Shown here in pieces: positions 1 to 64,000 of a stretch of 64,000 nt of DNA (its first letter is position 1; the number at the start of each line of letters is the position of its first letter). A program made the translations under genes and the position numbers. Source of the stretch: Rhizobium sp. 32-5/1 (GTDB taxonomy: Bacteria; Pseudomonadota; Alphaproteobacteria; Rhizobiales; Rhizobiaceae); assembly GCF_029537235.1 (NCBI RefSeq), contig NZ_CP120639.1:868001-932000 (forward strand), read 5' to 3'. A model generated the notes under the pieces. The model had not been told where the DNA came from and did not search any database. It saw only the letters and a list, made by a program, of their open reading frames with translations.

Positions 1-151
1 GGCCGTCACGACCGGGAAGATGATCAGCGATCCGCTCCGGTTGCTCGTGTGTATGTGTGCGTCAGCTCAAGCATGTCTCCTTTTTGACAGCTTTGATTCA
101 GAACTCTCGACAAAATAAAACCCCTGAATGCAGACAAGACTAAAACGCCGC

Positions 152-1251
152 TCAGATCTCGACGGTGGTGGCGGTCACGCCGTCGCCGTAGCAGGTCCGG
201 TAGCCGAATACCCGTTTCAGGTCTTCGCCGTCCCATGGCGCGTTGGCGGCCGAGTGGTAATTAAAGACCAAGGTCTTGGCCTTTTCCGACGCGAGCACGA
301 TGCGCGCCATCGCTTCCGGATCCGGATGGCCGTGGCGAGAGCCGTCGGTTGATATCAGCCAGTAGGGTGATTGCAGCCTGTCGATCAACGGCGAAGTGTT
401 GTTTCTCGCGCTGCCATGATGCGACACCTTGATTGCGTCGAAGCACACCCTCCCGTCACCAGCATAAAGGGCGATACCGGCGGCGAGGTCGTCCGGATGG
501 GCATCGGCGGCAAACAGCATGCGCTTTGCACCCGCCTCCAGCACGAAGGCGATGCTAGCTCCGTTCGGCTTCGTCCGGTCAGCGATATCCTGTTCGAGGG
601 CGAGCCGGCGGAGGTTTTCGAGGGTCGGGACCGGCTTTTCCCGCGCGGCAAGCACCGGCTCTCCGTAGAGATGGCGGACCTGATCGTCCCATTCCCGATA
701 GAATGCTGCGAGTTTCGCCTTAGGCGGGCCGATTAGAACAAGCGCCAAGTCATCGGCGAGCGCGAAGCGCGGTAGGGGCTTTCCCGGCACCGTCATGACC
801 GGGCCGTTTTCCAACCGCCTATTCCAGGCCGTCCCGCTCCGCGCGATCAACGCGCTGAACCGCAGCGCTTGGCCGACGCCGAGCGTACCGGCCCGGGTGA
901 GGCCGTCATTGTTGGCGGCATCCTCGGGCGAGGCCTGCCTGACGAACAGGCCGGCGGCCATCTTGTGGTGGTCGAGCCCGTTAAACCAGATTTCGCCTAT
1001 TGTCGCCTCCCTGGATCGGCCAGGAAGGCGAGCAGGCCCTCGATGTGATCGGCATCGACATGGGTGAGGATCATGAGATCGATCGTCGGCCTGCCAGCCC
1101 TCGGCGGCAGAGACGCCAGGAAGGCCGGCAGCGCGCCGGTGCCGGCGCGTGCGCGGCCGCCGTCAACGAGCAGGCGGAAGCCCGCGGCCTCGACGAACAG
1201 GCAATCACCGTCGTCGGCGCAGAGCATGGAAATTGACACCCTGTCGCTCAT
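152..1251 (-). CDS. ComEC-like metallo-beta-lactamase-fold hydrolase (frameshifted)
   Basis: A metallo-beta-lactamase-fold hydrolase of about 366 aa. The N-terminal half carries the metal-binding motif THVDADHIEG (HxDxDH). The second half has FAADAHPDD and SHHGSARN, the later metal ligands seen in ComEC/Rec2-type MBL proteins. The substrate is unknown; related domains cleave phosphodiesters or nucleic acid. The gene is read in two frames that join at about 1009-1011, where one extra G on the coding strand would restore a continuous protein (ADPG, then EATIGEIWFNGL). Its ATG overlaps the stop of the upstream membrane protein as ATGA. It is the last gene of the minus-strand operon and is a plausible effector or processing enzyme of the CHAT/MoxR system. 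The fold is quite certain; the role is inference. Confidence 0.8.
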
Positions 1252-2359
1252 TGGGCCGATGCCCGAGGGCTGCCGATCACGCCGATAAGATCGATTTGCG
1301 GCATGACGAAGGGCATGGCGAACAGGGCGGCGTTGACGAACAGGATGACGAAAAGCAGCCTTGCGTCGAGCCAGGGGCTGTGGATGCGCTGGTCCTTCAG
1401 GCCGGCGATGAAAAGCTCCAGTTCCGCAATCCGATCGCGCTGTTGCCGCGACGGCTTCGGCGCCGCGTCACGCCATTGCCTGAGATCGTCACACGCCTCC
1501 TGGAGTTGCCGCTCCCGCGCCGCCCGGCCGCTGGCGCCGCCTTCGAGATCGCGTACGCGCTTTTTGAAATTGCGGGCGGGAATGAAACCTGCGACGACGA
1601 ACAGCGTCATCGACACGAGCCAGAAGATCAGGAATTGCCGGCTCCACAATTCATAATAGCCGGCGGCGAAACCGAACTGCCAGACGAGCGACCAAGCGGC
1701 AAACCAGAAGCACAGCACGAACAGCGCCACGACCGCGAGCACGTGAATGCTTTCGAGATTGCGTAGCGCCAGGCGGGCTTGCGGCGAGGCTAGGCTCGAA
1801 AACGCCATGCAATGCCGGTCCATGATCCGGGTGAACTGGGCATAGCCGACCAGCTGTCCGAGGAGTGCGGCGATCGGCAGCGAAATCAGCGGTACGCCGA
1901 TGACGACAAGCGGCGCGAGCAGGGCTCGACCGCAGCGGAGCCGATCAGCGATCCAACAACGGCGATGACGAATATCCCGGCCGCGGTCAACCGTGACCAG
2001 CGGGTGACGGTCTTGCTCAGGTCATCGAGAAAGGCGCCGAGTGTACCGGACTGGCCCGCCGGAAAAACGAAGGCCGCCGCGTCGTTGAATCTGCGGATCG
2101 CCTTCTGCAGCTCCTGGCCGAGCGAGGCTGCCCTCCAGCCAACGACGATGATCGGAATGCCGGCGACGATCGGCATCACGTCGAACGGAAAGGAGGGATT
2201 GCTGTTCAAGAGCGTCAGCACGTCCATCATCCCATACCAGACCAGCGCCCAGATCAAGGCGGCGAAGACATAGATCCAGATTTGGCGCGAGACATGGCGG
2301 GTGGCCTCGGTCAGGGCGCCCGCCACTTGGCCGGTCCACAGTTTCAGCCGCTCAGCCAT
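1248..2359 (-). CDS. Multi-pass membrane protein of the CHAT/MoxR operon (frameshifted)
   Basis: A protein of about 370 aa with roughly seven hydrophobic segments and a charged, coiled-coil-like stretch (many Arg/Glu/Gln) between the sixth and seventh. No enzymatic motif is recognised. The two reading frames join at 1922-1924: adding one C on the coding strand (CCC to CCCC) continues VEP into LLAPLVVIGVPLISLP, another membrane segment. The start overlaps the end of the MoxR gene by 8 nt and the stop overlaps the MBL start, so translation is probably coupled. It most likely anchors the system in the membrane or is the membrane-acting effector; this is inferred from position only. Confidence 0.6.
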
Positions 2360-3328
2360 GGGAGATCACCGTAAGATCGGCCGGCAGGAACAGGGCGCCG
2401 ATACGCGGCAGCCGGGCGATCTCCGGTCCCCGCTTCTTCTTCAGGATGCCGACGAGGTCGATCTTTTCCTCCGGATCGGGATATTCGCTGGCGAGCACGA
2501 GCCATTGCCAGAACTCCGCGATGGTCGGCTTCCGGGCGAACTGGCCCTCCATTTCGGCGAGGCTGCTCCAGAAGGCCGCGCCGGCTTCGACGAGCGAGCC
2601 ATCGGTTTCGGCGACGGTCGCCGCGCCGCGATAGCCCTTCAGCCGCGTGCGCAGGATTTCCAGCACCGTTTCAGGCCCGATCTCGATATGGTGGGTGACG
2701 CAACGCCTGAGGAACGGATCGGGCAGGCGCCGTTCGGCATTCGACGTAATCACCAGGATCGGTCGCTGTTTCGGCGGGCCGATCGTCTGTCCCGTTTCCA
2801 GGATGGTGAACTTCATCTCGTCGAGTTCCTGCAGCAGGTCATTTGGAAAGTCGCGCGGCGCCTTATCGATCTCGTCGATCAGCACGAGATGGGGGTGGCG
2901 TCCTCGCCGCCAAGCCAGCCGAAGGCCTTGCCGAGGGCTTCGGGCGTGACGAAGTCGGATTTCTCGACCGCCTTGCCGGGGATCTGGCTATCGCGAAACC
3001 AGGAAACGGCGTCGAACTGGTAGCAGGCGTCGCGCGCGCGGGAATCCGAGCGCACCTGGAACCGGTGGACATGGGAGACCGGCAGGCCCAACTGGGCGGC
3101 GAGCCAATAGGCGGCAAGCGTCTTGCCCGAGCCCGGCTCGCCGGTGAGAAGCAGCGGCCGGCCGAGCGTCAGGGCGACGTCGACGGCCGCGCGCAAGGGC
3201 GGCGAGGAGACATAGCCGACGGCGCGCGTCGCATTGCTTTCGACAAAGCGATCAACGCGCTTTTGCCGCTCCAGTAGCGTTGCGTCCCTGTCTTTCGGAT
3301 CGCGGCCGATCAGTGCGAACGTCTGCAT
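2352..3328 (-). CDS. MoxR-type AAA+ ATPase (frameshifted)
   Basis: An AAA+ ATPase of about 325 aa of the MoxR type. Walker A is GEPGSGKT at residues 63-70, Walker B is LVLIDEIDK near residue 145, and sensor 1 lies in VITSNAERRLPDPFLRR. MoxR ATPases usually work with a von Willebrand A protein to remodel or activate a partner. The frame break is at 2891-2895 (GGGGG on the plus strand): one more base gives ATPHLVLIDEID without a stop. The start at 3328 is chosen because AAAGGAG lies just upstream and the ATG overlaps the stop of the CHAT gene as TGATG. Its neighbours (CoxE/vWA-like protein, CHAT protein) match the composition of described MoxR-vWA conflict systems. Confidence 0.85.
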
Positions 3329-5243
3329 CAGTCTCTCCTTTGCGCCTCTCTTGCACCGCTTTGCTCGGCCATCTCGTCGAGCCGTGCGAGCAGATCCCTG
3401 AAAATCCCGTGCGTGGCCTCCGAAAGCTCCCGGCTCGTGTCCTCGATCGCCATCGGGCTGACATTGTAGAGCCGGCGATAGCGGGCGAGATGAGCCTTGA
3501 TCTCGGCGGGCGGCACAGCGCCGAGCTGGATGATCCGGCTTCCTCCGGCAGGTCGGGCGATCCGCCCCGTTCTGCGACGAAACCGAAGGCGAGCACGATA
3601 CGCGGCGCCGTCGGGACATCGGCGAGGTCGCTGCAGATCGCCGTCCAGATCGCGATATAGGAGACGATCAGCGCCGCGTCGCTGAAGCGGAGCGGACCGT
3701 GCAGCATGGTGAAAACGCCGCGCCGGCCGGGCGACGTGTTGAGAATGATGCCGCGTATCTCGTCGAAACTCACCCTCTGCCTGTCCCGGCCGCCAAGGCC
3801 TATGAAGATCGCCGCGAGCATCTGGGCGTCGCGATCGGCGCTCCCGCCGGGAAAGACCGACGGCTGCAACTCGACAGTGAGGAAGACCGGCTTCAAGCCG
3901 GGAAAGCGTTCGAGCATCACGTCGCGGGCGCGGTCGGCGAACAGGACCGGGCCCTGTTCCAGCGCACCGCTCCAGAACAGCAGGGTCGGTGCCTGCGAAG
4001 AGGTGGAGTCGGCTAGCGCCCGGTTGAGAGTCGCCTCGATATCGGCGAGCGCGTCGGTGCGGTCGACGCGCATCGGAAAATCGCCGACGGCGTTGTTGAC
4101 CTCGGCCACCCGCTGCTCTGCCCCGAGTGCAGTCCAGTCGGAAAATTGGGCGGCCACCACGGTCGAGGCCCAATGGCCGCTACGCATCCAATCGGCCGGG
4201 CAGTTCCGCAGCACTTCGCGAATGGCGACTGGCGGCGAGAACCTGTCGACGATCACCGATTTCAGGCCGGCTTCGGCAAGCTTGCGGCTGGCATCCATGC
4301 GCACCACCGTGCGCATCGCCACCACGCAGGAGGCGGTTTCGGCAAAGACGCTGAGCGCGCTGTCCTGGATCGCCGCGGCGCCGAGGCAGGCGTTGAACCA
4401 GACGAAGGGCGGGCGCCGCGTCGCCCGGACCACGGCGCCGATATCCGACTGGATCTCGTCGACCAGCATCCACTCTTCTCCGCCGTCGAGGCCTTTGGCC
4501 TCGAACTGGAATTTCGCCCCGAACCCCGTGGTGGTGCCGTGGCCGTAGAAATAGATGATGTCCGGATCAAACCGGTCCGTACAGAGCGTGGAGCGGAACT
4601 CGTGGTAGCTGCGCACTGTCCTGATATTGTCCGGTGCCCGGCACACCTCGTAGTGCGGCTGCAGCAGCGCAAGCAGCGCCTGCCGATGGGCGGCGGCGCC
4701 GGTATTCTTCTCCGCCTCCGGGTGAACCACTTCGGGCATGACGAGCAGCAGCCGCGGCGCAGGCGGTTGCAGGATCTTGTAGCCCCTGTGGCGATCCGCC
4801 GCCTGACCGGGACCGGCATCGACGGTGATAGCGACGGGATCGGCGAGGTCGCGCGCGAGGAAACTGCGCTCGCCCTTTCCGCTGTCGGTCAGCATGGCCC
4901 ATGGCAGCTTGCAGACGAAATCGGCGAAGCCGGCGCTGGTGGAGGCGTCGACGACCGGAACGATATGAAGCCAGGGGCCGATCTCGAACGCCATAGTGCC
5001 GAACGTGCTTTGCCACAGCGCCTCGCCGATCTTCTTCTGCGCGGCGATCCGCATGTCCCAGACGCCGTTTTTCAGGTAGTCCTCGTCGAGATAGCTATCG
5101 AGCAGCGACTTGACGTCCGGGACGGAGAGATCGTCGAGGCGCATTGAGGGCGACAGCGTGCTGTCGTGCCAGCTACGGTCGATCGGATGCCTGACCTGGA
5201 TCCGGCCGCCCAACTCCCTGATCTCAATGACGGTGCGCTTCAT
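3328..5243 (-). CDS. CHAT-domain protease-like protein with STAND-like C-terminal half (frameshifted)
   Basis: A protein of about 638 aa. Residues ~150-370 form a CHAT (caspase-HetF-associated) domain: the catalytic His is in YFYGHGTTTG (H235) and the catalytic Cys in VWFNACLGAA (C286), so the dyad is intact. The second half (LLFWSGALEQG, then FLTVELQPSVFPGG and FIGLGGRD) resembles the inactive STAND-like modules reported in such systems; I cannot verify that assignment. The frame changes near 3540-3541, where one extra A on the coding strand continues LPEE into SRIIQLGAVPPAEIKAHL. The ATG overlaps the upstream stop (ATGA). The probable role is a cysteine protease effector or signal transducer triggered by the ATPase/vWA pair. 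Confidence 0.75.
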
Positions 5244-8200
5244 GTCGCCACCTCCGTCGTGGCGGTTTCGAGCGTGCCCAGTGGCGTCGGCGACTGATCG
5301 TCCGCGCGGCTTTCGGGCTCCGTCGCATCCGCCAGTTCGTAGAGAAGCGAGCGGATCTCCAGGTAGAGCCCGCTGCGGACGACCAGGCGGCGCCGCTCGG
5401 CATTGATGGCGACGACGGCGAGGCCGTCGCGCACCGGGTCGATCGAGGAGAGCGTCAGTAGGGACTGCTCGAATTGCAGGCCGCCTTTCGGCGGCATCAG
5501 GCCGACGACGTCGAATTCACCGTTCGGGCTGGTGGCCGCGACGCTGAACCCGGCGGGACTGCCGCCATCCAGCCCGGCTTTCAGGTCGGGAAAGACCGTG
5601 ATCCATTTCGGCCGCCATGGCAGCGCGCCGTCGAAGTCGGAAGGCGCGGATCCGGCGGGCACGATCCGGCCATCGGCGAGCGCGGCAATGACGGCCGCGG
5701 CACGGCTGTCCGGGCCGGCGGAATCGGCCAGCACGGCAATCGCCGCGCCGAACTCGGCGATCCGCCGCGGCCTGGCGGAACCCTCCAGTACGCTGCACTC
5801 GAACACGTCGCCATTCTCCAGGCCGCAAAGCACGGATCCGCCGCGGGAAAAGACGAGCGCCGTGACGGCCTGTGGCAATTCGAACGTCTGAGAGCGACCT
5901 TCGCCCACGGCCGGCGTCACGGTCACCCGCGACGCGCCGCGGGTAGCGCAGGCGACGAAATCGGCGACGGGGCTGAGCGCCAGCAGCGGATCGGCCCCAA
6001 GCTCGATCTCGAGCGCGATCTCGTTGAGGCGCAGTTCCTGGGCCTGTTCCGGTGCGAATGGGAGCGGCAGCGCAAAACCAACGAGGCGCCCCGACCGCGC
6101 CGCCAGGACGCCGCCCGACATAGTCTGGCCAAGGACGCTGCTCTCGATCGGCGTGGTTTGAAACGTGTGGATTGCGGTAAAATCGCGGCCGGCGAGCCCT
6201 AGCCGTTCGAGGTCATCGGTCACCCGCAGCGCAAAGCGGCCGCCGCTGACGGCATCGATCAGGGCGAACGGTTCGCGCCCCGGCGTCACCATCAGGAACG
6301 AGGCGCCACCCGGCAGGAAGGCGGCGAGCGCACCTGCGTCCGATCCTATCCGCACACGGATTTCCGCCGGCCCGACCGACCAGCGGGCTCTGACGGCGTC
6401 TTCGGCTTCCTCTGCCGCATCCTGGCGCAACAGGTCCTTGAGGGCGAAGGGCTTGCTCATGCGGCCGGTAAGATGGACCGTACCGGGCTGCCTCGACCCG
6501 CCCGACGGGCGCAGGCTTCCGGTGAAATCGTTGATCGCGTCCCGGTCGACGATCCCGCTCTGGCGGATATGGCCGATATCCTGCAGCGCCCGGTCCTGGC
6601 GCGGGGTGAAGAGTTCCGCCTGGGCGCGGGTATAACGCCACAGCTCGCCGGCGGTGATGTCGTCAGGCTCGGTGCCGAACGCCTTGTCCATGACGGCGAG
6701 GAAGGCGAAATGCTGCTCCCGCGAGATCGCCGTCGCCCGCGACAACAAGGCGCGGCGGATATCCGGCGCAAAGCGTAGGCCCTCGCGCCCGGTCCAGCTT
6801 TCCGGCAGACGGGCGAGCAGCGAGAAGGCCAGGGCCTCCCCAGCATGGGCGAGCTTCGGATGCGCCTTCCTGAGCTTCTCGGCGAGCGCGAAGGAAATCG
6901 GCTCGACCATTGCGCAGGCGCTCGCCCATTGCGCATGTGCCTCGCTGAGGTGATGGAAGACGGCCGCGCCGGCAGGCGGTTGGGCGATGTTGCGGATCGC
7001 CGCCCGGTCTGGCGCGAAGGCAACCGCCAGTGCCTGGCGAAGTGCCGGCCCCGTGGCCGGATGAACCGGAATGCCTTTGTTCTCGATCAGGCCGTGCCGG
7101 GAATCCCACAGACCGCTTTCGTGATAGTCGAAGGCGATGACCGGGCCATGCTCACGCCATTCCGCCAGCGCCGCGAGATCGCCGCGCGACAGGCGCCTCA
7201 GATCGCCGAACACAGTCGTCACTATCCACGCGCTACGCTGGGCGATGGACTCGACCGTGGCGAGGACGGCGCCTGCGACCCCCGTGCCGCGATCGGACCT
7301 GGAGAATGAACCCGAATAAGCGACCCATTCGACCGAGAGACCGCGCTCTTCGAGCGCGGTGCGGAATTCCACCGCGAGCGTGTTCCAGCTGCGGGCCTCC
7401 GCGAAATCGTCGGCGAGAACGACGATGGTCGGCAATTCCTTGCGCTGGCCGAACACCAGGGCATCCCTGTCGCCCCGCGCGCGCCGTTCGATGGTGGCAC
7501 TGAGATCGATATCCTGGCTGCGGCCGGTCGGCCGGTAAGAGATAAGCTCAACGATCTCGGCAGCGAGATGCGGCTCGAGGAAGCGCGGCGGCAGGCCGCC
7601 GAGCGATCCGGTGCGAAACACGGAGCCGTCGCCGATCACCGTCGGGGGCAGTGGCAGTGGCACGCCGTCAAACGCATCCTCGTTGCAGCCCCGCCGCAGC
7701 TGCAGGTAGAGGGTTAGGAAGGTTGCGACGGCGGCGGTCGCAACCAGCGCCGATGCCGTTCCGTGGCGTACCAGGAGCGCGAGTTCCCGGCCTTCCCGAT
7801 CAGGGCCGACCACGGTCAGGTCGTTGCCCACCGGATCGCACAACACGCCGCCGATCGCATCGAGGATCAGCTTCAGCCGCGGCCTGGCATCGAGAGATGC
7901 GAGTATATCGGGAAAGGCGATGGCGAAGGCGGAGAAAAGCAGTATCGGCAACAGGGCCCATGAAAGCCACTTGGCATACCGCCGCTCGAACAGGCGGGAC
8001 AGCAAGGCGCCGAGCCGTTTCGTCCATGACTCGGGGGCGGCTTGACGAAGGGCGGTTTCAAGAAGGGCGGCTTGAATAAGGGCCGCTCGAGGAGCCCCTT
8101 GGACAGGCTCTCTTGCCGGGCGGTCGGCGCAGACAGGATTTCGCCGACGAGCGCGGCGATTAGCGCGCGGTGTTCGGCCCGCTTGGCCAGAATCGGCGTG

Positions 8201-8370
8201 AGGACGGCGACAAGCTCATCCTTCGACCATTCCTCCTCGAGGGTGAGAATGGCCGCCGCTTGCTCGAACTCGAAAATGCCCACGCGGATGCGCATTTCGC
8301 GCAGGCGCCAGATTAAGGCCTGGACGAGGCTGTGAGCGACCGCCGTCTTCACTTCGGCGATCCCCCGCAA
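5240..8370 (-). CDS. CoxE/vWA-like membrane protein with propeller-like C-terminus (frameshifted)
   Basis: About 1040 aa. The N-terminal ~80 residues (LREMRIRVGIFEFEQA, then ILAKRAEHRALIAALV) look like the helical domain preceding CoxE-type vWA domains. A Lys/Pro-rich linker with KPPF repeats follows, then two membrane segments, then a Rossmann-like stretch (PTIVVLADDFAEARSW) where a vWA fold would sit, without a classical DxSxS MIDAS. The last ~400 residues consist of repeated short beta-rich units resembling a degenerate propeller. The frame break is at 8033-8037 (GGGGG on the plus strand); one more base continues KPPPESWTKRLGALL. The start overlaps the preceding gene by 22 nt. It probably forms the sensor/scaffold partner of MoxR. 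The domain assignments beyond the N-terminal region are tentative. Confidence 0.6.
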
Positions 8371-8819
8371 TCCCTGGCGATCCCGTGCCAGCGCAGCAGC
8401 AAAGATGCGCCCGCAAAATCATTGGTCATCGGCCGGCGATCTGTTCCCTTTTCAAAAAATGGTAGTGCGGCCATCAAACCGTATAATAGCAAAGTCGCCA
8501 CAAGCAGTGCTTTATCAGCGCCTGGAAGACCAAATACGGTTCCCTCATTAAGACGGAGCCCCGATGCTCTCACAGTTAACAAGATTGCGGCGGCCCCTAG
8601 TAGAGAAGGGATATTCTGAGAATTATTGACCCAGCTAAAATTCTCTCGCCGGCGATCGTCGAAGTATCTTTTACAAATTTCGCGCAGGGATTCTATATAA
8701 TTCAGTAGATGACGCACGAATGAATTAAAATATTCAATTTTAGTAAAATTCGGTTTACAGCCTGGCCGATTGAAGCTTTTTATATTGTTGAATTTATTCA
8801 ATTCCAGGTGTTCCTTCAT
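8349..8819 (-). CDS. Small two-TM membrane protein, first gene of the CHAT/MoxR operon
   Basis: 156 aa: a polar N-terminal half unusually rich in Asn, Phe and Lys, then two hydrophobic segments (SLLGAAAILLTV and ALLVATLLLYGLMAAL) and a short polar tail. No family was recognised. The coding region is AT-richer than its neighbours in the N-terminal third. The open frame extends upstream to about 8885 without an obvious start (ASEQAWYDKAPEM reads like protein), so the true N-terminus may be longer or cut by another indel. The stop overlaps the start of the vWA-like gene, which suggests that the two are co-translated. Confidence 0.5.
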   Translation of the reverse strand: MKEHLELNKFNNIKSFNRPGCKPNFTKIEYFNSFVRHLLNYIESLREICKRYFDDRRRENFSWVNNSQNIPSLLGAAAILLTVRASGLRLNEGTVFGLPGADKALLVATLLLYGLMAALPFFEKGTDRRPMTNDFAGASLLLRWHGIARDCGGSPK

Positions 8820-8903
8820 TTCCGGCGCCTTGTCGTACCATGCTTGCTCGCTGGCGAAATCGATCCCATCCTTGCGGGCTTATGCAATAAGGCCCCGACT
8901 TCC

Positions 8904-10918
8904 CTAGCCTCGGTGCTCCGGCCTCAACCCTTCATGTAGATGAACCAATACCTTCGCAGTCGCCTCGCCGACAGTGATCTTGCCGTCCCTGTTGGCATCG
9001 AGGCCGTCATTTGCCTTGTAATTCTTGCTTGGACTCTCGTAGATCGAGGTGCCGTCTGAACTGCCGAAGAAGGCGGGCGCTAAAATTGCCATGTATACGT
9101 CCGACAGCTTCTTGAAGGGCCGCCCCTTGGCCCATCGCTTCATATACTCCTCGACGAAATCGAGTTGGCGCAGTTCGGTCATGGTCGCGAGTTCGGCGAC
9201 CGTGGTGCCGAGATCGGCCGCGGCGATCGGCGTGAACTGGATCAGCCCCGTCGCGGAGCCTCCGGCAAGGTTCTTCTGCTTCGCCGAGAAACTGCGCGCC
9301 GTCTCGAAGGACATCGCCGCCATCAGGTAATTCGCGTCGCAGTCCATGCCTTCACAAATGGCGATCACCTTTTTCTTGAACTTGTCATCGCCAAATTTCT
9401 TATCGACATAGTGTCCCCACGCGATGCCCTCGCCAGTCGGGACCACATCCGACCCCGGAACATCCGCGTCGCCGCCGAGCGGCGGCCCGAACCAGCGGAT
9501 CGCCGCGACTTCAGCGCGGTCGAAATCTGATTCTTTCACCGAGTTGCTCTGGTTGCCGCCAAGCAGTGTAATCTTGCCCGCAACGCCGCTCTGCTTCGGG
9601 GAATAGAAGCTGACATGACCGGAGCGCGACCCATCCGGTGGTGGCGACATGACGACGACCGCGCCGGGGGAATTTCGGCGCTGCCGAGCGGGATCGCCAG
9701 ATTGCCCCATTTTTTCCAGTTGGCTGCCCAGGCGGGGTCGTGGACAATTGTATTAGCGACTTGATGGCCAACTTCCTTCATGCAGAAAGCTGCAAACGCG
9801 CCGCACCAGGCCAGCACCTTGCTCGTTGAAAGATTGGTCGCGCCGAAATACTCGAGCACCTTTTTGGTGCCGGCTGTGCTGCTCTCTGTCAAGACACCGT
9901 TCTGCCATGGGTCGCCCTGTTCGCGCAGCGCGATCTCGAGCCAGGGAGCATCGCCGGCAGTTATTGGCAGCAGCTCGGGAACATGTACCTGCATCAGCTT
10001 GACGGCGTCGGCGAGCAGCTGATCGAGTTTAGCGTTTACCGCGGCGTAGAAATCGGCGACCGTGCGCGGTCCCGCGGCGACGCCCTTGGCCTCGGCTTCC
10101 GCCTTATCGACTTTGAACACATGATGGTTGTGGCGAAAGATCCGCTTCATTTCTGCTTCGCGAAGATCGTCGAGGTTCTCGACGATCTCGTCTATCCGGG
10201 CATCGACCTTGCCTGCGATCTGCAACTTGCGCAGTTCGATGGCGGCGAGCGGTGTGACGACAGCGGCAATGAACACATCGGAATAGGTCGGGATGTAGGG
10301 ACCGGTCTTTTCCGGCTCCGCATTGGTGCCGGCGCCGTGGTCATGATTGGTGATCGCCTCGCTGATAATACGCGTATCTTCCCGCGTCAGGAAGGCAGCG
10401 CCGCGGATCTGGTCCGAAACGTTGTCGCGATCCTCGGCAGTGAGCTCGGGATCCCTCGCATTGTCGAGATATTCGCTCCAGCGTGCCGAAGTGATCTGGA
10501 ACGGGCCGACCGAATCGGTGCCCGGAGTAATGTTGCCGACATTGGCGAGGCCGGATTCATAAAGCGCCAGCGCGATCAGGTAGTCGGCGTTGACATAGTT
10601 TGCGCCCGTATCCGGCAGCGCGTTGACCCACTCTTCCGCCCGCACGCAGCTAGTCAGGAACGCCCAGGGGATGATCGGCGGCCGTTCGGCCGCTTCCGCC
10701 AGCTCGAGAAACTCCACCGGCAGCCAGCAGCGTCGGACATCGCTCACCATCCGAAACTTAACTCGTCGAAGGGTTCCGTCCACCGTAAGCGTTTCGGCGA
10801 TAGCGCCGCGCGGATCGTCTTCCACGATGCTGCCCACGGGGATGCGTGGCGGCACCTTGGTTAGCGCTGGTGGCTCCCCTTCGAACGGGAACTGCGCCTT
10901 TGTCAGTCTGTGGAACAT
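8904..10918 (-). CDS. Modular murein hydrolase: two lysozyme-like domains around a TIGR02594-type peptidase (frameshifted)
   Basis: About 670 aa. Residues ~100-200 are lysozyme/transglycosylase-like (ALALYESGLANVG, then VGPFQIT). The middle domain (APWLEIALREQG, WCGAFAAFCMKEVG, SGHVSFY) matches the TIGR02594/NlpC-P60-like amidase family, with the catalytic Cys in WCGAF and a His in SGHVSFY. The C-terminal domain is a second lysozyme-like module (MSFETARSFSAKQ, ATGLIQFTP) and ends with an EF-hand-like loop DANRDGKITVGEA. The frames join at 9666-9670: one more C gives EIPPGAVVVMSPP. I chose the ATG at 10918 because GGAGGAGG stands just upstream. No signal peptide is visible, so export would need another route. 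It lies in the same orientation as the CHAT/MoxR operon. Confidence 0.75.
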
Positions 10919-10959
10919 GGTCGCCTCCTCCACCGCTTTTGCCACCCGCCCCCGTTCGG

Positions 10960-12204
10960 CTAGTTAAGCATCCGTTCGAGATCAGGTGTGAACTCCGTAT
11001 TCAGGAACGCCTTATCGCCCGACCGGAATGCATCACCTCCGATCTTCCGTTTGATCTCTGCGATCTTCGGGCGAAGCATAGTCAATGTGTCAGCGTCCGA
11101 AATCTCGACGGTTACGCCATGTTTCTTAGCTAACGCACTCAGGTCGTCGCGCAATTGCGCTAGAGCCTCCGCGTTCGCGGGATCGTTCTGGAAGATGCTC
11201 CGCTCCAGGAAGTTGGAAAATTGCGGATCGCACTCTGCGAACGGTTTCGGCTGGCTCGCACCAAATGTGTTCATGATCGCGCTCTCGACATTCGCCGATA
11301 ATTCGCCAGTCTCAGCCTGTTTTTGAGTATACTGGTAGGCACGGATCCCCTCGACGGTGCGTGGCCCGACCTTGCCGTCGGCCGGCACACAAAGGGCTTT
11401 CTGGATCGCTTCAGCGATCCTTATTGAGGTTGTCGGATTCCCTCTGCCTTGACCGCGATCCGGCTTGAACACTGTCGTGTTGGACGTGATCGTCCCCACT
11501 ACCGGCAGGTCGCCGAACGAGCCACCTGCTCTTGGCATCTCACCCTGTGCGCCCATGGTGGAGAAGTCGTTGACCTTCGCTTCGATCGCGAATGGCAGGC
11601 AAAGGCGTGTGTAGGACCTTAGCGCGTGCTCGGCGTCGGGTTTGCTGGCAAATTTGAGGCGCTGCTCTTGGATGTAGCTGCGGAAATCGTAGCGGCCCCT
11701 GAGCACGATCGAGTTGATGGTTGAGGATTCTATCTCGAGCAGCAGTCTGCTATGATAGTTCTCCACGCTCTTGGTTAGAAGCTGGAAGGCTTGGCCGACG
11801 ATGGTGATCGCCTTGGTCCCTGCATTGACCTGGCCTAGTATCGCCGAGGTCGCCGCTGCGGTATCGCCAATCTGGCTGATCCAGGGCCCTTTTGATCGCT
11901 TGCGATTGTCGAGCCATTGCAGATAGGCGTCGCATCGCCGGTCGATGTCGTTCATGCCCTGCTGGACAATCAGGTTCCAGCTATCGACTTGGCAGCTAGC
12001 GTTTGGCGCGTAACTCTGGCTGGTTGCCTGCCGGCAGAGATAGCTGAAATACTGGTTCTGTAATGATTCCGTCCGCACTAGGCCCGGCGCTGTCAGCTCC
12101 GATCCGATGCCGTTGGTGAGGTAGTTCTGCTCGCCGTCCTGGCATCCGGCAAGCGCCGTCGCGGCCACGACCAGAAAACCACCGCGGATCGCTAATCGTG
12201 GCAA
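10960..12204 (-). CDS. Lipoprotein with peptidoglycan-binding repeat
   Basis: A protein of about 414 aa starting at a TTG. It has a lipoprotein signal (PRLAIRGGFLVVAATALAGC, lipobox LAGC). About 300 residues further on comes a PG_binding_1-type repeat (IQKALCVPADGKVGPRTVEGIRAYQ, in two overlapping parts), and the C-terminus is helical. It is predicted to be attached to the membrane and to bind murein. It precedes the murein hydrolase by about 40 nt on the same strand. The frame is open further upstream to 12687, but that section reads like a different protein, so I place the start at the signal peptide. The start codon is uncertain because no strong ribosome binding site precedes it. Confidence 0.6.
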   Translation of the reverse strand: MPRLAIRGGFLVVAATALAGCQDGEQNYLTNGIGSELTAPGLVRTESLQNQYFSYLCRQATSQSYAPNASCQVDSWNLIVQQGMNDIDRRCDAYLQWLDNRKRSKGPWISQIGDTAAATSAILGQVNAGTKAITIVGQAFQLLTKSVENYHSRLLLEIESSTINSIVLRGRYDFRSYIQEQRLKFASKPDAEHALRSYTRLCLPFAIEAKVNDFSTMGAQGEMPRAGGSFGDLPVVGTITSNTTVFKPDRGQGRGNPTTSIRIAEAIQKALCVPADGKVGPRTVEGIRAYQYTQKQAETGELSANVESAIMNTFGASQPKPFAECDPQFSNFLERSIFQNDPANAEALAQLRDDLSALAKKHGVTVEISDADTLTMLRPKIAEIKRKIGGDAFRSGDKAFLNTEFTPDLERMLN

Positions 12205-12208
12205 GTGC

Positions 12209-12234
12209 AGACGACGAAATACTCGTCGTCTTTT
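12209..12234 (+). terminator. Perfect 9-bp hairpin followed by TTTT
   Basis: AGACGACGA pairs perfectly with TCGTCGTCT across a 5-nt loop and is followed on the plus strand by TTT. It has the form of an intrinsic terminator for plus-strand transcription, or a hairpin in the 5' leader of the minus-strand lipoprotein gene, which starts next to it at 12204. No plus-strand gene lies upstream, so the second reading may be the relevant one. Confidence 0.4.
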
Positions 12235-12672
12235 GTCGATGGCGGAAGGTTGGCGCGGATATTGCGTTTCTTGTTCGACAAATCGGTTGGGGTGCTTCGG
12301 TAGACAGCACGTGACTTGCCCGTGACGAGCAGTCCCGAGCCAACTCATCGGGCTCCAAAATGCCTGTCTTCGCTGGGGACAAGTAAAGAAAATCTTGATT
12401 TGAACTTTGAGGCAGGCCGGAACCCAATATGCAGCCATAAGTAGAATTAGCGCAGTCGCAAGTCTCATGTCCAGCGGCGACACCGCGGTCACCACGATCA
12501 ACAATGCAAGTCCTAAAGTAGACAGAAGAGTAGCGGAAGCACTTGATAGAACTGCTACAGCGTTGAGTATGCCGATGAAAGTCGGCTCAACATTTTCTTT
12601 TGTCTCTACACCAGCGCGCGATCCAACAACTTGACCAGTCCCATCAGAGAAAATCAGTATTGATTTTGGCAT
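12235..12672 (-). pseudogene. DUF2235-like 5' stub fused to an unrelated membrane stretch
   Basis: The open frame starts MPKSILIFSDGTGQ, which is the conserved N-terminus of DUF2235 hydrolases (phospholipase-like, often T6SS-linked). The DUF2235 similarity stops after about 15 residues and gives way to two or three hydrophobic helices and then a low-complexity stretch, with no stop before the lipoprotein signal peptide. GGGGG lies in front of the ATG. I read it as a truncated DUF2235 gene joined by deletion to other sequence. Alternatively, a small membrane protein is translated here. Confidence 0.35.
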
Positions 12673-12927
12673 GATTGCCCCCGGCACCTTGCTATTCGGT
12701 CTGCTTCAACGCGGTCTGATGTTTGGTCGAATAAAAATTCCAATGTCCGATGGCCGCCACTGCGTCATCTCGATCGCCAAAAGACCCAAGCTGCAGATCT
12801 TTGGCCCTTGGCCGAAACCTCGACGCAACTCGCGCTGCAAGCAGTACGCCTTTATTATGTGGTTCCCGAAGCAAATATCCGCCGGTCCCGGCTTGGGAGA
12901 CGCAGAACCGGCTCGCCAACGGCGATG

Positions 12928-13179
12928 TTAGTGGGACGCTCCCGAGATGAAGCTCGGCGCGTGATCCTCATGATCGGCGCCTTCTATATCGCCGACCCCG
13001 CATTTACTGATCTCCTCGACCAGCGAGCCCAAAGCCAGATCGAGGCAGTAGGTCGAGAACTCAAGCTTGAGATCCTTGGCGCTGTTACGCGCATAGGTGA
13101 CGAGACGTGCGAGCGAGACCAGCTCTCGCGTGCGATCGTCGATTTCGTCAGCGGTTTGTTCAAGAGTATCGAATACCAT
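12928..13179 (-). CDS. Small helical protein of unknown function
   Basis: 83 aa, acidic, starting MVFDTLEQTADEID, with GAAGGACTGATC in front of the ATG as a good ribosome binding site. It has two amphipathic helices (TRELVSLARLVTYARNS and YCLDLALGSLVEEISK) and a polar tail. No family was recognised. It is the most upstream gene in the co-oriented minus-strand block leading to the lipoprotein and murein hydrolase, so it could be a regulator or adaptor. Between 12692 and 12919 there is a further minus-strand open stretch for which I found no support. Confidence 0.45.
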   Translation of the reverse strand: MVFDTLEQTADEIDDRTRELVSLARLVTYARNSAKDLKLEFSTYCLDLALGSLVEEISKCGVGDIEGADHEDHAPSFISGASH

Positions 13180-13306
13180 GATCAGTCCTTCATTCCTTGG
13201 CAAAGTGCCTGTAGTGAAGGATAATTTAGAAGTTCGGGAATTGCGCGTGACACAGGCGTGACACAGCCTCTAGTGCGGTACTGGAACTGTTCACAACCAC
13301 GAACCG

Positions 13307-14011
13307 CTAGAGAATGTTTCGCCATTGCGCGGTCGAGGCAAACTCCCAATCCAGCGGCGCCGGATGCCGTGCGTTTTCAACGGCTGCGATCGTGTCGAGC
13401 AGCTGCAGTGCGTCAAGCCGCTTCTGGTTGACAGCATTGACCCGCAACAGTTTCTCCAGGCGTGTTCGCGACGCGTGTTCCGGCAGGTTGGCATTGGTGA
13501 CGATGGTCCGGTAGGTCCGGTCCTTGAAGAACAGTCTTTCGGCACTCGCCCTCAGGCTCGCATACTCGGTGTCTTCAAGTTCACACCGCGGTAACAAGTG
13601 ATCAAGGGTAGCAAGGACGTTGACCAGGGGTTCCGACAGCGACAGGTAGCTCATTTCCGGCGGCCCGTGGATCTGGGCGACATCGGCATCGTCGATCAGA
13701 TGGCCGCTGGCATATTGCTCATAGATTTTGCCGACGCCGATCATTCCAAAGGCAGCACATTCCGCAGCCCTCAGAGCTCCCATACTGCTGGCGCCATAGA
13801 CGCGAACGCCGTTCGAGAGGGCAAAGAGGATTTCCTTGTGCCAGACCGGAGCGACATCCTCAAAACAACCATCGATCAAGCCAATGACTGTTGCACCGTC
13901 ATTGACCGCAACGAGGATATCCCGGTGCTTGGCCGGACCGCGGATTTCGATGCCATCAGGAACCAGGCTTGTTGCATCGGGAAGTGTCGGTCCGACAAAG
14001 ACAATCTTCAT
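13307..14011 (-). CDS. tfuA-like: TfuA-like protein, YcaO partner
   Basis: 234 aa with the TfuA-like core: MKIVFVGPTLPD, then GLIDGCFEDVAPVWHKEILFAL (in parts), GASSMGALRAAE and the GMIGVG motif. TfuA proteins work with YcaO enzymes; in archaeal McrA and in thioamitide or trifolitoxin-type systems the pair is linked to peptide backbone thioamidation, with TfuA thought to deliver sulfur. The ATG overlaps the YcaO stop (CTATGA), so the two are co-translated. It is full length compared with the family (~220-250 aa). A specific substrate is not shown by the sequence; the adjacent 72-aa protein is the obvious candidate. Confidence 0.88.
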   Translation of the reverse strand: MKIVFVGPTLPDATSLVPDGIEIRGPAKHRDILVAVNDGATVIGLIDGCFEDVAPVWHKEILFALSNGVRVYGASSMGALRAAECAAFGMIGVGKIYEQYASGHLIDDADVAQIHGPPEMSYLSLSEPLVNVLATLDHLLPRCELEDTEYASLRASAERLFFKDRTYRTIVTNANLPEHASRTRLEKLLRVNAVNQKRLDALQLLDTIAAVENARHPAPLDWEFASTAQWRNIL

Positions 14012-15249
14012 AGCGAGAACAGTGCCTTCGAAATGGCCCTTGGCCCAAACCGTCGCTTTCGTGCCCCTGGCGGGTTTTCAAGGTCCGGAACCAGGACTTT
14101 GGCGACCGAGAACGGGAAGTCCGGCGGTGTCAATGGCACCATGACCACCGAGCCAATAGATCTGCTTCGAAGATGCCTGAGGATACTGTCGAACATTACG
14201 TCCAACTGGACAGAGCCGGTTGTCTTCTGGAGAGGCATTGCCTTTGGGTGCGCAGCGAAATAGCTCAAAATCTCCAAGGGTAGGGGCCGTTTGAATATCT
14301 CCGGATAGATGTCGTCCCGCGCGCCGCTGATATAGGTCAGCCGTGACTGGATCGCCTCCGTGATCGCCCGGATAGCGGCCCGCACAGGATCGGGATGTGC
14401 CCCGCTTCCCTTGGTCACGTCGATAAAGCGAGGATGGCTTTTTGTCGCGATCGCGGTCGGCGCCAAAAACGCGGCGAAACACGCGATGCCGATATCGCTG
14501 GTAATGTCGAACAGTCGAAGCACCAGAGCCGCGCCATCGATCCTGCCGACAAGGCCATCAATAACAGGATCCTGAAAGCCGAAGGGGTCACAGCAGGTCT
14601 TAAGACGATGTTCTGCGTCCGCAATGTTCCACAGGGTTTCCGCATCCCGTTCGATGCGTTCCAGCACCCCATGGAAGCTTGCCTCCTGGAGCGTATTCCC
14701 GGATGCCAGGCCATCGGACGACTGCCAGAACCGAACGACCTCCGGGGTGCGGTCGAGAACAATAGCCTCACGGGGAACCCAGGTGTTGGATTTGGACAGA
14801 ACGTCTGTCCCTCGAACCCACTCGATTGTCTCTTCGTCTGTTATGTCCATCTGCCCCTGGGCGATCAGGCCATCGAGACTGTTGACCGCTTGCCGCTCTG
14901 CCCGGAGGCTTGCCCGTGTTGCAGCGATGGTGTCGATCGATGGATTGCCGGCGATGGCGCGCTCAAGCGCCTCCATCGTTGCAGAAACCCTGGCATCAGC
15001 ATCGGTGATGCCCTTCCCATGATGGATGACGATGGAGCGAGCATTCGGAGAGACCGCGCTCCAGACCGGAACCCCGATCGTGTCGAGATCCGTCAGCCGG
15101 GAGACACGCGTGATCCCATAACTTGGCAGGAAAGGTGTGATGCGACTGAGGGTCTCGTCCGCCGAACAGATGCGGTCCGAGTAAATGGGGGAGGGGGCGG
15201 TGGCCTCAGGAGGTTCCGGCATAGGTATTTGATCGTTCAGCAATACCAT
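14008..15249 (-). CDS. ycaO-like: YcaO-domain cyclodehydratase/thioamidase
   Basis: 413 aa and intact. It shows YcaO features: a SVIIHHGKG-like motif (SIVIHHGKGITDADARVSA, read in parts), ATMEALERA (the E-rich ATP/Mg-binding helix), HGVLERIERDA and AAIRAITEAIQSRLTYISGARDD (in parts). YcaO enzymes phosphorylate a peptide amide using ATP and make azolines, amidines or thioamides. Pairing with TfuA favours thioamidation. It lacks the C-terminal PxPxP-type tail of classical azole-forming YcaO proteins, ending instead in RFGPRAISKALFSL. It lies 27 nt downstream of the 72-aa gene and overlaps tfuA. It is part of an apparent four-gene operon with the SARP-type regulator. Confidence 0.9.
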   Translation of the reverse strand: MVLLNDQIPMPEPPEATAPSPIYSDRICSADETLSRITPFLPSYGITRVSRLTDLDTIGVPVWSAVSPNARSIVIHHGKGITDADARVSATMEALERAIAGNPSIDTIAATRASLRAERQAVNSLDGLIAQGQMDITDEETIEWVRGTDVLSKSNTWVPREAIVLDRTPEVVRFWQSSDGLASGNTLQEASFHGVLERIERDAETLWNIADAEHRLKTCCDPFGFQDPVIDGLVGRIDGAALVLRLFDITSDIGIACFAAFLAPTAIATKSHPRFIDVTKGSGAHPDPVRAAIRAITEAIQSRLTYISGARDDIYPEIFKRPLPLEILSYFAAHPKAMPLQKTTGSVQLDVMFDSILRHLRSRSIGSVVMVPLTPPDFPFSVAKVLVPDLENPPGARKRRFGPRAISKALFSL

Positions 15250-15276
15250 CGTCCCAAGGCCACGCCGTTCGCTGGA

Positions 15277-15495
15277 CTATCCGTCGAGATGACCGGAGAA
15301 GGCGTCATCTGCTGATTTCACGGCGACAGAAAAATTCACGCCTTTGATGATCGCGGCTCCGCCGGCGCGCAATTTGCTTGCCGCTTCCAACGGGCTTCCC
15401 GCCGGCGGCTGAAACGGGGTGACCGTGCCCGCATCAAGATCTGCAACCCATAGACCGGCTTCTCCGGGTAGTCCGAGAACGACGACTTTTGCCAT
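15277..15495 (-). CDS. 72-aa protein, candidate RiPP precursor of the YcaO-TfuA locus
   Basis: A 72-residue acidic protein beginning MAKVVVLGLPGEAGLW and ending DDAFSGHLDG. AGAAGGA lies 8 nt before the ATG, so it is well set for translation. It contains no cysteine and only scattered Ser/Thr, but it is Gly/Ala-rich with several GG and DG pairs, which would fit backbone thioamidation better than azole formation. It lies 32 nt after the SARP-type regulator and 27 nt before ycaO on the same strand, the usual place for a precursor peptide. I recognise no known precursor family, so substrate status is inference. It could instead be a small partner protein. Confidence 0.6.
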   Translation of the reverse strand: MAKVVVLGLPGEAGLWVADLDAGTVTPFQPPAGSPLEAASKLRAGGAAIIKGVNFSVAVKSADDAFSGHLDG

Positions 15496-15527
15496 GTTTT
15501 AAATCCTTCTCTGTTGGAAAGCGTGTT

Positions 15528-17483
15528 TTAGAAACCTGCTTTTCGCAGGCCATCACGGTAGTGATCTCTCTGCCATTGCTCCTTCAGGGGAACGACAGCC
15601 AGCCAGGTATCAACATCGAAGTCGGGATTGGTCTCGCGGGCCTTGCGCACGAAGCTCTTTGCCCGCTTCTGATTGCCAAGCATGGCCCAGCTTGCGGCCG
15701 AAAGGCGATTTGCAAGCCCGCTATCGGCCATGCCCTCAATGTAGGACAAGGCTTGCTCGTATTCTCCCAGGCAGTAACTCGCTCCGGCTGCCGTCCAGAG
15801 GTAGACATCGGGGCTGAGCGGGTTGAGGTCGATGGCCTTTTCGATTTTCTCAAGCGCTCGGCCGGGCTTGGACGCATGAACGAGGGTATCGGCATAATCT
15901 GCGGCAACGTCGGCGTAATGCGGGCTTAGCGTCTCGGCCAGTTCCAATGCCTCGACGCTTTCATCGATGCCACCGAGAAGTAGTTTTGCAACACCGAGTT
16001 CTCTGTAGCCGCCGACCATGTCCTGGCCGGCCGCTATCGCCTGGTTGGCATGCTTTTCAGCTTCTTTCAGAAGCTGGGTGTCGCCCCGCGCTGTAATCAG
16101 CCATTCGCGGGAAAAGGTTCGCGCAATGCCACTTAACGCCGGTGAGAAATAGGGACTGTCGTGTAGCGCTGCCCGGAATTCCTTGCGGGCACGGCGGATG
16201 TCGGGAAGACCGAGGTTCTTCAGGTGCCGCTGTCCCAGCAGATAGTGGTGGTAGGCCGTCGGGCTGCGCTCGAAATACTCCCGCGCCAGCTCGTTGCGCT
16301 CGACCTGGCCCGTGATCGCCATGGAAATCCGGCGAGCAATCTGCCGGCGCTGGGCAGCCAGATTGTCTTTCTCCATGTCATAACGGTCGGCCCAGATGAC
16401 CTCGTCGTTTGCAAAATAGATCAATTGCACGAACAGGCTGCGTTGGGCGCCGTGGCCGGACAGTTTCGTGTCCAACACGTAGGAAATGCAATGTTGTGCG
16501 ATCGTGTCGGCTTTGTCGGAATGCCGGCCGATTTGAGCTGCCGTATAGGGGGCGACCACGGAAACGGATGTCAGGGAACAGAGCGCAATGGTGACGTCTT
16601 CTATGAGTGCATCGGCGAAAGGCAAAAAGGGTTGACTGCCGGGAACACTCTCCACAGGCGGCAGCAGCACCAGCCTCGGGATGGGGCGCTTGAGACCACT
16701 GTCCGCCTTGGCGACAGATCGGTCTCCGCTGTCCTGCTGTGAAGCGGACACGCTACCGCGCTGCTTCTCGAAGACCTTTCTGACAACGTTCAACGCATGA
16801 ATGTCGGGGCCAAGTGTCAAGTCGCCCCATAACTTCTGTTTCTGGCCATCGAAAATGTTGCGGGCGGCCTGCACTTTTCCCTCTGTGGAATAGGTCTCCG
16901 CAAGCACAGAGACGATCACCTCGTCATCCGGGTCGTGCTGGAAGATCCGCAGGGCCGCATCCTTGACGAGCGCGATGTCTGAGGCGGATTTCGCGACCGG
17001 AATCGCCGTCATCAAAGTTTCGCGCAGTCGGGTCAGGTGCTGCTGCTGCTGCTGCTTGACCCATGATGAGAGGCCATCCCCTGTGCTCTCGATGCTTTCG
17101 AGGAACAGACGGCCGAACAACCCGACCAGCGCGCGCAGATCGCTGAGTGCATCCGAAGAAGGGGGCGTCTGCAGGCCAGCGGCGTCACATTCTAACGTCC
17201 TGTCATCGAGCTTGATATCGGACGCCGCGATCTTGATGAAACAATGACCCAGCTCCCGTTGTCGGGCCTCTATTCGGGACAGTGTCTTGCGCAGATTGGT
17301 ATAGGCCTGCGCAGGTTCGACCTTGTCCCACAACAGCCTCGACACAGCCGACCGCGATTGCGCACGCTTTGGATGAGAAAACAGGTAGGCAAGGATGAGC
17401 AAGCCCTTTTCGGGAAAGGACACAGCGTTCCCCGACGGATCCAAAAGCCGCACGTCCCCCAATGTCAGCAGCCTGAACGCCAT
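15528..17483 (-). CDS. SARP/BTAD-type transcriptional regulator with TolB-like and TPR domains
   Basis: 651 aa, intact. Residues 1-95 form an OmpR-type winged helix of the SARP kind (FRLLTLGDVRLLDPSGN, AVSRLLWDKVEPAQAYTNLRKTLSR in parts). Residues ~100-250 are BTAD-like, with a QQQQQ tract. Residues ~270-400 are a TolB-like/adenylate-cyclase-associated sensor segment (PFADALIEDVTIALCSLTSVSVVAPYTA in parts). Tetratricopeptide repeats follow to the end (AIAAGQDMVGGYRELGVAKL, LNPLSPDVYLWTAAGASYC). This layout is typical of cytosolic regulators for nearby biosynthetic genes. The gene sits immediately upstream of the 72-aa protein, ycaO and tfuA and likely activates them. Confidence 0.8.
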   Translation of the reverse strand: MAFRLLTLGDVRLLDPSGNAVSFPEKGLLILAYLFSHPKRAQSRSAVSRLLWDKVEPAQAYTNLRKTLSRIEARQRELGHCFIKIAASDIKLDDRTLECDAAGLQTPPSSDALSDLRALVGLFGRLFLESIESTGDGLSSWVKQQQQQHLTRLRETLMTAIPVAKSASDIALVKDAALRIFQHDPDDEVIVSVLAETYSTEGKVQAARNIFDGQKQKLWGDLTLGPDIHALNVVRKVFEKQRGSVSASQQDSGDRSVAKADSGLKRPIPRLVLLPPVESVPGSQPFLPFADALIEDVTIALCSLTSVSVVAPYTAAQIGRHSDKADTIAQHCISYVLDTKLSGHGAQRSLFVQLIYFANDEVIWADRYDMEKDNLAAQRRQIARRISMAITGQVERNELAREYFERSPTAYHHYLLGQRHLKNLGLPDIRRARKEFRAALHDSPYFSPALSGIARTFSREWLITARGDTQLLKEAEKHANQAIAAGQDMVGGYRELGVAKLLLGGIDESVEALELAETLSPHYADVAADYADTLVHASKPGRALEKIEKAIDLNPLSPDVYLWTAAGASYCLGEYEQALSYIEGMADSGLANRLSAASWAMLGNQKRAKSFVRKARETNPDFDVDTWLAVVPLKEQWQRDHYRDGLRKAGF

Positions 17484-17534
17484 TGCTCCCCGCGATGGTT
17501 CCGTGATCGTTGCTCTGAAAACCAGGTGTGGGAC

Positions 17535-17996
17535 CTAGCTGTTCAATGTGGCTTCCGTGGCTGAGCGACCTTCATTGGCCATCAATACAGGCTCATCCCT
17601 CTGCGCCATCGCCTTCACCAGCGCCACAATCTTTTGGCGGATCTTGGGATCGGCAATGTTCAAGAAGGCCTGGTTAAGGGCCATGCCCTCGCGCGACTGC
17701 AGGAATTGAGAGACGTCATTCAATCCCTGGAAGTTTGCAAGGCCGCTGGTGTTGATCGGTTCGTCGCTTTCCTGGTGAAAGAAGAAGCTAGGCGTTACGC
17801 CCATGACTGTGGCAATCTTCTGCAGGCGGCTGGCACCGACGCGGTTCGTGCCTTTCTCGTATTTCTGCACCTGCTGGAACGTGATGCCAAGCTCGTCACC
17901 CAACCTCGTCTGGCTCATCTTCAACATCATGCGGCGCATTCGGATACGCCCGCCGACATAGACATCGATCGCATCAGGGATTTTCTTCGGGAACAT
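17535..17996 (-). CDS. XRE-family transcriptional regulator
   Basis: 153 aa. The helix-turn-helix is at residues ~15-70 (RMRRMMLKMSQTRLGDEL, TFQQVQKYEKGTNRVGASRL) and there is a helical C-terminal domain. This is the architecture of rhizobial SinR/CI-like regulators with a FFFHQ linker. The start at 17996 is chosen because GGAG precedes it by about 8 nt and the upstream in-frame extension has no protein-like character. It lies 51 nt upstream of the SARP-type gene on the same strand and may control the YcaO-TfuA operon. Confidence 0.85.
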   Translation of the reverse strand: MFPKKIPDAIDVYVGGRIRMRRMMLKMSQTRLGDELGITFQQVQKYEKGTNRVGASRLQKIATVMGVTPSFFFHQESDEPINTSGLANFQGLNDVSQFLQSREGMALNQAFLNIADPKIRQKIVALVKAMAQRDEPVLMANEGRSATEATLNS

Positions 17997-18353
17997 GGAT
18001 GGACTCCTAACTAGGCCGGGTTTCATGCCCCCTGGAATGGCGCTGCGGTAGCAGGTCGGGTGACACGCATTCAATTTTCGCAGCTTGTATTGAAATTAAC
18101 AAAAATTCAACCTTTAGTATGGGCAGGTTTCGGAATTCAACATATCTCTTCTGTAGGCCACGCAGAGCCTCGGGCGCTCTTGTGCCGCCTTTCGACGAGT
18201 ATGAATTGTAAGAGGCTCTCGAGTTGCATGATCGCATATGCGCAAAAGCAACCTCGAATGGTTGGGTGACGTGTGCGGACCCTGTACAAGTGGCTGCATC
18301 AGCCAAATGAAGCCCGTTTATGGAAGCGATGATGCTTTTGGAGGTGCCAATCG

Positions 18354-18653
18354 ATGACGTCTTCCATCCCCCATTTTGTCAGTGAGCTATACCGGTCGGC
18401 TAACGAGGTCGCAAAGCTGTCAACGTTCGAACGCCGGCGCCTGGTCGAGCGCGCCGCAAGCGTGATTACCGAGCAGAGGATACAGCTAGCGGCAACTGGC
18501 AACGTCGTATCCATCTCCTCAGGCGTAGTCGCAGGCATCGAGGCTATTCTTCCGCAAATCGACGACATGCCAGATCCGCTCGCCAGCCACATCCTTCTGG
18601 AATGCGCGGATGAAATCCGAAAACTGCATATCCTGAGTGCGAAGACCGGGTGA
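18354..18653 (+). CDS. Small conserved-looking protein of unknown function
   Basis: 99 aa, starting MTSSIPHFVSELYRSANEV, with GGAGGTGCCAATCG ahead of the ATG as a strong ribosome binding site. It is predicted to be mostly helical (FERRRLVERAASVITEQR, HILLECADEIRKLHIL). No family was recognised. It is divergent from the XRE gene and separate from the KAP genes on the other strand. The 220 bp after it hold nothing I can support. Confidence 0.5.
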   Translation: MTSSIPHFVSELYRSANEVAKLSTFERRRLVERAASVITEQRIQLAATGNVVSISSGVVAGIEAILPQIDDMPDPLASHILLECADEIRKLHILSAKTG

Positions 18654-18877
18654 TGGGGGCCATGGCAAGAAACAGATGCTGACAGCAGTGTAGATAGAGA
18701 CAATCTTTTCGGTTGCAACTTTCTCCGGAGCTCGAAACTATCGCGAGAACTGAAATTCACATAACTCGGAATTATCTGTCTTGAATGGGAAACCGAGCCA
18801 ACGGTAGCATCTATCAAAGCCTTCGGCCCCGGCTATCCAGATCAACCTCCGACTGATACTGGACGTCCGTGTGTCTC

Positions 18878-21713
18878 TTAGAGATGAGCAGGTCGGTCGA
18901 CACCTTCGAAACTGTACCGACGCGCGAGCTCGGCATAGTATTTCAGATCGGACCCGACGGTATCTGGAGACTTATCCTGTTCGAGAACTGCAATGACCGC
19001 CCTCACCGCCGAAGGTACGACCTTGCCGGTTTCCTCGATTTCGCGATACGCTTGGTCGAGGGGTTCGCCGTTATCGAATGCCGAAACGAGGCGATCCCAG
19101 ACATCGCCATGGCCAGGTGAACCCGTCGTGATGGCGAGTTGCGCCATGAGCCCGCGATAGCCACCTTCTTCGAGGCGCCTTGCCTCGTCGCTCCGGAAAC
19201 TGGCTTTCACAACTCGATAAACATTGACGAAGCGGAGGGCGCGGCGTGGGGTATGCCCGGCCCAAGGCGCGATCTTGCGTGCGAACGCTATCTCTTCATC
19301 GGAGAGTGTCAGCGCTTCCACGTCCGGCTGAACGACTTCCAATGTCCCACTAACTTCGAAACTCGGCGCAGTTAATGTACCGTTGAGACTGATGGTCGAG
19401 CCGGTGGTGGGCAATCGATCCCCGTTGACCACCGAGGAGCCTCCTCCATGATTGGCGCGTTTCGCGTTTCACCGAGATCAATGGCCGCAGTGGGGGCGGG
19501 GGTTTTCCTCACCGATTTGCTAATAAGTGACGCCGCCAGTTCACTGCTTGCCTCCGGTGTCATCGGACGGACCCAGTATGGAACCTGAAATAGCTTCTCA
19601 AGATAATCAGATGGCGTGGCACTTCCAGTGCCTGCGCCTGCGGTGATGAGCTCCTTATACTGGTCTTCGAGCGACCTGCTTACCCAGCGCGTATCGACAG
19701 CGACCACGACCACGAACAATGGAAATGAAAGCAGCAAGTGAACGGCCTGCAGCACCTGGACCACTTTGTCGGGAGGGCAGCGATCCAGATCATCCACGTA
19801 GAGCACGATGCGATTGAAGGTCTCGCTGTTTTTGACAACGGGTCGCTCTGTGGTGCGCACAAGCTCGGCCTTTTCCTCCGCATGCAGCAGCTCATTTGTA
19901 GAGGATATCTCGATGAGCCGTTTAACACGATCTGTGTAGTCCTGGTCGTTCTTCGAAAGATCACTCTGCGGACTATCACCTGCCTCGGCCATCATCGCGG
20001 AAAGCTGAGTGAAGTCTTTGCGAATGCTTGCGATCAGACCGAGATGCTTTGAATAGTGATCGTTGGTCGCACGCTCCCGCACAAACCTCAGAAGCCTATC
20101 TCTGCCCGTCTCTTGCTGGTATTCTTTAGTTGTCTGCGCCAATTTTTCGCTGCTGGCCTGGAACGCGGATCGTGCCTCGGATGCTTCCGACGTCGATTTC
20201 GCGAGTTTTTCTTGCGCCTTTTTCAATCCATTCTCGGGTTTCTGCAACTCGGCGCTGATTGCCGTTTCAAGCGTTACGTCGAACTCGTCAAGTTTGGCCA
20301 CACCAGAGCGAACCTCTTTGAGAAGCCATTTCGCCTTTGCCGCCAACAAAGTAGCAACGCCGCCTGCTCCGGAGATAAGATTGAGAAACGAGCCTCCAGA
20401 GGCACCCAACTGAGCGCTTATCCATGTGACACCAAGGGGCACAAGCAAGACGATGGCCAGGATCATGATAAGGCTCGGCCATCGCAACAACCGACCAAGG
20501 AAGCCAGCCAGAATGACCGTGCCGCGTTTTGTCTCGCTATGAACGTCCCGCAGAGTTTCGCTCAACAATCTAGAATCGTTAACGAGATCGTCCAGCCCGG
20601 CCTTTTCTGCCGCGTCTTTGAAATCCCTATTGTCTATCTCTTTCTTGAAAGTTTCCTCCACCGCCTTCCAGAAAATCCTTGGGGTCGGCTTGAAGTTCTG
20701 CTTGATAACAGCAAGCTCGCTCTCCGCGGCTGATAGGCGAGCAGCGGCCTCCTTCTGATGTTGACGCTGCGTAACAAGACGCTCCGCTGCTTCAAGGGTC
20801 AACTCGCGCGCCGTTGTTAATTTGTCGAGGATCGTGTTGTCGGGCGCGCCCTCATTTCTTTGCCGCGACCATCGATCGAGCTCCGTGAAAATATTGTCGA
20901 CCAGGCTCGCCCAGAGATTCATCTCCACGTAGTGCCAAGCATTGAAGCGGATCTGCACGATTCCGGGTAAAAAGTGTCGGAAGCCTTTGAGTGCGGGTCT
21001 TCCGCCAGCTTAGAAAGATAGGCGACGTGCTCATTTATCAGTCGCATGAAATATGATTTGCCCGAGCCCCATTCACCGAAAATGCCGAACGCTAGGGGAG
21101 TTGTAACGTTTCGGGCTGCGGCAACGCGCGCAAAAGCGTGAGCCTCGTCGGAGACGCCGAGTTTATCGATGAGATCGGCTCTATCAGGAGAATCGCTACC
21201 GAGATCCGCATATGCCTGGGTTCTTCGCCGTAGGTCCGGACTACTATTCGGACCAGAGCCGACAGAAGTATCAGTGTCCCCTGATCCTAGGACGGGATTG
21301 TCCTCGACAGAAACGTTGAGTGCGTTCGCCCAGGACTGCCATTCGCCTCCGCCTTCCTTGATCGTCAACACGACTTGCCGCGGTATTTCTGCAGCTGGAA
21401 GCTCGGAGATCTGCAGATGATCAGCTGAGCCGACCTCGCGGAGAAGCGCCACGACAAGCGCATCGGCTCCGAGAACGTGCCCTCGGGCAAACCATCCATC
21501 ACCGTTCGCGACAGCTTTCGTCAACAAACCTAAGGCTTGCGGTGTTGCCGTGGGCACTAACCTAGATTGTAACCTCCCGTCCGCGGTCAATCTGTTCGAT
21601 GGCTCAATGGCTTGAAAACGAGACTCGCTAACGAGCTGCGCAATGCTCACTAAGCCCGCTTCCTCACCTTTCAGCGTGGCCCCAACCGAGCGCCCCACGA
21701 TAGCGGCCGACAT
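18878..21713 (-). CDS. KAP-family P-loop NTPase with N-terminal repeat domain (two frameshifts)
   Basis: About 945 aa. The N-terminal ~200 residues form a helical domain (LVSESRFQAIEPSNRL, HVLGADALVVALLREVG) that resembles Clp-N-type repeats. The KAP ATPase follows: Walker A is GIFGEWGSGKS, then FNAWHYVEMNLWASLVD, two transmembrane helices inserted between Walker A and Walker B (LIMILAIVLLVPLGVTW and the segment after it), a long coiled coil, and Walker B RIVLYVDDLDRCPPDK. The C-terminal lid reads RRALRFVNVYRVVKASF. One missing base at ~20963 (restoring FYPGIVQIRFNAWHY) and one at ~19446 (restoring IMGGGSSVVNGD) rejoin the three frames. KAP ATPases are membrane-associated, intracellular, and frequent in phage-defence islands. 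The ATG at 21713 follows the upstream gene by 17 nt. Confidence 0.8.
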
Positions 21714-21730
21714 GACGAGCCGCTCGACAT

Positions 21731-22492
21731 TTATTTCCCCTGATCGCCAGAAAGATGATTGAGTTGCGACGCAGTCCGAAGCATTCGGGCGGCAAGTGTT
21801 GTCACGTCTTGAGCACCCACTGACGAGAGGATTGCGTCCATGTCGGCGGTCTCGGCTTCCTGATCCGACGCCGGACGGGACTGTGAAGCATGAAGCACAC
21901 GTTCCCAAAGCGACGCAGTCTCACCTAGCCGGGGTGTGACAATGTGTTTGATGAACTGGTTTTTGATATCCTGAAGAACTCCGGTGTCGAGCGTCAAGCC
22001 AAACAGCGCCATAACCTGGCCGGCGAGAAAGCCGGTTTGGAGCATTGCGCCGACGAGATGCCGGGCTTCGAACTCCGGTCGGCCGGTCGTCTCAACGGCC
22101 ATAGCTTGAGCCACCGGAATTAACATCCGAACGTTGTCTGTGAGATCCACAGAATAACCGTCAGCCAATCGGGCAAATACGTTCTGCGGCCCCAACTGAA
22201 GATGAGACATTACCCTTTGAATGTGATCTGGGCCGACCCTAACCTTCAACCACTCAGCCAACCACGCAGCACTTCTTTCTTCAGGCGCACCGTTATTGTC
22301 AGACAGCCCTGAGGCAACGATACCTAGAGTCAAAGATCGTCCTCGCAAGAGAAGGGTCCGATTTTCGGCATCGACGTCAAGGAAGTGTACTGCCTGATCT
22401 AAGACTGGCATTAGCGGTGACAAGCTGCCAGGTGACGTCGAAAACAGCTCGGCGACTCTTTTCGTTAAGCTGTCCCAATCCGGCACCTGCAT
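21731..22492 (-). CDS. Partner protein of the KAP ATPase, Clp-N-like repeats
   Basis: About 253 aa if started at the ATG at 22492, which has GAGGAA just upstream; a GTG at 22534 would add 14 residues. It is helical and contains a Clp-N-repeat-like segment (RPEFEARHLVGAML, then FLAGQVMALFGLTLD), similar in style to the N-terminal region of the KAP protein next to it. No catalytic motif was seen. It ends 17 nt before the KAP start, so the two form an operon. A role as adaptor or sensor for the ATPase is inferred from context. Confidence 0.55.
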   Translation of the reverse strand: MQVPDWDSLTKRVAELFSTSPGSLSPLMPVLDQAVHFLDVDAENRTLLLRGRSLTLGIVASGLSDNNGAPEERSAAWLAEWLKVRVGPDHIQRVMSHLQLGPQNVFARLADGYSVDLTDNVRMLIPVAQAMAVETTGRPEFEARHLVGAMLQTGFLAGQVMALFGLTLDTGVLQDIKNQFIKHIVTPRLGETASLWERVLHASQSRPASDQEAETADMDAILSSVGAQDVTTLAARMLRTASQLNHLSGDQGK

Positions 22493-22880
22493 GATTTCCT
22501 CGTTCGCTCCCTCACCCGTTAAAATCGTTATCACAAATCAGGTCGAGTTGTAGAGCGAGGCACGTGACTAACCTGGCCGAAGCCAAGCAGACCGTGGGGG
22601 AAGCGAAAGGCTCCAGGGGGCGCATACGGTTTAATAACCATCTCAATTATTTGGCGCATGATGGGGGGTACGGTAGTTAAGCTAGACGCAGCGCAGCTTA
22701 GCTATCTCGATTATTATTGCGGAGCGTTTGACAAAAATCAGCGAAAACAACGCTTAATCGCGATGATCGTAGGTGGCAGCGGTTCAAACCCTTTCAAGGC
22801 GAGTGGACTGAATATGATGGTTTGCTCGATACGGGGGCTCCGCTGATCTAGCCAGACAACAGCAAGCCACCGATTGCAAA

Positions 22881-22910
22881 CTGTCAGAAAACTGTGTATA
22901 TTTCTGACAG
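22881..22910 (+). promoter_or_regulatory. Perfect inverted-repeat operator in the abiE promoter
   Basis: CTGTCAGAAA and TTTCTGACAG form a perfect 10-bp inverted repeat spaced by 10 bp, ending 9 nt before the abiEi ATG and containing the GGAG-like ribosome binding site at its edge (ACAGGAGATC). AbiEi antitoxins are known to bind inverted repeats in their own promoter and repress cooperatively, so this is the likely autoregulatory site. Confidence 0.75.
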
Positions 22911-22919
22911 GAGATCAAC

Positions 22920-23513
22920 ATGCAACCATTGAGCGAACAGATTTTGGAGCATGCGGGCGGTTTGCCCGAGGGTATGCCCGTGTCCGCGAAGAGCTTGCTT
23001 CACCTCGGCAATCGGGCTGCGGTGGACCAGGCGTTGTCGCGCCTCGCGGAGCGCCGCCAGCTTATCCGCGCTGGTCGTGGTGTCTATCTGCGTCCCGTCA
23101 CGAGCCGGTTTGGCACGCGGTCGCCTTCGGTGGAGCAGGCGGTCGAGGCGCTCGCCAATCAGCGCGGCGAAGTCATCGTGTCCAGCGGTGCGGCGGCCGC
23201 CAACTCCCTTGGCCTCACGACACAGGTTCCGGTCCGCTCGGTCTATTTGACCTCCGGCCGCACGCGGAAAATGCATCTCGGCAAGCAGGTGGTCGAATTG
23301 CGACACGCACCGCGCTGGCAGCTCGTCCTGGCCAATCGGCCGGCCGGTGAGGCAGTTAGGGCGCTGGCTTGGCTTGGTCCCGAAAAGGCCGAGGCGGCGC
23401 TGTTGGCTTTGAAGCGCAAACTTCCGCAGACCATCTTCAACGAGCTGGTGGCGGCGGCACCGCAGCTTCCGACCTGGCTCGCGCGCAACGTGGGAAAGGC
23501 GGCGCATGGTTGA
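22920..23513 (+). CDS. abiEi-like: AbiEi-family antitoxin / transcriptional repressor
   Basis: 197 aa, intact. The N-terminal winged-helix domain (ILEHAGGLPEGMPVSAKSL, VDQALSRLAERRQLIRAG) is followed by the AbiEi antitoxin C-terminal domain (RGVYLRPV, SSGAAAANSLGLTTQVP). It would neutralise the AbiEii nucleotidyltransferase and repress the operon through the palindrome at 22881-22910. The AbiEii start ATG lies inside its last codons (8-nt overlap), the normal arrangement for type IV toxin-antitoxin pairs. Confidence 0.85.
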   Translation: MQPLSEQILEHAGGLPEGMPVSAKSLLHLGNRAAVDQALSRLAERRQLIRAGRGVYLRPVTSRFGTRSPSVEQAVEALANQRGEVIVSSGAAAANSLGLTTQVPVRSVYLTSGRTRKMHLGKQVVELRHAPRWQLVLANRPAGEAVRALAWLGPEKAEAALLALKRKLPQTIFNELVAAAPQLPTWLARNVGKAAHG

Positions 23514-24522
23514 TGCATTCCTCACCCTTTCGGCCGCGGATCGCCGCGAAGTCTTGGGCGTCGCGGCGGACCGGTCCGGTCGCCCGGCGCATCTGCTTGA
23601 AAAAGATGCCTGGTTGGTTTGGGCGCTTGCCGTCCTTTATGGCTCGCCGCTGGGTGAGTACCTGGTCTTCAAGGGCGGCACGTCTCTATCGAAGGCCTAT
23701 GGCGTTATCCAACGATTTTCCGAAGATGTTGACCTCACCTATGACATCCGCGCGCTTGCCCCTGACCTGGTGGGCGACCACGGTGAGGCCTTGCCGCAGA
23801 CCCGGAGTGAGGAAAACGCTGGTCCAGCGAAGTGCGCAAGCGACTGCCGGAATGGGTAGCGGGCACGGTGCAGTCGGTCGTCGCCGAAGCTATTGCCAGA
23901 GGATCGCTCGCCGCCGCGATCCGCGTCGAAGACGACAAGCTGTTCATTGACTATGAGGCGACGACGGCTGGCTCGGGCTATGTCGCGCCCATTGTAATGC
24001 TCGAATTCGGCGCGCGATCGACGGGCGAGCCAGCCAGCTTTCGCGACGTTGTTCTGCGATGCTGCCGGCATAGTCGACGGGGTGGACTTCCCCTATGCTC
24101 GGCCGAAGGTGATGCATGCAGAGCGGACATTCTGGGAGAAGGCGACAGCGATCCACGTCTTTTGTCTCCAAGAAAGGCTGCGCGGCGATCGCTTCGCGCG
24201 GCATTGGCATGATGTTGCGCGCCTCGACGAAGCCGGCTTCGCGGGCTCGGCCATTGCGGATCGCGAATTGGCGAACGCCGTCGCTCGACACAAGACGATG
24301 TTCTTCTCGGAAAAGGCGGCCGACCGCACGCCGATCCATTACGCAACCGCGGTCAACGGTGGTCTGCAGCTGGTCCCGGCCGGCGATGGTGCAAAGGCAC
24401 TAGAGGAAGATTATGCCCGAATGGTCGAGGACGGGCTTTTTCAGGAGGACGCCGAGCCTTTCGCGGCGCTGATGGAGCACTGCGCTGACATCTCGGCGAG
24501 AGCGAACGATAAGGCCGAATAA
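23506..24522 (+). CDS. abiEii-like: AbiEii-family nucleotidyltransferase toxin (two frame changes)
   Basis: About 338 aa when joined. The nucleotidyltransferase core has the GGTS motif in VFKGGTSLSKAYG and the paired acids in FSEDVDLTYD. The C-terminal part (RPKVMHAERTFWEKATAIHV, in parts) also matches AbiEii family proteins. Two frame changes lie at 23813-23816 (AAAA; one more A gives EEKRWSSEVRKRLPEW) and near 24051-24054 (one base too many; its removal gives RDVVCDAAG). As they are opposite in sign, the ends share a frame while the middle ~240 nt is shifted. If both changes are real the toxin is dead; if they are assembly errors the pair is functional. Confidence 0.8.
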
Positions 24523-24561
24523 AAAAGCCTGGGAGAGGATGTTGTATACAGGGGCACAGAC

Positions 24562-24829
24562 ATGAACGGACGAGTCGCACCACCTGCGGCGATAATCCGA
24601 CGTCGTTCGATCAACCGTTTCCGGGGCATTGGCAATTTGGTCTGGCGTCCCGGTCCTGGGGGTCAATTTGGTACTGGGCGGTGGCGATGTCGGGAAGACC
24701 ACCGTTCTTGACGCCATTACCCTCGTCGTCAGTCCCGTGAATCCTTCAACGTTGTCCGACACCGACTATTTCGGTCGTGATATCGAAAGTGGATTTGAGA
24801 TCGAGGCCGTCATCGCGTTGCTTGTTGAT
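24562..24829 (+). pseudogene. N-terminal stump of an OLD-like AAA ATPase
   Basis: MNGRVAPPAAIIRRRSINRF begins a typical N-terminus of an OLD/ABC-type ATPase: IxRFRGI, then VNLVLGGGDVGKTTVLDAI, a P-loop variant (GGGDVGKTT). One G too many at 24658-24662 shifts the frame between these parts. The protein-like sequence ends about 90 residues in, where the convergent MNT-HEPN gene begins. The rest of the ATPase and any TOPRIM nuclease domain are missing, so it is a remnant of a defence gene. Confidence 0.6.
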
Positions 24830-25802
24830 GGTGCGATCTCCGCTCAAACACGCCCGGCTTGGCCCCGGGCTTGGGATGGTAAGGATCCTGTGGTGCCGGT
24901 AGATTAGGGGCGATCCGCTCGGCACAGATCGCTGCGACGGCTTCCTGCAGCGCCTTTATGCGTTCTACCAGCCAGGCGAGTTCCTCTGCTGAGATTTCGA
25001 ATGCAGGCGAATAGCGAGCATCGACATAGGCGCGATCGAGGCGAGCAAATGCGCGCTTTGCAAACTTGGTATCATTCGGCCATATGCTGATCAACTGCGG
25101 CGCTATGCGCTCGGCTTGCGAGCGCAGGAACCGCAGTTTATGGGATTTGGGGCTGTAAAGGGCTGTGACCAGCAAAACACAATGGTAAAGTCGTTCTGTG
25201 GCTTGATGCAGTTGGAAAGCAGCAAGATTGAAATTTCCGCGCTCCTGATAGAATGTACTGCCTTCAATGAGCTCTGTTGAATCGGGAAACCAGTGCTCGA
25301 AATGCCGTTTTGCCTCCGCGCGTGCCTCGTCCGGTTCAAGTGATTTCGGCGATGTGAGGGGGAACCCCTGCTGTTCATACAGAACGATTCCGTCGCGGGC
25401 GATGTCGACAAAGAAGGGTCGTCCCCGTGCGAGCTGCGAGTTCACTTCTTCATAGGTGTGAACGATGAAATTCACGGGTGCTGTCAGGTGATGGGTAATG
25501 GCCAGTTCCTGCGTGAAGCGTTCACCTGCCGTTTCCCAGGCCGCATACTGATCGGCAAAATGGCCGTAGTTCACAATTACCAGGAGATCGTAATCCGACA
25601 AATAGCCACTTTTGCGATCCTCAACCCAGTCTCCGCGAGCGTAGGAGCCGAACAGGATGAGCTTCAGAATCCGTCCGCGCTTGTTTTTGTCGGACAGCTT
25701 GGTTTTCAGGACTTCTTCGAATTCATCGAACAAAATTGCAGCGACGCGCTGCAGTTCGCGCTGCTTGCGCTCTGGCAGGTGTGCCAACTTGTCGGTGTTC
25801 AT
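24810..25802 (-). CDS. MNT-HEPN fusion (nucleotidyltransferase plus HEPN domain)
   Basis: About 330 aa, intact. The N-terminal minimal nucleotidyltransferase has LFGSYARGDW (GSxxxGD-like) and the acidic pair in LSDYDLLVIV. The C-terminal HEPN domain has RGNFNLAAFQLHQATERLYH with the helix that normally precedes the Rx4-6H RNase motif. MNT and HEPN are usually two genes of a type VII toxin-antitoxin pair in which MNT modifies the HEPN RNase; here they are one polypeptide. The start at 25802 is preceded by GGAAGG. It is convergent with the ATPase stump. Confidence 0.85.
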   Translation of the reverse strand: MNTDKLAHLPERKQRELQRVAAILFDEFEEVLKTKLSDKNKRGRILKLILFGSYARGDWVEDRKSGYLSDYDLLVIVNYGHFADQYAAWETAGERFTQELAITHHLTAPVNFIVHTYEEVNSQLARGRPFFVDIARDGIVLYEQQGFPLTSPKSLEPDEARAEAKRHFEHWFPDSTELIEGSTFYQERGNFNLAAFQLHQATERLYHCVLLVTALYSPKSHKLRFLRSQAERIAPQLISIWPNDTKFAKRAFARLDRAYVDARYSPAFEISAEELAWLVERIKALQEAVAAICAERIAPNLPAPQDPYHPKPGAKPGVFERRSHHQQATR

Positions 25803-25882
25803 CGAAAATCCTTCCAATTCAAATCATCATAGAATCGCAACCTTCGGGCGAATGCCGCTGGCTGTCGAGTCTTAGCAGGATC

Positions 25883-26403
25883 CTACGGTCGTGCGAAAGG
25901 CACATGATATCGGTGGAGTATGAGACGGGTCTTCGCCGCCGTGTCAGCTTTACCATTGTAATAACGCCGGAATCCGAAGTCTTTTCCTGTGCCCTCCACA
26001 ATGTATCCGGGCACCAGAAACTGACCATTCGACGCCGTCCACATGCGTGAAGCTAAGCGGCCGGTGCAAGACGTCAAGTCGATCCACCCGGCGTCGACAC
26101 AGGCATTGACGATGCAGCTGGCGAGTTGGTCAGCGCTGGGAAACAGCAGATAGGCCGTTGTGGTTACGTGATTCTTTGGGAATTGCGTGTCGGTGTAGGT
26201 ACAGGCTTGGACGGGCAGGCCTTGCCACTCCGGAAACTGCTTGAGATCTGCCTCATTTGCTGGCCATCGTGCTGCTTGTCGCTGACGTGCGGGTCCAGCC
26301 AGGCAGCGATCCATTTCTGCAAAATCGCAGGCAACTCTTGAGGGGCCTTTGCCGAAGCCGTCGAGCCGATGGTGATAAAACAGATCGCCGCAAGTCTCGC
26401 CAA
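25883..26403 (-). CDS. Small secreted protein of unknown function (frameshifted)
   Basis: About 174 aa if the two frames are joined near 26270. It starts at a TTG (GAAGGG ahead of it) with a signal peptide, ARLAAICFITIGSTASAKA. The mature part has DLKQFPEWQGLPVQACTY, LASCIVNACVDAGWIDL and FLVPGYIVEGTGKDFGFRR, with several Cys that may form disulfides, fitting the periplasm. No family was recognised. It follows the S1/P1 nuclease fragment on the same strand, so the two may once have been an operon. Confidence 0.45.
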
Positions 26404-26476
26404 TGTTGCCCTTCAATCAGATTTCCTGCTACAATCCATCGCCTCTCAACCACGCCACGCCATAAGCGTCACCAAT

Positions 26477-26655
26477 TCAGGGCCAAACTGAGTTGAGCAA
26501 TTGCGCCAGGCGAACCCCGCCTTGATTAACTGGCCGCGTTTTATCTGGTTTTCATTTTGAACGTGGAGGGCGGGATCGTCGAAGCTGATCGGCCGTTTAC
26601 CAGTGGCCAGCTTGGCACCATATTTTGCGTCAGCAAATACCACGCGCGAATTCAT
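26477..26655 (-). pseudogene. C-terminal fragment of an S1/P1-type nuclease
   Basis: About 60 codons reading VVFADAKYGAKLATGK and, after restoring one base at 26515-26518 (CCCC), LIKAGVRLAQLLNSVWP and stop. This is the usual C-terminal end of zinc-dependent S1/P1 nucleases (AGxRLAxLLN). The first ~200 residues with the zinc-binding Trp/His/Asp ligands are absent. The ATG at 26655 is probably an internal Met. Confidence 0.5.
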
Positions 26656-26709
26656 GATCCCTTCAGGTGCCTAGGCCTCTACCCGCCGCCGCCAGCAAGG
26701 CGGCATCCC

Positions 26710-27000
26710 TCATGAGTTCGCTTTCCGGGATTTGCCCAACCAGCCAAGCACCAGCGAGAGATTGCCTTTGGCGACCTCCTCGATCGCGCAGCGCCTTGCC
26801 CATTCCAGGGCCTGAAGAGTTTCACCAGCCGGGAATGCGCGCTGCACGGCCAGTTGCCAGTCTCCATTGCGTGCGAACCACGCACTGGCGTAGGTATGCC
26901 GCAGTTTCCCGTCTTCGTTCAGCCTGTGGTCCAGATAGGCACGCAGGTGTTGGCGGAACTGCGGATGAAGCTGGAAACATGTGCCTCCCTCATCCAATCG
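26710..27000 (-). pseudogene. Fragment of a MalT-like LuxR-family regulator
   Basis: Residues such as FQLHPQFRQHLRAYLD, SAWFARNGDWQLAVQRAF and GNLSLVLGWLGKS match the helical repeat region (winged helix to TPR) of large MalT/LuxR ATPase regulators (pattern HPLFRDFLR, then AAWFAANG and AIRHALAAGD, then LLxGWL). Only about 95 codons are recognisable, with neither the ATPase nor the LuxR DNA-binding domain. Confidence 0.5.
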
Positions 27001-27009
27001 ATGCGCAAA

Positions 27010-27150
27010 AATACACACCGGAGATCGCGAACCAGCGAAATGCGGAATTCGTACAGTCTTACAAGACGGCACATGGCGAGGGGCCAATCCCGTCCGTTGC
27101 CGCCGCCGCTTTCGACGGCTTGAAAGCCTCTTCGATTTTCGCAGAAGACC
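27010..27150 (+). pseudogene. Fragment of an ABC-transporter substrate-binding protein
   Basis: About 45 codons (PEIANQRNAEFVQSYKTAHG, then PSVAAAAFDGLKA) resemble the C-terminal lobe of Leu/Ile/Val- or urea-type periplasmic binding proteins (pattern NAEFVxxYKxxYG followed by AAAYDAxxxL). Both ends are lost. It overlaps the opposite-strand MalT-like scrap region by a few bases at most. Confidence 0.4.
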
Positions 27151-27199
27151 CGCTAACGGTCGCCGCGGCATCGCGGGCCGTCGACTATCCGATGTATGT

Positions 27200-27468
27200 C
27201 TGCAAGGTTGGGCACGTGAAGAGGGCCAAGGTGAGGGCATACTCCATGCCACGATCGCGCTCGCTGCTGCGCTCGGGATCCCGGTAACCGCGGAGGGTTG
27301 AAAACCTTCACCAGTCCGGAGTCCTTAGAAGTGCTGGCTGTGACCTGCTGCAGGGTTACCTGGTCGGGAAGCCGGTCTCCGCTGATGAGATAACCAGAGT
27401 TCTAGTGGAAAAACCGCCGCTATCTCCTGAGGCGCTCGCAAAGCAGTCACAATCTCGGATCTCTTAAG
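27200..27468 (+). pseudogene. C-terminal fragment of an EAL-domain phosphodiesterase
   Basis: EGILHATIALAAALGIPVTA then, after one frame change near 27296, VENLHQSGVLRSAGCDLLQG and YLVGKPVSADEI. This is the last third of an EAL domain: the LGIxVTAEGVE strand, the CDxxQGY motif and the KP end. The catalytic EAL signature and upstream GGDEF or PAS parts are missing. The stop lies at 27466-27468. The next 190 bp hold no gene. Confidence 0.6.
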
Positions 27469-27658
27469 TTTCGGGCCGCTCGTGCAGAGTGAACACCTGT
27501 TCGACGCGGATAGTTGCCGTAATTTGGCGGCGTTGTGAGCCGTCGGCTGCCGCCGTGGAAAAATTGCTGTACAGCGAACTGATGGTCCGAGAGCGGCCTG
27601 TATATTAAGATATTAAGCGTGGACACGAAGGATGCAGCGCCTTGAAGAAGTGCGGCCG

Positions 27659-28291
27659 TTACCAATAGGGCAACAGGGACAGCAATATTCCGAGCAGCAC
27701 CAGCATGCCATCCCGTTCGATCAGACCTATGGCGATGACGCAGACCGCGATGACCGGAGCGATGTTGTTGAACGGAATGGGAAGGGCTATCGCGATCGCA
27801 GGCGCAAAGACAGGAAGCGCCAGGACACAGGACAGCGCAGGGCCCGTGAGCACCTTCAAGCGCCCTGGTCGAACAATGCGCTCGATCCTTCTCACCATCG
27901 GATTGGTATGTCGCTGAAGAGCTGCGAATGCCGATGCGGAGGCTTTGCGGTTCTGCAGGGCGACGATCGCCAGAGCTGATCCGAACACCATGTCGGACGG
28001 CCCGGGGACAGGGATCAGCGCGGGAAGGGCCAGCATCAGCATTACGAAACCAAAGCTTGCCTCGTCCGCCAAGGCAAGTGCATCGCCGATCGGTAGGCCA
28101 CCGCGGTTGCGTGCCGTCTCGGCCTGTCTTGCAAGCGCAGCGGAGGCGATGCCATGTGGCTCATCTACTGTGTCAACCTTCGGACCCGACACCGCACTAT
28201 CATGGCAGTTGCCGCGTCGGCTCATCCAGTGAACCAGATTGTGGTTCTTCAGGAACGAGGCAGTTCCATGCTGGTGAACTGCGAGCCTCAT
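27659..28291 (-). CDS. exoD-like: ExoD-family membrane protein
   Basis: Up to 210 aa; an internal ATG (MSRRGNCHDSAVSG) would give about 188 aa, closer to the family. ExoD signature stretches are IGDALALADEASFGFVMLML (in parts), LPALIPVPGPSDMVFG and a block of three to four C-terminal membrane helices (ALSCVLALPVFAPAIAIALP, AVCVIAIGLIERDG). ExoD proteins are linked to exopolysaccharide synthesis and alkaline tolerance in rhizobia, but the biochemical role is unknown. The C-terminus ends LLPYW, a little early for the family. Confidence 0.75.
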   Translation of the reverse strand: MRLAVHQHGTASFLKNHNLVHWMSRRGNCHDSAVSGPKVDTVDEPHGIASAALARQAETARNRGGLPIGDALALADEASFGFVMLMLALPALIPVPGPSDMVFGSALAIVALQNRKASASAFAALQRHTNPMVRRIERIVRPGRLKVLTGPALSCVLALPVFAPAIAIALPIPFNNIAPVIAVCVIAIGLIERDGMLVLLGILLSLLPYW

Positions 28292-28351
28292 CCGGGAGAT
28301 AAACCCCCAATCGTATATATCCGAGAGGGCCTATCCGAACATGTGGCGACA

Positions 28352-28444
28352 GTTCCATAAATAGGCGCTATCCCACGAAGTATGTCTTTTCAGACACTTA
28401 AGTCCTATGACCAACCTGTCGCTGGTTCGATTCCTATCAAGGCG
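28352..28444 (+). repeat. Long copy 1 of an att-like dispersed repeat
   Basis: It opens with GTTCCATAAATAGGCGCTAT and continues through a short hairpin (TGTCTTTTCAGACA) to a segment resembling a tRNA T-arm (CTGGTTCGATTCC, then TCAAGGCG). The copy at 58256-58348 matches over about 93 bp with roughly 12 differences in the same orientation. The shorter copy at 35419 shares only the first 20 bp. The CATAA-spacer-TTATG core, seen complete in the 35419 copy, has the form of a tyrosine-recombinase crossover site. The rest of 28292-28555 shows no gene. Confidence 0.65.
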
Positions 28445-28555
28445 AAACATTGTTAAACTCTCCCGCTCTGGGCGGCATGCCGTTCAGAACAAGCAGCCCG
28501 ATTTGGAGTTCTCCGGGACCATGTGGCCCCTTCACGCAGCATTGACTCTTCTCTC

Positions 28556-29829
28556 CTAGTCCGGCTCCGGAGCACCAACCATTACGCAGTTCCGGCCGTT
28601 TGTCTTCGCAAGATAGAGCGCGGCGTCCGCTTGACGCAGAAGTTCCTCCGCCGGCACGAGCCCACTGCTGGACTTCAATGTTGCTGCTCCAATGCTGAGA
28701 GTGCCATAAGGAATAACGCGAGAGGTAGGGTTCGGAAGCGATGCAGCCTGCACCCTTCCGCGGATGCGCTCAGCGATTTCTCCAGCTTCTTGTTCACCAG
28801 AACCCGGGAGGAAAACGAGGAATTCTTCGCCTCCAAAACGGGCGACCTGGTCCAGATCATTCCTCATACAGCTCTGGATAATCCCTGCGATCTTTACCAA
28901 ACACCGGTCGCCCTCGGCATGTCCCTGGCTATCGTTGAGGTGCTTGAAGTCATCGACATCGCACATCAGCATCGCGGCGCCGGTTTTCGGTGTGTGATCA
29001 TCTTGCCAGAAACAGTGAAGTGTTTCCATCATTGATCGCCGGTTTGCTACCCCAGTGAGAGGATCAGTTCGTGCGAGCGTTTTAAGCCGCGCGTTTGCAT
29101 CAGTTAGATCTGCAAGCCGAATTCGATCACGAATTTCAAGCAAGAAAGTCTTTTGAGCGAGGATCGTCGCGGTGCGTCGCGCAACAAGGGTTGCTGCCAT
29201 TCCGCTTGCAAAAAACAGTGTTGCCGCCAAAGCGTTTCCTGCTTCGATGTTTGGATTTCGCAGTTGAACACAAGATAGAGGCCAAGCGCAAACGCAGCGA
29301 CCGTGCTCGCCCACGGCAGTGGAATAGGAAAAATAACGATGGCAGTCACAGCCACGAAAAGCATGATTGTCAAATGCCGCTCATAAAATTCGCCGCCCGT
29401 GTTAACGCCTACAAGAACGATCGACAGCAGGATCAGAAGCATACTCGGCAGGAGAACCCATCCCTGCAGTCGAAAGCTTTGCCGCTTGCGAAATGCTATC
29501 GCGACGAAAAGAGCAGCCGGCGGAAGGATCGCAGCTGGAAAAAGCATCGAAGCAACCGTCTGGATCGGAAGCAAGATCGCGTTAAGGCCCAGCGTCAGGA
29601 CGTCAAGCACGATAACCCAGACCATCCTGGCGCGAATAATCTTCGCAGTCTGCCGCCAGGAGCGCTCGTGGAAGAGACGACCAAGTTCTCCGTGGAGCCG
29701 AATATCACGCGTGCGGCCACGCAGCTGGCGCTCGACTTCTTCGACGATAGCGGGGCTCAGCCTCTGGAAAACGTCCGACGATGCTGCTCCGACTGATATG
29801 AACGGTCCTGTGGTTTGTTCTGCCTCCAT
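28556..29829 (-). CDS. Membrane-anchored diguanylate cyclase, GGDEF domain (frameshifted)
   Basis: About 424 aa. The N-terminal cytosolic ~80 residues are followed by about six membrane helices (VWVIVLDVLTLGLNAILLPI and on). A GGDEF domain starts at ARTDPLTGVANRRSMMETL, with substrate residues in DVDDFKHLNDSQGHAEGD and the active site as GGEEF, so it should make c-di-GMP from GTP. No RxxD inhibitory site is evident. The frames join at 29256-29258, where one extra A on the coding strand continues FNCENPNIEAGNALA. It is transcribed alone. Confidence 0.85.
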
Positions 29830-30193
29830 ATGCAGAACCTAGGGGACAAAGGTTCACAAACAAGACGAACTGACGGAGCCGGCGGAATGACGGGGTACGT
29901 GATTTCGCAATTGTCAATTTGAAGGCGACGCCATAGCGCTTATTGCGTCAAAACGGGTCATTTGAACTACTGCCGGTATCTGTCGTCCCGGCGATCGTTG
30001 ATCGCCTCGCCAAAACCATTTGTCGTTTGGCTGTTAGTTGTCGGATCAATATGAGCCAGTTTTCCATTCGCCTTGATCCACCCAGACCGGAAAAAATTGT
30101 TTGCGGACAATCTACTATATTCTATTTCGTGAGCCCACCCCAAATGGAAAACCGGGGGTGCGGACGAAAACTTGGACCACCAGGAGGTAGTTC

Positions 30194-30856
30194 ATGTATT
30201 CCTACGCAGACAGACTTCGAGCCGTTGAGCTTTATATCAGGCTTGGCAAGCGACTTAACGGGACCATTCGCCAGTTGGGTTATCCCACAAAGAATGCGCT
30301 GAGGGGTTGGTACCGCGAGTACGTACAGCATCTCGACCTGCGTATTCAGCCGGTAGCTCGAGCGCCAAAGTTTTCCGAGAGTCAGAAGCAGGCGGCACTT
30401 GAGCATTACCGCACCCATGATCGTTGCATCTCTGCGACGATGAGGGCGCTCGGCTATCCTGGTCGAGGAACTCTGACCGCATGGGTACGGGAGGCCTTTC
30501 CGGAGACGCGAACATCGATGGTGGGTCGATCGTGGCGCCCTGCCTATCCCGCAGCGGTGAAGCAAGCTGGTGTCATCGGACTATGTAGGGGAGATGAAAG
30601 CGCCCAACAGGTGGCTGACCGGCTGGGCGTCTGCAGGCCGACGTTGTACAACTGGAAAGACCAACTACTCGGTCATGAGGCTCCTTCCTCCATGAAACGC
30701 CGCAAAACCACCCCGCAGGCGCCGGAACGCGAGGAACTCGAGCGCCAGCTTGAAGCCCTCCAACGTGATGTTCGCCAGTTGCAACTCGAGCATGACCTCC
30801 TGAAGAAGGCCAATGAACTCCTAAAAAAGAACTGGGCGTCGATCTGCAGATCCTGA
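30194..30856 (+). CDS. IS3-family transposase OrfA
   Basis: 220 aa with AGGAGG just before the ATG. It contains two HTH-like segments (ADRLRAVELYIRLGKRLNGT and QQVADRLGVCRPTLYNWKDQ) and a C-terminal leucine-zipper-like coiled coil (REELERQLEALQRDVRQLQL, ending LLKKANELLKK). It is longer than the usual ~100-aa OrfA because the HTH is duplicated. Near its end the sequence CCTAAAAAAGAAC is an A6G slippery site; a -1 shift there enters the OrfB frame with no stop, giving the OrfAB transposase. Confidence 0.9.
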   Translation: MYSYADRLRAVELYIRLGKRLNGTIRQLGYPTKNALRGWYREYVQHLDLRIQPVARAPKFSESQKQAALEHYRTHDRCISATMRALGYPGRGTLTAWVREAFPETRTSMVGRSWRPAYPAAVKQAGVIGLCRGDESAQQVADRLGVCRPTLYNWKDQLLGHEAPSSMKRRKTTPQAPEREELERQLEALQRDVRQLQLEHDLLKKANELLKKNWASICRS

Positions 30857-30906
30857 GTAATCGGGAAAAGACACAGCTGGTTGACGCCCTTAAAGATACC
30901 TATCGC

Positions 30907-31731
30907 TTGCCAGAACTGCTCGCCCAGCTGCAAATTGCGCGAAGCTCCTACTTTTATCATCGCACGCGCATGTGTCTGGCAGACAAGTATGCCGCCGTCC
31001 GGCACAGCCTTGCGGAAATCTTTGAAGCGAACCGTCGTTGTTACGGCTACCGCAGACTACAGGCGTCACTGGCCAGGAAGAGCGTGATCATCTCGGAAAA
31101 GGTTGTCCAGCGCTTGATGAAGCAGGAGCACTTGGTCGTGGCCAGACCGCGCCGACGGCGTTTCGGATCGTACTTGGGAGAAATAAGTCCGGCACCCGAG
31201 AACCTGATCAATCGCGACTTCCATGCGAAAGCGCCGAACGAGAAATGGCTGACAGACATCACCGAGTTCCAGATCCCAGCCGGGAAGGTGTATCTCTCGC
31301 CCATCATCGATTGCTTCGACGGAATGGTCATCAGTTGGTCGATTGGAACGCAACCAGACGCGCGGCTGGTCAATACTATGCTGGATGCAGCTATTGAGAC
31401 CGTGACCGACGGCGAGGAACGGCCAATCGTCCATTCCGATCGCGGAGCCCATTATCGCTGGCCAGGCTGGCTAACGCGGATCAGCGAAGCGAAACTGGTT
31501 CGCTCAATGTCCCGAAAGGGCTGCTCACAAGATAACGCCGCATGCGAAGGCTTCTTCGGCCGATTGAAAACGGAACTATTTTATCCACGAGATTGGAAGG
31601 CCATCACAATCAAACAGTTCGTTGCCGAGGTAGACGCCTATATCCGCTGGTACAATGAGAAGCGTATCAAGATATCGCTGGGATCACTCAGCCCGGTCGA
31701 ATATCGCAAGAGCCTCGGCCTTAACTTATAA
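30907..31731 (+). CDS. IS3-family transposase OrfB (DDE integrase core)
   Basis: 274 aa as listed; the frame is open back to the slippery site at ~30830, from which KKELGVDLQILSNREKTQL would be translated after -1 frameshifting. The DDE residues are in WLTDITEFQI, VHSDRGAHYRWPG and NAACEGFFGRLKTELFYPRD (in parts), together with YNEKRIKISLGSLSPVEYR at the end. This is the catalytic half that cuts and joins the element ends. Confidence 0.9.
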   Translation: MPELLAQLQIARSSYFYHRTRMCLADKYAAVRHSLAEIFEANRRCYGYRRLQASLARKSVIISEKVVQRLMKQEHLVVARPRRRRFGSYLGEISPAPENLINRDFHAKAPNEKWLTDITEFQIPAGKVYLSPIIDCFDGMVISWSIGTQPDARLVNTMLDAAIETVTDGEERPIVHSDRGAHYRWPGWLTRISEAKLVRSMSRKGCSQDNAACEGFFGRLKTELFYPRDWKAITIKQFVAEVDAYIRWYNEKRIKISLGSLSPVEYRKSLGLNL

Positions 31732-31845
31732 AGCTGTCCAACTTTTTATCCGCACCCCCACCGGCTCAAATCCTGCTGAAACTCAACATTCTACAGCTTT
31801 CGATCTTGCTCCGCCCAGGTACCACGAGTTCGGTCTTAGTAGGCT

Positions 31846-32480
31846 TTACTTAGTGCTGCTCAAACTGGTTCTGGCGGGCGGCCTGGAGAGGCTGGCTTCG
31901 AGGTATGCACGACACATGACCACGAGCTGAGCTCGCACATCCTCAGCCACTGGCCCGGCAAGGTTTCGCTCGAATGCGTTGCGCACCGCGCCGAATATCA
32001 CTGTCACAAGAGTCCGATTAATCGAATTCACGTCGGCAAAGCTTGCGTCAGTCGCGCTTGAAAGCATGGCGGTTGTTGCGAAGTCGGTGCGTGTCGCGAA
32101 CGCCTCGATAAGCGCCCGATTGTCCATGTCGGCAACGGAGCGATAGAGCGCGCGGGTGAGGTCGGGTCGTTCGGTCTTTGCCTGCCAATATACATCGATA
32201 AGCGCCTCGACGCCTTTAGCCACAGGCGCGCCGTGGTGGGCGGCGCAAGTGGCTTCGATTCTTCCAGCCAGCGCATCCAGATACCGCTCGTTCAGAGCGT
32301 AGATCAGTGCCTGCTTATGCGGAAAATACTGGTACATCGTCCCGACGGACACGCCCGCTCGCTCGGCGACGCGGGTTGTCGTCAGCTTGTGCGGTCCGTC
32401 GGTCAATAAAAGCTGAATGGTTGCCTCGAAAATCGCATCCAGGGTTACCGTCGCGCGTGCCTGACGCGGCTTTTTCCGGG
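31846..32480 (-). CDS. TetR-family repressor (start unresolved)
   Basis: The HTH reads LTTTRVAERAGVSVGTMYQY followed by FPHKQALIYALNERYL, and the ligand-binding helices end at 31846. The in-frame sequence upstream (KPRQARATVTLDAIFEATIQ) is typical of TetR N-termini and continues past 32406. No start codon is found in frame before a stop at ~32525, so a single-base indel near the 5' end is likely and the real start may be near 32542. It is divergent from the SDR gene at 32573, and repression of that gene is the natural inference. Confidence 0.8.
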
Positions 32481-32572
32481 GTTTAAAGAGAGAGGCGCAG
32501 GTGAGGGCAAAAGCGAATCCTCAAACTGAATGATCCTTCATATAATGGGTGAAACAGTTGAAAGGAATAGTC

Positions 32573-33292
32573 ATGCAGAAAGAACGTATTGCGCTCGTCA
32601 CCGGCGCCAACAAGGGGATTGGACTGGAGATCGCGCGCCAACTCGCCGAAGCGGGTATCCATGTCATTATCGGGGCTCGGGAAAACCAGCGCGGACGCGC
32701 GGCTGTTGAAGACCTGGCATCGCAGAAGCTGATTGCACAATCCATTCGGCTCGACCTCGACGACCTTGCAAGCGTCGAAGCTGCCGCTGCGACGATCCGG
32801 TCCGAACACGGGAAACTTGATATCCTCGTCAACAACGCCGGGATCTTTGATTTTGCAGATGCCCCTCCCAGCAGCGCCTCGATTCAGGCGGTGCGCCGGG
32901 TGATGGATATCAACTTCATCGGCGCGTTGGCCGTTACCCAGGCGATGCTGCCCTTGCTGAGAGAGGCTCCCGCTGGCCGGATCGTGAATCTTGCCAGTTC
33001 GCTCGGCTCGCTGACGCTGAATGCCGATCCCAGCTCCACCTACTATTCGCAGCGGTTCATTGGCTACAACGCATCGAAAGCGGCGTTGAATATGCTGACG
33101 ATACAGCTCAGCGAGGAGTTGCGCGGCACAGGCATTGTTGTCAATTCGGTGAGCCCCGGCTTCGTCAAGACAGACCTAACCGGTTACGGCAACATGACGC
33201 CGGAAGAAGGAGCAAGGCTTCCCGTCCATTACGCCCTGGCGGGAGAGCAGACCGGCAGCTTCGTTGAGCCCAACGGACCGACGCCGTGGTAG
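32573..33292 (+). CDS. Short-chain dehydrogenase/reductase
   Basis: 239 aa, classical SDR. The cofactor motif is TGANKGIGL near residue 11, the NNAG motif is in ILVNNAGIFDF, the catalytic Ser lies in LASSLGSL and the catalytic YxxxK in YNASKAAL. The PG motif (SPGFVKTDL) is present. Arg in the GAREN segment suggests NADPH. GAAAGGAATAGTC precedes the ATG at 32573; the upstream in-frame ATG at 32549 lacks such a site. The substrate is unknown. It is divergently paired with the TetR gene. Confidence 0.88.
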   Translation: MQKERIALVTGANKGIGLEIARQLAEAGIHVIIGARENQRGRAAVEDLASQKLIAQSIRLDLDDLASVEAAAATIRSEHGKLDILVNNAGIFDFADAPPSSASIQAVRRVMDINFIGALAVTQAMLPLLREAPAGRIVNLASSLGSLTLNADPSSTYYSQRFIGYNASKAALNMLTIQLSEELRGTGIVVNSVSPGFVKTDLTGYGNMTPEEGARLPVHYALAGEQTGSFVEPNGPTPW

Positions 33293-34063
33293 GGTCTCGG
33301 CCTCACTCCGTCGAAACGGGACTTGGTCCCCTTTTGAGGTACGTCGACAAGGCGATGTCGCTGCGGGTCCCTTTAAATCCTTCGATAGAGTGGATCCTGT
33401 CGTTTGGCATTTAATTGTAAGAATGCGCCCGTTCCGGCTGGAGATGGCACCTAATTTGAGATTATTCGGTGTGATTTTCCGCGCCTGACGCCTTCCGGTT
33501 CGGCGATAACCATCTGTAATATAGGAAATTTTCTGATGGAAGCTTGGCCGTAGGCCACCGTCTTTTCCCGGCGGCGAATCTCACAATAACTGCCAAAAAC
33601 GAAGCTAGAATCTCAAATTAAATGCCAAGTCTCAAATTAAGTGCCGGGTTATCTTGTTGAAACTGTTCGTACCGGAATCTTACGATTAAATGCAAAACGA
33701 CAATAGGCTTGATTTTACGCTTGGACGACGCATTAGAAGGCCTCAAAAGAATCCGACCCAGCGGGCGGACTAACATTGAGGATGTTTGCAAAGAATATTT
33801 AACAGATCGCTCATGACAACATGTCATTTACCAAACTTGATAGCCGGATAATCCCAGAGGCGGCTCTGCTTGTGGCCGATGACAATGGCCGTGAGTCAGA
33901 TTGGCTTGGGGGGATCGACGTTGAGTTTGCGGGTTGCGCCGACTGGTGAGGCGCCTCGCTTCATGATGCTGCTTTTAATTCAGTGATCGGCAATGCGCCA
34001 ATGTTCGCGAAAGCCAGAGACGGTAGGGAGCGTAATAGATTCGATTCCCGAAGGTGCCGATCG
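33293..34063 (+). other. Intergenic stretch without supportable gene
   Basis: About 770 bp of AT-richer sequence. Open frames here are short and lack both ribosome binding sites and protein-like composition. A direct repeat (TCTCAAATTAAATGCC and TCTCAAATTAAGTGCC near 33611-33645) is the only pattern noticed. It may contain decayed sequence from an insertion event. Confidence 0.4.
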
Positions 34064-35101
34064 ATGCTATCCGATTTGACAATCTACATGCCGAGCAACC
34101 GGACGCTGGAGGGATCGAAAGATGCCATCGAGAGCCTTCTGGCTTTTTCGCAGGCGACCGGTTGCCGGATGGTCATCTCTGACAATTCCCAAGATCCGCG
34201 CAAATATGCAGCCTTTAGCGGTCGTAGCGACAATCTTGCCTACCTCACGCGCGACGATACCAATGCTCAGGAAAATGCCATCTCGGCCCTGTCCAAAGTA
34301 GAGACTTCGTTTGTGATGCCGATGGGCGACGACGATACCATCCGTCTCGTCGACAAACTCTCTCCGATCGATCTGTCTCGTTTGGCGCCGGACGTCGTCA
34401 TGGTGCGGCCACAAACAGAAATTTGGGTCGAGAAGAGCGGCGTTCTCAGAACGGAAAATTTCTCGATCGAGTTGGATGATCCGGCGGAACGGATCGCGCA
34501 ATATGGCCGTACTAGCCTAGGGAACAACAGCATCTTCTACAGCATCTGTCGGTCGGAATATTACCTTGGACTGCATCGTCATTTTTCTGCCTGGCACCCG
34601 ACAAAGGGTGGATATTGCGACTGGTCGATGACCACCGCGTTGATCGCGTCCGGCAAGGTTGTGCACGATCCCGCCATTGTCTATCGATATGATCTCGGAC
34701 GCTGGTCGAGTAACGACACACTGGAAATCGCAAAAGCATCACTTTTCGTGCAGGCTGGTTTGCCACCGGAAGCTCATGATTTTTATCCGCTTTTGCGGTT
34801 CATCGACACCTATGTCATGCTGATGTCCCGGCATTTGCCTTTGGACCAGACACAGCGGGACAAGACCCTGGCAATCAACAGCACCATGGGCCTAGCCGCG
34901 TTTGTCAATGCGGTAAAAGGCAAGCCGGAGCGCTACAATGACACGGTTCACCATCTGGTCGATCTCATATTGGAAGAAGCCGAGCTGAATACCGTGTTCA
35001 TCATCGCGTTGATGCTGGCTGAGTGCCTTCAACTCGGGTTGAAGGATCGCTACCTCGCCTATTATCAAGCGGTCACCAGCGAGCAAACCCGCGCCGTCTG
35101 A
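34064..35101 (+). CDS. TIGR00180-type glycosyltransferase-like protein
   Basis: 345 aa from the ATG at 34064, with GAAGGTGCCGATCG ahead of it. It has a GT-A-like N-terminal half: LTIYMPSNRTLEGSKDAIES (strand and helix), MVISDNSQDPRKYAAF, and the DxD-type motif in MPMGDDDTIRL, which would bind a nucleotide sugar via metal. The C-terminal half is helical. This resembles glycosyltransferase family 2 proteins annotated under TIGR00180. The acceptor is unknown. It stands alone between non-coding stretches, so it may be cargo. Confidence 0.65.
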   Translation: MLSDLTIYMPSNRTLEGSKDAIESLLAFSQATGCRMVISDNSQDPRKYAAFSGRSDNLAYLTRDDTNAQENAISALSKVETSFVMPMGDDDTIRLVDKLSPIDLSRLAPDVVMVRPQTEIWVEKSGVLRTENFSIELDDPAERIAQYGRTSLGNNSIFYSICRSEYYLGLHRHFSAWHPTKGGYCDWSMTTALIASGKVVHDPAIVYRYDLGRWSSNDTLEIAKASLFVQAGLPPEAHDFYPLLRFIDTYVMLMSRHLPLDQTQRDKTLAINSTMGLAAFVNAVKGKPERYNDTVHHLVDLILEEAELNTVFIIALMLAECLQLGLKDRYLAYYQAVTSEQTRAV

Positions 35102-35526
35102 AAGGCTCGAACAACGCCGATCCGTCAGCAACGTGAGCACTGGCTTTTGGGATTGGCCCATCACAGGGAGTGCTAAGTCCTTTGCCGGAGCGGACTAGCG
35201 CAGGCCAGACTCTAACAGGTGCCCAAAACGCGCAGTTCTGTGGGCAGCCTGAGATAAGTGTTGTGGAGTTTCAGCAGGATTTGCACCGCTTTTTCCCTTC
35301 GCGTTAGCCCACCAAATGCGATGTAGCTAATTGTCCGCAAAAACTTATGCGGCATGGGTGGATCACGGCGAAATGACCCAATGGGTCAAACTGACACGAA
35401 AATTAACATGTTGAGAAAGTTCCATAAATAGGCGTTATGCCGCCGGGGCCGTGAGAATGGGGGACGTGGGAGCATTTGACAAACTTTGCCAAAATCGAAT
35501 ATGATTCCTTCAAGTGGAGGTTTCCG
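35102..35526 (+). other. Intergenic stretch with short copy of the att-like repeat
   Basis: No gene seen. It contains GTTCCATAAATAGGCGTTAT at 35419-35438, followed by G. This is a copy of the first part of the repeats at 28352 and 58256, here with the intact 5-bp inverted arms CATAA and TTATG around a 7-bp spacer. The end of the stretch carries the promoter region of parDE. Confidence 0.5.
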
Positions 35527-35769
35527 ATGGCGACAATGAACGTATCTCTTCCAGACCCTATGAAGGATTGGGTGGAGGCGCAGGCTAGGACTGGGCGATA
35601 TTCGAACGCTAGCGACTACGTGCGCGACCTGATCAGACGCGATCAGACACGAAACGACAAGATTGCCGCCATGCAAAGTTTCGTAGAGGCCGGGCTCCAA
35701 AGTGGCGTTGGCATTCGATCAAAGGATGAACTCTTTGCTGAGGCGATGGCTCGTGCCAGCAAGTCATGA
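35527..35769 (+). CDS. parD-like: ParD-type antitoxin
   Basis: 80 aa from the ATG at 35527 (GTGGAGGTTTCCG ahead). The ribbon-helix-helix start MATMNVSLPDPMKDWVEAQ is followed by GRYSNASDYVRDLIRRDQ, the standard ParD/CC2985-family pattern, with a C-terminal toxin-binding helix. The stop overlaps the parE ATG (ATGA). It should neutralise ParE and repress the operon. Confidence 0.9.
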   Translation: MATMNVSLPDPMKDWVEAQARTGRYSNASDYVRDLIRRDQTRNDKIAAMQSFVEAGLQSGVGIRSKDELFAEAMARASKS

Positions 35770-36059
35770 GTTTTAAGCTTTCTGTCGAGGCGGAAGAAGA
35801 CATCATTGCGATCGCCGAGCAGGGTGCCCGTATGTTCGGAGTAAACCAGGCAAAACGCTACCACGATGAACTTTTCGCACTACTTGATCTGATAGCTGCT
35901 AACCCACGCATCGCACGCGAACGGAATGAGATCGAACCGCCCGTCAGAATTCATCCCTTCAAAGCACATCTCATCGTCTATCGGGTTGAAGACGATGAGA
36001 GAATTTTCGTAGTGCGAATTCGCCACGGGCATGAAGACTGGGCAAGTATTTCAATGTAG
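35766..36059 (+). CDS. parE-like: ParE-type toxin
   Basis: 97 aa of the RelE/ParE superfamily: FKLSVEAEEDIIAIAEQGAR at the start, then the central helix and the conserved end PVRIHPFKAHLIVYRV with IFVVRIRHGHEDW. ParE toxins act on DNA gyrase. It is intact and co-translated with parD through a 4-nt overlap, so this pair is likely functional, unlike the RelBE-type pair at 38 kb. Confidence 0.9.
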   Translation: MSFKLSVEAEEDIIAIAEQGARMFGVNQAKRYHDELFALLDLIAANPRIARERNEIEPPVRIHPFKAHLIVYRVEDDERIFVVRIRHGHEDWASISM

Positions 36060-36125
36060 CGCCACGGATGGAGCTTTGGGGTTTGATGTGCCTTAGGTTC
36101 GTATCTCATCAAGACCAGCATAGGA

Positions 36126-37799
36126 TCAGCCGCCTAATTCGGAGATTCTGGGCCAAGGCAGCAGCAAGAAGGATCGAACGGCCTCCGCTGCCGGCCGGGG
36201 ATAACGGTTTTCGTCCGGCATGCGCTTCAGGATCTCGTCTGTAATCTTGCGATATTCCGCGAGAGGGCTGTCGGCTCGAGGATCACCATGATCGGCTCGA
36301 ACGGGTCGCGATGCACACGCATGACCCGCTGGATTTCCTTCGAGCGATTGGCGGCATGCCGGTGGAACGCATCGCATGCGCTGTGCCAGTCGCGCGCCGC
36401 AAACTCGATCTCCTCCGGCGCGATCAGCCCTTCGATGGGCTGAACCTTCTTCAACAATTCCGGATGCTGGCGTATCCAGCCGACTTCGGCACGGGTCAGC
36501 GCCATTGCCACCATCAGCATGTCTTCTTCCCACGTGGTATAGAAGCCACGCCGCTGCTCGCGCCATTGCAGGTACCAATCCCAGACACCTGGGAAGATCA
36601 GCAGGCCAAAAGTCAGTTGGCTGAGCGGCACGCCGCGCCCTTTGACAATGCCGGCGGGCGAGGCGGCGAGCGCCCCGAACATCAGCTCGAGATGCTCGAC
36701 CTTCTGCGATGCCGTTTCCTCGCCCCATACCCCGTTGCGTTGGAAGCTAATCGCCGTCAGCGTCGATGTCTTGAAGCGGATCATATCGGCCATCTCCATG
36801 GCCAGCCGCGGGGGCGCCTCGACGACGCCCTGACAGGAGATCAGGATCTTCGATGGTTTCCGTATTGTGGCTCGTGCTGTCTGCAACGGCTTGCGCGCGA
36901 GGTGACAGAGCTCCTCCGCCATAAGTGACGCCTGGAAACCGAATTGCATAGCGCTGTTTGATTGCCGCCGCCTGGTAGCGGCGATAGTCGGTCGAGCCCG
37001 AGATGATGACCCTGCGCACCCATTCGATGATTTCCTCCCGCTTGGAGAATGACAGGCTGCTGAAATTGTCCGGAAGATGCCATGCCAGCCGGCGACGTTC
37101 CGCAGCACTGACGTCTCCCATATCATGGCCGTAAGGGGAGCGAGATTGGTGCGGCAATTTCGCCCTGAAATAGCCTTGCACCAGTCGATAACGCCGCTCG
37201 ATGCGTGACAGGATCTCGAAACTCGCCACAGATCGCGGCACGCGCTCGCCCTGTATCCAGGACAGTAGCGTCTTACTGTCGAAAGGCTCGTGCAACCGGA
37301 CCACGGCGCGATACAGTTGCCAGTAGCTGTCGCCGAATCGGCGCATTTGATAAACCAGCGCATCGTGAAAACTTGGCGGGTCGTCGGTCGCGTCAAACAG
37401 GGGCTCGGGAAACGCACTGATCGGTTTCGGTGTGGGTCCGCGTTGCGTGGACGTGTTCCGGGTAAAAACGCCGTCAGCCGCTGCGCGTTGCGGTTTCCTG
37501 GTGGAAGGAGCGGCTACTTCTGATTTTCCTGACCGAGCGGCCTGCCTCGTTGTCCGTACGTCTTCGGCAATTGGCGGTGCTCCAAGCCATCTGATGGTTG
37601 CATCCAGTCCCAAGCGGAGTTGTTTTTTCAACTCGGGCGTCAATTCGTCTTCGATCCCGCAAGCCTGCCCGAGCGTTGCCCAGTCGATGCGGCCATTCAG
37701 GCGAGGTGGCGACTTTTGATAGATGACCAGGCTGATCAAATATGGGCGGACGTTTTTGAGAACTTTTTTGATGTGATCGGGGCAATGCGTACCTCGCAC
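36126..37799 (-). pseudogene. Large integrase-like protein, N-terminal part, frames broken
   Basis: Three minus-strand segments join into ~555 codons: MRGTHCPDHIKKVLKNVRPY to about 36840, a second frame to ~36280, then ADSPLAEYRKITDEILKRMP to the stop. An HTH-like region (SYWQLYRAVVRLHEP, LLSWIQGERVPRSVASFEIL) is followed by WHLPDNFSSLSFSKREEIIE and WVRRVIISGSTDYRRYQAAA. From memory this resembles the N-terminal half of large rhizobial phage-integrase-family proteins. The catalytic Arg-His-Arg-Tyr part is not present before the stop, so the gene is truncated. Identity is uncertain. An att-like core lies 0.7 kb downstream. Confidence 0.45.
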
Positions 37800-38056
37800 A
37801 ATTGGGATATTTGGCGTTGAAAATTGCTGGATGAAAGATCGTGTTTTGGCATGCTCATTCCATTTCTCTCGGCGCCAGTGCCGAGGGCGGGCGGGAATAG
37901 GAGCGGACGTTTAACAAATGGTTTTGCGGCAGCTGCGAGCATTGGCCCCAAGTGTTCAAGAGCAATTCATGGGGACGAGAACTGGCGAAGGCAGCCCTCC
38001 AGGCTATGGCGTCTGTCATTCATTTGCATTATAGTCGCAGCCAAAGTGGAGATCGA

Positions 38057-38366
38057 TATGGCTGCAAATGCACTGGTACAAACTCGTATTGATGCCGAGG
38101 TTCGGGATCGCGCATCCGTAGTGCTTGGAAATATGGGACTGACCGTATCGGACGCGGTCCGTATCTTACTCACCCGGACGGCCAACGAGGGTGCGCTCCC
38201 GCTGGAGCTACTTTCAGGCAGCGAGGCCCATGACGCTTGGTTTCGCACCAAGGTACTTGAAGCGCTGAACGATGCTCGACCGGACGTGTCGGATGAGGAA
38301 GTCGAGGTGCATTTCGCTGAACGCCGAGCCGCAGCCCGTCTCAACGCGGGTGAGCGCAAATCGTGA
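38057..38366 (+). CDS. relB-like: RelB/DinJ-family antitoxin
   Basis: 102 aa, starting MAANALVQTRIDAEVRDRAS with the RHH pattern VVLGNMGLTVSDAVRILLTR. It is close to RelB/DinJ antitoxins with a long acidic C-terminal toxin-binding tail (DVSDEEVEVHFAERRAAARL). The stop overlaps the toxin GTG start (GTGA). The 257 bp before it hold no gene. Confidence 0.85.
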
Positions 38367-38656
38367 AGCTTACCTGGTCTGCGTTCGCGTTATCGGATCG
38401 CGATGCCATCTTTACGTACATAGAATCCGAAAATCCGTAAGCGGCCATTCTGGTCGACGAGCGCATCGTTGCTGCCGTCCGCCGGTTGATAGATTTCCCC
38501 GCAAGCGGTCGTGTTGGCAGAATTGCAGGCACCCGCGAACTGGTTATTAACGGCACGCCGTACGTCGCGGCGTATGCAATTACCGAAACTACGGTCCGTA
38601 TTCTTCGCGTCCTCCATGGTGCGCAGGAATGGCCAGACACTTTGCCCGCGAGCTAG
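38363..38656 (+). pseudogene. relE-like: RelE/ParE-type toxin with in-frame nonsense codon
   Basis: 97 codons from GTG: KLTWSAFALSDRDAIFTYIE to ENP, then TAA at codon 26 (38438-38440), then AAILVDERIVAAVRRLIDFP, GRVGRIAGTRELVINGTPYV and RILRVLHGAQEWPDTLP. The frame is kept on both sides of the stop, so this is a substitution (probably ENPRAA originally), not an indel. It differs in kind from the homopolymer lesions elsewhere. The toxin is inactivated while the antitoxin gene is intact. Confidence 0.85.
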
Positions 38657-38787
38657 ACTTTGTTCTCGGTGCTGAGAAACACCGGGTCGGTGGTTCGAAC
38701 TTGCATCATGGCGGAGGTTTGCAGCCCGACCCTGGCCTTGGGCATGGCTGTCCCGAAGATGTGGCGCGGGCAAATACGCGGCGGCTC

Positions 38788-39195
38788 TTACAGGTGACTT
38801 GTTCGAGTTGGCTCAGAGCTCCAGTCATCATTTCGGCCGTCCTGATAGTGAACAGGCGCGTCAACCAGTTCATCAATGTCAAGACCGTGCAAGCACCCTA
38901 CGTTGACGTTGTAGTACGGTACGCCGCTCATGTTAGGCATATCGACCCGAGCAAAAGGGTGCACTCCGCAGTGCTTGCAGAAAAAATGGTGGGCGACCGG
39001 ATTGTGCCCTCGGTAATCGGTTAAATCTGCTTGTGCGGCCAAAAGCAGAAAAGCTTCGAACGGGACTTGTACGACCCACATCCGCAGTTTGGAGCAAATC
39101 GAACAGTTGCATTTAGTGGTTCCCGCCGACACGTCAACAGCAACTTCAAACCGAACCATACCACAATGGCAGCTACCTGAGTAAGCCCTCCGCAT
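38788..39195 (-). CDS. GFA-family (Gfa-like) zinc protein
   Basis: About 135 aa starting MRRAYSGSCHCGMVRFEV. It has the GFA zinc-binding cysteines in GSCHCG, TTKCNCSICSK and FFCKHCGVHPFAR, and the C-terminal segment YYNVNVGCLHGLDIDEL. GFA-family proteins resemble the glutathione-dependent formaldehyde-activating enzyme; most have unproven function. It is full length for the family. It is a single gene on the minus strand; the zinc alcohol dehydrogenase at 43.7 kb is the only other possible C1-detoxification gene. Confidence 0.85.
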   Translation of the reverse strand: MRRAYSGSCHCGMVRFEVAVDVSAGTTKCNCSICSKLRMWVVQVPFEAFLLLAAQADLTDYRGHNPVAHHFFCKHCGVHPFARVDMPNMSGVPYYNVNVGCLHGLDIDELVDAPVHYQDGRNDDWSSEPTRTSHL

Positions 39196-39374
39196 TGTCC
39201 CCCTTCTCCCGCGCCGCTTTGATTCCTGAACGCGTCGCAACTTCTTGCGCTGGTAAGGCTACTGGGTACGGATTGCCGCAGCAAGGTGTAGGATGTGACC
39301 CGAAGCCGAGCTCACAGTACCAGCAAACAATGCGTCAAGCCAAGGTTTGAACAACGTCTGAAGACACTCACCTG

Positions 39375-39608
39375 AAGACCTTTACCGGCATTCTGCAGGC
39401 GGATGCCTATGGCGGATACAACCCGCTGTTCAACTTTGATCGTGATAGCCCGCCTTTGACACAGGCACCCTGCTGGTCGCACGGGAGGCGCAAGTTCTTT
39501 GTGCTGGCAGACATCGCCACGAACGCCAAACGTGGCAGCAAAGAAGTACTGATCTCACCGATGGCGGGGGCCGTCAAACGGATCGACGCCCTGTTCGACA
39601 TCGAACGG
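39375..39608 (+). pseudogene. Fragment of an IS66-family transposase (TnpC)
   Basis: LKTFTGILQADAYGGYNPLF, CWSHGRRKFFVLADIATNAK and AVKRIDALFDIERA match the DDE core of IS66 TnpC proteins (pattern LQxDAYxGYxxLF, CWAHxRRKFFEL, IDxLFxIE). About 78 codons remain, with no ends or partners nearby. The 180 bp before it and 230 bp after it hold no gene. Confidence 0.8.
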
Positions 39609-39798
39609 GCATCAACATACTTGCTAACAGTAGGCTGTTCCTTTTTATTCCCGCAATTTTGGAGCGGAACAGGAATGAAATTCGTTTCAGTTGTAGTTTT
39701 AACGGCGAACCAGTGTTAAAGGCTGACATGGTTCCATGTGAGTTTGATGACGCGGGCGCACGATGACATCAAAGGACCACTGGACATCATGGGAAATT

Positions 39799-39823
39799 AA
39801 AGGGCCGCCCATAGGCGACCTTT
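39799..39823 (-). terminator. Intrinsic terminator after yidB-like gene
   Basis: On the minus strand AAAGG-T-CGCC, loop TATG, GGCG-G-CCTTT forms a hairpin followed by AATTT, 15 nt beyond the stop of the YidB-family gene at 39838. Confidence 0.65.
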
Positions 39824-39837
39824 ACGATCGATGTGGC

Positions 39838-40389
39838 CTAGACGATCAGTGGTTTCACAGAAGGCACGGACTGCATGCCACCATTATCGGGTCCATGATC
39901 GTGGGCCGAAGGGATCGTCCCGTCCGGTGTTAGCTCGTCAACCGCCTTCGGCAGATCGCGACTGAGCCGACTGAGTATTTCATCGGGGGACAACCCGGTC
40001 CTCGCGGACAAATCATCGAGGACTTCAGGTCCGAGCGCTTCTGAAAGCTGGCGGTCGTTGATTTGGGCATTCGGCCCGGTTTCGACCCAGGACTTGGCGG
40101 TTTCCCCGTGGCCGTTTTGTTGAAACTGCTTCAGGAGATCGCCGAGACCACCCCCAAGAACACCCCCGGCAGACGCTCCGCCCAGAAGTCCCCCAAGACC
40201 TCCCAGGCCGCCCGCGCCGCCGCCTGTCAGGCCACCGAGCAAGCCGCCCAGACCTCCCTGTTGTTGTCCCGGTACTCCGTTACCCTGCGGATTTTGAAGA
40301 CCCCGCAGGAGTTCTCCAATCTTGTCTCGGTTCTGGAACCCGGCCACTGCCAGAACTCCGAGTAAAGCTTTTAATGCGCTGCTTGCCAT
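39838..40389 (-). CDS. yidB-like: YidB-family (DUF937-related) protein
   Basis: 183 aa. Starts MASSALKALLGVLAVAGFQN, then a long Gly/Leu-rich low-complexity region (GGLGGLLGGLTGGG and similar) and the YidB core SWVETGPNAQINDRQLSEAL and LSPDEILSRLSRDLPKAVDE. YidB proteins are small cytoplasmic or envelope-associated proteins of unknown role. It is the last of three minus-strand stress-type genes, each separated by ~30-40 nt. Confidence 0.85.
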   Translation of the reverse strand: MASSALKALLGVLAVAGFQNRDKIGELLRGLQNPQGNGVPGQQQGGLGGLLGGLTGGGAGGLGGLGGLLGGASAGGVLGGGLGDLLKQFQQNGHGETAKSWVETGPNAQINDRQLSEALGPEVLDDLSARTGLSPDEILSRLSRDLPKAVDELTPDGTIPSAHDHGPDNGGMQSVPSVKPLIV

Positions 40390-40417
40390 TTCGACGTCCT
40401 CCTATTGCGGAAAGGGA

Positions 40418-40912
40418 TCAACTTTCTGCCTTCTGGTTCACGACCGACGTCGCGATGGCCGTCAGAGCCAGGTCAGTCGCCTGCTCTTCGTCCAGCGTTG
40501 TCTGAAGAAGACCGGCTGCATCGTTCAGGCCGAGTTCGAGCGCCCATGTCCGTAGGGTACCGTAGCGCGACATCTCGTAATGCTCCACGGCCTGTGCCGC
40601 TGCGAGCAGTCCGGCATCGAGCGCAGGCGAGCCCTCATAATCGTCCATGATCTCGGCTCCCTCATCGGTGATGCCGAGGATGGCGTCACAGGTTTTCTGC
40701 TCCGGCTCTTTTCCGATGATGTCGAAGACCTGTTCGAGGCGCTCGATGTGCACTTTGGTTTCGGCAAGATGCTTCATGAAAGCATCCTTGAGCTGAATGC
40801 TCTTGGCGGCTTCGTGCATTTTCGGGAGTGTTTCGACGATCTTGTTTTCGGCGAAATAGACATCCTTGAGGGTGTCGTGGAACAGTTCGTTGAGGGTTTT
40901 GACTTCGGCCAT
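40418..40912 (-). CDS. yciF-like: YciE/YciF-type ferritin-like protein (DUF892)
   Basis: 164 aa from MAEVKTLNELFHDTLKDVYF. The ferritin-like four-helix bundle carries carboxylates and His in FAENKIVETLPKMHEAA, LAETKVHIERLEQVF, AAAQAVEHYEMSRYG and LLQTTLDEEQATD, which fit a di-iron site. This family is induced by stress. It lies between the yidB-like gene and a membrane protein on the same strand. Confidence 0.9.
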   Translation of the reverse strand: MAEVKTLNELFHDTLKDVYFAENKIVETLPKMHEAAKSIQLKDAFMKHLAETKVHIERLEQVFDIIGKEPEQKTCDAILGITDEGAEIMDDYEGSPALDAGLLAAAQAVEHYEMSRYGTLRTWALELGLNDAAGLLQTTLDEEQATDLALTAIATSVVNQKAES

Positions 40913-40966
40913 GCGAGTTTCCAATCTGTGAAAAGGCCACCGGTTTATTCCGATGGCGTGAGGGGT

Positions 40967-41875
40967 TTAGTGTGTGCGACGGGTAGCGGTTTCCGTGAGG
41001 ACCATGCCGCTATGCTTGGTGCCCGTTACGCCGCCAAGCCATGAGGCGATCGCGCCAAGGACGAGTGCGATGAAGCCGAGGATGGCACCGGCCGAGACAG
41101 CAGCAGTCGCGGCCTGGGCAGCATCTACGGCCTGTTGCTTGGCCGCGGCCATATTCTCGCGGTAGGTCTTTTCGTACCCTTCGACCTGGGCACGCGCCTG
41201 ATCGACTGGGATGTTCTGTGCCTTAGCGACTGCGTCTGCGGCACGCGCGCGAGCATCCTCGGCTTTAGCTTCGTCGCCAGTTACCACAGCTTGCACCGCT
41301 GCAACGGCGGCGTTCTGAAGTGCCTGAGGGTCACTGCCTGTGGTGCTGCGGATTTGCTGTTCGATGCCCGCCATCGGGTTTGTCGTGTTGGCCACTGCCG
41401 GGACCGCAGCCGAAACGGCAGTCGCCGTCTGGCTCACGCCGCCGATGACGCTCGTCAGCCCACTGAAAGCTCCCCCGATAGGAGCACCGACCGAAGTGGT
41501 AAGCAGGTAAAGTACGACGAGGGTTGTTACGGCCCACGAGGTCAGACCATGAAAGCCACCAGTGGAGTTGCTCGGACGGCCGGAAACACGACTGGCAATA
41601 TAACCGCCAACGAACGCTGAGATTACGCCAGCGATAGCGAACCAGATACCGCTTGCAATGGAGAATGTGCTTGCATCGGGATTGTCGGAAGTCGCGGGAT
41701 CAAGAACAGCAGCGCCAATTCCCACGCCGAGCAGGTTCAGTAGGAACTGAACCGCCAGCGCCACGGCTACCCCTGCAAAGATTGCTCCCCAGGCAACCTT
41801 GTTGAACGCCGCAGTGGCGGCTGGGTCGCCATAGGCGGTATTGTAATTGAGATTGGTGGAAATCGGTACGGTCAT
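40967..41875 (-). CDS. Multi-pass membrane protein with Ala-rich helical domain
   Basis: 302 aa. Four membrane segments lie in the first half (VAWGAIFAGVAVALAVQFLL, IASGIWFAIAGVISAFVGGY, WAVTTLVVLYLLTT), followed by a long Ala/Gln-rich helix (residues ~190-265) and a C-terminal membrane segment (AGAILGFIALVLGAIASWLG). The pattern resembles proteins annotated as PhnA-like or TIGR04086-like membrane proteins in rhizobia; the function is unknown. It is the first gene of the three-gene minus block with yciF-like and yidB-like genes. Confidence 0.7.
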   Translation of the reverse strand: MTVPISTNLNYNTAYGDPAATAAFNKVAWGAIFAGVAVALAVQFLLNLLGVGIGAAVLDPATSDNPDASTFSIASGIWFAIAGVISAFVGGYIASRVSGRPSNSTGGFHGLTSWAVTTLVVLYLLTTSVGAPIGGAFSGLTSVIGGVSQTATAVSAAVPAVANTTNPMAGIEQQIRSTTGSDPQALQNAAVAAVQAVVTGDEAKAEDARARAADAVAKAQNIPVDQARAQVEGYEKTYRENMAAAKQQAVDAAQAATAAVSAGAILGFIALVLGAIASWLGGVTGTKHSGMVLTETATRRTH

Positions 41876-41971
41876 CGTGTGGTCCCTGCGTTGTATTCAC
41901 GGCTTTGTGAGTGGTGATGAAACGCAACTGGACCGCACAAGTTCCTCCGTCGACACGAAGGTCATATGACG

Positions 41972-42000
41972 CGGCAAGGGCGGTGAGGCCGCCCTTGCCG
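41972..42000. terminator. Perfect 12-bp GC-rich hairpin without T-tract
   Basis: CGGCAAGGGCGG and CCGCCCTTGCCG pair perfectly around TGAGG. No run of T follows on either strand, so it may be a transcription roadblock, a binding site or a degenerate terminator. The surrounding 41876-42237 shows no gene. Confidence 0.4.
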
Positions 42001-42237
42001 TAGAGGGTTCAGTCTCTACGGGTTGGTCTGCCACTATCACCGCCTCCAGGTCGGGAGCAGAAGCACGGGTTCGCGTACCATCATGTGCGCGGCTTGGATT
42101 AGATGGGTCGGATTCCAGGGCCGCAGCGACGACAGTGTTCCTGTTGATCCCGAAATAATAGACATCGCGGTCTGACCGAGTTCTTCACGGGTCTCCCCGT
42201 GAAACCGCTACAGAAGCCGAAGGCGAAAAAGGTAGGA

Positions 42238-42478
42238 TGACTAGGACCTGGTTTTCACACAGAGACGACGCCGTTTTTACCTGGGCAGGACGGTGGCGTG
42301 TCAGCGACGAGTGGGGACCTGTCTACAGCGGCATGGTGGATCAATGGCGTCACGGCAGCTCGACGCCGCGCTTGCTTTTCAAAAACGGACTTTTCCCGCT
42401 GAGCTGATCGTCATGGACCGCACGGACGAACTATGGGCAAGGAAGAAGACGGCTACCGAGACACCGACGCTTTTGTAA
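42238..42478 (+). pseudogene. Fragment of an SRAP (YedK/HMCES) protein
   Basis: The ATG at 42238 gives MTRTWFSHRDDAVFTWAGRW then RVSDEWGPVYSGMVDQ. FxxAGLWR and EWGPV are typical of the SRAP domain core of YedK-type DNA-protein crosslink proteins. The catalytic Cys2 is absent here and the C-terminal part does not match well, so it is a central fragment at best. Weak support. Confidence 0.3.
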
Positions 42479-42519
42479 GTCCTGCGACCAATTTGGCTGA
42501 CGGCTTCCTCCTACGCAGG

Positions 42520-43179
42520 TCAGCGCAGGAAGCCGTCGCGTCCAAATTCCTCCCAGCCAGCGAGCTTCCCGCTCGCCTCGTCTGGCCCCGTTTCCGACGG
42601 AGGCCCCGAGCTCGAACCCTTGCGCAACGACCGTGCCAGCTTCGCCTTGTATGCGGCCCGTCGACGGTTCTCGGCTGCGGCCGCAACGTCTTCCTCCCGC
42701 CATTGATCCACCATGCCCCTGTCGAGAAGGTCTTCCACAACTTTGGGATCGAAGACGTGGAACGTGATCTGCTTGGTGCGTCCCGCCAGTCGCACTGTCC
42801 GCGTTCCCGCACTAGGAAGTCGTCCGTCGGCAAGCCAGCGGTGCCTTTCGCCGGGCTTGATCGTCAATATGTCCTGTATTTCGCGAGGGATTACCGGAAG
42901 GCTTTCGATGTCCTTCATGCCTGCGGAGACAATGCCGACTGCGGCGGTGAATTCGGTCTTCGCAATGGCGGGCATTGCCAAGACCAGTTCCACACCTTCG
43001 AGAACAAGCAACTTCCTCGATGACAGCGGGAGCCGCGCCCGCATCTCAAGGAGTATTCCCTTGGCACGCACGTCCGACCCAAGGGTTGCGGCTGGCGATA
43101 AGGTCCACGTTTTAAGAAATTCAACGTCGGCTGGTTCGCTTTTCGGCATAACGAGTAAATGGGTTTCACACGCAGCCAA
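42520..43179 (-). CDS. Conserved-looking hypothetical protein
   Basis: 219 aa. Starts MAACETHLLVMPKSEPADVE. A beta-rich middle (GERHRWLADGRLPSAGTRTV, RLAGRTKQITFHVFDPKVVE) is followed by a basic helical tail (WREEDVAAAAENRRRAAYKA). I do not recognise the family. It could be DNA-associated because of the basic C-terminus. The base composition is like neighbouring genes. The next plus-strand gene starts 500 bp away. Confidence 0.5.
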   Translation of the reverse strand: MAACETHLLVMPKSEPADVEFLKTWTLSPAATLGSDVRAKGILLEMRARLPLSSRKLLVLEGVELVLAMPAIAKTEFTAAVGIVSAGMKDIESLPVIPREIQDILTIKPGERHRWLADGRLPSAGTRTVRLAGRTKQITFHVFDPKVVEDLLDRGMVDQWREEDVAAAAENRRRAAYKAKLARSLRKGSSSGPPSETGPDEASGKLAGWEEFGRDGFLR

Positions 43180-43323
43180 GTCAACGCGGTCGGACCGAGG
43201 CTTCTCATCGGCAAGAGTGGTTCATGGCCTTAACCAGATGGCTATCTACAGGTCCGTGAACCACTCTGCGTGTGGCGTGTTCTTCGCCAAGTGTCTGTGG
43301 TAGTCCGGCTTGCAGTCACTCCA

Positions 43324-43476
43324 TCAGACTGGACCTCGTTCGCCAAGGGCGATCTTTGCTTGATCGACCCGCTCCCTCGCGACGGCCGTTGCGACGCTTT
43401 CGCCTTTTGCATCGCGGACGGCCCGTCGAGCGGACATCAGTTTACTGATCAGCCTTGCGCGCTCGTTGGCGAGCAT
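43324..43476 (-). CDS. 50-aa basic helical protein
   Basis: MLANERARLISKLMSARRAV, then DAKGESVATAVARERVDQAK and IALGERGPV. The regular heptad-like helix and the clean termination at a conserved-looking GERGPV make this more than a chance frame. It lies in the otherwise gene-free stretch 43180-43684. The function is unknown. Confidence 0.4.
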   Translation of the reverse strand: MLANERARLISKLMSARRAVRDAKGESVATAVARERVDQAKIALGERGPV

Positions 43477-43684
43477 TCGAGATTCATGTGCCCTCTCCCC
43501 AATTTTTAACGGCAGGGCTTCTTTCCGAACTCCGTTTCGAGGCAGCTATCCTAGATAGAACGCGATGCAGCGACATTTTAACGTTCGAGGGAACCCCGAT
43601 CTCGAACAGACATCAATCGGCATCCGAACGGGGAACATCTGCTGGCTCATTCAGTTATGCGACATCACCAACGGAGGTTTCGAT

Positions 43685-44853
43685 ATGCGCGCACTTTGCT
43701 GGCACGGAAAAGGTGACGTTCGCGTCGATACTGTTCCCGATCCCAAAATCCAACATCCCCGAGATGCCATCATCAAGATAACTTGTTGCGCTATCTGCGG
43801 TTCTGACCTGCATCTTCTGGACGGCTATCAGCCAACGATGGAAAGTGGCGACATCCTTGGCCATGAAAACATGGGCGAAGTCATCGAGCTGGGTTCGGAC
43901 GTCACCAACCTGAAAATCGGCGACCGCGTTGTTGTGCCGTTTACAATAAGCTGCGGCGATTGCTGGTTTTGCAAACAGGGAATGTATTCCTGCTGTGATA
44001 CGACGAACCCCAATGCCGAGATCGCACGAAAGGCTATGGGCCACTCCCCAGCCGGGCTGTTCGGTTTCAGCCATATGCTCGGTGGATACAGTGGCGGTCA
44101 GGCAGAATACCTCCGCGTCCCTATGGCCGATATCGGGCCGATCAAAGTGCCTGACAGTGTCTCTGATGAGCAGGCGCTTTTCCTATCCGATATTTTTCCG
44201 ACAGGTTACATGGCGGCTGAAAATGCGCAGATTCAACCCGGAGACACGGTGGCCATCTGGGGATGTGGCCCGGTCGGTCAATTCGCAATTCGCTCCGCGC
44301 TCATGATGGGCGCAGGGCGCGTGATCGCAATAGATGAGGTGGCTGAACGTCTCGCGATGGCGGAAGCGGGGGAGCCGAAACGATTAACTTCTCCGAGACC
44401 GACGTCTATGACGAACTCATGTCACGCACCGCCAACCGAGGCCCTGATAGTTGCATCGACGCCGTCGGATGCGAGGCTTCGGGCCACGGCTCCGCTGACG
44501 CTTTACTCGATAAGGCCAAGGCAGCGCTGTATCTCGCCACCGATCGAGTCCATGTGCTGCGGGAAGCGATTATGAGCTGCCGTAAAGGCGGCACGATATC
44601 TATTCCGGGCGTTTATGTCGGAATGGGCGATAAAATTCCGATCGGAGCTGCAATGAACAAGGGGCTGACCCTGAAAATGGGACAAACCCATGTGCAGAAA
44701 TATACAAAGCCTCTCCTCGAGAAAATCGAGGCGGGAGAGATTGATCCCAGCTTTGTGGTAACGCATCCCGCTTCGCTTGAGGAAGCACCTGAAATGTACA
44801 AGAAATTCCGGGATAAGGAGGATGGGGTGATCAAGGTCGTGCTCAGGCCATAG
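43685..44853 (+). CDS. Zinc-dependent alcohol/formaldehyde dehydrogenase (frameshifted)
   Basis: About 390 aa of the MDR superfamily. Catalytic zinc ligands are in [10 protein letters not shown] and GHENMGEV, structural zinc ligands in [16 protein letters not shown], and the NAD-binding motif in [16 protein letters not shown]. The long insert ([20 protein letters not shown]) is typical of the glutathione-independent formaldehyde dehydrogenase-like branch. One missing G at 44368-44372 shifts the frame; restoring it gives [24 protein letters not shown] precedes the ATG by 7 nt. Confidence 0.88.
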
Positions 44854-44900
44854 CCGCCATGCTGAACACGCTGGCAAGTGAGAACGCACGTGGAGTTGAC

Positions 44901-45557
44901 ATGCAAGATATCAGAGATTGGTTGAAATCCAGAATCCCAGAACTGGTAAGCTTTCAAAAGGACGCGTCGGAAAAATCCGACTTCCAACTGGAAGCGAAGG
45001 CGCTGTGGTTGAAAGCCGAGGCCGCCGGCTATTCCGTAGCTGAGTTAAAACAAGCTTGCGAGGGCGATATTGAGAAGTATCTGCTCGACCTCCAGAAGGG
45101 CTATAGAGGACGCTCCGCGGCTGACCGAGCAGGCGATCAATCTGGGATGGGCGGTTCATTCTCCAGCCGCCCGAGCATCTCGTCGAGAAGGGAACACATC
45201 CCACAAGAGGAAGTTTTCTTTCTGGATCGAGAAGGCAGAGGACCAGTTTCGCCGACACCTACATCTCCCGAAGAGAAGGCGCGGCTTCAGCGCGAAGTTC
45301 TTCAAAAGGAACTCGATCTGTTGCGTGCACGGCTGGCTATCATCCGTTCGCAAGTGGGGGTCGTCACAAAATCTGGCACCGTCTGGGTTCACGCAAGCGC
45401 ACGGTCGCAGTTGGGCGCATACCCCTGGGCGAAATTCGGAGCGCTGGTCGCGGGTTCGTATTTTTTAACGAGAGGGCTTCGAAACCTGCCTTTTAGTTCG
45501 ATCACCGCGGCTGCCATTCCATTGGCCACAATGCTGGTAAAGCGGACAGTTCGCTGA
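44901..45557 (+). CDS. Hypothetical protein with C-terminal membrane segment
   Basis: About 218 aa from the ATG at 44901 (GTGGAGTTGAC ahead). The N-terminal helical part is DWLKSRIPELVSFQKDASEK, KALWLKAEAAGYSVAELKQA. A polar, Ser/Pro-rich middle follows, then a coiled coil (LQREVLQKELDLLRARLAII), and two hydrophobic segments end in ATMLVKRTVR. The tail resembles DUF883-type membrane-anchored stress proteins. It follows the dehydrogenase by 50 nt and may be co-transcribed. The middle part is less convincing and could hide an indel. Confidence 0.45.
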   Translation: MQDIRDWLKSRIPELVSFQKDASEKSDFQLEAKALWLKAEAAGYSVAELKQACEGDIEKYLLDLQKGYRGRSAADRAGDQSGMGGSFSSRPSISSRREHIPQEEVFFLDREGRGPVSPTPTSPEEKARLQREVLQKELDLLRARLAIIRSQVGVVTKSGTVWVHASARSQLGAYPWAKFGALVAGSYFLTRGLRNLPFSSITAAAIPLATMLVKRTVR

Positions 45558-46129
45558 CGGAAGCTGCGATGTAAATCATGTCTGGTCACGTTAAGCCACT
45601 CGCTCTAGCGTCTGTAAAGACTGTCAATCACCGCCCTGCGCGTTCCGACTTTGGCCTCGCCTTGTGCGCGACCGAGCTTCCAGGCCATCCTGGCTAACTT
45701 GCTCGGCGGCGGCGTCGGTAGGCAATTGACTGGAGACAAGATTGTTGATGATAAGGCTGAGAGGCGAGAGAATCGATTCGAGTATGCCTTGAAGAGTGCA
45801 CCTTGTGCGCATAAAAACACCGTTTCACTTGGCCCGCCGGGATAGCGCGGCTTCTGTGAGACGGGGTACGGCGCGACGTATCGCGGCATTCCGGGAGGTC
45901 TTCGCCCCCTTGTTTCGCTCAACTAACTATCCGTAAATAGTTTCAGCTTGTTTTGGTTCCGGAACAAATGAATAAAAATCCTGAACTTCTGACCAAAAAG
46001 CTAGCACCAGCCCGGCCACGCCTAGAACACGTCTTTCAAGGCACATTGGATGCTGGCTCGTCGAAATGGGCTGCGGACGCTTCGCTGGCAAAAGGGCAGG
46101 GACGGTTTCGCAATCGAGCCAATCGTAAG
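45558..46129 (+). other. Intergenic stretch before the IS6 element
   Basis: About 570 bp. Open frames on both strands here show no family resemblance and no ribosome binding site. Nothing supportable was seen. Confidence 0.4.
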
Positions 46130-46959
46130 GGTTCTGTCGCAAACTTTTTGGGTCGTTTGCAACCCGGTTGATCATGCCATAGATCAGTGTTGAAGATGTG
46201 CAGGTAGCTTCAGTTTCCCGATCATGGTCGATTTCAAAGCAGTCACCATCCGAAAGACGTGATTTTATACGCGGTGTTTTTCTACGTCAGATATGCGGTC
46301 TCCTATCGCGATCTGGAAGAGATCATGGCCGAGCGTGGTGTTGCCGTTGACCACGCGACGCTGAACAGATGGGTGGTAAAATATTCGCCGCTGATTGCCT
46401 GTGAAGCTCATCGTCGGAAATCCGCAACCAGCAGTTCCTGGCGTACGGACGAGACTTATATTCAGGTCAAAGGCAAGTGGTGCTATTTCTACCGTGCCGT
46501 CGATAAATTCGGCAAAACCCTTGATTTCATGCTGTCTGAACACCGAGATGAAGCCGCCGCCAGTAATTTCTTCGCCCACGCGATCAAGAACAGTGGTTGG
46601 CCCGAAAAGGTTGTCATCGACAAGAGTGGCGCCAATCTTGCAGGATTGCAAAACATGAACTGGCTGCTGCTACGGCAGGGGTGGTTCTGGCTGATCGAAA
46701 TCCTGCAGGTCAAATACCTCAACAACATAATTGAGCAAGATCATCGTTTCATCAAGAAGCTGACCCGGCCCATGAAAGGCTTCAAATCTTTCAAGTGTGC
46801 GTCGGCAACATTGGATGGCATCGAAGTAGCGCATATGATCCGCAAGCGGCAATTTCCAAGCAATGGCCAATCCGCATTTCAGCAATTCGCAGCGCTCGCA
46901 GCCTGACTGCGTCCAGCGATAGCTGTTTCTGCAACCCTCCAAAAGTTTGCGACAGAACC
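46130..46959 (+). mobile_element. IS6-family insertion sequence
   Basis: 830 bp with terminal inverted repeats GGTTCTGTCGCAAACTTTTT (left, 46130) and the complement of GGTTCTGTCGCAAACTTTTG (right end, 46959). This is the typical IS6-family end. The 8 bp on either side are not duplicated (ATCGTAAG against GACGTGGA), which suggests recombination or cointegrate resolution after insertion. It carries one transposase gene. Confidence 0.85.
46224..46906 (+). CDS. IS6-family transposase (frameshifted near the start)
   Basis: About 227 aa: MVDFKAVTIRK, then with one extra G at ~46256 DVILYAVFFYVRYAVSYRDL. The DDE core is in SWRTDETYIQVKGKWCYFYR, VIDKSGAN and NNIIEQDHRFIKKLTRPMKG. HTH residues (AERGVAVDHATLNRWVVKY) are normal for the family. 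If the indel is real, the element is inactive. Confidence 0.88.
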
Positions 46960-47294
46960 GACGTGGATCGCTCGGGTGTCGAATACGCCGGAATGCGCGA
47001 AATTGTTAAGGGGCAGAAGAGCGGCTACGAACTCGAGCGCGACAACAACTCGAACAAGATGTCGGTCTGATCTCCAAGCAGCTTAAATCGGTCTATGCTT
47101 TAGTAGTTGAAACTACTGGAACCGACGGTTCGATTCCGTTCAAGGCGAGGCAACACGCACTACATCAATGACTGCTTCTGAGCTCCGGACTGGCGCGCAA
47201 ACTGTTGTTGAACTATGGTCCCCCGCGTGCGAAAAAGTCCAGACGGAAACCTTGGCCGAGACGCAAAATCCAGCGGCAAAGGAGGAGGCGGTCA
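46960..47294 (+). other. Tail of an interrupted frame and a T-arm-like motif
   Basis: Immediately after the IS6 end an open frame reads VDRSGVEYAGMREIVKGQKS to NSNKMSV and stops at 47070; it may be the 3' end of a gene cut by the element, not recognised. At ~47127-47151 ACGGTTCGATTCCGTTCAAG with GCGAG repeats the 3' part of the att-like repeats at 28.4 and 58.3 kb. Confidence 0.3.
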
Positions 47295-47657
47295 ATGCAC
47301 GTCCTTGTTGTAGATGACGACGATCTTGTCCTTAGAAATACAGCACTGATGCTAGAGGATCTGGGACATTTCGTCGTTAAAGCCACGGCTGGAGAAGAGG
47401 CGTTGGATCTTTTAAGCAGCCATCCAGAGATCGATCTTGTACTGACGGATTATGCAATGCCGCTGATGACGGGATCAGAGCTTGCTGACATCGCATGGGA
47501 ACGATATCCAGCGCTGCCGATAATTTTGGCGACAGGATATGCAAAACTTCCATTTGGAGCCAATCCTGCACTTCCGGTACTCTCGAAGCCGTTCTCGCAG
47601 ACGCAACTTATGGAAATGATCGACAGCAGATTAGCACTTCCAGGGCCTGACAAATAG
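47295..47657 (+). CDS. Single-domain response regulator (receiver only)
   Basis: 120 aa from MHVLVVDDDDLVLRNTALML, with AAAGGAGGAGG ahead of the ATG. Receiver residues: the acidic pocket DDDD, the phospho-acceptor Asp in DLVLTDYAMPL, Thr/Ala in LATGYAKL and the Lys in VLSKPF. No output domain is present. It is very similar in pattern to the C-terminal receivers of the kinases at 56-57.5 kb and 63.7 kb (ML(E)DLGH, TDxAMPxMTG, LATGYAxLP), so it may be a detached receiver or shuttle for these kinases. Confidence 0.9.
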   Translation: MHVLVVDDDDLVLRNTALMLEDLGHFVVKATAGEEALDLLSSHPEIDLVLTDYAMPLMTGSELADIAWERYPALPIILATGYAKLPFGANPALPVLSKPFSQTQLMEMIDSRLALPGPDK

Positions 47658-48013
47658 AAAAATTCAGGTGACAATATCTGTCGTTATGTCATCGATAATT
47701 TATCATCGACAGGGATCTCATTGACCGGGGATGTTGGAAGCGGCCACCAGATGGCATCCACGTGGCACGGTCACGGTGGCCTGCCGTGTGACAGCGGGAG
47801 CCGCCTTTGCCCCGGTCTCATCGCGCGGCACATATCTCGAACTCTGGTTCTCGACGATCAGCATCTCCTTCGGTCGTGGTTTCAAAAAGACGAAGCAAGT
47901 GAAATACGTCAAGAGCGTGAAGGACCATTTGAATCGGCTTCATCCTGACCGCCAATAGGGCTGTGTGACCTGAGCCCTGAACTTCCTCCAGAATTTGGTA
48001 GAGTCCGTCACAA
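47658..48013 (+). other. Intergenic stretch before the IS3 element
   Basis: A small open frame at 47731-47958 (ending KSVKDHLNRLHPDRQ) is possible but has no clear ribosome binding site or family. Nothing else was seen. Confidence 0.3.
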
Positions 48014-48068
48014 CGTTGCTCTGGGACCAAACTTTGGACCGCCGGAAGCTGGAGTTTTCCAGCTCTGA

Positions 48069-48871
48069 TCACGATGGCTGGCTGGTTGGGCCACCGGGAT
48101 TATGCAGGGCGATCGGGACGTTATATCCGATCGCCGAGTGAGGACGTTCCTCATTGTAGTATCGACGCCAAGTCTCCAACTTTTCGCGGAATCCGCAAGG
48201 GTCAGGAACCAATTGGCGTTCAGGCATTCCGACCTGAGCTTGCTGTTGAAGGCCTCGATGAAGCCGTTGTCAGTCGGTTTGCCAGGTCGTGAGAAGTCCA
48301 GGGTGACATTGTTGGCATAGGCCCAGAGGTCGAGATCACGGGAGATGAACTCGCTGCCATTGTCCACCCTGATCGTCCTGGGATAGCCAGTCGTCCGGCA
48401 GATGCCTTCCAGTGTCTGGACGACATCCTCGCCTCTGTAGGTGAAGCGTGCGTCGGCTGCAGGGCAGTAGCGCGAGTGCGTGTCGACCACGGTCAGGATG
48501 CACAGTTTCTTGCCGGTTGCGAGCTGGTCGTGAACGAAGTCCATCGCCCAGACGTCGTTCGGCCCGACGGCCTCCTGGCGATCGTCTCTAAGCTTTGCCT
48601 TTACCCGACGCTTGGGATGCTTGTTGCGCAGTTGAAGCCCTAACTCGCTGTAAATCCTACGTGTCTTCTTCATGTTGATCTTCCATCCATCGCGACACAG
48701 GTGGACATGGACGCGCCGGTAGCCATACCGCACGCGTGTCTCGCAAATCTCCCTGATGCGCCTTTCGAGTGGGGCCTGTTCGGTGCGCCGGGACTTGTAG
48801 TGGTAGGTCGACGTGTCGAACCTCAGGACCCTGCAGGCCCGTCGGATCGATATGCCCCAATCCACCAGCAT
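48069..48871 (-). CDS. IS3-family transposase OrfB (frameshifted)
   Basis: About 267 aa. The DDE residues are in VWAMDFVHDQLATGKKLCIL, RVDNGSEFISRDLDLWAYAN and NGFIEAFNSKLRSECLNANW. After LAD one missing base at 48188-48189 shifts the frame; restored, it reads FREKLETWRRYYNEERPHSA and IGYNVPIALHNPGGPTSQPS before the stop. Confidence 0.88.
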
Positions 48872-48903
48872 CCCGTCGATCAGCTTGCGCTTCCGGACAG
48901 GCC

Positions 48904-49170
48904 TCAGAGCTTTCGGCGGATGACGTCCTGCAGCATTTCCCGGTCCAGTGTCAGATCGGCGACGATCTTCTTCAGTCTGGAATTCTCATCCTCCAAAGCG
49001 TTCAAGCGGCGCATCTCGTCAGGCAACAAACCCGCATACTTCTTGCGCCAATTGAAACGAGTCGCCTGGCTGATCCCTGCCTTCCGACATATCTCAGCCA
49101 CCGGCACGCCGTCGTCGCCCTGCTTCAAAATGAACGCCTTCTGGGCGTCCGAGAACTTCGATGCCTTCAT
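48904..49170 (-). CDS. IS3-family transposase OrfA
   Basis: 88 aa: MKASKFSDAQKAFILKQGDD, HTH AEICRKAGISQATRFNWRKK, then the leucine-zipper region MRRLNALEDENSRLKKIVAD. Typical size and layout for IS407-group OrfA. It is followed by OrfB on the same strand. Confidence 0.9.
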   Translation of the reverse strand: MKASKFSDAQKAFILKQGDDGVPVAEICRKAGISQATRFNWRKKYAGLLPDEMRRLNALEDENSRLKKIVADLTLDREMLQDVIRRKL

Positions 49171-49266
49171 GCTTCCGCTCCTTTTCCCAGCCGGGAAAAT
49201 ACCGCGGAAAACTCCAGTTATGAACGGTCTAGTTTTTGGGGATCAGAGCAACGAGGAGACGGACGA

Positions 49267-49370
49267 ATGAAGCGTTCACGGTTCACGGAAGAACAGATCA
49301 TCGGGATATTGAAGGAGCAGGAGGCGGGCGCGAAGACAGTCGATGTCTGCCGCAAGCACGGCACCTCCTT
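49267..49370 (+). pseudogene. 5' fragment of a second IS3-family orfA
   Basis: MKRSRFTEEQIIGILKEQEA then GAKTVDVCRKHGTS, the N-terminal third of an OrfA, with GAGGAGACGGACGA before the ATG. The similarity stops after SFAS and the rest of the element is gone. It abuts the right end of the minus-strand IS3 element. The stretch 49371-49586 holds no gene. Confidence 0.75.
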
Positions 49371-49586
49371 TGCAAGCGAAATTTCAATCCGCTGGGTTTG
49401 TTCCTGTTTGCACATGTAATAGGGGAAAGCCAATTTTGGAAGTCGCGTAGTGATCGAACCAGCCTCGTAGCAGGCCGCCAAAAAAGCGTCTTTTGACACG
49501 GCGACAAGGATCATCAGCGCTTGTATTTCAGTAGAATTTTTCTGATCTGGTATTACATTCATGGCACTTGGTTGGAGGAGATGTGT

Positions 49587-55882
<6,296 letters not shown>

Positions 55883-55892
55883 GGACACGGCC

Positions 55893-57568
55893 ATGATCCC
55901 CGTCAACATTCTTCTGGTCGATGACCAGCCTGCAAAACTGCTCAGTTACGAGGTGGTCCTTCAAGACCTGGGGAAACCCTCATTAAGGCTCAGTCCGGCA
56001 GAGAGGCGCTGGAGCAATTGTTGCGCAACGAGATCGCCGTGATTCTCGTAGATGTCTGCATGCCAGAGCAGGACGGGTTTGAACTCGTCAGCATGATCCG
56101 TGAACATCCAAGATATCAGAATACCGCGATCATCTTCGTCTCGGCCGTAATGATGGCGGAGCCGGACCGGCTGCGGGGCTACGCCGCGGGCGCCGTAGAT
56201 TACGTGTCAGTGCCGATCGTGCCGGACGTGCTTCGTGCTAAAGTCCGTGTTTTCATCGATCTGTATCGCAAAACCCGGGAACTTGAACTCCTCAATGCGG
56301 AGCTAGAGAACCGCGTCCGCCAGCGCACGTCGGAACTGGAGATATCGGCTGGCCAGTTACGCCAGCTCAATGAGGACCTCGAACAGCGAATTGAACAGCG
56401 CACCCGCGAGCGCGAAGAAGCGCTTGCGCAATTGTTCGAGGCGCAGAAACTGGACACGATCGGCCACCTGACCGGAGGCGTAGCGCACGACTTCAATAAC
56501 CTGCTAATGGCCGTTCTTGGTAGCTTGAACCTTTTGAAGAAGCGTCTTCCGGCCGACGACAAGAGCGAGCGGCTCGTCTCCAACGCCATACAGGCGGCCG
56601 AGCGTGGAGCCGCCCTAACTCAACGGCTGCTGTCGTTTGCACGCCGACAAGAGCTCAAGCCACAGGCGGTCAAGTTCCCTGACCTTTTTGACAACATTCA
56701 GGACCTTCTCAGCAAGGCTCTGGGGCCAGGTATCGACATAAGAAAAGACATTTCGCCAAGTCTTCCACCATTGTTGATCGACAGCAATCAGCTTGAACTG
56801 GCTTTGCTTAATCTATTCGTGAATGCTCGTGATGCCATGGGCGACGGCGGAACGATTTCGGTCGCAGCGGAGGAAACCGAACTGGCGCGACCTGGCAACC
56901 TTCCAATCGGCCGATATGTGCGTATCTCAGTTTCGGATACTGGCGAAGGTATGGATGAAGCCACGGCATCCCGCGCCGCCGAGCCCTTCTTTACCACCAA
57001 GGGGATAGGGAAGGGCACCGGCTTGGGCCTTTCCATGGTTCACGGTCTGGCGGCGCAATCGGGAGGTATTCTTGATTTGGCAAGTACCAAGGGAAAGGGG
57101 ACCACTGTTTCTCTTTGGCTGCCGATAGCTAAAAATACCCCTCTGACGGTCCCGTCATACGAAAGCACGGAACCCACCGGTACTGCAATGTCTTCCGATG
57201 GTCTGCGCGTACTTGTAGTCGACGACGATTTGCTTGTCAGTATGGGAACTTCCGCAATGCTCGAAGACCTCGGACATACGGCTATCGAAGCGACCTCGGC
57301 GGCCGTTGCACTTGAAATTCTTAGTTCATCAGAAGAATTTGACCTCGTCATAACCGACCATGCCATGCCAGGGATGACAGGTGCTGAATTGGCTCGACTG
57401 ATCTTCTCGACGTATCCATCCTTACCGGTGATCCTCGCATCTGGGTATGCTGAGCTCCCTGACGACCATGGCCTTGCGAAGCTGTTGCGGATGACGAAAC
57501 CGTTCACCCAGGAACAACTTCAAACGACTCTGGTTCGCGCGTTAGCTGAACGCGCAACCGCAACATGA
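55893..57568 (+). CDS. Receiver-histidine kinase-receiver hybrid protein (frameshifted)
   Basis: About 558 aa. N-terminal receiver: NILLVDDQPAKLLSYEVVLQ, phospho-acceptor Asp in VILVDVCMPEQDG. A coiled coil (ELEISAGQLRQLNEDLEQRI) leads to an H-box HLTGGVAHDFNNLL and an HATPase (LLNLFVNARDAMGDGG, GKGTGLGLSMVHGL). A C-terminal receiver (VLVVDDDLLVSMGTSAMLED, VITDHAMPGMTG) ends the protein. One missing G at 55970-55973 splits off the first 27 codons. The ATG is 10 nt after the poly-HAMP kinase stop, so the two are an operon and this protein is a likely phosphorelay partner. Confidence 0.88.
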
Positions 57569-57995
57569 GGTAAGCCCGCATGGCCGGCCGTCAACACGAA
57601 TATAGGCAACTGTGGCTCAACAGCCAAATGGCGAAGCGTTGGTGCACCTGTCGATGAAAGAATGGACACTATTCCAGCCGTTCGTCCGTGGTGCGGAGAG
57701 TTGGGGCGCGGAGAGCCGCGCCCCAAGGAACTACTTGATCGGCGGGGAAGCCTTGCCAAGCTTCACCGACGGCTCGCGGCCCCAGACGCGCAGCTTGCCG
57801 AGTTCTGAAACGGAGGCTGACAAGCCTTTTCTCCCGGCAAGGCTAGAACACCTTCGTCGAGATCATTGACAGAATATGGACCGACCGGGCCAAAAATAGC
57901 GCTTGAGATCGAGGAATCGGATTGATCTGTTCCATGGGTGACACCGTAAATGTGCCGTTAAGTCGAGTATGGCACTTTTAGCATTGGGGCATTCC
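57569..57995 (+). other. Intergenic stretch after the kinase operon
   Basis: No gene seen apart from weak open frames. It contains the strong hairpin at 57701-57726 listed separately. Confidence 0.4.
57701..57726. terminator. Perfect 11-bp GC-rich hairpin downstream of the kinase operon
   Basis: TTGGGGCGCGG and CCGCGCCCCAA pair perfectly around AGAG, 130 nt after the kinase stop. The T-tract is missing on the plus strand, so an intrinsic terminator is possible but not typical. Confidence 0.45.
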
Positions 57996-58223
57996 ATGCG
58001 TTACGAACCGGAAATGACTATTATTTTCGATGTCCTGTCCAAAATCGTCTTTGTGTCGTTCAGAGGCCGCGATACCATGCTTGGACCGTTCCAGTCTCAA
58101 CAAGAGGGAATAAAGGCTGGAGAAAGCCACTGCCGAAGCCTAGGCTGGATCGATTCCGACTTGCGGACTCCGGCGGATGAGGAAACCGCTGGTGCCTTGC
58201 TGACCGAAATCCGAAAGCGGTGA
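57996..58223 (+). CDS. Small protein of unknown function
   Basis: 75 aa from MRYEPEMTIIFDVLSKIVFV; an upstream ATG at 57969 would add nine residues. It is beta-strand-rich in the first half (FVSFRGRDTMLGPFQSQQEG) and helical at the end. No family is recognised with certainty, although size and context are like other small rhizobial DUF proteins. No clear partner. Confidence 0.4.
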   Translation: MRYEPEMTIIFDVLSKIVFVSFRGRDTMLGPFQSQQEGIKAGESHCRSLGWIDSDLRTPADEETAGALLTEIRKR

Positions 58224-58255
58224 AGCTACGAATACACGGTGCACAATGGCCGCAA

Positions 58256-58348
58256 GTTCCGTAAATAGACGTTATCCCACGAAGTATGTCTTTTCAGACA
58301 CTTAAGCTATCTGACTAACCTGTCGCCGGTTCGGCTCCTTTCAAGGCG
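58256..58348 (+). repeat. Long copy 2 of the att-like dispersed repeat
   Basis: GTTCCGTAAATAGACGTTAT, then CCCACGAAGTATGTCTTTTC and on to CCGGTTCGGCTCC and TTTCAAGGCG. Same orientation and extent as the copy at 28352-28444, about 30 kb away. The following ~380 bp to the next gene hold nothing I can support. Confidence 0.65.
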
Positions 58349-58726
58349 CCCACTATAAGCGCTCAATCCACTACCGCCTTCAGGCGGCGGTGGCTGTCAG
58401 CTACTTAAATCACCGCCTGACCCAACGTCGCGGGATCGATCTAAAAACATCAATCCGGCTCTCGGAGAGCCAAGCGCAGTTTGTCGAGTACGTCAAGACA
58501 GCGACTCTGGTGCCGCCATCGATGCGAGATGGATGGATGATGCCATGGTATTCCAGGACGGTCATAAAACGCCACCGATCCAAGCGAGCAAGCAACGGGG
58601 CGTAAAGAACAACGGTAGTGACATTCGGCGGGCGAGCGATGTAAAACGACCCCGTGTTCGCGAAGCCGTCCTTAATACCATGTCCGATGTATTTCCAGGT
58701 CAAATATTCAAAAAAGGCTCATATTT

Positions 58727-59821
58727 ATGCCCGCGCTCGTTCTTCCCAATCGCCCTCTATCGCTTGCACCCGATGTGATTTCCACACCACGGGCCTATTT
58801 CTGGGCAACCCCCATCATTCTCGCACTGGCTATATTTCTGCTCGCCTGGGCAGCGCCCGGCGTCTTGCGCGACTTTAAGATCAGCCAAAATCCTCTGGTG
58901 CTTGAAAACGGCGAAGTCCAAAATGGACAGTGCACGACACGCAAGGCCATCCTTACCGACTGCGAGGCGCGCCTCGTGTACAGCTATAACGGACAGAATT
59001 ACGACACCGAAGTCAAAATCATGTTCGTTGATTTTCATACGGGGGATTATGAAACCGGCTTGGTAATCTCGGCCGACCATCCGGAATTGGCGACGATGAG
59101 CCTTGGTCTGGACAAGCTCTGGAACCGGATCATCACGCTCAGCCTGTTTGTTATACTGTTGGGCGGCATGAGCCTTGGGATGCTGTTCCAGGCCTTGCGG
59201 ATTTGGCGTGTCAGTGGACAGCTGCGACAGCCAGCCTTGCTGAACGCTATACCGGTCGAGATTACCGCCTTCGACCGCAGGCGCAACATTCTTTCCATCA
59301 CCTACAACGACAAGATTGCCAACGACAAGACTGATCGATCAGCTTACACGCGCATGATGCAAGGCGAGGAGCCGTTGATCGTGGGTGAAGCAAACGGCAA
59401 AGCCGTTGGGCTGGCCGTCAGGCATGGCAATACGGCCCTGCCGGTGCTTCTGGATGATCGCCTGCAACGCATCGGGATGACGGAAGATGAACGTATTGCT
59501 GCTCTTGCGCCGCTCGCTCGTCAATACGGCGGTGATCAAAATAAGCCAGTGTTAGTCGAAAAACCCAAAACGACGGTATCGATCTGGAGGCGGCTCCAAA
59601 TATTTTTCGGGGTGCTGCTTCTAATTGTAGTCGGTGTGTTCGGCTTCTGGCTTTGGTATGTGACAAGTTCCAGCACGCAGTTCCAGTCTCCCGGAATGGA
59701 CATCAATAATCTGATGCCGGCGCCGTTGAACGAATGGGGATGCAGCCAATTGAAGAAACGGTTCGGTCAGGATCGAGCTCCGTTTGGATGTGTTGCAGAC
59801 GATTACACCAGCTGGAAATAG
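58727..59821 (+). CDS. Membrane protein of a duplicated unknown family
   Basis: 364 aa, intact. Membrane segment 1 is WATPIILALAIFLLAWAAPG. The following soluble part contains four Cys-spaced positions (GQCTTRKAILTDCEARLVYS) and the motif MFVDFHTGDYETG. GLDKLWNRIITLSLFVILLG is the second membrane segment, and FFGVLLLIVVGVFGFWLWYV the third, followed by a tail with two Cys (EWGCSQLKKRFGQDRAPFGC). A degraded paralogue lies at 60269-61020 and a C-terminal piece at 61340-61560. Unknown function; the topology suggests a periplasmic Cys-containing domain. Confidence 0.65.
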   Translation: MPALVLPNRPLSLAPDVISTPRAYFWATPIILALAIFLLAWAAPGVLRDFKISQNPLVLENGEVQNGQCTTRKAILTDCEARLVYSYNGQNYDTEVKIMFVDFHTGDYETGLVISADHPELATMSLGLDKLWNRIITLSLFVILLGGMSLGMLFQALRIWRVSGQLRQPALLNAIPVEITAFDRRRNILSITYNDKIANDKTDRSAYTRMMQGEEPLIVGEANGKAVGLAVRHGNTALPVLLDDRLQRIGMTEDERIAALAPLARQYGGDQNKPVLVEKPKTTVSIWRRLQIFFGVLLLIVVGVFGFWLWYVTSSSTQFQSPGMDINNLMPAPLNEWGCSQLKKRFGQDRAPFGCVADDYTSWK

Positions 59822-59913
59822 CAGCTACGGCATCCTAAAAGGCCCTTGCCATGGTTTAACGGCTTGGCTGCGTCCGCCATAGCGAGTTCCAGAAGGCGTC
59901 GCGGCATTGGAGC

Positions 59914-60066
59914 ATCGTTCCCTTAATACGACCCGAAGGGCCGGATGAATTTCGACCATTACTGTCGACCGCCGTCTCGACCGCAGCCTTTGCCGCGCTC
60001 TTCGACAGCCGCCTTGGTCCTGACGGAACTTCCTTCCAGCACAATGGGTCGTATTAAGGGAACGAT
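59914..60066. mobile_element. MITE-like 153-bp element with 21-bp perfect inverted repeats
   Basis: ATCGTTCCCTTAATACGACC with C at the left (59914-59934) is exactly complementary to GGGTCGTATTAAGGGAACGA with T at the right (60046-60066). The ~110 bp between contain only short scraps of coding-like sequence on the minus strand. The perfect long ends and small size point to a non-autonomous mobile element or a deleted IS. Confidence 0.6.
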
Positions 60067-60268
60067 TTTTCTGTACGCGCCGAGCGTCCGGCAACTCGAC
60101 CTAGCGGACGACTAACAGTCCTCTCCTCTTGAGAGTCAAATCCGCCGCCTTGCAGGGATGTAAGCCTGCGACCATTTTGTCGCCAACTATCTGAAGTCCC
60201 CGTCTCCACCTGGATCGCGTCGAGATGCGGATAAGGATCCAGGGCGGAAGCCGAGAAGGTAGCCCTCC

Positions 60269-61020
60269 TCAATCCCTCGCCATCATCCGCTTCAACTGTA
60301 CCGCAACCGTCGCAATTTCCGCCGGCGAGGCATCGAGCCGTTTGAGCTCCGCGTCGAGCAGTACGGGCACGCTCGCCCCTTCCGGCAGCGCCGCCAGCGC
60401 CATCCCGCGCTGTCCATCGAGCCAATAGGGCTCTTCCTTCCGACCAAAGTGCGACAACGTCAGGAGCGGCTTGCCCTTGCGGTCGGCGCCGTATTGGAAC
60501 TGCACATACTTGCCGGTCAAGACCGGGTTGATTTGGGCCACTTTGACTTCCCGAAGATCCAGCGTGGTTTCCCGCAGCGCCAACCGGCGGCTGTGATCGC
60601 TCCTGACACCCCCGCGAAGAGGGCAATCCCTCCGGCCGCGATCGCCAACACGAGGGCACTGTCCACGAGCGTGCGGTTCCACAGCATGTCCAGCCCCAGT
60701 GACAGCGCCGCTCGGTTGGGTTGGGATGCCGAACGCACCACGTCGACCACATAATCGCCCGTGTGGAAATTCACGAACATCAATTCGATATCGTGCTCCA
60801 CGCTCTTGCCTTCGATTTCATAGGCGACATGCGCCGAGCAATCGACGAACACCACCCTCCGGGCATGGCATTCCCCATCGGTAATCGTCGCGTCGGGCAC
60901 CGCCACTGGATCGCTCGCCACCAGCCAGTCATTGGCGACGCCCGGCGCCTGCCACGCCCCGATGAACACGGCCACCGCCAGCAACATCAGCCCCCGAGAT
61001 AGGAAAATACTCCCGGCCAT
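60269..61020 (-). CDS. Paralogue of the 58.7 kb membrane protein (frameshifted, shorter)
   Basis: About 250 aa. MAGSIFLSRGLMLLAVAVFI, GECHARRVVFVDCSAHVAYE, MFVNFHTGDYVVDVV and GLDMLWNRTLVDSALVLAIA parallel the protein at 58727 in order. One missing base near 60580 shifts into LRETTLDLREVKVAQINPVL and PVLLDAELKRLDASPAEIAT, which match the paralogue's PVLLDDRLQRIGMTEDERIA. It ends before the third membrane segment, so it lacks the C-terminal Cys tail. The 319 bp beyond its start hold no gene. Confidence 0.6.
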
Positions 61021-61339
61021 ACCCCCGTCTTCCGAATCCGTATTTTCCGGTTAGGCAAGGCTTGGTTCAGGTCTGTCATGGTCTTTTCTTTCGGCTCACA
61101 AGGTTCCTACGTTCGCCATACTCCAGCTTTCCTGCCCTGTCCACGGCAGTCGGCGGCTCCTAACCCACCGCATAACAATTGCGCAATCGCGCCGCTTCTG
61201 CTCTTCTTCCGTCAAATTTCGTCATGTCGGCATTACGACACGAAAGTGGTAAATCCGTCCGACTTTTGAAAACGCATCCGGAACTCAGGTGGCTCTGGTC
61301 TCGGGCTTTCGATTGCCCGGACCGTGATCGAATCGCACG

Positions 61340-61560
61340 GTGCTGCTGACGATCGTTCTTGCGGTCGTCGTTCTTACCGGTTTCCGCTGGTATCGCTATG
61401 TCAGCAACACCGACAGCCCTTACGATGAAATCGGCATTACGCTCAACAATGCGATGCCCGGTCCGATCAACAACTGGGCTGTGCCAAACTCAAAACCACC
61501 TTTTCCAGTTCCCTGCCACCGTACGGCTGCGCCGCCGGTGACGCGACGCAGTGGAAGTAA
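61340..61560 (+). pseudogene. C-terminal fragment of the same membrane protein family
   Basis: VLLTIVLAVVVLTGFRWYRY, then NNAMPGPINNWG and, with one extra G at 61476-61478, CAKLKTTFSSSLPPYGCAAG and DATQWK before TAA. It is collinear with the last ~75 residues of the 58727 protein (membrane segment 3 plus the two-Cys tail). An in-frame stop upstream leaves no N-terminal part. Confidence 0.6.
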
Positions 61561-61689
61561 ACACGACTGGCTCCGCCGATGGCGCGGCCAGTCGCGTGCG
61601 TCGAGGTGTATGGCTGTCGATGGTCCCTGACCGGAACAAAATTGCTCTGCCCCAGTTGATCGTGACGTCCGATACCTTGAGAGAGAACT

Positions 61690-62040
61690 ATGCCCTTTAC
61701 AGCCAGCGCGAAATCAGACGCACATGCCCTCTTCGACGACACGCGACCATCGTCGGCAGGGCTGACAGAGGAAGGCGTTGTTGGCTTTGTCAGCGCGATG
61801 TGTTTTCGTCCAATGGATGATGGCGAAATGGTCATGCGGCTGACTGGAGAAGACGGCAAACTCATCGACCTCCGTACGAACCCGGTATGCGCCGGGAGGC
61901 TTGCGATCGCGCTTCTTGATCTCATCAACCGGAATGGCTGGTTCGACGTCGATCTTCGCGTGACCGATAGTGGATCGGAAATCGCACGGATCAAACCCGT
62001 GACAATCAACACCTTTGTCTGCGATCCCGCCAATGACTGA
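61690..62040 (+). CDS. Hypothetical protein
   Basis: 116 aa, starting MPFTASAKSDAHALFDDTRP, with GAGAGAA upstream of the ATG. Beta-rich core (EMVMRLTGEDGKLIDLRTNP) and a helix (RLAIALLDLINRNGWFDVDL). No family recognised. It lies 85 nt before the double-PAS kinase on the same strand. Confidence 0.5.
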   Translation: MPFTASAKSDAHALFDDTRPSSAGLTEEGVVGFVSAMCFRPMDDGEMVMRLTGEDGKLIDLRTNPVCAGRLAIALLDLINRNGWFDVDLRVTDSGSEIARIKPVTINTFVCDPAND

Positions 62041-62124
62041 TCCTTGGAGGGCGCGATATTTGCTCTCTAAGGAACCAAATTCCGTCGCTGCTTTTGGTTT
62101 CGGGGCCGATGAAGAGAGACCTCA

Positions 62125-64000
62125 ATGTCCGGGAAAGAAAAGCGAATGACCACAGATGAGACGAGTCTTCAAGGGGCCTCGATGGAAGGCCGCTACCGCC
62201 TGTTGGTAGATGCCATAACCGACTATGCCATCTACATGCTCGACACCGAAGGCCGCATATCGAGCTGGAATGCTGGCGCCCAGCGCTTGAAAGGCTATGC
62301 AGAGTCGGAGATCCTCGACAAACACTTTTCCCAATTTTATACCCCGGAAGATCTCGCGGCTGGTCTTCCGGCCAAGGCTCTTTCGACGGCCGAAGCGGAA
62401 GGTCGCTTTGAAGCTGAGGGTTGGCGTGTCCGAAAGGATGGTGAACGGTTTTGGGCCCATGTTGTCATTGACGCGATCAGTGACCAGCATGGCCGACTGC
62501 TGGGCTTTGCCAAGATCACCCGCGACCTTTCGGAGAGGAAGGCAGCCCGGGAGGTATTGAAACGAAGCGAGGAGCAGTTCCGCATGTTGATACAGGGGGT
62601 CACGGACTACGCGATCTATATGCTGGACCCGGAAGGCAACGTTTCAAGCTGGAACGCGGGCGCACAGCGTATCAAGGGCTATGAGCCCGGCGAAATCATC
62701 GGCCACCACTTCTCCCGTTTCTACACTGACGATGACAGGGCCGACGACCTGCCGCGGAAGGCCTTGGAGGTCGCCGCGCGGGACGGGCGCTTTGAGAAGG
62801 AGGGATGGAGGCTCCGAAAGGACGGCACGCGCTTCTGGGCGAACGTCATCATCGACGCCATTCACCTTGAGGACGGTACGCATATCGGCTTTGCAAAAGT
62901 GACGCGCGATATCACTGAGAAACGGCTGGCCCAGCAGGCATTGGAACAAGCCCAGCAGGAGCTCTTCCAGGCGCAGAAGATGGAAGCTGTCGGGCAGTTG
63001 ACAGGCGGTGTCGCGCACGACTTTAACAATCTCCTGATGGCGATCTTGGGCAGCCTCGAAATCGCGCGGAAGCGGGCGCTCGAAGGGCAGAATGTCATCG
63101 AGCTCATCGACAACGCGATTAGCGGCGCAAAGCGGGGTGCTTCGCTGACCCAGCGGCTGCTCGCCTTCTCCCGCAAGCAGGACCTCAAGCTCGAGGTGGT
63201 GGACGCGCCCTCTCTCGTTAGAGAGATGGCTGAGTTGCTCCAGCGGTCGATCGGTCCGTCCATCGAAATCAGCACGACGTTTCCGCTTTCCTTGCCGCCG
63301 GTCTGGTCCGATCCGAACCAACTGGAGAGTGCCCTGCTCAATCTGGTGGTCAACGCCCGCGATGCCATGCCGGACGGCGGAATAATCGCAATCTCTGCCC
63401 ACAAGCATGTGTTGAAGGAAAAGCAGCTCCCGGAGCTTCGCGCCGGCCAGTATGTCTGTCTTTCCGTCACGGACGAGGGTGAAGGGATGAACACCGAAAC
63501 CCTCGAAAAGGCAGCGACGCCGTTCTTCACGACGAAAGGCATTGGCAAGGGAACCGGCCTTGGTCTGTCCATGGTGCAAGGGCTCATGGCTCAGTCGGGC
63601 GGGCGGTTGGTTATGAAGTCGACACTAGGTCGGGGCACCACTGCGGAGCTATGGCTTCCTGTTGCGGAAATCACGGGTAAGTCCGACGCTGCCGTTGAAA
63701 CGTCAGCGTCCGCCGCCGTACCTCCACTAACCGTATTGGCGGTGGACGACGATAGCCTTGTGCTTATGAACACTGTGTTGATGCTGGAGGATCTCGGGCA
63801 CAGGGTGATAGAGGCCAATTCAGGGCAAGAAGCCCTCCGGCTTCTCGAACACGGACCGCTGCCCGACATTTTGATTACCGATCACGCTATGCCCCAGATG
63901 ACAGGTGCGCAATTAGCCGGGGAGGTGATCGAACGCTACCCTGGGCTCCACGTCGTGCTTGCCACCGGATATGCTGAACTGCCGGGCGGCGAGGCGGCGG
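62125..64000 (+). CDS. Double-PAS hybrid histidine kinase, C-terminus beyond window
   Basis: At least 625 aa, open to the window edge. Two near-identical PAS/PAC units (DYAIYMLDTEGRISSWNAGA and DYAIYMLDPEGNVSSWNAGA, each with GWRxRKDGxRFWA) precede an H-box (QLTGGVAHDFNNLLMAILGS), an HATPase (LLNLVVNARDAMPDGG, GKGTGLGLSMVQGL) and the start of a receiver (VLAVDDDSLVLMNTVLMLED, ILITDHAMPQMTG). No heme-binding His is obvious in the PAS units, so the signal is unknown. GAAGAGAG stands before the ATG. No frame break was seen, unlike its neighbours. Confidence 0.92.
   Translation, partial: MSGKEKRMTTDETSLQGASMEGRYRLLVDAITDYAIYMLDTEGRISSWNAGAQRLKGYAESEILDKHFSQFYTPEDLAAGLPAKALSTAEAEGRFEAEGWRVRKDGERFWAHVVIDAISDQHGRLLGFAKITRDLSERKAAREVLKRSEEQFRMLIQGVTDYAIYMLDPEGNVSSWNAGAQRIKGYEPGEIIGHHFSRFYTDDDRADDLPRKALEVAARDGRFEKEGWRLRKDGTRFWANVIIDAIHLEDGTHIGFAKVTRDITEKRLAQQALEQAQQELFQAQKMEAVGQLTGGVAHDFNNLLMAILGSLEIARKRALEGQNVIELIDNAISGAKRGASLTQRLLAFSRKQDLKLEVVDAPSLVREMAELLQRSIGPSIEISTTFPLSLPPVWSDPNQLESALLNLVVNARDAMPDGGIIAISAHKHVLKEKQLPELRAGQYVCLSVTDEGEGMNTETLEKAATPFFTTKGIGKGTGLGLSMVQGLMAQSGGRLVMKSTLGRGTTAELWLPVAEITGKSDAAVETSASAAVPPLTVLAVDDDSLVLMNTVLMLEDLGHRVIEANSGQEALRLLEHGPLPDILITDHAMPQMTGAQLAGEVIERYPGLHVVLATGYAELPGGEAA

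Follow-up and report, generated by a model that had tools for sequence, protein, structure and literature searches.

TfuA was first named from a rhizobium, and the original tfuA gene belongs with trifolitoxin in Rhizobium anhuiense T24 (PMC9670871). The closest known analogue of the locus described here appears to be thiovarsolin. In the varA-varY-varT system of Streptomyces varsoviensis, precursor, YcaO and TfuA are enough to make a thioamidated product; precursors of this type range from having no repeat to having up to five, and, as far as the cited account goes, a specific protease is absent from the cluster (PMC6511847). Malit et al. (2021) reported 797 precursor families and, for Rhizobium, more than 500 TfuA-related clusters, the precursors named in that genus being berninamycin-like and Nif11-like (PMC8120280). 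Within the literature examined we found no characterised product of a rhizobial TfuA pair, and a search that mostly lay outside subscription journals returned no paper on the gene family described below.

Here we analysed a stretch of 64,000 nucleotides from Rhizobium sp. 32-5/1 (the window), in which a small gene, P, accompanies adjacent ycaO and tfuA genes, as in TfuA-YcaO RiPP loci. We consider it probable that P encodes a RiPP precursor, that YcaO and TfuA most likely thioamidate its Gly68, and that a TPR protein most likely acts as a regulator sensing P or its core. The operon shares with thiovarsolin a short precursor, YcaO, TfuA and a range of tandem repeats. Thiovarsolin, as described in that account, differs in its APR core and actinobacterial host (PMC6511847), while the P system has a strand/helix leader, a fixed 17-residue spacing, the small protein c4 and a TPR gene that remains next to the precursor gene. 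By gene content the operon is of the same kind as the Rhizobium TfuA clusters of Malit et al.; the account consulted here does not name the P family, its core, its split loci or its coupling to a TPR gene, and P may be among its unnamed precursor families (PMC8120280). The archaeal thioglycine of McrA likewise pairs YcaO-TfuA with a glycine target, as proposed for P, but there the substrate described is a large enzyme rather than a dedicated small precursor (PMC7058361). Finally, RRNPP pairs, as outlined in PMC10075063, resemble the P locus in placing a TPR protein gene beside a small peptide gene. The P system differs from them in its modifying enzymes, its Gram-negative host and its different likely regulator, and appears to differ in that P starts with predicted strands in place of a signal peptide; we do not claim RRNPP membership for the pair.

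The P gene and its operon

P is an open reading frame of 72 residues at exactly the position given in the original prediction, to which we add its minus-strand orientation (Table 1). The stretches VVVLGLPG and VADLDAGTV highlighted there are both present, and Cys is absent. A ribosome-binding site, GAGAAGGAT, can be read from the sequence. Since dN/dS is 0.08-0.25 in 15 pairs drawn from six close relatives, we regard P as a constrained coding gene. It occurs once in the window's own genome (87% complete), as does TfuA among the matches listed.

Table 1. Position of the P operon and its features within the window.
Feature	Position	Strand	Remarks
c4 small protein, start codon uncertain	12928..13203	-	travels with YcaO
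TfuA partner (234 aa)	13307..14011	-	PF07812 E 4.4e-43; 4-base overlap with YcaO
YcaO enzyme (413 aa)	14008..15249	-	PF02624 E 2.9e-60
P (72-aa candidate precursor ORF)	15277..15495	-	ATG start
Core heptapeptide (putative), residues 65-71 (AFSGHLD)	15283..15303	-	period-7 duplication unit in relatives
Gly68, putative modification site	15292..15294	-	121/121 main-family sequences
Conserved segment, residues 51-59 (KGVNFSVAV)	15319..15345	-	putative recognition strand, starts 17 before Gly68
Gly-Gly, residues 45-46 of P	15358-15363	-	just past predicted helix
P leader (putative), residues 1-44	15364..15495	-	AlphaFold2: strands 4-8, 15-19, 24-28, helix 35-42
P ribosome-binding site, ATCCTTCTC on + strand	15503-15511		serves minus-strand P
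TPRreg (651 aa), likely regulator	15528..17483	-	AlphaFold2 pLDDT 84; TPR matches
HTH_3 regulator, start codon uncertain	17535..18074	-	PF01381 E 2e-12
KAP-family NTPase matches	19372-21908	-	two overlapping ORFs, as if frameshifted or split

The genes run in one direction in the order HTH gene, TPR protein (TPRreg), P, YcaO, TfuA and c4, with 27 bases between P and ycaO. The HTH_3 regulator accompanies the system, several split loci included. A Pfam search with c4 gave no match; we treat it as a candidate further component of the system. Pfam identified no LAP/TOMM C protein/RRE and no dehydrogenase among the window's flanking genes. Neither a protease nor an exporter was identified near P, where recurrent neighbour clusters were annotated only for the operon genes. 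Searched by itself, P matched nothing in Pfam and nothing meaningful in NCBIfam or the PDB, and the family profile and its members gave no significant match to these databases either. The result on which the original prediction would have fallen, a confident match to some unrelated family of known function, was looked for and not obtained. The LIC10067 lipoprotein model matched P at E 0.0088, with 15.3 bits against a cut-off of 200, and was dismissed as far too low.

Distribution of P and its linkage to YcaO, TfuA and the TPR gene

A search with the single protein matched 35 of 151 genomes at E<=0.01. Within the same bacterial family, 394 genomes were searched and 87 contain matches at this threshold, the window's genome being counted in both sets. 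At E<=1e-6, the level taken to define P-positive genomes, 69 of the 394 carry P. Fourteen marginal matches (E 0.001-0.01) were left out of the P counts; TfuA is near 3 of these and not near the other 11. Judged by organism names, this bacterial family is Rhizobiaceae: a relative is encoded on 100 stretches, and the 80 kept come from genera including Rhizobium, Sinorhizobium/Ensifer, Neorhizobium, Pararhizobium, Shinella and Hoeflea. Matches were obtained in 58 plasmid records. In the 151-genome search one match (G149, E 1e-11) fell in another family of the order, and in a class-wide profile search (A1) the window's genome was the sole one of 385 with P, a negative weakened by one very long alignment row. 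R. johnstonii 3841 carries P, and the type strain of R. anhuiense carries the operon. This type strain has three TfuA genes, and with three candidates the identification of the operon tfuA with the trifolitoxin tfuA was dropped. TfxA, the trifolitoxin precursor, is a different precursor from P. For detailed comparison, 152 loci yielded 157 matches, 122 of them unique, and 121 of these, at E<1e-8, make up the main family; a 59-aa opposite-strand match in L078 was excluded. The counts that follow are of unique precursor sequences, which are still related to one another, and many loci share genomes.

P is tightly linked to the two enzymes. TfuA is present in 69/69 P-positive genomes and in 54 of the 325 others (TfuA matches listed for the 394 genomes), an association whose Fisher value ignores kinship among relatives that are not independent. 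A TfuA gene starts within 4 kb of at least 64 of 76 P copies, and the remaining copies are in TfuA-positive genomes. YcaO lies directly downstream of 98 of the 120 unique P with enough sequence, so that the short precursor sits beside the enzyme pair, and a TPR gene lies directly upstream on the same strand in 119 of the 120, within 1.1 kb of the stop-to-stop frame. Because P is nearly always found beside this same likely regulator gene, we regard it as a candidate new modified-peptide family.

The remaining 22 P have no adjacent YcaO, and all 22 have the TPR gene beside them. In 17 genomes where P lacks adjacent YcaO or TfuA, the missing partner sits elsewhere in the genome. Twenty genomes were looked up for both enzymes (two with complete operons, three without adjacent TfuA, 14 without adjacent YcaO and one with TfuA upstream), and every one contains at least one of each gene. 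The 14 genomes without YcaO beside P have window-like enzymes (42-58% for YcaO) in several arrangements. Five of them encode a complete operon with its own P (L166, L174, L175, L178 and L179), so the five P without adjacent YcaO may be extra copies. Three have HTH-YcaO-TfuA or YcaO-TfuA without P (L162, L164 and L169), and one has the enzymes beside a damaged TPR gene (L180). The other five have separate loci (L171 with L173; L181, L183 and L185; L188); L181, L183 and L185 are HTH-YcaO loci with TfuA near P, and L188 also has TfuA near P. The three genomes without TfuA beside P have an HTH-TfuA locus elsewhere (L161, L189 and L191). c4 is found in 78 of 109 YcaO loci of at least 8 kb, paralogous ones included, against none of 31 without YcaO. 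These split-locus and c4 counts indicate that in an incomplete operon the TPR gene remains the companion of P, and YcaO that of c4. Given the 22 of 120 P with no YcaO alongside, modification is assumed to be able to occur in trans. Among 20 YcaO-less P loci with gene calls, no neighbour cluster besides TPRreg and c0 was present in more than five.

Some individual loci depart from these arrangements. In L154 an MBL hydrolase is a neighbour of the YcaO-less P. In L157 (R. rhizogenes pC5.7c), a record with two P places, one YcaO gene follows a TPR gene and P, and another, about 2 kb away, is accompanied by TfuA. L030/L150 has a five-unit P with YcaO-TfuA and no TPR gene alongside, the sole such case among the 120.

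Leader, core and predicted chemistry

The AlphaFold2 model of P alone, a prediction that had been proposed as a check and was built from 45 sequences, is weak overall (mean pLDDT 70, pTM 0.47), with block pLDDT of 74-86 for residues 1-40 and 53-61 beyond residue 40. It folds residues 1-44 into strands and a helix, with predicted strands at the N-terminus where a secretion signal would stand. Foldseek found nothing significant for this model in the PDB (best E 0.55). The 45-row alignment shows M1, D19 and G68 to be invariant. The C-terminal FSGHLDG residues, whose invariance was to be checked, thus keep only G68 throughout, with Asp or Glu at position 71 in 42 of 45 and His69 in 18 of 45.

Gly46 is present in 115 of 121 sequences and the Gly-Gly pair in just 11. 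To the eye, this pair is unlike the classical double-glycine motif, though it may still be a cut site. Across the family, a small residue followed by Gly is common at positions 45-46, where processing could take place. As region 46-60 is conserved despite low model confidence, the leader may extend further, or cleavage may occur near Gly46; the latter alternative, which the data allow, would place segment 51-59 inside a longer product.

The core glycine, Gly68, occurs in 121 of 121 main-family sequences. In the last core of each main-family precursor, Asp or Glu occupies G+3 in 115 of 121 and His occupies G+1 in 63. Counting back 17 residues from the first core glycine leads to Lys in 110 sequences, Arg in 6 and Asn in 5; indels further upstream shift the position of this residue between 43 and 52. 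Seven precursors contain two to four cores with a period of 7 (L004, with four, L015, L043, L045, L086, L114 and L123), and L030 contains five longer units at a spacing of 25-30. The glycine is kept in 24/24 copies of the eight multi-core precursors, and in L030 the 51-57 segment is repeated with every core, at distances of 17, 17, 17, 17 and 16 residues. Repeats in the tail were detected in 8 of 121 main-family and 3 of 8 divergent proteins, against 0.65 per 129 expected from shuffles, the eight divergent sequences having joined the test after their repeats were seen and the L206 repeat ORF being excluded; leader repeats occur in 2 of 129 against 0.42 expected. The eight cases amount by eye to about four lineages, and the core and spacing patterns were written down after the sequences had been seen.

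A conserved leader joined to a variable or repeated core is the pattern of TfuA-YcaO RiPPs. A conserved leader, tail-only tandem duplication and varying tails are precursor hallmarks, and P therefore looks like a RiPP precursor. Together with the low-confidence tail and tail exchange, they contradict the original description of P as unlike classical RiPP precursors. That description had also noted the absence of a Cys/Ser/Thr-rich core, which holds for Cys, but the tail does have features, with its invariant main-family Gly68 and its tandem repeats in relatives.

The suggested McrA-like modification of a small folded protein fared better: the linkage to YcaO-TfuA, the strands and helix of residues 1-44 and the likely backbone thioamidation (see below) agree with it, even though P is not unlike RiPP precursors. 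In its full form, this reading would have P function as a folded protein that receives its thioamide in the tail and is never cut to a peptide. The modelled leader, the purifying selection on P and the lack of an identified protease or exporter in the limited annotation around it are consistent with such a protein, and YcaO-TfuA acting on McrA (PMC7058361) and YcaO acting on ribosomal protein uL16 (PMC13063428) offer precedents. However, duplication confined to the tail, tails that change behind a related leader and the low-confidence tail all argue for a precursor, and uL16, as described in the latter source, is by contrast highly conserved and recognised by its tertiary structure. We therefore hold the folded-protein interpretation to be improbable.

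Under the RiPP-precursor interpretation, P would be made ribosomally, with residues 1-44 as its leader and residues 65-71 as its core heptapeptide. Segment 51-59 probably serves as a second recognition element, a strand whose first residue is held 17 before the target and which would present Gly68 at a fixed distance. YcaO with TfuA most likely turns the backbone amide of Gly68 into a thioamide, and the core would presumably be released by proteolysis.

The enzymes are consistent with this chemistry. YcaO matches Methanocaldococcus jannaschii MJ1094 (6pe3) at E 1.2e-33 and keeps its VSAxMEAxER, LExIERDA and TExxQSR blocks, which presumably have a role in ATP binding. Because these glutamate/arginine blocks are kept, YcaO is taken to be active. 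TfuA matches 6xp8 at E 1.4e-27. For both enzymes the best NCBIfam models are those for McrA thioamidation, with scores below the equivalog cut-offs (TIGR03266, 194.7 bits against 365; NF033432, 176.8 against 235.2). A YcaO family enzyme might also suggest an azoline/azole precursor modified by cyclodehydration, and Ser immediately precedes the core glycine in 72 of 121 sequences. Azoline LAP/TOMM precursors would have Cys, Ser or Thr in every core, but here 39 of 121 cores have none around the glycine, and Cys occurs in only 1 of 121 proteins. Backbone thioamidation is thus likely rather than cyclisation of Cys, Ser or Thr. Since the best score of YcaO, though below cut-off, is also to a McrA-thioamidation model, cyclodehydration seems very unlikely.

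P could also be thought of as a ThiS-type sulfur carrier feeding YcaO-TfuA, being small, with N-terminal strands and a Gly-containing tail, and having a thioamidation pair as its genomic neighbour; PMC13063428 mentions that TfuA is used together with ThiS-like carriers. P has no C-terminal GG, its tail is duplicated in relatives, and it has neither a significant Pfam match nor a PDB match to the weak model, so we give this role scarcely any credence.

Divergent relatives, parallel operons and the TPR protein

Nine loci (L198-L206) form a divergent clade; eight were among the weakest matches of the search, and the ninth scored E 9.8e-7. Their P proteins match the profile at E 6e-9 to 3e-16 among 747 ORFs and keep the leader, but their tails have no core motif (that of L198 ends FSGNA), so Gly68 is not universal. 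In L201-L206 a second ORF lies between P and YcaO and matches only profile positions 1-39, with E values of 2.6e-4 in L203, 0.022 in L206 and 0.18-0.8 in the others. Because these scores are weak, its kinship with P is on weak footing. The second ORF contains 13- or 19-residue tandem repeats in L201, L202, L204 and, by eye, L206, where it is a possible multi-core precursor; in L203 and L205 it appears by eye to be a single unit.

A paralogous operon (27-32% for the TPR protein, 38-40% for YcaO) was found in 11 loci (L159, L163, L165, L168, L176, L177, L182, L184, L186, L187 and L194), in the order TPRreg2, a peptide of 41-47 aa, YcaO2 and TfuA2, with an HTH gene nearby. The peptide (its length counted from an internal Met in L163 and L165) is unrelated to P, occupies the same slot and ends HALKFR or HALRFR, making it a candidate second precursor family. 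A third, distant YcaO-TfuA pair (27-33% for YcaO) is encoded in L158, L160, L167, L170, L190, L192 and L193, where the end of a long ORF lies just upstream in place of any evident small peptide.

The AlphaFold2 model of TPRreg is confident (pLDDT 84, pTM 0.51). It opens with a winged-helix-like part and continues with helices to about residue 220; an alpha/beta domain spans 270-371, and TPR repeats reach to 650. TPR proteins are its top matches in Foldseek and profile searches. Pfam Trans_reg_C (PF00486) matches at E 0.15 only, and we therefore infer, rather than assign, a role as a DNA-binding regulator. CadC, a periplasmic sensor, was considered and set aside: its matches are weak (Foldseek E 5.6e-6 to 1.5e-5, target TM-score 0.46-0.48, rmsd about 14) and rank below general TPR proteins. 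In public records, relatives of TPRreg are named adenylate cyclase, peptide antibiotic resistance protein or hypothetical. The pairing of a TPR gene with a propeptide gene, as in RRNPP systems, holds in 119 of 120 cases, and the protein, with its TPR fold, may be a receptor. That all 22 YcaO-less precursors adjoin the TPR gene suggests that its protein may sense P. The original idea that P is a binding partner survives in this other form.

It is possible, though we would not put it first, that the main role of P is to bind the TPR protein as a ligand or inhibitor and that modification by YcaO-TfuA tunes binding. The near-constant TPR gene upstream, including at every YcaO-less P, the TPR superhelix of TPRreg and the shared arrangement of the paralogous operon all agree with a ligand. 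Against it, the link is one of adjacency, multi-core expansions are easier to account for if P yields a product, and L150 has P, YcaO and TfuA without TPRreg alongside. A ligand role is in any case compatible with P being a RiPP precursor and does not exclude it. A bolder proposal, which at present we think rather doubtful, is that rhizobia make a thioamidated heptapeptide that is read by the adjacent TPR regulator, and that parallel versions, each pairing a different peptide with a regulator of the same family, coexist within one genome.

As a RiPP precursor, P would represent a defined family whose core and target residue are open to testing in genetically tractable symbionts. The fixed spacing also lends itself to mutation, and what the system produces may be read by its likely regulator. 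If true, a thioamidated heptapeptide paired with a TPR regulator would constitute a Gram-negative peptide-signalling circuit. More speculatively, P-derived peptides could influence how rhizobia compete or communicate around the roots of legumes.
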